Assembly: GCA_001972305.1 (NCBI GenBank)
Contig: BDDD01000419.1
Location: 62,001 to 126,000 of the forward strand
Length of the DNA: 64,000 bases
Source: Cephalotus follicularis
Taxonomy: Eukaryota; Streptophyta; Magnoliopsida; Oxalidales; Cephalotaceae
Direction of reading: 5' to 3'
The first letter of the stretch is position 1, and the number at the start of each line of letters is the position of its first letter. Under the pieces are notes generated by a model, which was given only the letters and a program-made list of their open reading frames with translations, ran no database searches and was not told the DNA's origin. Shown here piece after piece: positions 1 through 64,000 of this stretch. Both the position numbers and the translations under genes were made by a program.

Positions 1-769
1 TCATCTCCTTCCTCATTTTCTTATCTAATCTTTTTGCCAGTGAATTCTTATCTAATAGCGTGGCAGATGACAATCTTTTTATGGCAAAAAAAAATGTATA
101 AGAAATAGAGATAATAGAGATTAAAAATGTTTTAAGGTAACTATAATAAAATCGTACGTGATGTTATTACTCGTACATTATTTATTTTATATCTTCTTTA
201 TTTTTAATTAAACTATTTAATGTATCGTATAATTTGTATTTTTTAATATAATTATAATTTTTGAGTATTTTTATTTTAACATAACAAACAAAATGTTACA
301 TTATATAAATATGTAAGAAGAAACAAATTAATAAATAAGTAAGTAAATTGTAAATACTATCATTATATATCTATTGTAATAAATTTATATATTTACAACA
401 ATATCATAAAAAGATTTATCGAATACATAAATAATACACTTTTTATCAGAAATCACTTAAATTATTATAAGTTATAATTTTGATTTAATGTTCTGTATTG
501 TACTTAAATCTTGAGGATTTTTGGAATTTTTAATACTTGTTTTGTTTTATAAAATTATTAAGGATTACGAAAAATATTTAATTTTTTTTAGAATTGTTAA
601 CTCGTGTTATTTGATAAAGTGATTTTTTTTTAAAATAAAATTGACAAAAATGTAACATTCTTGTAAAAATACATGTTTTTTTTCTCACATTATACCATTG
701 TTATTAATCGAAAAACCATATATACCATAAACTGTAAAGAAAAAAAATCAATGGATACAGTAAAAAGCG
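1..769. other. AT-rich intergenic DNA
   Basis: Very AT-rich sequence with many short A and T runs and no open frame that resembles a protein. I see no gene, RNA or recognisable repeat in it. A degraded element could be hidden here, because a transposon end lies just to the right. Confidence 0.6.
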
Positions 770-892
770 ATTTTAGTCATTTTGTTTACCAAACGCTTCT
801 ATAAAACCTAAAGCACTTTTAGTCACAGCACTTTTACCCACAGCACTTTTAAAAGTGATTTTAGACAACACACAGCAATACCAAACGGACCC
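770..892. repeat. one end of a PIF/Harbinger-like non-autonomous DNA element
   Basis: The stretch is full of the subterminal motif AAAAGTGCTGT (seen here as its complement, ACAGCACTTTT) and ends in ACCAAACGGACCC followed by TAA. Read in reverse, it begins GGGTCCGTTTGGTATTGCTGTG, closely matching the left end of the element at 38796-40451. A TAA or TTA target duplication is usual for PIF/Harbinger elements. The matching opposite end was not found, so the element is either truncated or extends into degraded sequence on the left. Confidence 0.5.
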
Positions 893-1460
893 TAAGAGGC
901 CGAAAGATACCAAAAACATTTGCTACAACACTGCATCAATTTGGTACCACAACACCGTACCACAAACACCAGTTGGTCGTATGCTCAGTGAAAAATAATA
1001 ACTTCGAGATCCTTCTTGTTTATTATTCTATTGATGAACTAAACCTTAAGCACGGTATTACCAATGAGGTTGAGCAAGCAGAGCTTTTCACACAGCTAGT
1101 TATACCATATTATACAGGATGGGTAGTTTCTAATTGTACATTTTTACACAACCATGAACAAAACTGAGCTTCAAGCATTCCACATTGAGCTTAGAGTCAC
1201 AATTTACGCCCAGCAGAAATTCAGAATGATTGGCTCTCAAGTTCCCTAGGCTATTATTGTGGCATATGTTTTCTTAAACCGTCCGATTTCTGCAGCATTC
1301 TCATAAAATGCCTTAAGAGTTTTTTGAACAAATCACTGCAGTGTCATCCCTGTTTCATGGAGTTTCTCAGAACTCTTCCCTCGAGGGAAGTTCTGCTCGC
1401 AGTGGCGGAAATATCGTATATCAACTCAAGGAACAGATTCTGTAAAATGCGTTTCCATTC
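893..1460. other. intergenic DNA, 3' flank of the PPR pseudogene
   Basis: No convincing coding sequence. A 64-codon frame at 973-1167 has no recognisable similarity and looks like chance. The right part is where the 3' UTR of the minus-strand PPR pseudogene would have been. Confidence 0.5.
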
Positions 1461-3600
1461 CTAATAATGCATTTGCATTCCTAATAAAGCCAATGTTCCA
1501 TAAATGTCCTCTGTATTTGGGTGTGATCCATCACCAGTAACAAACACATGGAGTTCTTCTCCAATTTGAATCCAGCTGCATTCAGAATTTTTCCTAAAGC
1601 CTTTTTCTTTAATTGATTCCCTCACTGTTGATACCTCACCCAATCCATTTGAGGGCGCTACACAACTTCCTCGATTATATGGTTTCGGTTTTCTTAGGTG
1701 TTTAGATAAATATTCCGCAAGTTCAATCTTACTGTGGTCTAAACAAGCGGCAAGCATTAAACCTAATATATTTTCATCTGTTTCATATGGCATTGCCAGA
1801 ATAAGAGCAACAATGTCATCTAAATTACCACACCGAGAAAGAAGATCAACAGTAAACACATAATGCTCCATACTTGGCCTGATATGGTATCTAGAAACTA
1901 TATCAACAAAAAGCTCCAAACCTTCGTTAACCAGTCCAGCATGGTCGCATGCGGATAAGATATTGGTAAAGGTTATATGATCTGGATCTATACCTTCCAC
2001 ATGCATCTGCTTATATAGTGACAAAGCTTCTAAAATTCAACCATGTAATGCATATCCAGTGATGAATGCATTATAGAGTGGCAATCCCTTGCTTAAAATC
2101 ATATCGAAAACCATCTTTGCTTGGTCTATGTTTCCACATTTAGCATACATGTCCACTAAAGATGTTGTAACCGGAATCAGTGAGCAGAGGTCAAGCGTTG
2201 TTACATAGCAATGAATTGCTCTTCCAAAATGTCAGGATGCCATATTAGTACAAGCTGAGAGTGCAGAAATGATGCTTGTGGTATTGGGTTTAATCCCAAC
2301 TTCTTGCATCTTTTGGAATTTCAACATTGCTTCGAAATCAAATCCATTCTCAGCCGGACGAGAGATGAGCATAGTCCACGTAATCAGGTTCGGCTGGACA
2401 CCAAGGGACTGCATCTGCCAAAACAGGTCTTCAGCTTCACTGACTTGGCCATTTCTAAGGAATGCAGAAACCATAGAATTCCAAAACATCACATTAAGAG
2501 GTACACCCTCCAATTGCATCTGATAGAACAATTTTAAAGCTTCACCACTCCAACCCAACTCTGCACAAGCAGCCAATAGAGTATTATTCCATGATACCAG
2601 GTCTCTATAGGTTGTCAAGTTAAAAACTTGCCTTGCATGTATAATTCTCTCACATTTGGAATACATATTTACAATGCTACTCGCAACTGCTGCATTGGAT
2701 TCGAAATTGTGTCTAATACAATAACAATATCCCTCTTCCCCAAGTTTTAGACTGGTTGTATAGGTGGAAGCAGACAAAATGGATGCTAAAGTCACTGAAT
2801 CAAATCTCATAATTTCTAATCTCATTTGATGGCACATATCAAGAGCCTTTTCAAATTGTCCATTAGTCACATAACAAGAAATGAGTAAATTCCATGTTAC
2901 TTCATCTTTTTCAATTATTCTAGTAAATACTAACTCTGCATCTTCAATTAACCCAACCTTAGAATAAAAGTTCAACACTGAACTACCCAAAATGTTATCC
3001 AATCCCGATCCACCTACAGCAACAAGAGCATGCCCTTGCTTACCCTCTTCAAGTGCACCTAAATGAGCTGAAGCAGATAAAAAACTTGATAAAGTGACTC
3101 CACTCGGCTCAACAATTTCCGCTCTCATATCATAAAAAACCTCAATTGCTTCCAAATTCAAACCATTTTGCACATAACCCACAATCATCGAATTCCAAGC
3201 GTTCTCATAAACCCACATTTAAGCATTCTCATAAACCCCCCCCCCCCCTACAATTCAATCCGATAATAGCAGCCCAGGAAAACACGTTATATACCATTAG
3301 TTTACTAAACATACTAGACGCAACATCCAAAACATCACAATTTGCATACAAAACCAGCAACTTAGTTTCAACATACACATGTCTGGCAAAAAACTCACCA
3401 TTCTTGATAATTCGAGTGTGGATTTGCTGGCCCACGAAGAGAGCTCGCTCGTAGACGCACCCTTGAAGAAGTTTACCGTAGATTCCGGGTCCTATATGTA
3501 TCCCTTTGAGGTCCATTTCAATGACCAAGCCGCAAGCATTTTGGATTTGTCCATCTTTGGAGAGAGGAAATTTGGTGGAAGTAAGATTTGAAGAAAATGG
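1461..3600 (-). pseudogene. CRR21: CRR21-like E+/PLS-class pentatricopeptide repeat protein, decayed
   Basis: The three long minus-strand frames match, in order, the Arabidopsis chloroplast editing factor CRR21, which is needed for C-to-U editing of ndhD (NDH complex). The N-terminal piece (3528-3229) has LLQGCVYERALFVGQQIHTR and a frame ending in SWAAIIGLNC. The middle (3218-2232) carries successive P, L and S repeats (for example VTWNLLISCYVTNGQFEKAL). The C-terminal piece (2024-1461) runs through the E region to ECSWIQIGEELHVF. The gene is broken. The 3' two thirds is one frame with two in-frame TGA codons (about 2237 and 2030). About two repeats are missing between SWAAIIGLNC and the next block, at a poly-C run (3236-3248). 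A 2-base shortfall near 3564 shifts the frame upstream, where SYFHQISSL still resembles the family N-terminus. An intact paralogue may exist elsewhere; identity with CRR21 rather than a close relative is likely but not tested. Confidence 0.85.
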
Positions 3601-5768
3601 GATGATTTTAGGATGGTTTTGAGAGGATTATTGGGGTCAGTATGTGCTGTTTTATTGTGGGTTTTGTGGATATGAAAGGAGGAATTTGTGGGTTTGGTGT
3701 ACTGGTTACAGATAGGGAAGCCATTGCCATTGATGGGATATTACTATATTAGCATTTAGCAGAATCAAAGTAGAAGCAGATGGCAACGGTAAGCGTATTA
3801 TGGTTTTTGCCGTTTTGGATCCCAACAAATATTTCGCTACACCCTTTGAGTTTGGGCCCTACCACCGACATGGTGGCCCAAATGGATCTGGGAGGTTTAC
3901 AGTTCTGTTGACAGTGCATGAGCTTGCCAACGGCCCAAATAATGAATTCATCTCTTGGGCCAAACCCATTTATTAAGGGCTCTATCATAAGCTGTTGGCC
4001 CGTTTAATTTCAATATGGCATTTGAGTTTACGTGTTTTTCTTTTTCGTACGTATACGTTAAAGTTAACCGAGTTCAAATGTTTAATTCCCAAGACGATAT
4101 GCTGCTTATTTTCTCGATGTTTCTTTAGAATATTAAGTCAAGCTTGATCATCTAGAATCCATCTTGTTTCTTGATCTTTTATTTCTTAATCTTGTACCAC
4201 TGCAAATGTTATTAATGGGAATTTCAGGGTTTTAAAGTCATTCAATAACAATCATGCATGTATTTGTAGTTTTGTTAATGAGGCTTGGAACATTTTACCA
4301 CGCACCAATTTTCCAATCTATAAATTAATAAGAGAATGAAAAATTTATATAAAGTGGAAAAAGAAACCGAAATTTGATTTCAATGGCATATTTGTTCATT
4401 AATTGATTTCCGAAACGATAGTAGAAGAATCTAGATTAACAAATCATAATATAATTAATCGTTTCTAATCTTATTATGGCTCATGTAACGAATTTGAACT
4501 ATTGCAATGGCAAAGAATCCAAGCAGACACAAAAAATTATTAAAAAAAATTGCTGAGTTTGAAATTTTTTCTAATTACCATACTGATGACTCACTGAATG
4601 ATAAGTATCTCCTTTAATTAAATTTTGGCATTTGGATAATATTGAGGAATGTTGTTTGTTGATATGGATTAATTATCTACATGTCAAAAGGTTAAAAGAT
4701 CATGTACGGCGTACCACTAAGTACTAGCATTATTTCAAGAAGACATTATTGCAAAATCCATATAATGTTTTTATTGTATGTTTTTCTTTTAATGTATGCT
4801 AGTATGACCTAATCGTTGCATCATGGATATTAAATCTTAGATTAAATCGGACGTCGTTTCACGTCAAGTGACCTAAAAGAAGTGGGAGATAATATGATTA
4901 TTAGGTTCCATGATATGTCATTTTCCATGTTTAGCAATCAAGAAGCTGAAATTTTGACCAAAGTGTACACAAATTCCTCACTAGTGCTTAACAGGTACAT
5001 AAACATCAACTAGCGAAGAGATCCGATAAGATAAAGATTAACCTTTCAATAAAAAGTAAACGCACACATATAAATATCGTACATTCACATTCTTCCACAA
5101 AGTGACACATTCAGGTATGGAATTTGTTTGATAATTGATGGTTTAATTGCATTCTTTGACACTTATGGCAATGATAGGTCAAAAACGTATTCAATCAATA
5201 AACAATTCTTCAAAAATTCTTATATTCATTATCTCTCTAAATATCCTTTTTTTATAATCTCACTTTTGCTAAGAGGCCGACCAATGTGATTCTAATTCCA
5301 TTCTCCACTCTCATGCTTCATATGCTATAACGCACCCTATTAATTCTTATCTCTTGTCAAACTTCTTAGCATGTTTAAATTATGATTATATGAAACTCTA
5401 GCAAGGGGAACAAATAATATAGTTTTCCTCCTATCACATACCAGCAATTAGAATAGATTAGAATACGAGATCATGAGTTACTACTCGTATATAAAAAAGG
5501 AATTTGTGTATAGATTGAATAATTCATTGACTATCTTCATGCATGTTTCTTGTGTAACGTAATGCATCAAGACCAAAACAACCGAAAAAGACGTCAGAGC
5601 GAAGACGTCCCCCTAGACGCTTAGATGTGCCCCGCGAGGTGCTCAACTGAGAAGGAAAAAAAGGTTTTTTTTTTTCCTTCATAAAGTGTTGGATACGAGC
5701 ATCCCCGTGGTTAGAAATGGACATAAGCCAATGTATTCTACTATGGAATGCGCAATAACGTTAGGGGG
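3601..5768. other. AT-rich intergenic DNA
   Basis: This would have been the promoter side of the PPR pseudogene. Short frames at 3749-3988 and 5524-5724 show no family resemblance. I see no gene, RNA or clear repeat. Confidence 0.5.
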
Positions 5769-7772
5769 TGTAATTTTAAAATTTAAACGCAGCAGAAGAA
5801 ACCCCCTTAACGCTTAGGCTATGCTAATTCCAAATTAGTGAAAGTGAACATTCACTTTGTCCAAATCCAACTCATTAACATCCAAGGATCACCACACCGA
5901 GTCATAATCAAATATCACATAAACATGTATATGTGATAGACAAAACCGAAAACCACAAAGGGATCAAGTAAGAGCTTATATCAAAATGGAGGCTTCTTCA
6001 CTTTGCCAATACAAGCTTGAGAAGCTCCCTTGAATGACTCCAAGTCTCCACCATTTGTGATAAAAATCCCTTAACTTGTCTCACCAAAATTTCGCCCCCT
6101 TCCTTTGATGCAAACCCTAGGTTTTCTAATACTCTAGTTCAAGCTATAATTATACCATGCAAGCTCTCTCAAGACAAAGAATGTCTCAAAGGAAAGCTAA
6201 TTGTATAAGTGTTTGAATCCTTAACCTATTTGCTAAGAAGGGTAAATCAATACTGACAAGAGATTATCAATCTTAATCCACCCCTAAGTAGCTACTAGGT
6301 CTTGGTGATGAAAAATCAAGAAGGGGAGAGAAGCTCCAAGCTTGTGAGAATGGAGTTGGAAGATCAAAACCCTAGGAAAGCTCTTCCTTCTCTTTTCTTT
6401 CTCTAAAATTTCGGCTGGCATGGATAAAATGAGGAAGTCTCACACACTTTCTAAAAGCAATCTCCCCTTATGTATAGTTAAGTGAGAGTATGAGAGATTA
6501 TGACAAGTGTCTCCATTGGATGGTGATTTTATAAGTTTTCCACCACATTCATGAGATACTATTCTCGGGTAGGGACCTTAAAGTCCAACATTTACTAACT
6601 TATATATGATTTTATAAGTTTTTCACCAAGATGTAAATGTTCAATATTTGTGAGATACTATTCTCGGGTAGGGACCCTAAAGTCCTGGTTATTATCGGTA
6701 GTGTTGATAAATTATCGAAATGCTCTCAGGACATTCTAAATAGTCTCATACCTATTTAAATGCTCTCATACTAATATCCAATATTATCCATGTGAAAAAT
6801 TAATCTAATTAATTTCCTCATTGATTATCACATACTTCCGTAACACCTGACTTTTTCCTGTCGACAGTTGCCGTGTACTGTAATTCCCGACTAAGGTCTA
6901 GGGTATGGATGCGTGTTAACCCTAGTTTTACCTTAGTAACTAAAATGTCTGATCATTACTATGACTTACATTAGACCTTCCTGAAAAATCCAATTTTCAG
7001 TCTACCTTAACCTTGGCCAATGATTTGAACAGTCCACAGTACAATCAGACCAATTAGAGCCGATCACCTTCGCTCAGGTGTGACGATTCCATTTTGCGTA
7101 TTCGCTTATATTCATACGTATTCTATCAAGCCCAAAGACCACCTGATTGTTAGTCCCGCGAAAGAACTGAGTGGGGTGGAGATCAAAGCAAGACAGTCTC
7201 TATAAAACATAGAGCAATTGCTCAGGTCTAAGGATCAGACGAGTTCTCTACGAACTCGCTAAGTGTCCAACACCTATACACAACCGCCACATGTAGGAAT
7301 CACTATTGACACAAGAATAACGACTATCCAAATAGCGTTTCCTAATTGGGTCCTATTCAGTGTACACGCTTTAAGCGTGCACCCAGTACTTGCCTTAGTG
7401 TTCATCACAGGTGGCAATGAGATTCTCCATCCTTTCACCAACGGGAGCAAGCACGGTACGCGCAAGTCTATCCGGTTCACTAATGCCCAGTAAGTAAGCC
7501 TACAACTTGGAACTATTTCGATATAAGGAATAAGGCAGTCAATCTCACTGTCCCATGCTTGGCTTCCAACCTCATATGTCTGGGCATCACATACATAAGT
7601 AGCTAATACGAAATTAATCTACTTTAATTATAAGATAAAACATATGTGATATCATACCATAAACAATTTGAATAAAAACACATATCATATAAATAGAATA
7701 AGATTGTTTTATACATAGATAAGTCCCAATACAACAGCCATCTAATGCCTTGTCGGATCACCCTATCCAACA
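5769..7772 (-). mobile_element. non-coding LTR-like fossil (probable solo LTR or LTR fragment)
   Basis: On the minus strand this 2-kb unit begins TGTTGGATAGGGTGATCC and ends in AAATTTTAAAATTACA, so it has TG...CA ends like an LTR. It is moderately GC-rich against AT-rich flanks, and its text is typical of plant high-copy non-coding repeats. No protein domain was recognised; two overlapping frames near 7263-7493 on opposite strands look accidental. No matching target-site duplication was found, so the bounds are tentative. It is a fossil with no coding capacity, and its age cannot be judged from one LTR. Confidence 0.35.
6553..6685. repeat. internal direct repeat of the LTR-like unit
   Basis: A 34-base motif starting GAGATACTATTCTCGGGTAG occurs at 6553-6586 and again at 6652-6685 with one difference, 99 bases apart. 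Each copy is preceded by a similar TTTTATAAGTTTT stretch, which indicates a local tandem duplication of about 100 bases. Confidence 0.8.
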
Positions 7773-10700
7773 AAAAGATGAGAGACGGGAGAGTGGCTAG
7801 GGTTTTTTAATCTATCATCATATTGAAGTAGTACTATCAACAGAACTGAAAAAAGCACAAACTTTATATTATGATAAGCATGAAGCATCTAAAAAAATTC
7901 AAAACCCAGCAGCTAAATACTAATCATCAGTTGAAATATCAAGTTTTGATGCTAAGTAAGGAATCTATCTCAAATGAACAAGCTAGGGAATTTGGTTACA
8001 ACATTCAGTTTCTAATTATAATCAACCACAGTCGACGATTCTAATGGAGAAACCTTACAGCTAGCCCATAAATGTGACCATCACTCATTAGCTTTCCGCA
8101 AAGCTTAAGAATATTTTATATTATGCAACATAAAGATCATTCCTTTTCATTTGATTTTTTTTGCTTGCGTTCTCTTTAAAACAAGTTGAATACACCTTTG
8201 AAATGGTGATCTTTTTGATAATGAATAGTTTTTTTTTTTGGGTATATAATGGATTCAAAAGCATAGAACCTTATCCTTGTTTAAAAACTTCTTCAATTAA
8301 TTATTCCAAGTATCCAAACCCTTATAAGTTGCATTATCTTGTAATTTATTCTTCTGTCACTATTATCACTTTGAGTTTGGGATTTTTTTTCCCTCATTAA
8401 ATGTATCCACAGGTATTTTGCGTTATGCAATCAATATCTCATCTTTTGTGGCAGGTGGGCAGTCTTTTGGTATAAAATTGAGTACAAAAATCCAAAATGA
8501 TAATTTGATACAAATTGGCTAGCCATGATCATGTTAAGGCTCAAAATAGCCCTTTTGTCTTTCCTTTCTGAGGTGTCTTGCTATCAGGAGAATATTTACA
8601 TTTATATTAGCCCTTTTTAATTAATCCTCTTGAGAGGCTGCATCACACCATCCACTCAAACAAATTAAATTTCATTGATCACAGTTGAGCATTTAAAAAG
8701 AAAAAAAATCATTATGATTATGTGTCAGTATATATATATATATATTCACTTCCATGTTAAATTGTAACAATTAATTTATATTTATATATGCAAAGGAGAC
8801 TTATTATGAATGTCATGGACATATAAAGTAGCCAGAAAAACCAGTTCAAGATTGAACAATGCAATAGAAAAGAATTAATCTTTGATTCTAATTTAAATTT
8901 GGCAAAATCAAAACAAAACAAAACAAGCAAAGAATTAATGTAGATGCGTGACTTTATTATATATTGAACCATTGACTAATAACATAATGTGATGCAGATC
9001 TATTGAATTTGTGTAGGTAGTCCATTAATGTATGTCTATATATGCGGTCTTAACCCATAAAAGTCATATTCTAAGAATGCATTTTTACAGGCCTTTATAA
9101 CCAAAAGAAAAGAAAAAATAATAATAAAAGGGAAGGAAAGGAATGTGTATTAAGTTTTAAGCTTTTGTCTTCCATTTAATATAAGCTATATATGAATCAC
9201 ACTTTTTTCTATATGCATGGTCATTGTATGTTCATCATTTGAAGAATATATATTGAGAAAAATAGTGGTCCTTACTACTTATATGGGTTTTCAATGTGTA
9301 GTTTGATTGGCTAGAAAAAGTATAAAATAAGCTGCTAACTGGTCAAACTTTTGGTCCATCTGATCAATTAATATCTCAACCCAAACCCATGTGGACCTCC
9401 AAGTTGCCACTGTACAAATTAAAAGAATATATAATCTTATTGATTAAAAAGATCATATACATGCATACTAATTTGGGCTTATGATGATAAACCATATTAC
9501 ATGTATATACTGGCCAGTTAAGCTGATGACAACAAATTCAAAACCAAATGCCAAATGGTGATAGAATCATTATTTATGTAGGCTTTTTTTTGTTGGCACT
9601 TGGCACCATATTTTGTAAATATATAGGAAAAAGAGTAAAGTTTCTTTATATACCCATCAAATCGCGTAGGAAACAGACAAATAGATGACAAATATTACAA
9701 AAGTGGTTATTTTGCCTGTGTTGTGTTGTGTCCTATTAACCTCGAACAAGATATGGCTTTTTAATAGTTTTTGACTCTTTGTGTGTACCATATAAATATA
9801 ATAAACCTAAGGTCCCCCACCAGGAACCACATCATGCATTCATTTGGCGCTGCAGGTTAACATTAATTAAGGGCTTGTCTGGCTTTTATTAGCATTGCTA
9901 CACAGTTTAATTTCAGCTATTTTAAAGTAACGATCAATGATAAACAATCATTTGGGTTACATGTGGGTTATTTTCTTTTTCTATTTGTTAATTTGGAGTA
10001 ATTAAGTTTGTTAAAAAATTTGATTCCGTTTGCATTATATTCACTCCGTTTTTTTTATGTTTGTGAGTGCTAATTACAATAATTAATAAATGAGTAATGT
10101 AACAAGAAGAGAGAAAAAAAGAAATAAAAAGTGGAGGGAATATTACTTTTGGTACATTTACAACAGACAAAAGGGATATTCAGGAGTAGGAAGATATGAA
10201 GGAATAACATGACACGTGCCACGAGGAGAATCTCTTTCACCTTTGAAAACCAACACAAAATATATATAGTCAAAATAAACAAGTAGAGAGAGAGAGAGAG
10301 AGGGAATCTTCACAAAAGGTATGAAATGGAGTCTTGTACGAGAAGACTGATTTTAGAAAGCGACCAACCATCATTATTTATTATATCTTTAATAAGGACG
10401 AGACAGAGAGAGAGAGACGAAAGGTAAGGAATTCGATGCAAGGCCAAGCTTTAATTTTCATGAAAAAGGTGTTTCATGCTGTTATGATTTTTTTTGGCTG
10501 CAAAAAATTGGGCTTGTCCCATTTACAACTTTATTGAGTTACTACTATAAGGCCATTCAAGAATATTTTTCCTTCTTTTTAACCATGGTATCCCATGCCC
10601 ATTTGTTCTCCTAGTTAATTTATCTAATCACTGTTTCCAATTTCAACTCTAAACACGTATGCTTATAATAAATAATATATTTATGGCCATGTGTCAAAGG

Positions 10701-12437
10701 ATAAACGAAAGCTTTTTAAAAAGGAATTGGCATGCCAATATTCCATTCAGTCGGTTATTCATTAACATGTGTGAGGTGGGTGTTTCTTAATTATGTTAAA
10801 GGGAACAAAGATTCAATTTAATAATTTAGTTGTTTGAAATTTTGCAATGTACCGCCAGAGAATATAAAGAAAACTTATTCTTTTTTTTTTTATAATTATT
10901 GAAATGTTAAGAGCTTTTCATGTATGAACAAGCCGTATATACCCTAAGCCATATATACAACTTTGGATGTTGAAGCACAATATATATGACCCCCTCCTAC
11001 ATCGTGTGACACAGATCCGAATTGTGTTAAGGAAGATGTTAATCACAATATATTTAGAGAGAATCTTCTTACCTTCCTACCCACTTCATTAAAGTAGCAG
11101 AAGAAGATTCCCAGCTCATAGGGTCCTTTATTATTCTTTTGGGGGCATGGATTTTCCCTTTATGTTCCCTTAATTTAGAGTCGTAGAATTGGAATTAAGA
11201 TATTCCTTACTTAGAGGTAAATATTATATTATGTTATATTCTTTGTTATGAATGTTTCATTAGAGTAGATATTCTCTGCTTTTCTTTCTTCCCTCTCTGA
11301 ATGCACTAAATTTTAGAACAATTATGCACCTTTTGAAACCCAAAAGAAAGTTGCATGGTGGATTGATACTAAAACACCCGACTCACTTTCTCTACCTAAT
11401 GTGGTGGTAATAAAAAATAAATAAATAAAAAGTATACATAGATCCATCCAAAGCCATTCAATTAATTAATCGTGATAGAATCATTAATATAAATTATAAG
11501 ATCATATAGAATACTTTGGTAAAGACGCCCTCAAAGTAGTAATTGGTCGTATACGTGTCCGACATCTGCCCATTCATGGTTCTTTGATGACTTATATGGT
11601 CATTTGATCCTAGACCATAGAATCCGTCCAATATTTTTTAACCTTTTGTGGGCTGCCACAGTTTATATCCCCTTCAAGTCTCGGCATTCGCATCATATCA
11701 ATTCCATCTTGGAAGAGGCTTTGACCCACAATCTGGGTCCTTTGAAGCTAGTTTTGAGCCATTAGAATAAGCACACCACATTTAAAGTTACAAGAATTAG
11801 GATACTCCTTCTTACTTGACAAATCCATTATTATGTAAAATAAATTCTCACGACACATACAAAATAATATTAGTCAAAAATGCTATTAACACGAATGAAA
11901 GACATGACAAATATATAAAACATGAAATGACATTTAATTTATGAAAAAATTAATTGTATCAATTTTTTTCTACTTCATTATACTATTTAGATAACACTCT
12001 ATATGTTATGCGTTTACTATAACATTTCGTATGATGTTAATAGTATTTCGTATGATGTTAATAGTATTATTGACTAGACAGTGTACTGATTTCCTTTTAC
12101 TTAGAGAGGAATCAGATCTCTGTATTGAAGCTAAATTAAGGTTAATTAAATGATTCTATTTTGATGATAAAATTTTTAAGGATTATATGAAAGTGCTAAC
12201 TATAATTAATTTAGCTGTGTATGATTTGATTAAAGGTAGGAGAATAATCATGGGGAAAATAAAAATAAAAAAAAAGACGAAAAAAAGAAGGAAAAAAGGA
12301 CAACACAGAAATAAGAAGAATCATCTTTTGTTCCAGTGATTTGAAATCGTACACACAGAGAGAGACAGACTTCAGAGGTTTAAAAACCAGGCCATAAGCA
12401 CATGACCCTCCATTGTCAGACTCTTGATTCCTTCTAC
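7773..12437. other. long AT-rich intergenic region
   Basis: No gene recognised in 4.7 kb. It holds poly-A/T runs, a short TA microsatellite near 8731-8746, a GA run at 10283-10302 and several chance frames of 60-80 codons with hydrophobic low-complexity products. The right end leads into the promoter of the GARP gene. Confidence 0.5.
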
Positions 12438-12473
<36 letters not shown>

Positions 12474-12530
12474 AGAGAGAAGAGAGAGATATACAGAGAT
12501 TACATCCTCTCTCTCCTCTCTCATATATAT
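12438..12530 (+). promoter_or_regulatory. GA/CT-rich and TATA-containing promoter region of the GARP gene
   Basis: A pure GA microsatellite (about 12438-12488) is followed by CT-rich sequence and a TATATAT stretch near 12523-12530, about 350 bases before the start codon. GA/CT repeats close to transcription starts are common in plant regulatory genes. The leader downstream (about 12540-12878) contains several upstream ATGs. The transcription start is inferred, not shown. Confidence 0.4.
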
Positions 12531-12878
12531 TAGATTTGTTATTCTATTTTGTTCTTTGCAAAGAAGTTACCATCCCCTCCTCTGGTAGCTTTATCCCTCC
12601 CTTTGCTTTTCTTTTTTCTCTCTCTCGATATGCCCTGCTTTATTCTCTTGAACTCACCCCTAGAAAAGAAGACGATCCTACCACGATCCTCGTTGTGTTC
12701 ACAAACAACATCTCTTCACTTTCTATCTCTCTCTCTCGAAACCAAACCTAGAAAGCAATAAGATAAGCCAGACAATAGCTTTTGCATTGTTCCTATTGGA
12801 GCATGAAAAATTTGGGACAATATTAGCAGCGTATTCTGTTGAGAGGAGGAGACTTCTTTATTGTTTTACGCAGGAACC

Positions 12879-14381
12879 ATGGCATCACCTTCTGAGTTGA
12901 GCCTGGATTGCAAACCCCACAGCTACTCTATGCTATTGAAATCTTTTGGAGACCAACAACAAGACCAAACCCACAAGCTTGAAGATTTCCTTGCTCACCT
13001 TGAAGAGGAACGCCTCAAGATCGATGCTTTTAAGCGCGAGCTACCCCTTTGCATGCAACTTCTAACAAATGGTATTATTTATCATATTACTTTAGGGTTT
13101 ATGCATTTTGATGAATACGAATTCAAAATTAAACACCTGATGTTATTCTTGGATTGTATCTTGATATGTTTATTAATTTTTGAAATGATTAAACGGAAGA
13201 TGGAATTATACGCACCTTAAGATACAAAAGAGATAAATTTAAAAAAAAAAAAACTATTATGTAGCTATGCTAAGCTTTTCTTTGCTTTGTGATATGTAGC
13301 TATACTGTACTTTATCTTTTATCTTTTCATTCCTAGAAGTTAGGGATAGCTAGTTTTTTTATAAAAAAAATGTATGTAACATTGATTGTCGAGCTCATTG
13401 TTTGAATACAAAGGAGCAAGTTATTCTGTATATTCAATAAAGAATTAAAGCTAACAAACATGATATAATAAAAAGAAGCTAATCATTTAATCCATATTTG
13501 GTAAACTTTTTCCTGGTTTTCTTCAGAGGTGCAGACTTTGAGGAGCCAATTACAGGCCTACAAAACAAATCAAGGGCCAAGACCAGTTCTTGAAGAATTC
13601 ATTCCTCTCAAAAGTTCAAGTACTGAAAGCACAGATAAGGCGACAACCATCTCTGATAAAGCAAACTGGATGACAAATGCTCTACTATGGAGCCAAACAA
13701 GCAATGAAACTAAACCGCAACAAACATCCCCCAAAGAAAGAGAGATCTGCTTCAGTGTCAGTCCCAAGCTAGGCTTAGATACCAAACAAAGAAATGGAGG
13801 AGCCTTCCTTCCATTCTCGAAAAACTCATGCCCGAACTCGAATTTACGGGCTTTTCCTGATTTGGGTCTTGCTTCCACTGAGAACGAAATGGAAGAGAAG
13901 AAGTGTAATGATACTGAAAATGGGATTTTGAGTAGAGAAAATTGTGCTAAAATTTGCAATGGTGGAGTTGTGATTGAGCAAGGCAAAGGAGCATCTAATA
14001 TTAATTCAACAGATGGACAAACAACAAATACTCCTAATAGCACTACTTCTACACAGACTCATAGGAAGGCAAGGAGGTGTTGGTCACCAGACTTGCACCG
14101 GAGATTTGTCAATGCTCTTCAGATGCTTGGTGGTCCTCAAGGTGATTAATTTTTAATTGATAGATAAACTGAAAAACGGTAGTAGATCTTAAGTCTCATT
14201 CATAATGACCGTCAACCGTCATCATCTTAATTTGATCTTTATCATGATACTCGTCTGTGTAACTGATTTTTGTTTATTTTTTGGTCATAAATTAAAGCAG
14301 TGGCCACTCCAAAACAAATCAGGGAGCTAATGAAGGTTGACGGTTTGACCAACGATGAAGTTAAAAGCCATCTTCAGGTCT

Positions 14382-14427
<46 letters not shown>

Positions 14428-15083
14428 GAGACATGCAGGCATGGATGAAAGAACCTTTTGTGTACTATCTATACATGAAAAACCTGACAAAACGTACACA
14501 CAAGGCATATACTCTAAAATGTTGGTACATATATGTCTAATTATTTTTGTTTTCTTTTTAACAGAAATACAGGCTGCACACTAGGCGACCAAGTCCAAGC
14601 CCACAAGCAACAGGAGCTCCAGCACCACAGCTTGTTGTCCTAGGTGGCATATGGGTCCCACCTGAGTATGCCACGGCAGCAGCAGCTGCCCACAATGGGG
14701 GGTCCCCCTCTCTCTATGGCGCACACCACCACCCAACAACCCATGCACCACCGCACTTTTGTGCACCACCTGTGCCCCAGGACTTCTACACTGCTGCTGC
14801 TGCGACGCCAGCACCACCAACCCACCACCACCCATTGCACCACCACACACTCCATCACCAGCTCCAAATGTACAACTCCACGTCACAGCAGATCCAAAGC
14901 CCTCCTGAATCTGACGTCAGGGGAGCCGGGGACCGGTCCGAGAGCATTGAAGATGGCAAGTCTGAGAGCGGCAGCTGGAAGGGTGAAAGCGGTGAGAATG
15001 GAAGAGAGAGAAAGGGTTTGGTTGCAGTGAGGGATGATGGTGAACAAGAGAGCAATGGAAGTGAGATCACTCTCAAGTTTTAA
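12879..15083 (+). CDS. EFM: GARP/G2-like (NIGT1/HRS1-HHO clade) transcriptional repressor, EFM orthologue
   Basis: Four exons, 12879-13071, 13527-14141, 14301-14377 and 14565-15083, all with GT-AG borders, give an uninterrupted 467-residue protein. The N-terminus [20 protein letters not shown] is close to Arabidopsis EFM (At2g03500) and includes an EAR-like LSLD core. Residues about 30-62 form the charged helical domain typical of HHO proteins ([20 protein letters not shown]). The MYB-like GARP DNA-binding domain is at about 245-301, from [19 protein letters not shown] through [20 protein letters not shown] to KYRLHTRR, and is complete. A His/Pro-rich segment and the conserved C-terminal GSEITLKF follow. 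Family knowledge: Arabidopsis EFM represses FT in leaf vasculature, acts below SVP in temperature and light input, and works with the demethylase JMJ30. Binding to DNA in the nucleus is inferred. The start was chosen because the upstream in-frame codons are not conserved. It could be another HHO paralogue, but the N-terminus favours EFM. Confidence 0.93.
14378..14425 (+). repeat. CT microsatellite directly at the donor of EFM intron 3
   Basis: Intron 3 starts GTCTCT and runs straight into an almost pure CT array of about 48 bases. It begins at the splice donor itself and is likely to be length-polymorphic. Confidence 0.9.
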
Positions 15084-17240
15084 ATCTAATATTGGAGTTA
15101 GGGTACGTTAGCTTAGTTATAGGTTTTTTGATAATATTGCATGGTTTCATATCACTAGTTGTTATTATTTATTATCACTATCATGATGATGTTAATCATC
15201 TAGAGACTAGAGAGAGGGTATAAAAAGGCATAAGAATTGTGTGTGTCACTTCTTAAAAATTGAAACTTTGGATTATATGATTTTTGGCTTTTTCTTTGGC
15301 TTTTTGTTTTTTGTCATATTGACAGATATGTCCTTCTATAACCACTGTTACCATACACCAACCCTTGTGCTTTGGCTACGAGAGCTGCATGGAATTCTCA
15401 TACATTTACATAAAAACAGACTGCATTCTTTTCTTCTTCTTTTTTTTTTTTTCTATTTAAATTAGTAATATGTTTAGTCCTTCATTTTTTGTTACAGACA
15501 CAATTCATTCTTTTAATTTAGTAACGATACAAAATAATTTAAAGAAATTATTTTTTTAATTTATCAATTTTAATTTTAAATAATAATTAATTCACTAATT
15601 TAAAATTAGATATATGATAGTAAAACTACGACAATTATTTGTTCTTCCACAACCTTTTGCACATAAAGTTATTGTTCAAAAAGTTGAAATTAGTGTAACA
15701 AAAGAAAATCGTAGCGTTACTGCTAATCTTTAAAATATTTCACAACTCTATTAGTATATTTTCTCTTTTATTTTTCGGTGGAATATAATTAAATCGAAAA
15801 ACATCAATAAAAATTAAATTATATCATTAAATTGATGGGATTTTATGGTTACAAATATTGTCATAAAATAGAAATTTTCTTTTTCTGTCAAATATGACAT
15901 AGAGGTTGTGGAACTATTCATATATGAAATATCTTGATATATCAAAATGTAGTTACTTAGAATTAGGATTTTTTTTTATAATAATATGAAATTAATTGAT
16001 CAAAGTGTATTTAAATTGTATTCTAAGATCAAAAGTGAAAGTATTAATTTATAATTTACTCTTTAATATTGTTTTCCGTCGGTTTCTCTTCTCTTTAACA
16101 CTTGATACTGATTTTATCAAGTTAAACAATGATATCATTTAACAGTTGTATCCGCTATTGAATACACAAGAAAGTTGCAAGCACAGAATTAGATGAAGCA
16201 AGTGTCCCGTTTGTTAAAGGAAACCAAAATTCAGTAACAATAAAAGAAGAGGCACCGAAAGTGTTTTTGCCTCACTCTTTCAAACCTCGTCTCTCACAGA
16301 ATTAAGCTTTCTTTAAAAGTAACATAACCGGATCCTTTTTTCTTTTCTTTTGCTTTGATTTAAAAGTGCTATAAATAGGCCAACATGTAAAATTAGTTAT
16401 TAACATTCATACCATGGGTTGACACTGAAATCAAAAGTGAAAACCTAAATCCTTCCCTCAAACCTCAAAGAGATATCTAATTCTCTTTCCAAGTGATTTG
16501 AAAAATATGATGATTTCTATCAAAGGGGTACCTAAGGTCCTGGAAAAATGGAGATTACTAAAAGAAAAGCCAATCCCGTGTGAAAGAGAATCGGTTAAAC
16601 TTTGCTTTATGCAATTTTGATTGCCCTCTCAAAGGCATCGATCAAAAAATTAATTAAACGAAGAGATCTCTTACATTTGAGTTTAAACAACTCGTTTTAC
16701 AAATTCAATTAGTTATTATGATAATCTATATATGTAAAATGTATATAATATATGTTAATTCTAAATAATTCTAATTATTTCATATTCTCATGATAATTTT
16801 AATCATTAAATCAATTTTGGAGAGAGAAAGTACCAAATGTGTGACAAAAGGCACAATATAGGTTTCTAAAAGAGTTGCGGAAAGAAAGCCGAACTTGGTG
16901 TGTGCGAAAAATCTTTCCCAAATGTGATCGAATGTCACTTTGATAGCCAACAACTTCTTTCTTATAGTAGTGTGTAGTTAGCAGTATGTACGGTAGTGTG
17001 GATTGTTTATGTGCAGTACAACGGTCGTATGTTATCTTATAGCCTGATGCGGCCTTTTAAATGCAGTAGATAGAAAAAACAATCAGATAAGGAGTAGGTG
17101 AGCGAGTGAGTCCACAATCTATTCTAATTTGTAAGATATGGGGATCTACAACGAATTTTACACATAGGCACAACATATCGCTATGATGCGGGGTGGTGGA
17201 GGGTTGAGAGGGGTGTTGTGAAGGGAGAGAGATATCAACA
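15084..17240. other. AT-rich intergenic DNA downstream of EFM
   Basis: The first few hundred bases should hold the EFM 3' UTR and poly(A) site. The rest is AT-rich with no recognised gene. The moderately GC-rich stretch 16850-17240 resembles no family I know. Confidence 0.5.
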
Positions 17241-17490
17241 ATTGAATTTGCTTCTTTAATAGGCTCTGCGATTCTACTTTGATCGTTATGGAACAGTACA
17301 AAGATCTAGTCAAGACAAGTAAATTTTAACACTCGACGCAGTAACAATGACAACGACTACTTTTTTAGTGAGATTAAATGAACAAATACAAGTATGGACA
17401 ATTACAGGAGGTATGTTTAATACCAAATCTTATAGTACTGTTCGAGGAGTCGATAAGTTAATCCCAATGGATGTTTATTTGTGGGGTCGT
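17241..17490 (+). pseudogene. ndhK: nuclear copy of a plastid ndhK fragment (NUPT)
   Basis: Read on the plus strand, the region follows the middle of plastid NdhK, a subunit of the thylakoid NADH dehydrogenase-like complex. IEFASLIGS is followed by a degraded FDFDRYG block, a PRSS-like block, the VTM segment, VRL.EQ, then [18 protein letters not shown] and IP.DVYL. The frame changes and stops occur, and several conserved residues are replaced. The Cys-containing segments before and after the fragment are absent, so it cannot encode a working subunit. The base composition of the flanks is nuclear, so this is a short insertion of plastid DNA rather than plastid sequence. Confidence 0.8.
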
Positions 17491-18685
17491 AATTATTTAA
17501 TGATTAAAATTATTATGATAAGATGAAATAATAAGATATCTAATTTACTTGAAAATTAACAAATATAATTAACATATATAAATTAATGTAACAACAAGTT
17601 GAATTTGTAAAACGAATTTATTTAAACTATTGTTTTGAAAACTGGACCAAACCGGCCAACTCAATCAGCTAGGACTAGACCCGAACCTTTTTTTTTTGAT
17701 CTAATGAACCCTAAAACCTGCCAATGTGGCCTGAGTTAACCGACTGTCCAACCAATCAGACCAATTTGACCTGCGTTTGGACCGTCCATGTCTAAGCCTC
17801 CTCAAGATTAATTCACCAAGAAATGCTTCGAGGTGAACTTCACTTGAACCAGAGACAAGCTTGGAGGAAAAATACATGTCAACACCATTGAATCTCTTGC
17901 TCACATTGGTTAAATCATTGAACTAATAATATATTTATTATATAAAAACCGTAACGACCAAATATAATTTTCCATCCCATATAATCGGATCCGGCCTCCT
18001 CAACGGATTAAAGTTCGATACAAATTTTAATATTGGTTTAAACTCAAATTTAAAGGGAAAAAAATTATCCCTTGATTAAAAATAACTATCCCGATGGATT
18101 AATAATAGCTATTTTTTTCTTTTTAAAAAATAATAATATCAGAATTACTAATAATTTTATTAACTTTTTTATATTACATATTCATTCATTAAAAATAATA
18201 AAACCAAACTATATGTTTTACTCTCCAAATAAAATTCATGTATAAAAATTTTAATACGAAAAAATTAATAAAAGTGTTAATAAACCTATGGTTATTGTTT
18301 GAAAAAACTGATTCAAATTGAATTCGGACTTTAATTTTCAAAACTTAGTCCTAAGTACGTGCTAAAATTATTAGAGAATTTCACAAATTTTACAGTTGAC
18401 ATGCATAATCCATGATCAAATTGATTTATAACAACTGGGAAATCGTCCATTTAATTAAGATTCTAACTACAAGGGAGGATGGATGTAATTTTACAGTACA
18501 AAAGAGCCTTGATGAGAGATTAACCTGAATAAACTACAGTTTGAGTAACCTATTTTCCTCCTCTTATAACAATATAAACACACCTATCTACATAAATTGC
18601 ATGCTGAGCCAAAACGAAAAGTTAAGTTGATACTGTAAAATGCTCTACAGACTATCGGACTCTGCACATCATCCATTACCATTTG
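17491..18685. other. intergenic DNA and 3' UTR side of the RRM gene
   Basis: The stretch at 17636-17790 (ACTGGACCAAACCGGCC and similar) has the feel of a degraded high-copy plant repeat, but I could not define ends. The part nearest 18685 should be the 3' UTR of the minus-strand RRM gene. No other gene is seen. Confidence 0.4.
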
Positions 18686-21600
18686 TCAGCACTCCATCCG
18701 TACACCAGCACCAGCACCAATGTCACCGTCTACCATTGCTGTATCAACAAGAGACTACAAAAAACGGATGTAGAAGTTAGTATTTTATTCCATCATGCTT
18801 CTCTCGTTCACAATTAGAGGCAAACTATCTTCATTTTTCCTTATCGTTTGAGTGATATGGGAGGGTTCAGAAGGGAAAGACAATGCTTTAGCTCCAAGGA
18901 AACTTTGAGCAAGGCCAAGCAGACTACCACCATCAGACTTCACAGATTACCTAAAGGCCACAATGGCATTACCACCAAATTTCCTAGTACATTGCAGTAA
19001 ATGCTTACCAAAAGGCCACAATGGTATTACCACCAAATTTCCTAGTACATTGCAGTAAATGCTGTAATATGTCCAAGCATAAAAAGTAGGCTACCAAATT
19101 CTTTTTAATTGCAATTGCCTCTTACTGATGCATAAAATCAATAACAAGAAAATGCAAAAAGTATCTCACAGTGGCAACAGAGCTGAAACTGCCATGCGAT
19201 CAATAAGGAAAGAAACATCAATGGGATTTTCAGCAAATTAACACAATTGCATTCTTCATCAACAGCACACATTTCATTATGGATCAACCAACTACACAAC
19301 ATGTCAACAATGTTTTTCTGTGCGCTTCAAATACAATGTTTTTACAGATATGAAAGAAGTTAACCTGAAGAGAATTATTATCTTTTACCAAAAAATGTAG
19401 TGAGAGAGGCTCCCCCTTCTCTCTAGCCTGCAACCTTTCTCCTTTTCCTTTTTTAAATCTCCCGCCTGTAACCCTTTGCGTTTTTCCCCTTCGCCTCTTT
19501 CTCTTTCTTTTCCCCTTCTCTTTTTTCTCTTTTCCCGCTCGGTGGTTCCATGTCGTCGAGCCCCTCCTCTCCAGTCCCGGCCCCGGTTGCCTCTGGTGAC
19601 ACGGTGGTAGAGGAAACCCAGGAGTTAGTTGGTGTGGTCCAGAGTGAGAATGCCATCTTGCGTCTACAAGGTGAGCTTAGTGACTGGTCTAGTTCTATGG
19701 AATTAAAGGTGTGCCAAGCTGTGGATCAAGCCATGAGTGGTAACAAGGTCATGTCTGACCTAAGAGGTAAAGAAGGGGCTCGGTCTCACCCGAGCGGCCA
19801 AGATATTGAAGATATTGTTAGCCTAGCTATTAAGAAGGCTATGAATGGTGCTTTGGGTGAGGTCACGATCCCTGGGGTAGTAGCCCAACCAGGCCCTGTT
19901 GTACAAGGGGCCACGGCAAGCACAGGAGTGTCAATTGAGAATAAGATTAGCAAGGACAAAGTAGGAGTCAGCGGTAGCTCAGGTGCCCCAGTAGGGGAAG
20001 GGAAGAAGGTGTGGTCCCAGTTGTTCCAGAACACCAGAAGAGAATCCCAAAAGTTATCCTACATTGCCCCGGTGGAGTGCAATGGGGAGATTGTGGCGGA
20101 GATGCCGGAGGAGATCCTAGCAGAGGGAGCAAAGGAGTGGGAACATGCTTTGGTGGGGTTTTTTGTAGGGAAGAAGATACCCTTCCGATCACTCCAGGTC
20201 GTCTTGAATAAAAAGTGAAGCTCAGCCGGTAAGTTCTCTATCCATACTGCCGAAAACGGAATTTTTGTTTTCAAATATGAATCTGCTATTGTCAGGGACT
20301 GGATTATGGAGAATGGCCCCTGGGATGTATGGGGAGTCCATTTGGCATTGAGGTTGTGGGAGAGGGACCTGCCGCCTATCAACAGCGGTTTTACCAAAAT
20401 CCCGGTGTGGGTTAAACTCATGAATATCCCTATGGAGTATTGGACTTCTCAAGGACTTAGTCGGCTTGCAAGTGTCCTGGGGTCCCCGCTCCATATGGAT
20501 CCTGCCACGGAGGTCAAACAAATGATCAGTTTTGCAAGAGTTTGTGTAGAAATGAAGGCAGATAGACAGTTCCCGGATGTGATCAAGGTCAGGAAGATGA
20601 ATGGGGCTTTAGGGGAGGTCAAGTAGAGTATAGCTGGAAGCCTCCTGTGTGTGAGCGATGCAAGGTGTTTGACCACAGTACGAGAGCATGCCCGTTGAAG
20701 CCACATAGCAGCCTGGTGGAGCCGGCGGCTAAAGGCGCTACTGATCCTGATGGCTGGGTGGCGGTTAAAGGAAAGGGAAAAGAGAAGATGATCCAAGAAG
20801 GCTTACCAAAGGTTCCCCAATTAAAACCAGCGCTGAAGAACCAGGGCAACTACATTCCCCCCAGGAATGTTGAAGTCCCTAAAACACCTGATAAGGAAAT
20901 GACGGCCAGTGCCGAGCCTTCGGATTTGGCAACGCCAGAGGTAAGCCAGTTTGCCCTGAAGATTAAGAACATAGAAGGCCAATTACAAATGGACCCTATT
21001 ATCGGTGATCTCAAGAATAAGAGGACAGAAGTGCCCAAACAAGGTGAGAGTGGTAGCAGTAGAAAGAAGAAGAAGAAAAGCCCCCCTACGGGCAAAAGTA
21101 GGAACCTCCACTAGTTATGGATAGTGTAGCATGCTGGAACAAAAGGGGTTTGAATGACCCTATTAAACACAGGGAAGTGAAATCCCTGATTTTGAAGTTT
21201 AATATTGCCTGTATAGGCCTTTTGGAGACAAGAGTTAGAGCTGGGAATAAGGATAGGGTTGCTAGGAGCCTTTTTAGAGGCTGGAAAACGGTCACAAACC
21301 ATGACCAGGCCCTCTTAGGAAGGATTTGGGTCATGTGGAACCCGAGTGTTGTTCAGTTCATGGTACTAGAAAACTCGCACCAAGCTATACACGGCAAAAT
21401 GATTTTTCAAGGGGCTGAGATATTCGTTTCCTTTGTGTATGGTAGTTGCGATTATATAGAGAGGAGGGAGCTGTGGGGCAACCTCATCAATCATTCTAGT
21501 AGGTGTGCAGGGAAGCCTTGGGTCACTCTTGGGGACTTTAATGTATCCAGATGGTCAACCGAGCATAGTGGTGGTAGGCATGTGCTTTCAAAAGCAATGG

Positions 21601-24600
21601 AGGAGTTTGGTGAGTGCATAAGAGCAAAATGGAAGACTTGAGGCAGACAGGGCTTTTCTTTTCTTGGAGTAACAAAAGAGCAGGGCAAGGGGCAATAGCA
21701 AAGAAAATTGATAGAGTCATGGACAATTGGGGCTGGTTTAAGGAGTGTGGCAACCTGCAAGCACACTTCCCCCCGCCTGGCATTTCGGACCACTCTCCGA
21801 GCATCCTTCAGCTAAAGTGGCCTAGCTTTTCAGGGGTGCGGCCGTTTAAGTACCTAAATGTGTGGGCTTCCCACCCGTCATTCTTAGGCTTGGTAAAGGA
21901 GGTTTGGTCCCAACCTGTTGGAGGATCCCCCCTGAAGGCAGTTGGTAGGAAGCTCAAAATGCTTAAACCGGTGCTCAAGGAGCTCCATAGGAAGTATTTC
22001 AAGGACCTGTCTACGGCTTGCACATCATTAAAACAGGAAATTGAAACACAACAGGCTATCTTGGATGAGGATCCTACAAACGAGGGGGCAAGAAGCAGGG
22101 AAAGGCAGCTCCTGGGGGAGTACTACAAAGCTGGTGAGGTTGAGGAGGCCTTTCTCAAACAGAAAGCTAGACTCAATTGGCTGAAACTGGGGGATTCCAA
22201 CTCGGCGTTCTTCCACAGGACAGTTAAACTGAGACAAGCCAGGAATCATATTGATAAAATCATGAAGGAGGATGGACGTTGGACTAACTCACAGATTGAG
22301 GTGGAGGAGGAAAGTGTTAGGTTCTTTAGCAACCTGTTCCACTCTCCGGCTAGACGGGAAGGAATCGTCCTGAAGAGGTTTGGGGATGGGGTGAATGAAG
22401 ACCAAAAGGAGGCTTTGGCAAAGGAGGTCACCGTTCAGGAGATCGTCGAAACCTTGTGGTCCCAGAACCTGGACAAGGCTCCTGGACCAGATGGTTACAA
22501 CGGGCGGTTCTTCAAGGATGCTTGGAGCGTTATAGGAGAGGAGGTTGTCCAAGCTATTGGGTCCTTCTTTGCTTCTGAGAGCATACCCAGAGGCATCAAT
22601 GCCACCATTTTATGCCTTATCCCGAAATCTGCAAGCCCTTCATCGATGAAGGATTTTAGGCCGATAGCTTGTTGTAATTTCTTGTACAAAACTATCTCAA
22701 AAGTGCTAGCTAGAAGGATCAAGTCCGTTCTGGGGAGTATCATTGATCCGGTCCAATCAGCTTTCATCCCGGGAAGGAATATCAGGGATAACATTCTGGT
22801 GGCGCATGAAATTTTAAAGGGCTACCCGGCCAGAGTGGGTGTACCCAGGTGTGCAGCGAAAATTGATATCCATAAAGCCTATGATACTGTTAGATGTGAC
22901 TTTATTCTGCAGCTTCTCAACCTCTTGAACTTCCACCCCTTGTTCATCCGGTGGGTCAGAGCCTGCATCTCCACTGCTTCTTTTTCAGTGGCTATTAATG
23001 GTTGTTTACACGGTTTCTTCAAGAGCTCTAGGGGCCTAAGGCAGGGAGATCCCATCTCTCCTTATTTGTTTGTGATCGGTATGAATTACCTATCTGGTAT
23101 GCTCAAGGAAGCTTCTTCCAAGAGGGAGTTTAAGTTCCACCCGAGATGCAAAACCATGAGTCTCCACCACCTTTTATTTGCAGATGATCTCTTGTTGTTC
23201 TCCAAGGCGGATATCCCCACCCTTTCTTTCTTCAAGGATGCCTTGTCTGAATTTGCTGCGGTTTCGGGGCTGTTTCCGAACCTGGACAAAAGCCATAGTT
23301 TTTTTGGGAATGTAGGTAGGGAAGCTAGGGAAAGGATCACTACACTGTTGAATATCTCAGAAGGCTCTCTTTCGGTTAGATATCTCGGTATCCCTCTGCA
23401 GGCTTCAAGACCATCTCATATGGATTGCAAAGTTCTCATTGACAAACTGATGAGAAGAACCTCCTCATAGGTGAGTAATGCCCTGTCGTTTGGGGGCAGG
23501 CTCCAGCTTTTAGCTTCGGTTTTGTTTATTATCCAGGTCTTTGGGTGCACAGCTTTTATTCTCCCTGTGTCTGTAACAAAGGAATGCGACAGGATAATTA
23601 GAAACTTCCTTTGGCATTGGGTAGGTAATACAAAGAAGAGTGGTAAGGTAGCATGGAGGAAGGTGTGCAGACCAAAGGATGAAGGAGGTCTGGGTATTAA
23701 GGATTGTAGGTTTTGGAACAAGGCAGCTATTATGAAATTTGGGTGGGATATATGTAGGAAGGACTCCGTTTGGACAAACTGGTGCCATGCCGTGTTCTTG
23801 AAGGAGACAAACTTTTGGGCCGCGAAGATCAAAAACAACTGCTCTTGGAGCTGGAGGAACATTTTAAAGTCCAGGAATCTTTTGGAGCAATATGTGCTGT
23901 ACGAGGTGGCAGATGGGAACGATTTCTCTTTGTGGTTTGATCGGTGGTTCTTTGGGGAATCTATAGCCGATTTATATGGTCTTATGGTAATCCAAGACTC
24001 GGGCATACCAAGCAATGCAAAGGTGAGCACTGCCATTTCTGCAGGGCAGTGGGACTGGCCGACATCCTCTTGGGATCTTATTGACATCAGCTATGTTTCT
24101 AGCCGTATCCCTCTTGCGATAGGCTCTGACAAGATCCATTGGTTGAAGAAAGGAGGGAGCTTTACGATAAACGAAGCATGGAGGACCATCATTCCTTAGA
24201 GTACGAAAGTTGAGTGGAGTAATGTCGTTTGGTTTCCGAGGTGTATACCTAAACACAGCTTCTGTGTTTGGCTGGCGTTCAGTAATGGACATAGAACTCT
24301 AGACATTCTGTTTAAGTGGGGCGTGGTTACAAACAACAAGTGTGGCTTTGGATGTGGACAAGTGGAGTCTTTGGATCACTTGTTTTTCGAATGCCCCTAC
24401 ACGGCTAGAATCTGGAACCATTTCCTGTCTTTATGTGGGTTTAGGAGGTCATGCTCTGGCTAGGGGGTTGAATCGGCTTGGTGTATACAGAGGTTGAAGG
24501 GTAACTCCTTTAAGATATGGATTACAAAGCTCACTTTAGCTGCTGTTGTGTACCACTGCTGGATTGAACGCAACAATCGGCTTTTCAACAACTCCTTTCG

Positions 24601-27600
24601 TAACTTTGAAAATCTGGTCCTCGCTATTGGAGCGGATATTGATGGGAAGTGCAGGGGTCTCTCCCATGTGGTAGATAATCAGACAAACAGGGATCTTTTC
24701 TCTGTTTGGAATCTTCCCCTGTCCTTGCTTTCCTTGAATGGTTATTTGCTGCTGGGCTGTCAGTACGCCTGAGTCATGGTGTGTGAGTTAGGGTTCTGTT
24801 GGGATGTGTTACATGCGTGCAGTGGTGCTTTTATAGGCCACTGAGCAAGAAGGGTGGCTTCGCTGCGTTCTGGTGAGGTATGTTGCCTCGTATCTTCAGC
24901 GCCGGTTGGGAGGTAGAGGGCAGTGGTCTCTCGCAAAGTATTTGTTCGCTCTTTTGGCCGGGTATGGATTCTTTTGTCTTCCTTTTGGGCTGGACAAATG
25001 TTGGCATGAGCAGTGCTTTCTTGCCTTTGGTTGGTTGTTGGCCACATGCCCAGGTTTCTTATCATCTGATGGATTTATGGCTGTGATGGTTTTCTACTAG
25101 CGCCTTGTAGGCCTTGGGTTCTTTCAATGCCTTGTCCAGCTGCTGTATCTAGTTTTAGTGCATGGTGCTTTTAGTGTGAATGTTCCACTTTGTTTTTGGG
25201 TCTACCTGTTCTTTTTGTATACAGGTGGGATGTTGTAGGTTGTATTTTTTATACTTTTATACTATCCAAAATGTTCAAAAAAAAAAAAAGAAGTTAACCT
25301 GAAGTTCCTGTTCGCAGCTCTTAAGTCTCTCAGTAAAGTCTTTCACTTGCAGAAAACACTTACACAGCTGCAGATTATTCACATAAAAATGCTGTTAAAT
25401 CAAGCCAACGTTTCCAACTTTCCTAAATAGTAGTTGGAAACAATAGTGATTACCTTTGCCAACTGCGTCTGCCGAAGCGAAGAGAGCTTCTTTGCACTGA
25501 TCACTGCATCCTCCAATTTCTGCACATACCATCATACACTCAATGAACTAAGAAATGCTTGAAGTATAAAAACTAAAACAGCTCGGATATCAGATATTAG
25601 CAGACCTCAAATATGAATACGACTGCCAATCAATTCAAACAGGCCAATACCTTAGATTTTCTCTGTAGATCTGAGACAAGTTGCAGTTTCTCTTTCAACC
25701 TCTCTTCAGCTTGAGCAATCTGTGAAAGGCATTGAATTTTAGTTTCTTCTACTTTGAACACTATGGCGATAGAACATCAAAGGAGAATAAGTAAATGGCC
25801 TTTGACAATAAAATGTCAGAATTAACTTTGACAGGTTAGTTAAACCCATTCAGGAGGTGATTTCTTGGTTGCATAAGTAAAGTGTGTAGATACTAGATAC
25901 TAAATTTCGTTATGCCAATTATTTGCAGCAGATGCATGCAATCATGCTATAAGATCAGTTTTTTCGCATCATCTGGTCAAATGCATTGCAATATATATAT
26001 AAATGGAAAGTGCCTAAACTCACCTCCTTTTTAAGTTCTTCACGCTTTTGAAGTGATCTCTCAACTTGTTCTTTGACCTGATAATGAGAACATGAATAAA
26101 AGTAAAACAGCCCCAAAATCCACATAACAAGGCACATACGCACTGTAAGGTTGACAATGCTAAGCTTACTTGATCATTATTATCATCCCTCGAATCTGAT
26201 GAATGTCCTCTACTGTGTCTGTCATTAATAATGGAACTGGTACAAAAGCACATAGCAAGCAAAGCTAAACCAATGAGTAAAACAGAGAAGATAAGACAGA
26301 TGCAACTCAAAAAAACACCAAAAAACTAAAAAAAAAATCACAATGGTATAGATATAGAATGCATCTTGACATACTAAATAACAGAGATTGTTCAAGATAT
26401 TACCCTTTACCTATCCAGAGGTGATACATACTCTATCGAAGTGGATACCTACAATAACTCCATCATCAATTCTTTCCCAAGATTAGTATATGAAGACTAA
26501 TCAACGCATTCCACATCAACCAAAACAACATATTGCATTAGTTGAGCCCATACAACTATCACGTGTTGAATAGAAACAGATGGGCACGCTTTCAAAAGTC
26601 TAGCATTTATACTGCTCTTCCATCCTAGACTAAGTTGAGCCCATACAACTCCCCAAACAGTTTTCTCCTATTACCAAATGCATTAGTTGTGCCTCATAAG
26701 TCCAGGAGATCAATCAAATAACTGAGGTTAACTCTGTTTTCTTTCAATTATAGCTTTAAACTATAAAGAGTGGTAGAAGGGTGCATCTAGTTGTTTCTAC
26801 CATACTCTTATCATATGAAGATTCTTTCTGGTATACAGAAATACAGACTCTCTATGAGCAAAATGTAAAAATTCGACTTCCTCCGGTTCCACCAAGCGTG
26901 TGGCTGATCATCTCCTGATCGTCTCACTTCAACCTGAACAACCACAACTAGAGCTATTCCGTGAACAGTCCCTTTCTCAGCCAAACAAAGTCTCTTACAA
27001 GGTATCAAACTGGATGAAAGAACAAAAGCTATTCTCTGCTTGACCCAATAATTAAAACCATGACAGTGCCAAAGGTAGTAATGTCTCTAAGTAAGGCTCA
27101 GACAGCTGTACATAGAAACTTTACAAGCGAAGAAGATCTAAATTGCCCATGGAGAGAAAATACCTACAGACATCGTGAAAAATACTAACATATTCCCAGT
27201 ACCTGATCCATCTCACAGATATTTAGGACAAACACATGTACAAGGTACGGAGAGACAGTATTGAGTTAACATTGTTTGGTTACTAATTACTCCATTCTCT
27301 CCTCAAGGATTACACAGTTCCGTAATTAACAGTTTACTAAGCTACCCCAGCCTCAGATCAGCAGGAATAGTTTAGGAATAGAAATAACTTTATAGTTTCC
27401 TATTTCTGCTTTTCCTTTGAGAGGCAGGGGGGAAAGGAACATCATTTTAAGCCCCCTGACTTGGAAGTGCATGCACATAGGATGAATATGCTCTGCTATG
27501 AAAACGCAAAAGAATGTCATAGCTTGGCCAATCAAATATTTCGGTTCTTATTGACTGAGAAACAAAAGATCAGAGTAAATGAGAGGAATAATCTTACCCA

Positions 27601-28583
27601 TTCAGTCTCCTTGACAACTGATCTTTGTCCTTGTCAACACTTCGGCGATGACCACTAGTTCCGGTTCCTTCCATCTCCCTATCTCGACCAGGGTCCAAGC
27701 GTTCATCCCTTTCCCAAATCCCATCACTATCTCTGCTGTATTCTTTCCCATGATCCTCCAGATTCCTGGATTGGTCTTCATCTCTATCGAAGTTATGATC
27801 CCTTCCTTGATCATGATCATGTGCATGCTCAAACTCTCGTTCCTGATCTTCATAATGCTCGCGAGACCTACTATGCTCTCTAGACCTATCACTATATCGA
27901 TCTCGATCATAGTCCCTCACCCGACTCCCAGGCCTATCCCAATCCACGCCTCTCTTTGCATTGCGCCGAAGACGATCTCGACCAAAATTAGATCTCCCAC
28001 CCCTGGTTGTTGCTGCATTCACTCTTACGGCTCTTCCATCAACATTCTAACAAAAATTCCACAATGTCATATGTTTAAAGCTTAAACCCACGATACAAAA
28101 CCATTATAACTCCATAAATTTTTTAAAAAGTAAAAAAAAGTGAGAGATAAAATAGAGAATAGGATGATGCATACCCTGCCATTCATGTCATTGATAGCAT
28201 CAATTGCTGAGCGAGGATTGGTAAAAGTAACGAAACCATAACATTTTCCCCTGTCATTTATAATCTGCCCGGGCAAACGTGATAAATGCATTTTTATAAT
28301 AAAGTTAGCTATGTACAAAGAAATACAACCCCATACTAACATATACATTTAATCGCTGGTTTCGATTATCCTCTGTTTGATAAGCGTAATAATCTCAACC
28401 AAGAAAGAAAAAACTTTAAAACTAACGAAACCCAATTATGAAAAATTAACACCTGTCAATCTTGAGCTTAGCATGGTAAATACTCAAAATAGAAGAGGAG
28501 GAAATGTAGTAAAAACCATAGAAAACGTAAACCCTAGATGGATAAAGTCTCAAAATAAAAAAACGAAGTGAAAACGCGATGCA

Positions 28584-28638
<55 letters not shown>

Positions 28639-28749
28639 CTTAACGGCAACGATGTGGCCGTAGAAATGGAAGGCGCGGCGAAGGGTGTCTTCAGTGGCGT
28701 TGAAAGGGAGTCCTCCTACATAGACAGAGTTGTCGTCGTCAACCGTCAT
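18686..28749 (-). CDS. RRM protein with Arg/Asp-rich middle and C-terminal coiled coil
   Basis: Nine exons on the minus strand: 28749-28639, 28264-28175, 28046-27598, 26236-26170, 26077-26024, 25719-25651, 25519-25454, 25367-25299 and 18754-18686. All borders are GT-AG and the lengths sum in frame to 347 residues. Residues about 7-80 form one RRM, with RNP2 VYVGGL (9-14) and RNP1 KCYGFVTF (44-51). Residues about 85-215 are very rich in Arg, Asp, Glu and His (RDYDRDRYSDRSREHSRSRE), as in splicing-related RD/RS proteins. Residues about 237-325 form a heptad-like coiled coil (VKEQVERSLQKREELKKE onward). A nuclear role in pre-mRNA or RNA processing is inferred; the gene has no name known to me, though eudicot homologues share this layout. 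The last intron (25298-18755) holds a full LINE. The last codons VRMEC-stop look shifted: homologues end near DGVLTNGN, and one missing G near 18699 would explain it, trimming roughly eight residues. Confidence 0.88.
18953..19063. repeat. 58-bp tandem duplication in the last intron of the RRM gene
   Basis: The unit starting AAAGGCCACAATGG occurs at 18953-19010 and again at 19011-19063, with one substitution (GGCATT versus GGTATT) over the compared length. This is a recent local duplication on the acceptor side of the intron, outside the LINE. Confidence 0.9.
19356..19370. repeat. left target-site duplication of the LINE
   Basis: GAAGTTAACCTGAAG is identical to 25290-25304 on the other side of the LINE. 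With adjoining A residues the match can be stretched to about 18 bases, which the poly(A) tail makes ambiguous. On the minus strand it reads CTTCAG|GTTAAC, a second copy of the exon 8/intron 8 junction of the host gene. Confidence 0.95.
19550..21114 (+). pseudogene. LINE ORF1: DUF4283-like and CCHC zinc-knuckle RNA-binding protein, broken
   Basis: ORF1 of plant L1 elements encodes the nucleic-acid-binding partner of the RT protein. An N-terminal Ser/Pro/acidic region (from MSSSPSSP) is followed by a DUF4283-like core (SIHTAENGIFVFKYE, PWDVWGVHLALRLWERDLPP, IPVWVKLMNIPMEYW). Then comes a zinc knuckle CERCKVFDHSTRAC (C-x2-C-x4-H-x4-C) at about 20650-20690 and a basic tail ending near 21110. One in-frame TGA lies at 20216-20218 and one frameshift near 20615-20622, just before the knuckle. 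The start ATG at 19550 is the first good one after the leader. Confidence 0.85.
21117..24772 (+). pseudogene. LINE ORF2: endonuclease-reverse transcriptase, broken
   Basis: The frame starts 3 bases after the ORF1 stop. The apurinic-like endonuclease shows WNKRGLN, LLETR, GDFN and SDHSP (21117-21810). The RT follows: AFIPGRNIRDNILVAHEIL, KIDIHKAYD, LRQGDPISPYLFVI, and FADDLLLF as the catalytic box (about 22700-23210). A zf-RVT domain with CGFGCGQVESLDHLFFECP follows near 24340-24400. Breaks: one frameshift near 21610-21620, between endonuclease motifs, and three in-frame stops (23468, 24197 and about 24461). No separate RNase H was recognised. This domain set is typical of plant L1 LINEs. Confidence 0.9.
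25290..25304. repeat. right target-site duplication of the LINE, spanning a host splice donor
   Basis: The second copy of GAAGTTAACCTGAAG. On the minus strand its first six bases (CTTCAG) are the end of exon 8 of the RRM gene and the rest (GTTAACTTC) is the start of intron 8. The LINE poly(T), as read in the gene's direction, begins 9 bases after the splice donor. Confidence 0.95.
28586..28637. repeat. compound GT/GA microsatellite at the donor of RRM-gene intron 1
   Basis: About 30 bases of GT repeat followed by about 22 bases of GA repeat. In the gene's direction it begins right after AAG at the intron 1 donor (GTCTCTCT). It is probably length-variable. Confidence 0.95.
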
Positions 28750-29208
28750 TTTCTTCTATGTGGCCAAACAAATACATAAATGGATAGCTATATATTGCTA
28801 ATGCAATATTAGATTTACGTACCTATGTGAATTTTCAATTCTACTGATACCCGTAGGGCCAAATATTAATTTCTATTGAGTATTTTTAAAATGTTTATAT
28901 AACGGAAAATTTTAATATTTTATTTTTATTAAAGTTATTTTTTATATTGTATTATGTTCAAATAATAAATTTAAATACTCTTTTTAAAATGTTAATTTTA
29001 TCGAAAAAAAACGTGAATATTAGCTAGAATATCTATTCTATATAACATAAATAATTATTTTATTATTTTCACAACTTAATATAGCTAAAATATATTGATT
29101 ATAATTTATCTAACAATTATATTTTTTTCATGATATGATTATGCATATAGATATCAAATTAAATACTAAGTAAATGTTTTGTTTATATCAAATTATGCAA
29201 TAAAGTTT
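28750..29208. other. AT-rich promoter side of the RRM gene
   Basis: AT-rich sequence between the RRM start codon and the Ty3/gypsy element. No gene. It should contain the RRM promoter, which the retroelement truncates to about 460 bases of native flank. Confidence 0.5.
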
Positions 29209-29213
29209 GTAAG

Positions 29214-29593
29214 TGTTGATGCTGAAATCAATTTCACAACAGTTCTCCACGTGTCGAAAGTTTAGGAGTTTTTACTCCCGGGAACCTTCCGATGCTTAAG
29301 TTAGTTGAGTTGCAAAGAAGATACTGTGTGAGTATGGTGAATTCATCGATCCCCCGCGGTCTTTCTTGACGGTATTTATAGCCTTACCTGGCTGTAACGT
29401 CTCTGAGCTGCTAGTAGTCTGGAGATAATTATGAGTCCCAAAGAAATGACTAAGATTCCAGACCATTTCTTCATTAAGGGATGGAGGCATTTTTTCTCCC
29501 ATTATGACCACGAACTTGGACGTTTTGCCCATATTTATGGGTTTTAATGACACATGTCAGTGCCTTAATAAAACGTGAATTTTTCTCATATCA
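29214..29593 (-). repeat. 3' LTR of the Ty3/gypsy element (left copy)
   Basis: On the plus strand it starts TGTTGATGCTGAAATCAA and ends TTTCTCATATCA, in keeping with TG...CA termini. It shares both ends and the ACTCCCGGG region with 35017-35284 and differs in the middle. Confidence 0.85.
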
Positions 29594-30104
29594 TATACCT
29601 CCTGGCCTTCCTTTTCTGTGCTTTGTAGAGAATGAGGAGCATTAGTAAGGTGGTATTGCTTTGAGCAGACCTTTGATGTGTAATTAGGCCTGATTCGGCT
29701 TATGGGCTTCTTTTACGATTTGGCCCAGGACTAGCTTTAATTGACGCATGGTTGGACGACTGTAACTCCCGCCCACATTCTCTTCGTCTCCCATGTCTGA
29801 TTGATAGGCTAAGTTAGGCCGTTTGATCCTGCAGAGATCGTATAGTATGGATCAGTTTTAAAACCCTTTAAACCGCCTCTTCTTCTTGGAGAAGTTTCCT
29901 TTCTTTAATCTTCTTCAACTTTCAAAGCTCTTTCTCTATAAAGCTTTTTGACTTCCCAGACTCTCAATCGACTTTTCTTCAGATCTTTTCTGGTGAAATC
30001 TCAGGTGCGTCATGCTTTGTTTTTTAATTCTGCAAACTGATTAGGGCATCTTCTTGGGTTTTTCTGGCTTCTCATATTCTCTCTCTCTCTTCACGAGTTT
30101 CTAG

Positions 30105-32453
30105 ATGGCTAGACTCAAGCAAACCTCCAGACCAGCTACTCCAGCGAAAATTCGCCGCTTAGCTGAAGCGGTAACAGTTTCAGAGCATCCTCTTGGCTCG
30201 GAGGATGCCATGGATGTCATTGTCGTGGGTGGTCTTGAAGTCACCTCTTCCGAAGCTGGGACTCAGGTTTTTAGAACCCACTTCGATAGGAGCATACTTC
30301 TTTGTGAGAAAGTGAAGAAGCTAGCTAAATCATATTGCTTCCCTAGAGGCTTAACGATCTCCATTCTCTGAGATCCCAAGGAGGCCATAGAGAGCAGACT
30401 CTTCGTGGTTTTCAAGGATGCTCTTACACTTGGTCTGAGACTTCCTTTACACCCCTTCGTTGTTGCAGTTTTGAGGAGTTTCCAAATTCATCCTTCACTC
30501 CTTCAAGCACAGTCCCGGTGCTTCATAATGGGCTTCTTATTGAAGTGCTTGGAAGCAAATGTGGTAGCTACAGTGGGGCTTTTCAAGGAGTTTCATGCTT
30601 TTGTTGCCTCTCCTATCAAGCATGGGTACTATTTTAAGTCGCGCTTTGGTTTGACCAAGAAAATGCTGGTGGATCCTACAAAATCCATCAAGAACTGGCG
30701 GGAGAGGTGCTTCCTCATCACGAATCTCCCTAACTTTATTCCCTCACCTGGTGTGATTTATTGGACACCCAACATCTGAATCAGAGGGTAAATTTATCCG
30801 ACAAGGAGAAGGCATATCTGAATAAGCTGTCTGTGCTAGAGCCAGAGGAGGTCAATTTAACTGTGACTGAAGACCGTCTGTGTCGCATCAGGCTAAGCAT
30901 GTCTGGAGGTCGTAGGGATGCTTTGGAAGATGCAGAGGAGATCCCAGTGGAGGTTGAGAGGGAGAGAAATGAAGATAGCAGAGATGAGCTCGGAGCTGAA
31001 CCCAGTCACAAGGGGGAAAGTTGTATTAAGCCTTCGTCTCCTCCTCTGCTTCTAATATCTTTGTTTTGTTCATTCCTTACTTCTTGTAATTCATGTTTTT
31101 AACTTTGTCTTCTTTGTCGTCTGCTAGCAATGGCTCCCCAGCGCCGTTTTGCAGAGGTGCTGAAGGTTACTAGGGAGGAGCAAGGCACTGCTGAGGATGC
31201 GAGGCAGAAAGCCTTGAGGCAAGCCGCCATGGGGGAGAAGAAAAAAGCTGAGAAATAGGCTACTAAAAAGAAGTCTGACCATGGCAAGTGAGTTGCTGAG
31301 GATCTGCCCTCTTCTGCTCTACTCGCCCCTCCATCAAAGAAACAAAAAGGAGGAAAAGGAGGAGAAGGCTCTTCTCTCCGCCAAGCAGCTGTTCCCCCCA
31401 CGGTAGGTTCTAAGGACCCCATCCGCCTTGGTGAGCCTAGGGACATAAACCAAATGGAAGAAGAGCTTGAAGCACTAGGTGACTCTGGCTTGGACTTGAA
31501 TGCCCCAGGGGCGCCTTTCGAGCTTAGTTGGTTGTACTTCCTTCCTTCTGAGTTACACTCGAGAAAGGGTTGGACCTATGAGCAGCTCTGGAATCATTAC
31601 GCTCGGAGTTGTATTAGGGTAGGTGACTTTTCCTCTTTTTCTTTTTCGATACCTTTCCTGATCTTCCCTTCACTCGGGTTTTTTACTTTTGGAGGCTCTG
31701 AACGACATCCACTTAATGGTGGATAACTCAAAGGCAGACCATGAACTTATCAACCATCTTCGTGAAAAGAATGCAGAGCTCAAACGGGCGTCTGATTCGG
31801 CCCATGCCCGGCTGGAGGAGATTATTGGGGCCCAGGAGTCCGTTTTGGAAGAGAAGAGGCAGGTCCTTGAAGCTTTGGCCAAGGAGAAAGAAGACAAAGA
31901 GGTGGTCCTCAGGAGTCATATGAGAACCCGTGACTTGCTGCATGCTGTGGATGAAAGGTTCTCTAGGTACAAAGAGGGGGAAGCTACTCGGGTTCAAGAG
32001 GAGGTAGACAAAACCCTTGCAGAATTTAAAGCTTCATCTGAGTTTCAAGGTGCTTTGGCTGGGGCTGTGGATGACTATAAGGCTTCCCTAGCTTTTGAGG
32101 AGGAAGTCTTCAAAGAGTCTGCGAGATACTTTCGTCGGGGCTTCTACACCTGCCGCAACTGGGTGTCTGCTCTTCACCCCGAGGTTCTTCTGACCCCTAT
32201 AATATATTGTGAGTCAGCTGGAGACTTCGACTTTCTCCCTGAAGAGATAGATGCCGAGGAGGAGAAAGTTCGCTTTGTCCTGGTAGAGAAAGAGTCACGG
32301 AGGGCAGAGTTTCAAAACTTGACTGTCTCATCCTCTACTGAAGATGTTGAAGAGCTTCCTTCCTCTGAACCCGATGCCCATTTCTCTGAGCCTGCTTCAG
32401 AAGCTATTGCTGCTTTTCTGTCTGAGGATGTTCAGAACCCTGCTCCTCTTTAG
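30105..32453 (+). pseudogene. antisense reading region of the Ty3/gypsy element, gypsy-type 'Transposase_28'-like protein
   Basis: It lies on the strand opposite to gag, between gag and the 3' LTR. The N-terminal part starts MARLKQTSRPATPAKIRR. It is followed by a segment (GLRLPLHPFVVAVLRSF, CFIMGFLLKCLEA, GLFKEFHAFVASP, YYFKSRFGLTKK) that resembles the plant domain called putative gypsy-type transposon (PF04195). A long charged coiled coil (about 31680-32060) and a C-terminal block with RGFYTCRNWVSALHPEV follow. The same order occurs on the antisense strand of the element at 42059-55539. The region is broken. Function is unknown; such antisense ORFs have been described in the Tat group, for example gene 23 of maize Grande1. 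Confidence 0.7.
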
Positions 32454-32679
32454 CTTTTATTATGTATTGTACCTTTTTTGTAATTATTACTCTGGTAATA
32501 CAATAAAACATAATTTTTAGCCTCGTTTGACTTTTACAATTACCTTAGGAAAACTTATCTTAATCCATCATATTCGTAGACATCTTTTTTATTGGTCTGA
32601 TATTTTTTAGACTAGATCGCCTGAGTTTTTTAACCAACATAGGGCACTTGTATCAAAGCGTTCAGCCAACGAGACTTGA

Positions 32680-33135
32680 TCTTTACGAGTTCTTATGTGT
32701 TCGCAGATCAAGATTTATTTCTGGTGTAACAAGTTCTTATGGGTTTGTAGATCAAGATTTCGTACTGGTCTGATATTTTTCAGACCAGGTCTTCTGAGGG
32801 GCACTTGTATTAAAGCGCTCAGTCTAACAAACTTGATCGTTGCGAGTTCTTATGTGTTCGCCTCTCAAGATATGATGCAGGCATAGTATGACAAGTTCTT
32901 ATGGTTTGCAGACCAGCATTTGCTCCCTTAGGAATCTTTGAATTGCTCCCTTGGGAGTCTTTATATTGCTCCATTGGGAGTCTTTACTTAAGCTTGTATT
33001 AAGCTTTAGTCTGCTCGAGACTTGCTCTGATTGCTCCCGTGGAAGTCTTGTCTGATTGCTCGCTTAAGAGTCTTCTAAGATTGATTCCTTAGGAGTCTTC
33101 TCTGATCGCTCCCTTATGAGTCTTTTTTATTGCAT
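32680..33135. repeat. diverged tandem repeats between gag and the antisense ORF
   Basis: Two repeated themes are seen. One is a longer unit with GAGTTCTTATGTGTTCGC and AGATCAAGATTT (32680-32910). The other is a short unit TTGCTCCCTTGGGAGTCTTT recurring about eight times with changes (32925-33125). Complementary versions of both occur at 51440-52110 in the other Tat-type element, so the tract is a family feature. Confidence 0.8.
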
Positions 33136-33470
33136 AACTGGAACAGGTTCTTTAAAGAAAAAATCATCTTTATTGAATGAACTGAGCATTTGTACATTTT
33201 TATACTCAACTGACAATACTTCGATTCTGCAGACTAGATAAATACATCTCTATTATTTTTTAGGAACGTAATCAGATCCTCTTTCTCCACCTCTCTCGGC
33301 CGAGAACCATTCTTAGTCAAAAAATGGTGTGTATCACTCCTCTAGGTTTGTGCTCCTCATCCTGCTGTGAAGCTTTTTCTCTACGCTCCCTTCTTTCTTG
33401 GGGAGTATCTCTATTCACATATTTCCTCAGATGACCTTTACGGATTAAGTCATATATCTGATTTTTTTAA

Positions 33471-34973
33471 CTACCTACAGTCCTCCGTATCGTACCCATG
33501 ATCGCGGTGATATCGACAGTATTTGCTATAATCCCTCTTGTCTGCTGGGGTTCTCAACGGAGGTGACCACTGGATTGAGACTTTTTCCTTCTCCACTGCA
33601 AGGATTCTGGTCCGTGTCTCGAGGGGAGGGGTGAAGCTTTTGTAATTGGGGATTAGCGATCCCCTTTTTGGTGAATTCTCCCTCTTGGAGAGTTTGTGCC
33701 TTAGGTTATCTTCTGTCAGCTCTGGCCTCCCTTTCCTCTTCTCATGGTCAGACCAGAAGATCTTCTGCTTTCTAGCCTCTAGAGCCTCCTCTGCATTTAT
33801 ATACTTTTCAGCTCTTCTAAGGAGGTCTGTCATGTCAAGGGCATGCTTATTCATTAAGGAGAAGGTGAAAAATGAGTTGTCTGTCAACCCGCTGTTCAGG
33901 GTTTCCAGAGCAAAGGAAGGTTCTAAGTCTTTTACCATCAAGGACTCCTTGTTGAACCGGGTCAGGTAATCTCTAAGGGATTCATTTTTCCCTTGCACTA
34001 CGTTGATCAAATGATTAGTGCTCTTTCTCTGGGTGGTGCTGTTAAGGAATTTTGTGACAAACATCTCGCTGAATTGCTCGAAGTTTGCCACTGACTTGAG
34101 GGGCAACGTGGCGTACCACGTCTGAGCTGCACATGTGAAAGTCGCCGGAAGTCCTCGGTAGAGGATTGCGTCTGAATCTTGGTGCACTAACATGATCTGG
34201 GGGTATTACCTCACATGCTGTATGGGATCAGAGGACCCGTCATAATCTCTAAATATTGGGAACCTAAACATTCTCAGTAGAGGCTCCCTCAGTATCTCTG
34301 GAACGAAGGGGGTGCAGTTTAAGTTCCACACCTCTGACAAGTATCCCCTCGTCTGCTCGGCTCCTCTGAGTCTTTTCTCCATATATTCAAACCTTCTGTT
34401 GATGATCTACTCGATATCTTTTTGATCCCTAGACTCGCTGGAGACTTGGGATTGTCCTCCGGTTGGTCTGACCGAGTAGTCTAACCTACTCCTTGGCCTT
34501 GATTCATCTCTGCGAGACGCATAGGAATGTGCATGGGGCTCCTCTTCGACTATGTAGTAATCTAAGTGGTCTTCATCCTTTGGATCTTGCTCTGGAAGGT
34601 CCTGCGCGGGGTCATAATTATAATCTCTTGCACTTGAAGACTCTGCTCTCAGAGATATATCAATCTCTGATCGCCTTGGAGGGTGCCTTGCCCCCCTTTG
34701 CGGGTTTCTCCTGGGCTCTGCTCTTATTGATGTATCAATCCCTGACAGTCTTGGAAGGCGCATGGCCCCCCTTTACGGGTTTCGTCCATCCTCTTGAGAC
34801 TGTGGTTGTTCTGGGGCTGCTTGACTTGGTCCAACCTGATTCTGGCTAGCCAAATTGTTTGCCAACAGTGTAGTGAGCCTCCCTATCTCCTGAAGGAACT
34901 GGTTAAATTGCTTACCGGTGAGAGGAGCTTGACCAGGAGCGGCCGCAGGGTTGGTGGTTCTCTCCGGAGGCAT
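33471..34973 (-). pseudogene. gag region of the Ty3/gypsy element
   Basis: Minus-strand frames from MPPERTTNPAAAPGQAPLTG through a Pro/Arg/Asp-rich linker (34763-34407) to a retrotransposon gag core (34193-33471). The core has TCAAQTWYATLPLKSVANFE and LINVVQGKNESLRDYLTRFN, ending near a CRYHRDHGYDTEDC knuckle-like motif. It makes the structural capsid-like protein in this family. The region is broken and belongs to a fossil element. Confidence 0.85.
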
Positions 34974-35016
34974 TGTTGAATTATATTACGTCACGTTTCC
35001 CACAGACGGCGTCAAC

Positions 35017-35284
35017 TGTTGATGCCGAAATCAACTTCACAACAGTCCTCCACGTATGGAGGTTTGATTTGTTAGGAAATAACGTTGGATGCTCCGAAGA
35101 TTGTACTAGATTTGAGTTTCTCTAGTCATCCCTGCACACAAAGAAAGCAAAATATTGAAAATCCAGGAGTTTTTACTCCCGGGGACCCTCCGTTATGACC
35201 ATGACCTTGGACGTTTTGTCCATATTTATGGGTTTTAATGACATGTGTCAATACCTTAGTAAAACATGAATTTTTTCCATATCA
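35017..35284 (-). repeat. 5' LTR of the Ty3/gypsy element (right copy)
   Basis: It starts TGTTGATGCCGAAATCAA and ends TTTTTTCCATATCA on the plus strand. Just to its left lies GGGAAACGTGACG in the element sense, near CGCCGTCTGTGGGA. That is the same leader sequence that follows the 5' LTR of the element at 42059-55539, and it fixes the orientation. Confidence 0.85.
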
Positions 35285-35289
35285 GTAAG

Positions 35290-35699
35290 TGAACTTTTAA
35301 TTCAAGTACTCTATTTTTTTCTTTTCTAAATTTTTTAATATTCAAAATATAATCTAAACTATAAAGCATAAATAACTTGTTCTGATATTATAATATTAAT
35401 AAGTTCTAATAAAGAAATTTTAAACAATCATAAAATATTACATAAAACCAAATAGCTTGATAAAGTATTATTAACAAACAAAATAGAATTTACATCATAA
35501 AAAATATTTACAATAAAGCCATATGATGATTTAAAAGTCTAAAGGTAAACAATCAAACTAACAATATTTAATTATATTATAATATTTTTACAATAGAAAA
35601 AAGGTTTGAAAATATTTATCGGAGAGTTTGGAGACTAAGATTGAACTGGAGGGTGTGGAGAGAATTGAGAGAGGCAGACTCGCAGGCAGAGAGCTTGCT
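35290..35699. other. AT-rich intergenic DNA
   Basis: AT-rich sequence between the Ty3/gypsy element and the RTE LINE fragment. No gene, RNA or repeat boundary recognised. Confidence 0.5.
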
Positions 35700-36010
35700 T
35701 AAGTTGTGAGCTGCCTCGCAGCATAATGCAGTCTTCCTTTCATAGGCAAAGTTGAAGTGAGAATTGAGAAAATAACTCCTACTTTATTACTTCTATCCAT
35801 GTAGTTTTAGGTCTACCCCTCTCCTCTTGTGTCAATCTACTTTGAACCTATCGCATTTTCTCACCAATGCATCTAAAGGTCAACGCTCGACACGTCCAAA
35901 CCATCTTAGACGGTTTTCTCTCAGTTTATCTTCAGTAGGCGCTATCCCTACCTTATACCCGATGTAATCATTTCTTATTCTATCTTTTCTCTCAGTTTAT
36001 CTCATACTAT
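35700..36010 (-). mobile_element. 3' fragment of an RTE-type LINE (RT C-terminus)
   Basis: The minus strand reads RIRNDYIGYKVGIAPTEDKL, RENRLRWFGRVER, then PLDALVRK. This is the well-known C-terminal signature of plant RTE-clade reverse transcriptases (usual form RENRLRWFGHVQRRP). Stops occur after VER and beyond. Only this end of the element was recognised, and no poly(A) or target duplication was found. Confidence 0.8.
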
Positions 36011-36165
36011 TGACTCATCCAACAAAACAGTAATAGTAATTCACATTCATGGCATCACTGATCACAACATAAAATCATGAGAACTTCAATTCACAGTGGA
36101 TTTCCAAAAGGATTTATGAACTATGAAACACAAATAACAAGATTATTCAACTAATTTGTATTATA

Positions 36166-36433
36166 GGGTAAAATACACAATTTTTTTTTTGAGGTTACCC
36201 ATCTGTTTTCAAATATTACAAAAACCTTCTCAGATTTGAGTCTATTTGAACATTAATCCTCTCAGTTTTGAGTCCGTGTAACGATTAATCACCTCATGTT
36301 TGAGTCCGTTTAACGATTAACCTTATTTGTTATAAGTATAAATTGTAAGTCAATGGGTATATGTAATATTTAAAAATATAAGGGATTAAATGTTAACGAG
36401 TCCAAATCTAAAGAGTTTTTTTTGTATTTTACC
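36166..36433. repeat. MITE-like element with terminal inverted repeats
   Basis: The left end GGGTAAAATACACAATTTTTT and the right end TTTTTTTGTATTTTACC are inverted copies. The interior repeats phrases such as GAGTCCGTTTAACGATTAA. About 270 bases long and non-coding. No clear target duplication was identified, so the superfamily is open (Mutator-like is possible). Confidence 0.6.
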
Positions 36434-37079
36434 AAATATTAAATTGACGGATCCCATCTTTGTCATTTTTGATTGATTTCATTGAAAATTTTCATTTTGC
36501 TAATGTAACTGAATATTAATGAGTTCCACTTTTTTGTTTTTATATCCATCCCAAAATTTCACAGATTTTCTCTAATGAGTAATAAGTGAAGCAGATTCTT
36601 TTTTTTTTTTATAGTATTTACAAAAATTTAAAATCATAGATTTATCCTTCATGTCATTTAACAATAATAAGAGATCTGTATTTATTGATAGTATACTGCT
36701 GTTGAGTAACATTTGTTCTTTTTTTAATAATTCTTCTTCTATTAATTATGACGTGAACGCAAAACTTCAGTATGATACTGGTTTAGCCCACACTGTATCA
36801 CCAAATAGATAACCATATTATTAAATAGTAATATTGGCCTAAAATACCAAATACTCAGCCCTTTGCACTCATCATTGCGTGGTTACCGGTTATTTGTGGT
36901 TAATTGGTTGTCAAATCCTGAGGTGACCCAGACCCACTAACCCAAATCTTAAACCCAATAAATTGATTACCGGAGGAAAACCAAAAAATAATGGCAAAAT
37001 ATATCAGATGGAGTCCGCAATAACAAGAAAATAATCATCTTCTTATTTATTAGCAAACCGATATAATGTCCATATTATT

Positions 37080-37331
37080 ATTAGAGATTATCTATTATAA
37101 GATGATAGTGTACTTAATTTAGATACAATATTATCTTAATTACTGTATATATTAATAATATTTTTTAAATCTAACCAATGAATTTAATAATCTATTTATC
37201 TAGGTCATTCATGCAAATATTTAGATTAATCGGATATCTCTAACTATTTTATTTTTATATGAAAAGTTAAACTGTTTTATAATTAACTCATAAATAATAA
37301 AATATTATCCTATTTAATATAATATCTACAG
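37080..37331. repeat. AT-rich MITE-like repeat, copy A (left arm plus centre)
   Basis: The first part (37080-37240) resembles, in reverse complement, 57076-57247. The second part (37250-37331, ending TATAATATCTACAG) matches 56990-57075 directly. The simplest reading is one element family with long inverted arms of about 165 bases and a centre of about 85 bases, each copy here having kept a different arm. Confidence 0.6.
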
Positions 37332-37359
37332 TAATTAGCTTTTTCATAGAGTCGACAAC

Positions 37360-38130
37360 TAAAGCTGTGTATTCGAGTATTACCCGAATTCAAATTGCTA
37401 TTCGGGTTAGGATTTTGGGTAGCAATTTGGTGTTCCTGAACCCTACCCGAAATTTCATTAGTTTTTTTTCACCTTTTTTGGAACATGTTTAGTTCCAATA
37501 CTGTAAAAATTAAACTTATAAATAATATGTATCAGCTAAAAGCCTAAAACTGCCAAAACATTTACAATCAAAACATTAAACTACATCCACACAAACAACT
37601 AAAACTATATCCATGAATCCAGTGATCCATCACAAAAACATTAAACAAAACACTAATAATAGCCACACTAACTTAAGAAAACCATAGCCGCCGATCGTTT
37701 TCGTTTTTATGATTGCTCCGTGTGAGACTTGAGTCGGGAGAGATGAGATGTGAGAGGAATATGGGATTTTGACTTTTGAAATTTGATTTTAGCAGAAGTG
37801 AAGTGAAAATTGAAAGGGTTTAAGGCCTTAAGGGTGTTGTCGTGTTGGGCTTGTGGGACTGAGAGTGGGTCTTTAGTGTTGGGCATGTTTCTTAAAATGA
37901 AGTGAAGAATGTCTAAAATACTAAAAGCCCAAACAATAACTCTAAAATTCGGGTTTCGGGTTTACCCGAATTTTAAATCATACAAACCGAACTCAAACCC
38001 ATATTTTAAGTACACCCGAAAAATCCTACCCAAAAAACCTAAATACCCGAAAACCTAAACCCGATAACAAATTTCAGGTCTATTTTGCTAAAAAATTCGA
38101 GTACACCAGAAATTTGCACAACCCTATCAG
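37360..38130. mobile_element. non-autonomous hAT-like element with CGGGT subterminal repeats
   Basis: Both ends carry many copies of CGGGTT, TTCGGGT and ACCCGAA motifs, in opposite orientation at the two ends. The left end is AGCTGTGTATTCGAGTA; the right end in reverse is TAGGGTTGTGCAAATTTC. This resembles the CTAGGGGTGTNCA ends of plant hAT MITEs. The interior has no protein signature. A clear 8-bp target duplication was not found. Confidence 0.5.
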
Positions 38131-38347
38131 TTAACTGATTTTGTGACCCGTTCTCTTTAATTCTCTAGGAGTTATTTTAACCTTGAATGTTATTAATAGA
38201 TGCTACAGCAATAGTCCCTCGTACTTGGAAAGTAATAATGTAGCAGTTGACAACCTTTTCTTCTTTTACTTCACATAGCTTTTCGTCTCCCTGATAGCTG
38301 GAAGTTCTCCAAAAGTATGAAAAGCTAGAGGGAACGAAAAGCTTTCC
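38131..38347. other. short intergenic stretch
   Basis: About 215 bases between the hAT-like element and the solo LTR, ending in TTTCC, the left target duplication of that LTR. No gene seen. Confidence 0.5.
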
Positions 38348-38795
38348 TGTCACGTCCTGAACCCCAAGGAAGACCCCAAGGCTCGACACGTAACAGGTCC
38401 GTCCATACGATCCATCACATACGTAGCATCAAACTCCAAAAATACGCTACAAATTGAAAACTTTAACATATAACATGAATGCGGAATATAATCATTCAAT
38501 ATTTGAACCCAACCATAATCATAACGTCAAACACATATATCTTAAGCGTTGCTACAAGCCGGCAGGTCAATAGCTGAAATACAAAATGTCTCTTATACAT
38601 CAAGCCTTTTATACAAGGTAAGCCAAAACCACAATTCTTATACATGCCCACATAAGGAAACAACAATCTGAGCCGCTGACCACAATCTGCCTGGGAAGTC
38701 CGATTCGTCTCGATCTGCCTCACGTCGATGCATCACCTGTACCTGACCCATTATGAGAATGGTTCAGCAACCCATGGCTGTGTAGGCTATACTAT

Positions 38796-40451
38796 GAGTA
38801 TGTTTGGTAATGCTGTGTATTTTGTAAAAATACTTTTAGTAAAAGTGCTGTTGTCAAAAGTGCTGTGACGAAGCTGAAAGCGTTTAGTAAATTCAACAAC
38901 TAAAAGTGCTTATACAGTGAATATGTGTTTGGTAAATATATATTTGAAACTGCTGTGGACATTTGAAATGACTGAAATAGACATGAAATTATAAATGTTT
39001 ATTTTGATTAGTTTGGTAACAAACCTAAATAAAATTCATACTATCCATAATTTTTTTACTTTAAATTATAAATTTAGATGATTTATTACTTTTCTTTCTC
39101 AAATATTAAAATTTATAAAAATTCTTATCAACTCACATCATTTATATCAGAAACGGATTCATATCAAAAAAATTTACGAACAGGCCATTGTTACACTGTT
39201 AATCAAAGTTACCCATTGTTACATTGTTAATCAAAGTTAGTTCACCAAACTCATTCTTAGTTCACCAAAATCGCACCATCATCAACCTCACAATTGCCCC
39301 ACAATGGCCTTTGTCCATACACCAACAAGTTAAGCCATAAACTACCATCACCATAACCAATACCACCCATAAATCATCATCAACGAAACAGAGCCACCAT
39401 CAATCCTCCCCTGGCATAGCCATCACCTGCAAACCAAAAACTAGGCGTCACCACAAACGGCCAACCAAACAACCATCGACAACCTCAATGCCCCAAAACA
39501 AAGAAACAACAAAAATCAAGCAAAAGTGCACTGTAGCCTTCTCCTCAAGACTAACGAACTAGAAAACAAAACAGAGCACCACCAAAATACCACAACACTC
39601 ATGCTCAAGCCATGGCACCTGCAAAATCATACTCATGCTCAAGCCTTAGGGGCATCCTTTTAGTTTAGGCAGAGGCTAGGGATAGTTGCTTCAAGTTTAA
39701 AATTGTGGCATTTGAGGGATTGGCTTCGTAGAGAAAAGTAGATGAGCAGTTTGGTAGATGAGAAGTAGATGAGAACTAAACTGCTGTCAATGAACGCCAC
39801 TGCTACCAAGCCATCTCTTGAGCTATCACTGCACACACAAAACAAAGGAAACAAATTCATCCACCGTCCACCAACTTCAAGCAGATACCCAAACACAAAT
39901 ACACAGCCCCTATGCACCCATTGTCATACCCATCGTTTCCCATAGGCCACATGCACCTTGCCACCAGCTTCAAACCCACATCAAATCAACCCAAGCTTCG
40001 TCCAACAACAAGCCGCCATCGCGCTATCACGCCAGTGATTTTATGTCTTCTAGATTAAGAGAGAGAGATCGAGATCGAGAGATGTCTTCAAGAGAGAGAT
40101 TGAATGCTTTTTTGCTCTTGAATCGAGTAGAGAGAGATGTCTTTGAAAGATTGAATGGAGATAAACTGAATCGAGAGAGAGAGATTGCTTTTCAGAGAGA
40201 GATGGAGAGGCTGCTTTTCAGAGATAGATGTTTTCAAGAGAGAGAGAGAGAGAGAGCCGTGATTTTATTTTGAAACGCGTTATACCAACCAGTCTTTTTT
40301 GGTTGGGCCAAAAATCACGTTCTCAACTTTAAAACCAAAATCACTTTTATTCAACAACAGTTTTTTTTTTTCATTCACTGAACTTCATTTCAGAGTGTGG
40401 TTGGGCCCCAAAGTGCGGTTGGGCAACCCAACCACACTACCAAACGGGGTC
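38796..40451. mobile_element. 1.66-kb PIF/Harbinger-like non-autonomous element nested in the solo LTR
   Basis: The left end is GAGTATGTTTGGTAATGCTGTG. The right end read in reverse is GACCCCGTTTGGTAGTGTGG. A 3-bp duplication TAT flanks it (38793-38795 and 40452-40454). Subterminal AAAAGTGCTGT motifs match the remnant at 770-892. The interior has no transposase; a 151-codon frame at 39818-40273 is a by-product of GA-rich repeats (about 40060-40255). It inserted into the solo LTR and is therefore younger than it. Confidence 0.7.
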
Positions 40452-40514
40452 TATATGCTATGAAATGCAACAATTATAATAGGTATATAAGCATGACGTG
40501 TTATATGCAAGCTA

Positions 40515-40571
40515 ACCCGCCTATATATATATATATGTATATATATATGTATATATATATGTATATATAAG
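40515..40571. repeat. TA/GTATA microsatellite
   Basis: Alternating TA runs broken by G at a regular spacing of about 14 bases (ATATATATATGTATAT recurring). Confidence 0.9.
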
Positions 40572-40794
40572 CTCATTTAGGTGAAAATATCAACAGTTAC
40601 GATCAGGTTCAATTGAACCCTCACTATCCATAAACAACAATAAAAGTGAAAAATAGTATATATCATATACATTCCATGCCATCCATACATACAATACTGT
40701 ACAATACTGTATAAGTACAAACAAAATACATACAATTCCATACATATAAAAAATCCGGGGCTTACATTTCCTCTATTTTCCACCCCACTCTTTG

Positions 40795-41078
40795 ATCTTA
40801 AGAATGCTAGTTTTAAGAATGAGTGATTGCCCTTCTTCGACCCTTACTACCTAACCTGAGAGCGGATAGCCAATGCGTTCCACTTATTGAAACAGGGTTT
40901 TATGGTCAGTCCGCAACCCCTGGATGTCGAAGGCGTCCTTGGGGTGATCTCGTAGTTCCTACGGGGTGGAAACGATAGGGTCGGTCCATGGATTTTTCTT
41001 CCTTTTTTTTGCCACATTTCGCTCAAAAGGTTGAAGGGAGATAGTGCATCAAGCTGTTTTAAGGGCCTTGATCCTCTT
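40795..41078. other. possible mitochondrial-derived DNA (NUMT), left part
   Basis: GC-balanced, repeat-free sequence (GGCGTCCTTGGGGTGATC, GGGTCGGTCCATGG) unlike the AT-rich nuclear flanks. It continues at 56794 once the solo LTR and one target copy are removed (…GATCCTCTT then CGTCAAGGATCCC…). It reminds me of plant mitochondrial non-coding DNA, but I cannot name a gene. It could instead be a decayed nuclear gene. Confidence 0.35.
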
Positions 41079-42058
41079 TGTAACGCTCTGAATTTTTTTT
41101 ATCAAACCAATATATTAATTAATTTATTAAATAATGGATTGGTTTGAGTTACTTGCTTAATATATGTTTGTTGTCTGAAATAGAAATAAGCATTAAAATT
41201 ATGATTTTTGATGCATAATAGGGCGAATCGGCATTTCGTGTAAGAATGAAAGGGAGATAAATATGAGAAATTTAGAAGACGATATAGTAAGTGAATTGAG
41301 ACAAAAAAAAAAAAGGAGAAGTATGGACCAAAAAAGTTAAAGGAGTTTTAAAGGAATTGAGTTTCCTATTTGAATAAGGATTCTAATAGGGTTAGACCTA
41401 GGAGCTTATATAAGCATAAGTGTAGGGTTAATTCGTGAAGAAAAAAAAAGGAGACCATAGAGGAAGAGAGAGGTGCAGCCAGACCTAGGAGAGGGAAAAA
41501 GAAATTTCGTTTGCAAAAAAAATTGCTCATGAGCAAAGGTAAGGGATTTCCTATTTCGTAAATTCGTGATTGTTTCCATGCAACATCATTTCTTTGATAT
41601 TAGAATTGATGATTACAAGTGTTTAATGTGAAATCTTTAATCCATATGTTATATTGATTATACATATTGATGTATTGATTGGTGTATCATGTTCTTGTTT
41701 AATCAATTGATGGTTGATCAATCTTTCTTGAAATCCTGTTTTTCTTGATTTCTTACGTGCACCGCTTTTAAAATATTCGTCAAATATTCTACAGTTGTCC
41801 AAAAATTATGAATATTACATTGGTTTAAAGGGTTTTCAATGATCTACAACTTTCATGTTTTGTGTTGGCCTGAATCGATCTTTTTCTTGATGGAATTCTC
41901 TGTTTTACATTACTGTCGTGCCTGTTATCGCAGATGGAGAACCGAAACTTTGTAAAATCTCCTAGGATTCGTTTTAATTCCGATTTATGTTTCGCTAACT
42001 GATTTTGAAACTTTAAGATGTCTATTTTAACTTTGATGTTTTGAGTTTGGTTAAAATC

Positions 42059-42530
42059 TGATATGGAAAAATTTCTACTCAAATAAGACACTGCCATGTA
42101 TCTTCTGGAGCTACAATGCAATTTAAAATCTAGAATGATTACACACGAGATAACGTCTCGATGCCAAATAAGGAAATGGATGAAATCCTCGGTCGTTTTC
42201 TAGGGACATTAAACTCCTCCACGATGCAAAATGTTGGGAGACAATCACGGACATGTATGACTATATATACCCCTAAGAAAAAAAAGGCACGGGTCGATCA
42301 ATTTGCCATTTGAGCCTATTGTTTTCTCTACAATTCAACTGACTTAAGCATCGGAGGGTCTCCGGAAGTAAAACTCCTGGACATTTGATATAGTGCTTTC
42401 TTCGTTTGCAGGGAAGACAAGAGTACCAAACTCAATCCAACATCATCCTCAGAGCATTCAACGCGTTTTCCTCTACAAATAAAACATCTACACGTAGTGA
42501 ACTGTTGTATAGTTGATTTTGACATCAACA
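42059..42530 (+). repeat. 5' LTR of the Tat-type element
   Basis: About 472 bases with a TATATATACCCCT promoter-like motif near 42262 and the LTR body ATTTGCCATTTGAGCC shared with 55057-55539. Confidence 0.9.
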
Positions 42531-42756
42531 GTTGACGTCGTCTGTGGGAAGCGCGACAAAAATTTGTTTAACCATGCCTCCGAGAAGAATCACCTGCTCT
42601 GCAGCCGCTGGTAGTCAAGCTCCCGCTGACAATCAAACTCCTGCTGCCAGTCAGGCTCGCTTGTGACCCCCCGTGTCACATTTACGAGGTTGTCATGCAA
42701 AGGACGAGAGCGTATTCTATTATTAGTATTAAATTAAATTAAACTAAAAAAACGAT

Positions 42757-42795
42757 TGAAGCACCCGACGTTTCTAGAAAACGTCAGGTGCTTCA
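42757..42795. repeat. near-perfect hairpin
   Basis: TGAAGCACCCGACGTTT, a CTAG loop, then AAAACGTCAGGTGCTTCA. The arms pair over about 17 bases with one mismatch (CCC versus CCT). Confidence 0.9.
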
Positions 42796-45287
42796 CTAAT
42801 AAAAATTAAAGAGAGCATGGAAGCGGGCATTTACGTCAGAGAACAAACGCGAGAGAGAAGGAGAGATGCCGGAGATGATGCCGGGTGAGGCGTTGGAGGC
42901 TGGGAATAGCGACGAACGGCGAGCTTCCACTGCCAGGTAATCCTTCCTCTTTTTCTTTCTCTTTTTTTCTCCCTTATCTTTTCTTCTCTTCCGCGCCAAA
43001 CGGCTACTGCTGTTGCTCCTCCGCCACCGATACCATCGCGGGTGGGGCTGGTCTTCATCGTGGGGATCACCTACACCCATTTCGACGGTGGCTGTGGCGT
43101 CATTTAGCCGGAATTGACCGAATTCTAGGCGCTGAGTCAACCCAGTCGCCCTGCCTCCTGTGATGCCACGTTTGGCGCCGATTCCCAGCGAGTCTCGGCC
43201 ACCAATGAGTAGCAGGGACGCTGTGGAGGCTAAGGGTGGCGTGACCGGTGCAATGGCGACTTGGCCAGAGGTTTGGCACTGCTGCAACGGCCGAGTCTGA
43301 CCGAGTTACGGGCAAAAATGCATAGTACGGGCCTTGTGGACACTTTTTTGTGAAGCGGCCTAAATTTTTGGTTGACCGGTGAGTTGACTCAGTGAGTCAA
43401 ACTCACTGCCGGTGGTGGCTACCCATTTCCAGGCGAGTCATAGCGAGTTTCGATCCGTAATAAGTTGACCAGCCATTTTGGGGGTTGTATTGGGTGTCGC
43501 CGAAACTTCGGCAAGTTGGCCGGAGTTCTGATTACGACAAATTATGTTTCTTGTATGTATGTCGTAACGATACGTGTTATGTCTATACAACGTGAAGGAT
43601 GGTGGAGTTCCAATTGATGATGACCCACAGTTTTTCTGGCGAACCCAGTTTTCGGTAAGTCGTAATTCACCTTCTTTTTCCTGTTCAAATGTGGTTTAAT
43701 AAGTTTACCGATGTGATGGAGTAATTACACTATAGTAGATAATTATGGCTGTATTGGAACGGGTTATAAGCTAATGATAGTGAATTGTGAGTAACATGAA
43801 TGATGAGGTGATTATATGATAATGTTAGTAAGTGAGGGTATGTGAAGTGGTGTTTTAATGTCAAGCAGTAATTATGCGAATATTGTGATGATGAAATTAT
43901 AGGTTGTTAGGTGTGATTAGAGGGGGGAAACCGGATCATGGCATTTCATGCTTTCATTCATGTGTTTCATGTTAAAAGTAGAGAACCTATGAATTCTAAG
44001 TCAGTTATGTAATGATTTTGTAGACGATAATCCTGTATCTGATTCGGAGAATCGAGGTGCTAGTCCGCAATAGCTGATTTTAGTAATTCTGTGAGTAGAA
44101 CATCTCCTTCCTTTACCTTATTTGTTATTGCTATTCTTTGATGATGTGACTCTATTGTGATTTCTCAAATGTCAAATGTTGTTGATAGCCTTTATTATTG
44201 GATTCCATCATGTGACATGACTTGTTTCTTGATATTTTGATCATTGGTCGTGCTTTGATTGTGCTTCTTAATTGCATATTTGCTGATAGACCTTATTGTT
44301 GACTAATCCATGTGAATTGTTATATGACGATTTCATTGTTGGTTATTCGGGAACCCTTTGAGTATTCTCGTTTGAACTTCTACATTGATATGAGACCTTG
44401 TGATAGTATATTCATTTCACCTCGTGATGTCGTATCCGCATTGGCTCCTGCGGACGTATATTGTTCTGTTGCTGTTGTTATATCTGTTTAACTTCTACGA
44501 AGATCTATTTCGTTCTATTGATATTGTTATATTCATTCTAGCTTTGTATCATTTTGTTTGAGTTTTGTTGTTGGGTATGTGTTTTTTGTGGTTCTATCAT
44601 GAGATGGTTATTGAGGGCCGGATTTGTTGATTTGGATTGGTTTCTGTTTTGTTATACTTGAGCTTTGTTGATGATACCGTTGAGCAATTTATTATTTAAG
44701 AGTCTTGTTGTCTTCATATGTGCCATGTTTTCTTGTGATATGTGATATTGGTTGGGATTTTTATCCCGGCTGTCTTCTGTTAACGTATACATGGTTGTGA
44801 TATGATTCCGAGCGGGTATATGCTCGATGTTCTGGGTGACTTGGTCACCTTCTCACATTTGTGATATCGTGACTTGTCATATTGTTATACTATGTTATAC
44901 TCTGATGCCGGGTACCGGATTTTTTGATATGTATTACCAGTCCAAGGAGTGGTATATGTTCGACGCTCAACTCTATTTAGCAGGCCCATTGGTCTATGAT
45001 GGTATGTTATGTAGAAACTGCCCCCGGGTTCCATACCTGTATCTGCGGCATACTATTGTCTATAATGGTATGCTAAGTGTGAGTGTAGCAGAGCTGCTCC
45101 ATTACCCTCCTATTGGACTGTGTTTGATTACTGGATATATATATGATTTTTGGACGAGGGCTGGGTCCGTGCACTGATCATGCCGGCCCGTCGGACGAGG
45201 CAGAGGCATAGGCACTCTATACCGGTATATGAAGGATGTGTACAGTCCTGTAGTCTATGGCCTATTTATATATTATTGCTGCAGCGG

Positions 45288-45378
45288 TTATGATATGACG
45301 CCATGTGATTTGACGGGGTTATGATATGACGCCATGTGATTTGGCGATGATATGATATCGCCATGTGATTTGGCGGGG
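45288..45378. repeat. three-copy minisatellite of about 31 bases
   Basis: The unit GATATGACGCCATGTGATTT followed by GACGGGG or GGCGATG or GGCGGGG occurs three times in tandem, the third somewhat shortened. It lies within the 4.2-kb LTR-like insertion. Confidence 0.9.
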
Positions 45379-46889
45379 ATACGAGGTAGTGACATGATAG
45401 GTACCAACATCCTCTTATATGTTTATGATTCTTTGGGCACATATTACATTCTTGATATTGATATTGTCATTTGAGTTATGATCATATCTTTAAGTTTTGA
45501 TATTCATATACTTGATATTATTGTGACTCTCATGTATTTGATTGGTGTCTTGAGTATGATATTTGTTTAGTGGACTTCTTTGTTGAGTCACTGGTTATTT
45601 CATTGTGAGTCTATCGTATTGTAGAGTATTGACTTAATCATTGAGATTGTTTCATGGATTCTTGGGTTATTGCATTTGATGAGTTTGAGCGTTCTTTCAT
45701 GGAGCCATGATGGTCTTTCATTCTGTCACTTATTGGTTTTACCCAGCATGAGTTTATATTCTCGATCATATCCGTGATTATTGATATTTTATATACTCTG
45801 ATTTTATTGTACTTGGAAAGTATTGAGCTTGAGTTTGTTCAACGGAACTTTTATTGTTGACATCCGAGTTTAGAGCCTTGTTAATGTCTATGGTAACTAT
45901 TGTGGATCTGTTTTGATAATCTTGTTTACATTCATGACTCATGTTATATTGTGGAGCCATTTGTCGAGTATCAAGATCCATTTTCCCGATTTCTTTTACA
46001 TTTGTGATTCTCATTTACATCGTGGACTTCATTTATTCGTTTACATATCGAGAATCTCAATATCCCTTTGTGATCTCGATATCTCTTGTGATCTCGATAT
46101 CCCTTGTGGATCATGATTTGTTATGGATCTTGATATCTTCGGTTGATTTTGACTATCCATTTGGATCTTGATTTCATTTCTTGCTGTAGATTTACATTGC
46201 ATTCTACTTTGAGCTTATATCATTTCTCTTTTTATTCGGTATATAGTTATGGGAGATGTATTTATTATTTCTACTCACTTAGTCATTTGGACTAACCCCC
46301 TCCTTTTTCTTTCCCTTCCAAATAGAGACAAAATGATTGTTAGTTTGTTGCTGTAGATGTTTGACCACGGAGGCATGGCATGCTACCACGATTTCGACAC
46401 ATGCATATTATCACGACATCAACATTTAATTAAGCATTTACTTATGTTTTTATAAAAAAATGTTTGCTCTTATGGTTTTGCTTTTAAAAGGGCCGAGCCC
46501 TATGGATTTACTTTGCATACTTTGATAAAATGGTTGAGGCAGAGCCCAACCCATACATGCTTATTAGTTTACTTTGTGGTTTGTTGAGGGCTGAACCCAA
46601 TTATCAACTGTTGATTCCTCCTTCGGGAGTGTGGTTATAAACTGCGTTTTTCTTTACAGGGGGTATAGTCCGATAAACGGATACTACATGCCCGATTTTC
46701 GTAAAAATTTAAGAGTTAGAAAATTTTTTAAAGTTTTGGAAACGTTTAATTTTTTTTATTTTCAAGTTTAAAGTGAGTTTTATAAAAACCATGTGTTGGC
46801 TTCCGAAAGGAAGTTATCATGTGGAACGTCATGTCTGTTCTCAGTAGGATATCGGTTGTTGTAGGGAACGAGTGTGACATCTCGAGCAA

Positions 46890-48440
46890 GCTCCCATCAC
46901 CGGTGAGCAATTCAACCAGCTTCTCTAAGAGATGATGAGGCTTACAACCTTGCTGGCGAATAACTTGGCCAGCCAAAATCAGATTGGACCAATCCGACCA
47001 GCCATCCAAGATCAGACTGGACTGAGCAGGCCAGACCCAGAAATACAACAGCCCCAAGGGACCAGGCGAAACCCGCCGAGGAGGGCCATGTGTCCTCCAA
47101 GGCGGTCAGATATTGATATATCTCTGAGGGTGGAGTCTTCGAGTGCGATGGATTATAGTTATAATCCCCAACAAGGCCTTCCAAAGCAAGATCCGATGGA
47201 AGAGGATTACTTAGTGGAGGAGGAGGAAACCCGCACACGTTCCTACTATTCTCGTAGGACCGAAACGCTACAGAGGAGCAGGTCAGACCATTCAGTCTGA
47301 CTTGCCATGGGTACATCGCAGGTTTCTAGCAAGATTAGGAACATTGATGATGTGGAGAAAACCATGAACATAAGGTTTGTTGAGATGGAAATGAGGCTCA
47401 GAGGAGCCGAGCAGTCGAAGGGGTACCTGTCGGAGGTACAAAACATAAAGTGTATGCCGTTCATACTAGAGATAATGAGGGAGCGTATCCCAAGAGGATT
47501 TCAGTTCCCGAATCTCATGGAGTATGATGGATCTATGGACCCAATCCAGCATATGCGACACTACACTCATATCATGCTGGTACACCAGGCTTCAGATGTT
47601 GTGCTTTACCGAGGACTTCTGACAACTTTGATCGGTGCAGCCCATGCATGGTATTCCACACTGCCCCCATATTCAATGGTGAGTTTCGAGAAGTTCACAG
47701 AGATGTTCGTCACCAAATTCCTCAACAGCACCACACAAAACTATTCAATCAATGTGGTACAGGGGAAGAATGAATCCCTAGAGACTACCTCACTAGATTC
47801 AACAAGGAGTCTCTGACGATGAAGGACTTGGAGCCATCTTTTGCTCTTACAGCTCTGAATAGTGGGTTGAAAGACAACTCAGCCTTTATCTTTTCCCTCA
47901 TAAAGAAGCCTGCTCTAAACATGGCAGACCTGCTGAGAAGAACAGAGAAGTATGTGAATGCAGAGGAGGCTATGGCAACTAGGAAGCAGAAGACTTCTTG
48001 ATCGGATCATCAGGTGGAGAAAGATGAGCACTCTGTGGAAGAAGCAAAATAGAAAAGGAGGGCCAGAGCTGACAAAGGATGATTTGAGGCACAAGCTTTC
48101 CAAGAGGGAGGAGTCACCAAAAAGGGGGGCACCAATCCCCTCCTACAAAAATTTCACCCCTCTCTTGGAGATGCAGACTAGGATACTAGCGGTGGAAAAA
48201 GGACAAAGTCCTTATCCAGTGGCCAGCTCCATTGAGATTCCCGGCAGAGAAGAGGGACTCAAACAAATACTGTCGGTACCACCATGATCACGGGCATAAT
48301 ACGGAAGAGTGCAGGAACTTGAAGAATCAGATAGAAGACCTGATTCACAAAGGTCATCTACGAAAGTATGTATATAGGGATGCTCCCCAAGAAATAAGGA
48401 AGTGCAGAGAACAAGCTCTGTAGCAGAAAGTGGAGTAGGC
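46890..48440 (+). pseudogene. gag region of the Tat-type element
   Basis: Plus-strand frames carry RLTTLLANNLASQNQIGP, a Pro/Arg-rich linker and the gag core (GAAHAWYSTLPPYSMVSFE, INVVQGKNESL, ADLLRRTEKYVNAEEA). A CRYHHDHGHNTEECRN knuckle-like motif (C-x..H..C type) follows. It is closely similar to the gag at 33471-34973. Broken fossil. Confidence 0.88.
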
Positions 48441-48449
48441 GTATGGGGG

Positions 48450-51270
48450 TGTGATACGCACCATCTCTGGAGGGGTCGTATCTGGTGGCGATCATAGCAG
48501 GGCTAGAAAAGCCTATGCTAGACAAACCTTTGCCATGCAACAATACACGCATAGCAAAAGGTTGAAGACTGGTGGAGAAGATAAGGTAATATCCTTCTCA
48601 GAGGCGGACATAGAGGGAGTACGTCTCCCTCATAATGATCCAGTGGTAGTAACTCTTCAAGTGGAATTATTCACTATGAAGAGAATCCTCCTTGACAGTG
48701 GGAGCTCGGCGGATATCCTCTACAAACATGTCTTTGATCAGTTAAAGATTCCAGCATACCAGCTAAGGCCGGTGAAGACTCCTTTGGTAGGCTTTGCGAG
48801 AGAGATGGTCCATCCTCTGGGATCCATCGATTTGTCAGTCGTTGCAGGCACAGCCCCCAGCCAGACTCAGGTGTAAATGACTTTCTTGGTGGTTGATACA
48901 CCAACCCCGTACAATGCAATAATTGGGCATCCGGGATTGAACATCATGGAGGCGATAGTGTCGACAAGGCACTTATTGGTAAAATTTCTGACCAGGTTTG
49001 GTGTGGGGAAGGTCAGAGGAGACCAGCAGGTTGCCAAGAAGTGCTACCAGACTGCCATAAAGGAGAAGAGGAAGGGAAAATCCTTTCTCATAGCAAATGT
49101 GGAGCTCAGAGGAGAAGTGGAGTATGAGCGTCCACAGCCCGTAGAGAATATGGTACAGGTGCCTTTGGAGGAAGGCAATGCCGAGAAGGTCTTCCAAGTT
49201 GGTTTTCAGTTTGGAGAGGTGGATAAAGAGGAACTAATAACGTTCCTCAAAAACAACAGAGATGTATTCGCCTGGTCGGCATAGGAGGTCCTAGGGATCA
49301 GCTCAGAGGTAATGGTCCGCAAGCTAAGTGTGGATCTAATGCGGCCTCCGACCAGGAAAAATAAGAGAAACTTCACCCCTGAGAGGTAACAGGCGATTGT
49401 AGATGAAGTGAACTAACTTATGCAAGCGAGGTTTATAAGGAAAGTGCAATACTGTGATTGGCTGGCAAACTTGGTACTAGTCAAGAAGGCGAATGGCAAG
49501 TGGAGGATGTGCATAGACTTCACAGACCTCAACAAGGCTAGTCCAAAAGACCGTTTCCCCCTCCCGAAGATTGATCAACTAGTGGATGCAACCTCCGACT
49601 ATAGAATGTTGAGCTTCTTGGATGCTTACTCTGGCTACAATCAAATTCCTATGTACGGACCAGATGAGAACAAGACAACCTTCATCACCGATAAGGGTAT
49701 GTATTGTTATAAAGTTATGCCCTTCGGATTAACCGACAAGCCACTTAGACAAGTGCTAGTAAAGCCAGACATGTCAGGCAGACTAATCAAGTGGCCTGTC
49801 GAATTAGGCGAATACAATGTGAAGTATGAAGCCAAACCAATAATAAAGTCACAGGTCTTGGCGGATTTTGTAGGAGATAATACACCTACGGAGTGTATGG
49901 AAGATGACTCCTTTGAAAACGAGAAGGGGTTATGGAAGCTATCAGTTGATGGGACATCCTGCATCTCCAGAAATGGAGCATGATTGGTGTTGACTAGTCC
50001 CGATGGGTGGACCTTAGAGTATGCTCTGAGATTTGGATTCAAAGCAACAAGCAATGAGGCAGAATGAGAAGCTCTGGTTGCCGGATTGACAACAGCGAAA
50101 CACTTAGGTTAAAAAAATAGAAGCCTTTAGTGATTCTCAGTTGGTGGCTGGTCTGGTAAGTGGAGAAGACGAAGCCAGAAAAGACACAATGGCTAAATAC
50201 TTGGCCCATGTTCAAAGTTTGAAGTCCTATTTCTAAGTCTTCTGGGTTTTGAAAGTTCCCAGAGTAGAAAACGTCAGAACAGGCCAGTTGTCAAAACTAG
50301 CTACAGCGGGGGAATTAGTAAAAAAATCAAGCTGTGCTTGTAGACTATCTAGACATGCCCACAATCTCGGAGGTGGATGTGATGGACATTGATATCCAAC
50401 ATGAGCCAAATTGGATGACTCCATTCATTAGTTGGCTAAGGGATACTATTTTTCCAGAGGACTCAGAGGATGCAAGAAAGCTAGTATACAGATCCAATAG
50501 ACACCAATTCAGAGAATTGATTCTCTACAAAAGGTCATTCGCTTTCCCTTTGTTGAGATGTCTAGCTCCCTCAGAGGCCAACTACGCTCTAAGAGAGGTC
50601 CATGAAGGAGTATGTGGAAATCACACGGGGGGCAGAACCTTGTCTAATAAATTGTTGAGGCAAGGCTATTTCTGGCCTATCATGCACAAAGATGCCATAA
50701 ACTTTGTGAGGAAATGTGATAAGTGTCAGAGGAATGCCAACATAAGCAGAAGACCATCAGAGCCTTTGACATCTATCATTTCCCCTTGGCTATTTGCACA
50801 ACGGGGAATGGATTTTTTCGGACCACTACCTGTGGCATCAGGGCAGAGAAAGTACCTTATCATGGAGTTGAACTACTTCACCAAATGGCTGGAAGCAGAG
50901 CCCATGGCCACAATAACGGAAAGCAAGATGGAGAGCTTTGTCTGGAAATCAATCATTTGCATATTTGGGGTCCCCAGAGTAATCGTCTCTGATAATGGGA
51001 AGCCATCAGAGTAGCAGCTTACTAACAGAGGGTGAGCCGCTATTACAATAAAAGGGTGAACCCCAGACCACTAAGAGAGGGAGACTTAGTCCTCCGTAAT
51101 GCGGCAATCGCTGATCCAACAGGCACTAAAGGAAAATTAGCTCCTAATTAGGAAGGACCCTACAAGGTGAAGAAAGTGCTCTGACTAGGAACATTCAAAC
51201 TTGAAACTCTTGGGGGCATGGAGATTCCTAGGGCTTGGAATTTCGAGCACTTGAGGAAGTACTACCAATA
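48450..51270 (+). pseudogene. pol region of the Tat-type element (PR-RT-RH-INT)
   Basis: Aspartic protease with ILLDSGSSADILY and YNAIIGHPGLN (48600-49000). RT motifs ANGKWRMCIDFTDLNKASPK, FPLPKIDQLVDA and SFLDAYSGYNQI with VMPFGL (49480-49740). RNase H segments follow, including the archaeal-type LWKLSVDGTS and ATSNEAE (49760-50100). The integrase has the H-H-C-C zinc motif (HEGVCGNH, KCDKC) and GMDFFGPLP, IVSDNGK (50590-51010). The domain order is that of Ty3/gypsy. Broken fossil, not all parts of which are present. Confidence 0.88.
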
Positions 51271-51439
51271 AAGTTGTAAAAATGTACAATCATTCCAGAC
51301 ATCAATAAAGAGAATTTTTTCTTCAAAAAAGAGCAGTTCCAAGTTTGCAAGGGACAGGAGGTCCAATGTTCACGTCCTTAAACCTCTGAACAGCCTCCAA
51401 CAAGTTCCCTAAAAAAAGCTTTAATACAAGCTTGCCAGA

Positions 51440-52110
51440 CCACACTCCTAAGGGAGCAATTAGAGAAGACTCTCAATGGAGCAATCAGAACAGACCAAGG
51501 TCTTAAGTAGACTAAGGTCAGAGCAGACCAAGGTCTCGAGCAGGCTAAGGTCGGAGTAGACTCCTAAAGGAGCAATCCGAGAAGACTCCTACGGGAGAAA
51601 TCAACTAAAGACTCCTAAGGGAGCAATGTTAAAAGACTCCTAAGGGATCATTGCCAAAAGACTCCTACGAGAGCAATGTTAAAAGACTCCTAAGGGAGCA
51701 ATGCTAAAAGAATCCTAAGGGAACAATCCAAAAAGACTTCTAAGGAAGAAATAAGTAAAGACTCCCAAGGGAGCAAATGCTGGTTGGCAAACCCATAAGA
51801 ACTTGTCAGACCAGACCAATATCGTATCTTGAGAGGAGAGCACCTATGAACTCGCAACGATCAAGTTTGTTGGACTGAACGTTTTAATACAAGTGTCCCC
51901 ACGAAGGATAGAAAGCTCAGACGACCTGGTCTGGAAAATATCAGATTAGACCCTGGTCTGCAAATCCATAAGAACTTGCCAGACAAGACCTAAAATCTTG
52001 GTCTACGAAAACTTAAGAATTCGCAAAAGGTCATGTATCGTTGGTTAAGCACTTTGATACAACTTCCCTACGTAGGCTAAAAAGCTTAGGCAATATAGTC
52101 TGAAAAATAT
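51440..52110. repeat. tandem-repeat tract between pol and the antisense ORF
   Basis: The unit AAGACTCCTAAGGGAGCAAT recurs about nine times with changes (51440-51775). It is followed by longer diverged units around CATAAGAACTTGCCAGAC and GATCAAGTTTGTTGGACT. These are the complements of the repeats at 32680-33135. Confidence 0.85.
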
Positions 52111-52235
52111 CAGACTACTGCAAAAAAATGTTTACAAAGACATAAAAATTCATAAGGGAATGAAAAAACTCAAAAGAAGCTAAAAGTTAAGTTTTATTAT
52201 TCAAAGAAAATAGTACAAGTTACGAAAACAAAAAT

Positions 52236-54574
52236 TTACATATAGTCATCCCCTAATGGGGTACTATTTACATGAAGAGAAGAAGGCTCTTGGAAGTTCT
52301 TAGGTTTGGGAGTCAAGACAGTCCCTGTTGCAGGTCTAGAGTACGGAACAATTGCACCTGAGTGTTTTGCCCTTTCCACATTCTCTTGGACAAGGATAGC
52401 TTTCTCCTCCGTTCCCTCAACTCCCTCGGGAAAGAACTCGAAGGCTTCCGCTACAGGACAACAAACAATATGATCCAAGGAAACCTCTGGATGAAGAACA
52501 ACCACCCAGTTGTGACAAGTATAGAAGCCTCGATGATAGAGTGCCGTGGACTCCACTAAGACCTCCTCCTCAAAATTTGGAGAAGCCTTATAGTCCATCA
52601 TGGTGCTCTCCATTAGTGTATGAAATTCAGCCGAAGCTTTGAACTCCATGAGGGCTTTATCCACTCCTGCTTGAGTTCGAGCAACCTCCATCTCTTGGAA
52701 CTTGGAGAACCTTTCATTTGTAGTCTACTGTAGGTCACAAAGTATAGCATTGCTATCAACAGCTACCTCTCTTTCCCTCTTCTCCTTCGCCAAAGCTTCA
52801 AGAGCCTGCATCTTCTCTTCTAGCACAGACTCTTGGGCCCCGAGAACATCTTCCAGCTGGGCGTGGCCTGAATTAACCGCTTGCTTGAGCTCTGCGACCT
52901 CTTCGTAAAGCTGGTTGATAAGTTCGTGGTCGACCTTATAGCTTTCCACCATTAGATGGATATCATTCACAGCCTCCCAGAGAAGGATCACGGTCAAAGG
53001 AAGAGCAGAGAATAATAAAAAAAAAAGGAAGAAAGGCAAAGAAGTCATGTACCCTAAAGCTGCTCTAAAGGCAGTGATTCCAGAGTTGGTTGATGGTCCA
53101 ACCCCTTCTAGCATTTACTCAGCAGGAAGGAGGCACAACCTGCTGAGTTCAAAAGGTGCCCCGGGAGTATCCAGATCCACACCAGAGTCGCCCAATGCCT
53201 CGAGCTCTTCGTCAAGACGAATATGGTCCTGAGAACTCGCCGAGGGGGGAGCATCAGTATGTTCTCGAGAAGAGCCTTCTCCGTCTCTTCTCCTCTTTTA
53301 TTTTTTTGGATGGAGGGGACAGGTCATCCATGACACGTTTGCCATGGACAGACCTTACCTTGGCAGCCTCAATAGCGGCGGCCTCAGCAGCGGCAGTAAC
53401 AGCAGCAGCCTCCTTCTCTACTTTCTTCTCTGCCGCATCAGCAACTATCTTCAAGGCTTTTTGCTTCGCCTCCTCAGCAGTGCCCTTTTCTTTTCCTTTG
53501 GCAGCCATCAAGACGTCAGTCAAAGGTCGCCGAGAAGCCATTGCTGCAGAGAACCATGAAGGTAGAGTTAGAAGCATGAATAACAAAAATGGTGAATGAA
53601 CAAAAGGGAGGAATAAGAAGCAGAGGAGGAGAGAAAGGCTTAATACAACTTTCCCCCTCATTGATAGGCGTAGCCCCAGGTTCTTCTCTGCTCTCTTGAA
53701 CCCTCTCTCTCTCTCGATCCCCACTGGGATCTCCTTCTCATCGTCCAAGGCATCTCTGCCACCAGGGGACATGCTCAGCCCGACACTGCCAAACGGTCCT
53801 TGAATATGGTAGCATTCACCTCCTCTGGATCCAGCGCTGAGAGCTTTGCAAGGTCTTCCTTCTCTGTCATAGTTAAATTGCTCTTTGATTGAGACGTTGG
53901 GTATCCAAAGAATCACACCAGTGGCAGGGAGTGAAGTCGGGGAGGTTCCTTACAAGGAAGTACCTCTCCCTCCAGCTTTTGATAGACTTTGTAAGATCCA
54001 CCAACAATTTCTTGGTTAGACCAGTGTGCGACTTGAAATAGTAACTGCGCTTGCCAGGAGATGCAGTGAAGAGATGAAACTCCTTGAATAGCCCTACCGT
54101 TGGTGTCACCCCCATTTCCAAATATTTCACCAAGAAGCCCATGATGAAGGCCCAGGATTGTGCTTGGAGCAATGAAGGATGAATTTGAAAGTGCCTCAAA
54201 ATCGCAATAGCGAAGGATGGTACAAGGAGTCTCAGATCATGTGACAGAGCATCCTTAAAAACCACAAAGAGACCAGGTTTGCTCTCTGTGATCTCCTTGG
54301 AATCTTAGGGAAGGGAGAACTCCAAGATTCTAGGGAAGCAGTATTTTTTGGCCAACTTTATCACTCTTTCGTGGTAGAGCACACTTTTGTCGAAATGGGT
54401 CCTAAAGACTTGGGTCCCAGCCTCGAAAGAAGCAACATCAGGGCCACCCACTGCAGTGGCATCCCTGGCCTTCTCTGCGCCAAGAGGACACTCGGCGACA
54501 GTCACCGCCTCAGCCATGCGGCTTACCTCTACATGGGTAGTAGTTTGTCTAGCGGCTTGCTTAACTCTAGCCAT
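52236..54574 (-). pseudogene. antisense ORF region of the Tat-type element
   Basis: Minus-strand frames start MARVKQAARQTTTHVEV. They continue with LRLLVPSFAIAILRHFQIHP, FIMGFLVKYLE and YYFKSHTGLTKKLLVDLTKS (PF04195-like). A coiled coil (DIHLMVESYKVDHELINQL, LGAQESVLEEKMQALEALAK) and a C-terminal block with RGFYTCHNWVVVLHPEV follow. Every block has a counterpart in the same order at 30105-32453. Broken fossil; function unknown. Confidence 0.8.
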
Positions 54575-55056
54575 CTGGAACCTCGAGAAAGAGAGAAGAT
54601 GAGAAGCTAGAAAAAACCCAAAGTGATGACCTGATCAGTTTGCAAAACAAACAGCAGAGTACGGCTCACTTGAGATTTTGCGAAAGAAGATTCGAAGGGA
54701 AATCAATTTAAGGTTTGGGAAGATCAAAAATTTTGGTAGAGCAAGAGTTTTGAAATTTGAAGAAGTGTAAAGAAACTTCTCCAATAAGAAAGAGTAATTT
54801 AAAGGGTTCTAGATTGATTTCAGACCATTAGATCTTTGTAGAATCAAATGGCCTACATCATCCAATCAAATCAAATGCGGTAAATGAAGAGACCATGCGC
54901 GGCAAGTGAAAAGACATAAATGGGAATTACGCATTCTTTGCCACGTCATGGTTAATGCCCAAAACAGTTCCTAATTACGCATTAAAGGCCCGCTCAAAGC
55001 AAGATTACATCTTTTCCTCCTCTACCGAGCTCAGAAAATGAAGACCGTGGGGCATA

Positions 55057-55539
55057 TGATATGAAAAATTTTCTACTCAAATAAGAGACGGTCATGTGTC
55101 CTCTTGAGCTATAGCCACGTGGCCATGCAATTTAAAATCTAGAATGATAACGCACGAGATAACGTCTCGGCACCAAATAAGGAAATGGACGAGATCCTTG
55201 GCCGTTTCCTAGGGATATTAAACTCCTCAACGATGCAAGCCGTTGAGAGATAATCACGGCCATGTATGACTATATATACCCCTAAGAAAAACAATGCATG
55301 AGTCGATCAATTTGCCATTTGAGCCTATTGTTTTCTCTTCAATTCAACTGACTTAAGTATAGGAGGGTCCCCAGGAATAAAACTCCTGGACATTCGATAT
55401 AGTGTTTTCCCTGTTTGCAGGGAAGACAAGAGTATCAAACTCAATCTAATATCATCATCGGAGCATTCAACGCGTTTTCTTCTACAAATCAAACATCTAT
55501 ACGTAGGGAACTGTTGTATAGTTGATTTTGACATCAACA
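55057..55539 (+). repeat. 3' LTR of the Tat-type element
   Basis: About 483 bases, preceded by a purine-rich tract (AAAATGAAGACCGTGGGG). It ends TTTTGACATCAACA and is followed by the target duplication AAATC. Confidence 0.9.
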
Positions 55540-56793
55540 AAATCATATTTTAAAATAAATATATTTTGCTTTGACAATTTATGTATACTGAAAATTCCAA
55601 ATTTGAATTTCTAGCTTTGAAAATTTCTACAAATTTTATTTTACGTCCAAAAAATCACCAAACTTTTACCTTAAATATATTTCACTGTTTTCTATAACTC
55701 TCATGTTGACCACTAGTTTTGATTCAAATCGGAGCTATTTAAAAAAAAAAATCGTTTTGCTTTTCCGCGTTAACTTGTAAATTTTTGGTTAACCAGTAAC
55801 TTTGAAAAATCACTATAAATCTAATTTTTTTCAAATTGCTTTAATTCTTGATGTTATGGAATCCTTGTAAAGTCCTTTACGACTTTCATGTTTTGAGTTT
55901 TTGTTGAATTGATTGTCTATTGATCTAAAATCTACTTTGAAAATTATCATTCAAATTTGTCTATGTGAATAATAATATATTTCTTTGATTCTTTGAGTTC
56001 ATGCTTGTATGCTTGATTGCTTGAGTCGAGTCAACCAATTGATAATCCGATTGAGTAAACGAAAGTAAATCAGTATTGAATGGGAGCGAATACTTAGATT
56101 GGGGACGGAGAGTACCCCGATCCATGCATGAGATCCAGCAGGAACATTGAGGTGTAAATTGTAATTGAATGTAAAAATTAAGGGTTCTTAAAAACCCCTC
56201 AATCTTCCAAGTTTATGATATATAACATATATGTTTGTGATACATATATGTAATAATATGACATGTGAGATACATATGAACAGAGTACGTATGTGTTGAA
56301 TTGTCATACATGCTTAAGTTCCATATATGATTTGATGATTGAGTTCTCCTCTTTTATTGGAATCCAAATTTTATTCAGCTTTCTGTTATTGTTTTGATTT
56401 TTTACCCTTACTAGACTATTTGAGCTCATTCCATTTGCTTTGTTTTTTTTGCAGGAGCGGGATAAAGATGCTAGAACGAGTGAGCACGTGACGGGGTTTA
56501 TACAGAGATTTAAATATTCTTTTGATGAATATTTTAATTCAATATTTTTTTTATGGATATTAGATTTGATATTTTATTTAAGGATAAGTTGTAATAAATT
56601 ATGGTGGATTGTTTATGGATTTTTGTTGAAGTTTATGGTTTGTAATAAGCTATGTTGAGATCTTATTAATTAAATTTCATATTTGAAGTTTTATTTAGGT
56701 GATTTATTTGAATTTGATGAATGAGATATAATTTAGCGACTTGACTTTTAAATTGAAGTAGAGTAAACTTGCATTTTGGGGTTAGTCGTTACA

Positions 56794-56985
56794 CCCTTCG
56801 TCAAGGATCCCAATGAGTTGTGACTTGGTTTCTGTCCGATTGTTCAGCTTAGCCAATATAGTATCCTTCAGCGCGTCTACGGTAGTTCACTAGACCGCCA
56901 CTGGTGGACTGTGTTGGGCCGCCAACTACAACTGAAAGCGTACCAGCACAAGTATGAGATAAACTTTCTCCACGTGATAACGCGT
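56794..56985. other. possible mitochondrial-derived DNA (NUMT), right part
   Basis: Continuation of 40795-41078 beyond the solo LTR. One minus-strand frame reads VDALKDTILAKLNNRTETKS followed by QLIGILDE. This looks protein-like but I cannot assign it. The sequence ends abruptly at AT-rich MITE-like DNA. Confidence 0.35.
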
Positions 56986-56989
56986 ACCT

Positions 56990-57247
56990 ATTTTATATAT
57001 ATATAAAAAGTTTAACCGTTCTATAATTAACTCATAAACAATAAAATATTATCCTATTCAATATAATATCTACAGATATTCGATTGACTTAAAAATTTAT
57101 ATGAGTGATCTGTATTAATAGAATATCAAATTTATCGATTGAATTTAAAAAATACTATTCACAAATATAATAATTAAAATCACTATATTTAAATTAAGTA
57201 TAATATTATCCTATAATAAATAACTTTATATTATTATTATTATTAGA
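56990..57247. repeat. AT-rich MITE-like repeat, copy B (centre plus right arm)
   Basis: 56990-57075 (ACTCATAAACAATAAAATATT, ending ATATCTACAG) matches 37250-37331. 57076-57247 matches the reverse complement of 37080-37240. See copy A for the reading of the pair. Confidence 0.6.
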
Positions 57248-57370
57248 TAAATTAGTTGTCAACAACATATTAAAAAAGAAAGAGTCATATGTATAGTGTT
57301 ACAAGTGTCTATTAAACAGACAATACATGCATGTTACAAAGTGGATAGGTATTAGTTAAAAAAACAAAAA

Positions 57371-57393
57371 CTATATATATATATATATATATA
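57371..57393 (+). promoter_or_regulatory. TA repeat, probable TATA region of the ENOD93-like gene
   Basis: A run of TA dinucleotides ends about 68 bases before the ATG at 57461, a fitting place for a TATA element. The region between it and the ATG is purine-rich (GTGAGTGAGTGAAAGTGAG), as in plant leaders. Confidence 0.4.
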
Positions 57394-57460
57394 TTCCAAA
57401 ATACAAAGTATATAACAAAGGAAAGTGAGTGATTGAGTGAGTGAGTGAAAGTGAGAAAGA

Positions 57461-59288
57461 ATGGGAAATCTATCAAAAAGAAGAGAGGATTCCATCCTTA
57501 TTCCTTCGGCCTACGAAGACGCCAAGATTCGCCGATCTAAAGAGTGCACTCGAGGTTTTACTTCTTTAACAACTTCTCTAATTATTATTTCATTAATGAA
57601 TTAAATACCAATTTTAATTTTGAATATGAGATTCAATGATTGCCATCAATCATATGCAGAAGGAGTTCGTGCAGGAGCCAAGGCGGCTGCGGTGGCGGCC
57701 GTTGTCACCGCTGTGCCTACGGTGCCTCATCTTTTCTTTCATCCTTATTATTATTATTATTACAATTAGGTCTTTGTTTGTTGAACTTAATTATGATTAA
57801 TTGATGATAATCTCATTTTTTGAATTCAATTACAAAATTATTTATCTTCTGAATAAAAACGTGGATTTCTCATCTTAGTAAGTTCCGTTTTTTTTTCCCT
57901 TTCTTTTTGGATGGTTTAGTTCATTATTCTTTTAGCATAAATTTTTGGACATTCTAGTTTAGTTAAATGTTTAATGATTGATATTTATAATCCACAACTT
58001 AATAAAATAATAGAACATATTGGTAAATGGGTATTTTACCATTAGCAGTAACAAAAAGGCCATAATTTTAAATCTGATTTCTACTGTTTTCTTTTTCTTG
58101 CGATTAATGCTTCTATTTATCTTAATATTGATCTGAAGCTTAACCCACGAAGTCAGCAATATTGAACTCATTTTGCTACTTAATTGATTCGCTATAAATC
58201 TATAGTAGTAGTGGAAAATTTGATTTTTAAATTTCTCCATTTCACCACTATTATGCGTGCCTATGTGGCTTAATTCATCTCTATTCTTTCAAATACATAC
58301 TATGACCTAAGTAGCACGGACACGGACACGGACACGCGACACGTAATACGACACGACACGATACGTCGACACGATTTCTAAAAAAAAAGAATTTTGACAC
58401 GTCAAGACACATATATTTAGTATATAATTATATATGATTAAGTATCATTTATATTATTATTCTCATCATTATTTCCAACAACTAGTTAATATAATACTAG
58501 AAATATAGTCATTAAATCACATTAATAATATTACTCAAAATATTGTAATATATTGATTAATATACTAAAATAATAAAGTAGAATTCATAATCAATTAATC
58601 AATATAATATATTGCTCGAGTGTCAGAGAGTGTCGGTGTCCGACACGAGTCCGACACTGACTCGTCATCCTCCACAGAGTGTCGGTGCTTCATAGACTAT
58701 GACAGATCATGGCCTAGTCTCATGTTCCCCTTTAATTTCGTTTATTTTTTCAGGTGCTTGCGTGTCGCACGATTCCTTGGGCAAAGGCAAACCTCAATTA
58801 TACTGCTCAGGCCCTCATCATATCAGCAGGTAGAATTGGGATGTTTTATAATTTCTTCTTAGTTTTGTTGTTATCAATCTATCATTTTCGTGTTTTGCAC
58901 GTAATATCCTAGATTTGTGATTGCAACAGAGTTGCAATCCCTTGGAATTAGGGGATATACTTGGTTTTTTGGGTTCCTATGTGGAACATTTATTGTGCTA
59001 ATAAAAGTTATAATCAAGTTCTGAGAGGAGCAAGGAAGAAGTTCAGTATCCTGACAGTAGAATCTGCTTCTATGCATATAATCTCATTATTAACTATTAA
59101 AAAGTTCTGATTACAATTCGGATTACATTATCTTTAGTTTGGAAGAAGGTGCCAAGACATGAAAAATTATAACGTGTGGTTATTCGTATTGGTGAACAGC
59201 GTCTATTGCTGCATACTTCATCACTGCTGATAAAACCATCTTGGAGTGTGCCAGGAGAAATGCTCATTATGACACACCGCCACTTTGA
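57461..59288 (+). CDS. ENOD93: early nodulin 93-like small membrane protein
   Basis: Four exons, 57461-57554, 57660-57721, 58754-58829 and 59200-59288, all GT-AG, give a 106-residue protein starting MGNLSKRREDSILIPS. It fits the ENOD93 family (PF03386): the core EGVRAGAKAAAVAAVVTAVP, then IPWAKANLNYTAQALIISAA, then SIAAYFITADKTILECARRN. Two hydrophobic segments (about residues 36-53 and 70-85) suggest a hairpin in a membrane. Family knowledge: ENOD93 was found in legume nodules, but relatives exist in all plants and are linked to mitochondria and to nitrogen response. The exact role is not known from sequence. The second intron (57722-58753) carries a hAT MITE. Confidence 0.88.
58307..58695. 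mobile_element. hAT-type MITE in intron 2 of the ENOD93-like gene
   Basis: 389 bases, flanked by the perfect 8-bp duplication ACTATGAC (58299-58306 and 58696-58703). Left end CTAAGTAGCACGGACAC; right end in reverse CTATGAAGCACCGACAC. Subterminal GACACG and CGTGTC repeats are dense at both ends, and the centre is AT-rich. An 8-bp duplication is the hallmark of the hAT superfamily. No coding capacity. Confidence 0.9.
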
Positions 59289-61345
59289 ATGCAAAACTTG
59301 ATGCACTGGAACTTCCATTGTATCTTTACAATTTGAAGTTCTTTCTCATCATTAGACGGTATGCCCTGTTTAACCCTTTTGCTTTCCACAGAAACCTGTA
59401 AAATTTTTATGAGACAACCTTTTTTTTTCTTCTTTATTACTAAGAAAATAATTGATGTTGTCAATATGGGTTTTGATTTATCTAATAATCCTTTTCTGCG
59501 ATTCTATGTTACCAATTGCTCTGCATGGAGATAAAATGTGACAGTATCTAAAAAATCACAAGTTAAAAAATTATAATAAAACAAAGCGTGGAAGCGTTTT
59601 AATCGCAGGACCCATATACATATACACATCTCATATACACATCTCGTATCAGAATAGTAGGCTGGTGCCAACTTGCTCTTTTTGTTCTAAAAATGGGTTA
59701 CTTGACATTAAACGTACAATTTCATTGCAATGATTACTACGCTATTAAATATCATTCTGAATTAGAATTCATTTATATTTATATAGTCATGAGAAGGGGA
59801 CATGAAAATAACTATTGCTAGTTTTGTCATTGCTTCGACCCCAAATCCAATCTGGTGTGAATTCAAATTAATCTAAGATTGGATGCAAATGCCTAGGCTT
59901 TTGATGTGTAAAGGAACAGCGTACACTGCATTGTGTTGCAATGTATTAATAAATTTCCAAGTTGTCTCTCTGAGTTTGCTTTGATTATATTTACCTCTAA
60001 ACATATAGAAGATCCCACCCCGCCCTTTTAGGGGTGTGGTTCCATCCCATTTCTTTGATACAATCACAAGAAACCCAAGTGGCAAGTTAGCCCATGTTTT
60101 AGCCAAAGTTAATGATGTGGGAGAGAAGAGTTATACTTTATCAATAGATTTTAGCCAAAGTTAAACCTCTCCCATGTTTGGTCCAACTACTGGCTGGTAT
60201 ATCTGTCAATCACATAGTCAAAACTACGTAGAGCAACAAGGGGGAGAGAAGAGTTATACTTTGAGTGCTGCCCCTTCTAATGACTTCTTCTGATAATGGT
60301 GGAAAAATAACTCAGACTGGGCCTCAGCAATCCCCACAAACAGACAGCAAGTGATGATGTGGGTCGCGAACGGGCTCTAAGCGAGGAAAAATGATAAATC
60401 AGGCACACACTTGTGTGGATGGTCAGTCGTTCCAAGTATTGAAACAACAGCCATGAAATAGGCTCTTACCACTGCTGCAACACATTAGAGAGTATGTGTC
60501 TTTGAACAATAGTCTCGTTAGCATAGGAGTCGTGAATCTTGCGTATCTATTGTCATGGAACATTCGTGTAATAAGCATGATTGTGACTGCATTATATCAA
60601 GAGCAATACATTATGCATCCAATGACTTCTCAGAAGCCAAACAATGTCACTTGCCACGAGACAATGGCACTATTTGCCCACCCCACCATTGAAAGCCGAA
60701 ATGCATTTTAAACATCCATTAAAAATGAGCTTTTTGTTGTATTAATTTTGCATTCAAGTTTAATTTGAAGTTATCATTCAATGGATGGGTTAAAAAAATG
60801 AGGGTGACGTCCCCTTAAATCCCCTTGATTCCTTGTATACTCGTATGAAATTGGACCCATCAAGTAACTTACCACTTGGGCTATACTCACTTCTGATTTT
60901 AAGTTGATCGTGAATAAAGTAAAAATATGTTTACACCATAAACATGCGCTTTTACTCAATGAGATGGTTTTTCTTAGTGAAACACTTATAATTAGCCAAA
61001 ATAGCCAAGACTGCAACGGAACCAGTCAAATTCAAATCCAAGAATACAGTACAGGCATCCTCTCTTCATTTCTAAATTATGAAAGTACTAACAATTGTGT
61101 GTACATTTCATCATATATAGCATAATAATTCTGCAAATAAAAGACAGATGAAGTAGCCCATTAAGTTCAAAGAATGATAGCTCTCAACTAATTGCAAATA
61201 TGACAAACTTTTCTCTTCTCTTTTGTTCACCGACCCAACCATTCTATTAAGGAACGATATTGTCAAATATTGAAGGTTGAATTGCAAGGCATCTATCTTG
61301 CCACTTAAAGTTCGGCTTTGTTATTTCCTACTGGAAATTAGAAGC
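59289..61345. other. intergenic DNA between ENOD93-like and HAD genes
   Basis: The left part should hold the 3' UTR of the ENOD93-like gene and the right part that of the convergent HAD gene. A partial duplication is visible: GAGAGAAGAGTTATACTTT at about 60121 and 60244, and TTTTAGCCAAAGTTAA at about 60096 and 60148. No further gene recognised. Confidence 0.5.
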
Positions 61346-63873
61346 TCAGAATGCATAACGATAGATGGCGTCAGCCACACCATCTTCATCATTGCTGGCA
61401 CCAATCACATTAGCCACACCTTTTGTCTTCTCTGACCCATTACTGAGAGCAATGCCTAGAGAAGCCAATTCAAGCATCTCACTGTCATTTTCCCCATCGC
61501 CAATGGCCATTATCTGAAAAAAGGTAAGCATTTAGAATACAAATCAATACTATTTTCATTTATGGCATTGATTAATTAAAAAATAGGATCTACTTATTAT
61601 CCATTTGTATATACTATGTACGATGTAAAGTTTTAAAATGAATGAGTAGCAAGGCTCTTCAACTCAACAAGGCAAGTTGGGTGGTGATCTAACAGAGAGC
61701 AAGAGCGGGGTCTGTCTTCAGCATTTTCAACAGGGTCAGCCACTGCTTTACTGGGTCTCCCAAAAATATTACAATAGAAGTAAACAGCCCATCCCTCAGT
61801 CTTAAAAGCTATATTATATAACACAATAAGTGCAGCACTAATAAGAAATATTTACAAGGTAAAAGATGAAAAGCAAACAATTAAAAAACAAAGTACTGGT
61901 TGTCAGTCTTGTGAGGTTATTTTGAATAAATGTTAGAAGGCTCATTCACAGTCAAAAGATCGATACAAGGATCCCTGATTTGAGTTTACCATGGAACTAT
62001 CCGAGCACCAACTCCCATCACTGTTTCATAGTAGATGGCTTATTATGATAGTAAACAAGATCCATGGAAGTATGAGAACATAAATTAAGAACCCCACCTC
62101 CTTTTCAGAGGCACCTATATGTTGGAGTAGCATTCTTACTCCGTTTCCCTTGGAGGTTGAAGGGGGCACAATTTCAAGCATATCGGGCTGAGCTTGTACA
62201 ACACTTGCACTATCTCCTGTAGCTTCTGACCAGTATGGTCTTAGAGAGGTAGCCACACGCTCAGCAGTGTCAAAAAAGAGCACCTTCTGTACATACAAAA
62301 GATTTATGCATCACAACATGAACCAAAATCAAGGAATGTACAAAATTAAACTGGACTCGTCCTTCAATTTAGACCGAGTGCGATCATTACGGCTAAACAT
62401 AGGTACTTTATATAAGTGGCTCAAAGCAGATAATATGATCACATACACATACAAATAACACATATGTAAACATATAATAATCCTACGGGCGAAATCTATG
62501 ACCGCTAATTGCAATTGAATTAGACGGAAAAGCAAGAGACGTTACTAGTTAAACTAATTTTTAAGGTATTTTAAGGATTATAATCAAATTAAAGGTCGAT
62601 ATTATCATGTAAATTGACAGTTGAATACTGAAAGTAACTATCACTTGATGCTAGTAAATAGAACAATAGCTCAAGTCATTTGCAAGAAGCATAACTTAAG
62701 TTTCTGTCTTCCCCCTCTTCTTTCAGGTTTTTTAACAACATATATGATGTAATTATTTATTAAAAAAAACGTGCCCCAGAAATATAGGAATTTTTTGTTC
62801 GTTAGTATGAATAGGAGACTACATCTTCAGTCATACCTGTATATCAGTGGTGGATAAAAGATGCTCAACAGAAGGAATGATCTCTGCCTGTAAAGATTCA
62901 TAATTAAATGCAAAGGATTAAATTATGAAATTAGAAAGAGAATTATTATGAGGAACAAAAGAAGAGTCAGTTACCTTTGGCTCATGATATACAGTATGCA
63001 ATGAGTCAATAATAGGGTGGTCAAAAAGTGTAAAGCAACGATCCTTGCTGAAAGCAATAAGAGGAACCTTATGTGCCAAAGAGTAGAGACAAGCCTGCAA
63101 TTTCAAATTGGAGAAATTTAATTTCCAATTAAGCTCAACTTAATTGGAAAAAAAAATCATGAGACTGTCAAGGCATTTAGCTATTAAAATCTGACTTAGA
63201 TTTAGTGTGCCCAAAAAACTCCATATTTAAGAACCACGTAACAGTGCATTCAAAAATTTAGCCCAGATGAATGGTTCGAGTAGAGAAAGCTGCAAAATCT
63301 CTTCTCTTTATGTGGCAGCAACAGAGCTCTACTTAGATGGCAACTGCTTGCTTAACAGGACAAGGAAGCATCCAAGTAGAAGAGACATTACCTCTCCGCA
63401 AACATTTGGATCTAAATTCCTTCTAAAAATTTCGCGACCCTGTCTACCATAAACAAGCAATCCCTGGTAGCAAGTAGAAACAGCCAATAAGAGACAATAA
63501 ATGGTAATAACTTTAACAGCTAGAGACTGATACAGCAAACATTTTGGAGATGCCAAAGTAAATGCAAAATCAAAATCACTGTATTGTTTCTCAAAATAAA
63601 TTTCATAAAAAATGTATATCACGGAAATTCAATTCACTGAATAGTCGTGTTCTACGCCTCTAACAAGCGGAAGGGAAAATAATTGCCCATTCAAGATGCG
63701 AAACTTCAAAAACAGCTGTGACCAACTGGGGAAAGCAAAACGCTAAATAATGTCAATAATAAAGAAAAAAGAAGACTAACCTGTAAGAAAACTCCAGGAG
63801 AAAACTCCGAAACAATTCCATCCCTACCAGCTAAATCAACCATCTTCAAAATTCTCAACACAGCCGAACGAGT
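61346..63873 (-). CDS. HAD-superfamily (Cof/YidA-type) phosphatase domain, C-terminal part of a probable YbeY-HAD fusion gene
   Basis: Six exons on the minus strand are inside the window: 63873-63781, 63463-63392, 63094-62975, 62887-62837, 62286-62098 and 61513-61346 (stop). All borders are GT-AG and in phase, giving the last 230 residues. HAD motif III is SKGNGVRML and motif IV is GDGENDSEML; between them lies the Cof-type cap (LIAFSKDRCFTLFDHP, QAQPDMLEIVPP). Motif I (DxD) and the N-terminus lie beyond position 64000. The match is very close to Arabidopsis At2g25870, in which an N-terminal YbeY rRNA-processing domain is fused to this HAD domain and directed to the chloroplast. That N-terminal part is not visible here and is inferred. 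The likely activity is hydrolysis of a sugar phosphate or similar small phosphate. Nothing in the visible part is broken. Confidence 0.9.
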
Positions 63874-64000
63874 CTGTACCAAAATATCAAATCAAGTAGT
63901 AATCAGAACTCTCAACATATAAGCAACATATCCAATAAAGGGGAGAAAGCGAGGACCTGGAATCACACAGCAAAAGTTTAAGCAACAAGAAGATTAACTC
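63874..64000 (-). other. intron of the HAD-domain gene at the window edge
   Basis: Upstream of the first visible exon the acceptor reads TTTTGGTACAG. The remaining bases to the edge show no further exon in a matching frame, so the gene's 5' exons lie outside the window. Confidence 0.6.

Follow-up and report, generated by a model that had tools for sequence, protein, structure and literature searches.

How is an intron spliced after a retrotransposon has landed on its edge and copied the exon/intron border? This question is raised by a 64-kb stretch of the Cephalotus follicularis genome (64,000 nucleotides, hereafter the window), in which an L1-type LINE lies antisense within intron 8 of a minus-strand gene for an RRM/coiled-coil protein. 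As the LINE landed just inside the intron and the border was copied, intron 8 has grown about 11-fold and has the same splice signal twice. The event is of a known kind and well preserved, and its unusual detail is that the duplication spans a splice junction. We consider it likely that the insertion left exon 8-9 splicing in place, with an exon-side donor favored by the uridine tract of the LINE tail and a second donor copy that is mostly idle.

The Host Gene and Its Predicted Exons

Splice consensus, an open frame and an RRM domain (PF00076, E = 2.5e-20) outlined a host gene of nine predicted exons with a coding span of 18686-28749 on the minus strand. Exons 1-3 were placed at 28749-28639, 28264-28175 and 28046-27598, exons 4-6 at 26236-26170, 26077-26024 and 25719-25651, and exons 7-9 at 25519-25454, 25367-25299 and 18754-18686, all on the same strand. 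The nine exons join as one open frame of 347 codons, and the claim of the first-pass annotation that the exon chain stays in frame across a 6.5-kb intron was thus upheld. The encoded protein has an Arg/Asp-rich middle after the RRM and a coiled-coil-like tail, the latter matching the GAS profile at 17.4 bits, below the cut-off of 32.3. Among the best 60 of 189 PDB matches, the RRM was covered and one match extended to residue 162.

Donors and acceptors were scored with plant matrices, the one for acceptors being T-rich, and a second, mammal-like matrix was also used for acceptors. The last base of exon 8 is 25299, where the border reads CAG|GTTAACTTC. For the acceptor of exon 9 (18754), the plant matrix gave a score of 6.43, and three of the 111 AGs in 17000-19300 (18524, 18738 and 18070) outscored it, which counts against our main explanation; exon 9, predicted from frame and splice consensus, is therefore plausible but unproven. 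A plant homologue that may have a similar C-terminus was not counted as support for this exon.

The own genome was then searched for further copies of the locus. With 256 bp of exon 7-8 DNA as the query the window alone matched, and neither an empty allele nor a homeologue was found; 713 bp of intron 8/exon 9 DNA likewise matched the window alone. A protein search of the same genome gave 25 matches, eight on the contig of the window and 17 elsewhere at 23-49% identity, and a second copy of the whole host protein was not among them. When tblastn was run on the loci of seven of these 17 (about 3.2 kb each), the RRM was matched in the absence of any match to the C-terminus, and the non-RRM parts of the protein gave short, insignificant matches at the same seven loci. 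None of these seven thus served as a paralogue or processed copy from which the exon 8-9 junction could be read.

A CT then CA microsatellite occupies 28578-28638, directly 3′ of the intron 1 donor, and a minus-strand ORF of 240 aa is present at 33471-34193, which by eye may resemble a retrotransposon gag protein.

A Target Duplication Spans the Exon 8/Intron 8 Border

Within the 64-kb window, two exact copies of the 15-mer GAAGTTAACCTGAAG were found and no more, one at 19356-19370 and the other at 25290-25304, with no occurrence on the opposite strand. The two copies sit at both ends of the 5,919-bp LINE. An AAA that merges with the LINE tail could belong either to the repeat or to the tail; if it is counted, the pair becomes an 18/18 match (19353-19370 vs. 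25287-25304), so that the length of the duplication is 15-18 bp. Read on the minus strand, both copies give CTTCAG|GTTAACTTC. In the exon-side copy (25290-25304), as placed by the exact repeat and the exon chain, CTTCAG is the end of exon 8 and GTTAACTTC the start of intron 8. The second copy of the junction (19356-19370) adjoins the 5′ end of the LINE and, judged by site scores, is both donor-like and, through its AG|GT, acceptor-like.

As a control, each 5′ flank was deliberately paired with the 3′ flank of a different copy, across this LINE and 10 relatives, giving 110 pairings. The longest common word among them was 8 nt, compared with 15 nt for the window copy, which argues that the repeat is a target duplication and not a product of chance. 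When the flanks were paired correctly, three of the 10 relatives exceeded 8 nt (L047 with 14 nt, L057 with 12 and L050 with 10) and seven did not. The exact repeat and the mispairing control thus bear out the earlier proposal that an L1 target duplication covers the end of exon 8 and the start of intron 8, and the second complete donor (CTTCAG|GTTAAC) expected about 5.9 kb further on was indeed found as an identical copy, 5,934 nt downstream of the exon-side donor.

These features are best explained by target-primed reverse transcription of an L1-type retrotransposon, which inserted in antisense orientation relative to the host gene. The sense strand of the gene would have been nicked for priming at 9-12 nt into intron 8, and the other nick would have been made 6 nt into exon 8; with one nick on either side of the border, the 15-18-bp duplication would have copied the whole junction. 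Between the exon-side donor and the poly(T), 9 nt of native intron remain, or up to 12 if the ambiguous AAA is included. Intron 8 now measures 6,544 nt vs. 610 nt without the insert, and the part downstream of the second junction copy (18755-19364, minus strand) corresponds to this 610-nt pre-insertion intron.

In the native part of intron 8, a tandem pair of 58-nt units with 97% identity was seen at 18947-19062. A site at 18515-18529 was also considered as a third copy of the repeat. It resembles the repeat at 13 of 15 positions in another register, reads TTATTCAG|GTTAATC on the minus strand and is the best-scoring acceptor among the 111 AGs in 17000-19300. It gave no match to the 15-mer within two mismatches, and the resemblance, which is probably due to chance, was taken as such.

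The Insert Is an L1-Type LINE

The insert measures 5,919 bp from repeat to repeat (19371-25289, plus strand) and ends in a tail of 13 A's (25277-25289). It carries PF03372 (Exo_endo_phos; E = 1.2e-5, 25.6 bits against a cut-off of 24.5) and PF00078 (RVT_1; E = 2e-35), so that an apurinic-type endonuclease and a reverse transcriptase, as expected of a plant L1-type element, both lie within it. ORF1 gave PF14111 (DUF4283; E = 1.8e-21) and contains a candidate motif, CERCKVFDHSTRAC, spotted by eye, which we take to be a zinc knuckle; DUF4283 with a zinc knuckle is again the plant L1 arrangement. A poly(A) tail together with a target duplication of variable length, here A13 and 15-18 bp, also agrees with this class. 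The endonuclease, reverse transcriptase and DUF4283 domains and the A13 tail confirm the L1-type identity given in the first-pass annotation.

The first nick does not follow the TTTT/AA consensus. It reads TTAACTTC/TTTCATAT or ACTTCTTT/CATATCTG, which counts against our main explanation, and the consensus nick was found at one of the six relatives that have a candidate repeat. The TTTT/AA consensus of L1 nicks is a preference. Since plant L1-like cases deviating from this nick site have also been reported (PMC4838847), the off-consensus nick does not exclude L1 membership.

Searches of the own genome with the 3′ end of the LINE gave at least 40 matches including the window itself, the best other copy showing 81% identity over 770 nt, and those with the 5′ end gave at least 49, again including the window, with 85% for the best other copy. 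Fifteen relatives were retrieved, all of which matched the LINE, and seven of them were aligned with it at 85-88% identity. Within the retrieved stretches, four relatives (L045, L046, L047 and L057) reach the region of the 5′ end. The first 19 nt of the LINE (19371-19389) have no match in these four, and in L045, L047 and L057 the candidate repeat is followed by a different leading stretch; such leading stretches may be extra sequence acquired at the 5′ end. L045 in addition lacks about 2.8 kb of interior at about 7184-7187, where positions 1533 and 4299 of the window copy are joined.

Decay of the LINE and Age of the Insertion

The coding frames of the LINE contain six lesions, namely four in-frame stops and two frameshifts. 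None of them was common to any aligned relative having sequence at the position concerned, the comparison covering four of the seven relatives for the ORF1 stop, five of seven for the ORF1 frameshift and all seven for the four ORF2 lesions. In ORF2, at positions where at least five relatives agree, the window copy had private differences at 25 of 823, 34 of 846 and 70 of 690 sites for codon positions 1, 2 and 3, respectively. We attribute the excess at position 3 to a time when the LINE lineage was still active; on this reading, codon positions 1 and 2 limit the change after insertion to about 3-4%. Judging from these private lesions and private differences, the insertion is not very young, and with general plant substitution rates, which are perhaps not those of this species, the estimate would mean an age of millions of years. 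Dating by the identity of tail and repeats was dropped, since by our own arithmetic a perfect 15-bp pair would still have a chance of about one-third at 3-4% change. The open frame of the host gene is weak evidence of continued function, because an unconstrained gene of this size would have a chance of about 0.3 of showing zero lesions at the lesion density of the LINE (own arithmetic).

The Exon-Side Donor and Its Uridine Tract

The exon-side donor is unchanged over the whole consensus from -3 to +6. Since every consensus position is retained, exon 8 is most likely still spliced to exon 9 across the 6.5-kb intron via this donor. Its score of 7.17 with the plant matrix ranks fourth among the eight donors of the gene, so it is not especially weak, and it is seventh of the 268 GTs in exon 8 and intron 8. 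The six GTs that score slightly above it count against our main explanation; one of these six, at 25205, lies only 93 nt downstream, within the LINE.

In the host pre-mRNA, the LINE tail forms a tract of 13 U's (25277-25289, minus strand) whose first U is position +10 relative to the exon-side donor; as many as three of these U's may belong to the repeat. From +7 to +36, 20 of 30 nucleotides are U at the exon-side donor, including the 13-U run, vs. 15 of 30 in the native sequence after the second copy, and a content of at least 20 U over this interval is shared by 0.4% of the minus-strand GTs in the window. The poly(T) of the LINE thus does follow closely upon the donor, as the first reading had it.

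That reading had also held that U-rich sequence just after a donor aids plant splicing, a general claim backed by two published accounts. In Arabidopsis, RBP45d is reported to bind U-rich sequence downstream of the donor and, with PRP39a, to steer donor choice (PMC9813592), and in human Alu exons, in work on TIA proteins, a pyrimidine tract 3′ of an upstream donor is reported to let it beat a stronger downstream donor (PMC2766253). The layout found here is the same as in the RBP45d and Alu cases, which makes it reasonable to suggest that the LINE tail may help recognition of the exon-side donor. The likeness to the Alu exons lies in a pair of potentially competing donors, the upstream of which is followed by a pyrimidine tract (PMC2766253); here, in contrast, the donors are identical, lie 5.9 kb apart and belong to a plant. 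The U13 tract starts at +10, where RBP45/UBP1/TIA-type proteins have been reported to favor U1 binding, and should thereby favor the exon-side donor over its identical copy downstream.

The Second Junction Copy and Rival Outcomes

On the minus strand, the second copy is preceded by AATAATTCTCTTCAG and presents AG|GT at 19365/19364 (CTTCAG|GTTAAC), the juxtaposed acceptor AG and donor GT of a recursive splice site. One rival explanation, which builds on an acceptor reading that the first-pass annotation had not raised, is that it works as such a site with a zero-length exon: splicing of the exon-side donor to CTTCAG (19365) would take out precisely the LINE plus a single copy of the repeat, after which the restored GTTAAC donor would be spliced to exon 9, removing the old 610-nt intron. 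A strong pyrimidine tract would be expected before the AG of a recursive site. With the T-rich plant matrix, the second copy was third of the 411 AGs in intron 8 and exceeded seven of the eight acceptors of the host gene, and in Arabidopsis the removal of introns around a single-nucleotide exon has been reported, with a recursive model put forward by the authors (PMC4674806). With the mammal-like matrix, in contrast, it was only 57th of the 411. When CTTCAG|G was held fixed and the preceding bases were drawn at random, the plant matrix scored as well in 16% (window composition) or 8% (LINE composition) of draws, and the mammal-like one did so in 58% or 66%, respectively. Moreover, two of the 22 AG|GT sites in intron 8, both within the LINE (20887 and 23281), have higher combined scores, and the fly sites are described as needing a cryptic exon downstream (PMC8605326). 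The fixed-junction null does not support the strong form of the recursive idea, and together with the better AG|GT sites it suggests that the acceptor reading was built in by the duplication and was not specially strengthened by the LINE. We regard this outcome as very improbable. If it were true, a target duplication spanning CAG|GT would make a zero-length recursive splice site by construction, and a retrotransposon that hits the end of an exon would thereby supply what is needed to remove it from the RNA in steps. The duplicated donor might otherwise end a new exon of antisense LINE sequence. Four AGs within 400 nt upstream of it score at least as high as the weakest acceptor of the gene, and with one of these AGs the exon would be open and a multiple of three in length, a predicted, frame-preserving exon of 63 nt (19427-19365, minus strand) that would add 21 residues. 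A purine-rich stretch lies upstream of the 19427 acceptor, and one such exon among four candidates is unsurprising; this outcome is the most doubtful one that we considered. In our preferred explanation, by contrast with both of these rivals, the second donor copy is probably mostly idle.

The gene may alternatively be a partial loss-of-function allele, in which most transcripts would keep the first part of intron 8 and terminate within the LINE or close to it, with a protein that stops after ELQVNFFFFF and lacks the last 22 residues. The in-frame stop required for this lies seven codons past the donor, and a U-rich and then A-rich stretch directly 3′ of the donor would suit early polyadenylation. 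There is, however, no AATAAA or ATTAAA on the strand of the gene over the 1.7 kb that follow the donor, although plant polyadenylation signals are looser than these two hexamers. Intronic transposable elements that lose repressive marks are reported to yield premature polyadenylation (PMC10241880), and a 5.7-kb LINE in an intron of Arabidopsis FLM (Kil-0) reportedly reduced the full-length mRNA (PMC4619661), which counts against our main explanation. On the other side, the consensus of the donor is intact throughout, and the insertion has not been lost over time. We therefore hold such an allele to be unlikely, and prefer retained exon 8-9 splicing, in which some transcripts would perhaps be lost to retention or early polyadenylation.

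Comparison With Known Systems

In grapevine, LINEs are reported to recur in large introns, and four characterized introns differ among varieties (PMC3058033). These introns and FLM in Kil-0 (PMC4619661), as described there, resemble the present case in that a LINE of kilobase size lies in an intron of a gene that is possibly still spliced. Unlike in those plant introns, the donor here lies within the target duplication, and +10 is where the tail begins; FLM was tested for the effect, whereas at this locus the effect on splicing is a prediction. A preprint on L1 insertions at human MET exon 14 (PMC12934576) likewise describes target-primed insertion with duplications beside exon borders; the reported result there is exon skipping in tumors, whereas in this plant gene a complete donor stays beside the exon.

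Introners also obtain splice sites from target duplications (PMC9860276), but they are described as creating new introns, whereas this LINE lies in an existing intron and contains neither the donor nor the acceptor of that intron. Intron gain by the introner route was rejected for this reason; the ends of the element do not define the intron, as a 610-nt native segment stands between the LINE side and the predicted exon 9. Ratchet points (PMC8605326) and the Arabidopsis single-nucleotide exon (PMC4674806), as reported, share with this locus a juxtaposed AG|GT in a long intron, but here the AG|GT comes from a duplicated exon end and is a candidate by its letters. One narrow, exact literature search joining target-site duplication, recursive splicing and retrotransposon returned no paper.

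The locus offers a natural paired test, in which two donors identical over 18 nt lie within one intron and differ in context, one having the exon and 13 U's around it and the other LINE sequence and native intron. It could show to what extent the use of a donor in plants depends on context and not on the letters of the donor. A general rule that deserves a survey would be that, wherever a duplication spans a CAG|GT exon end, the site left behind is both donor and partial acceptor.
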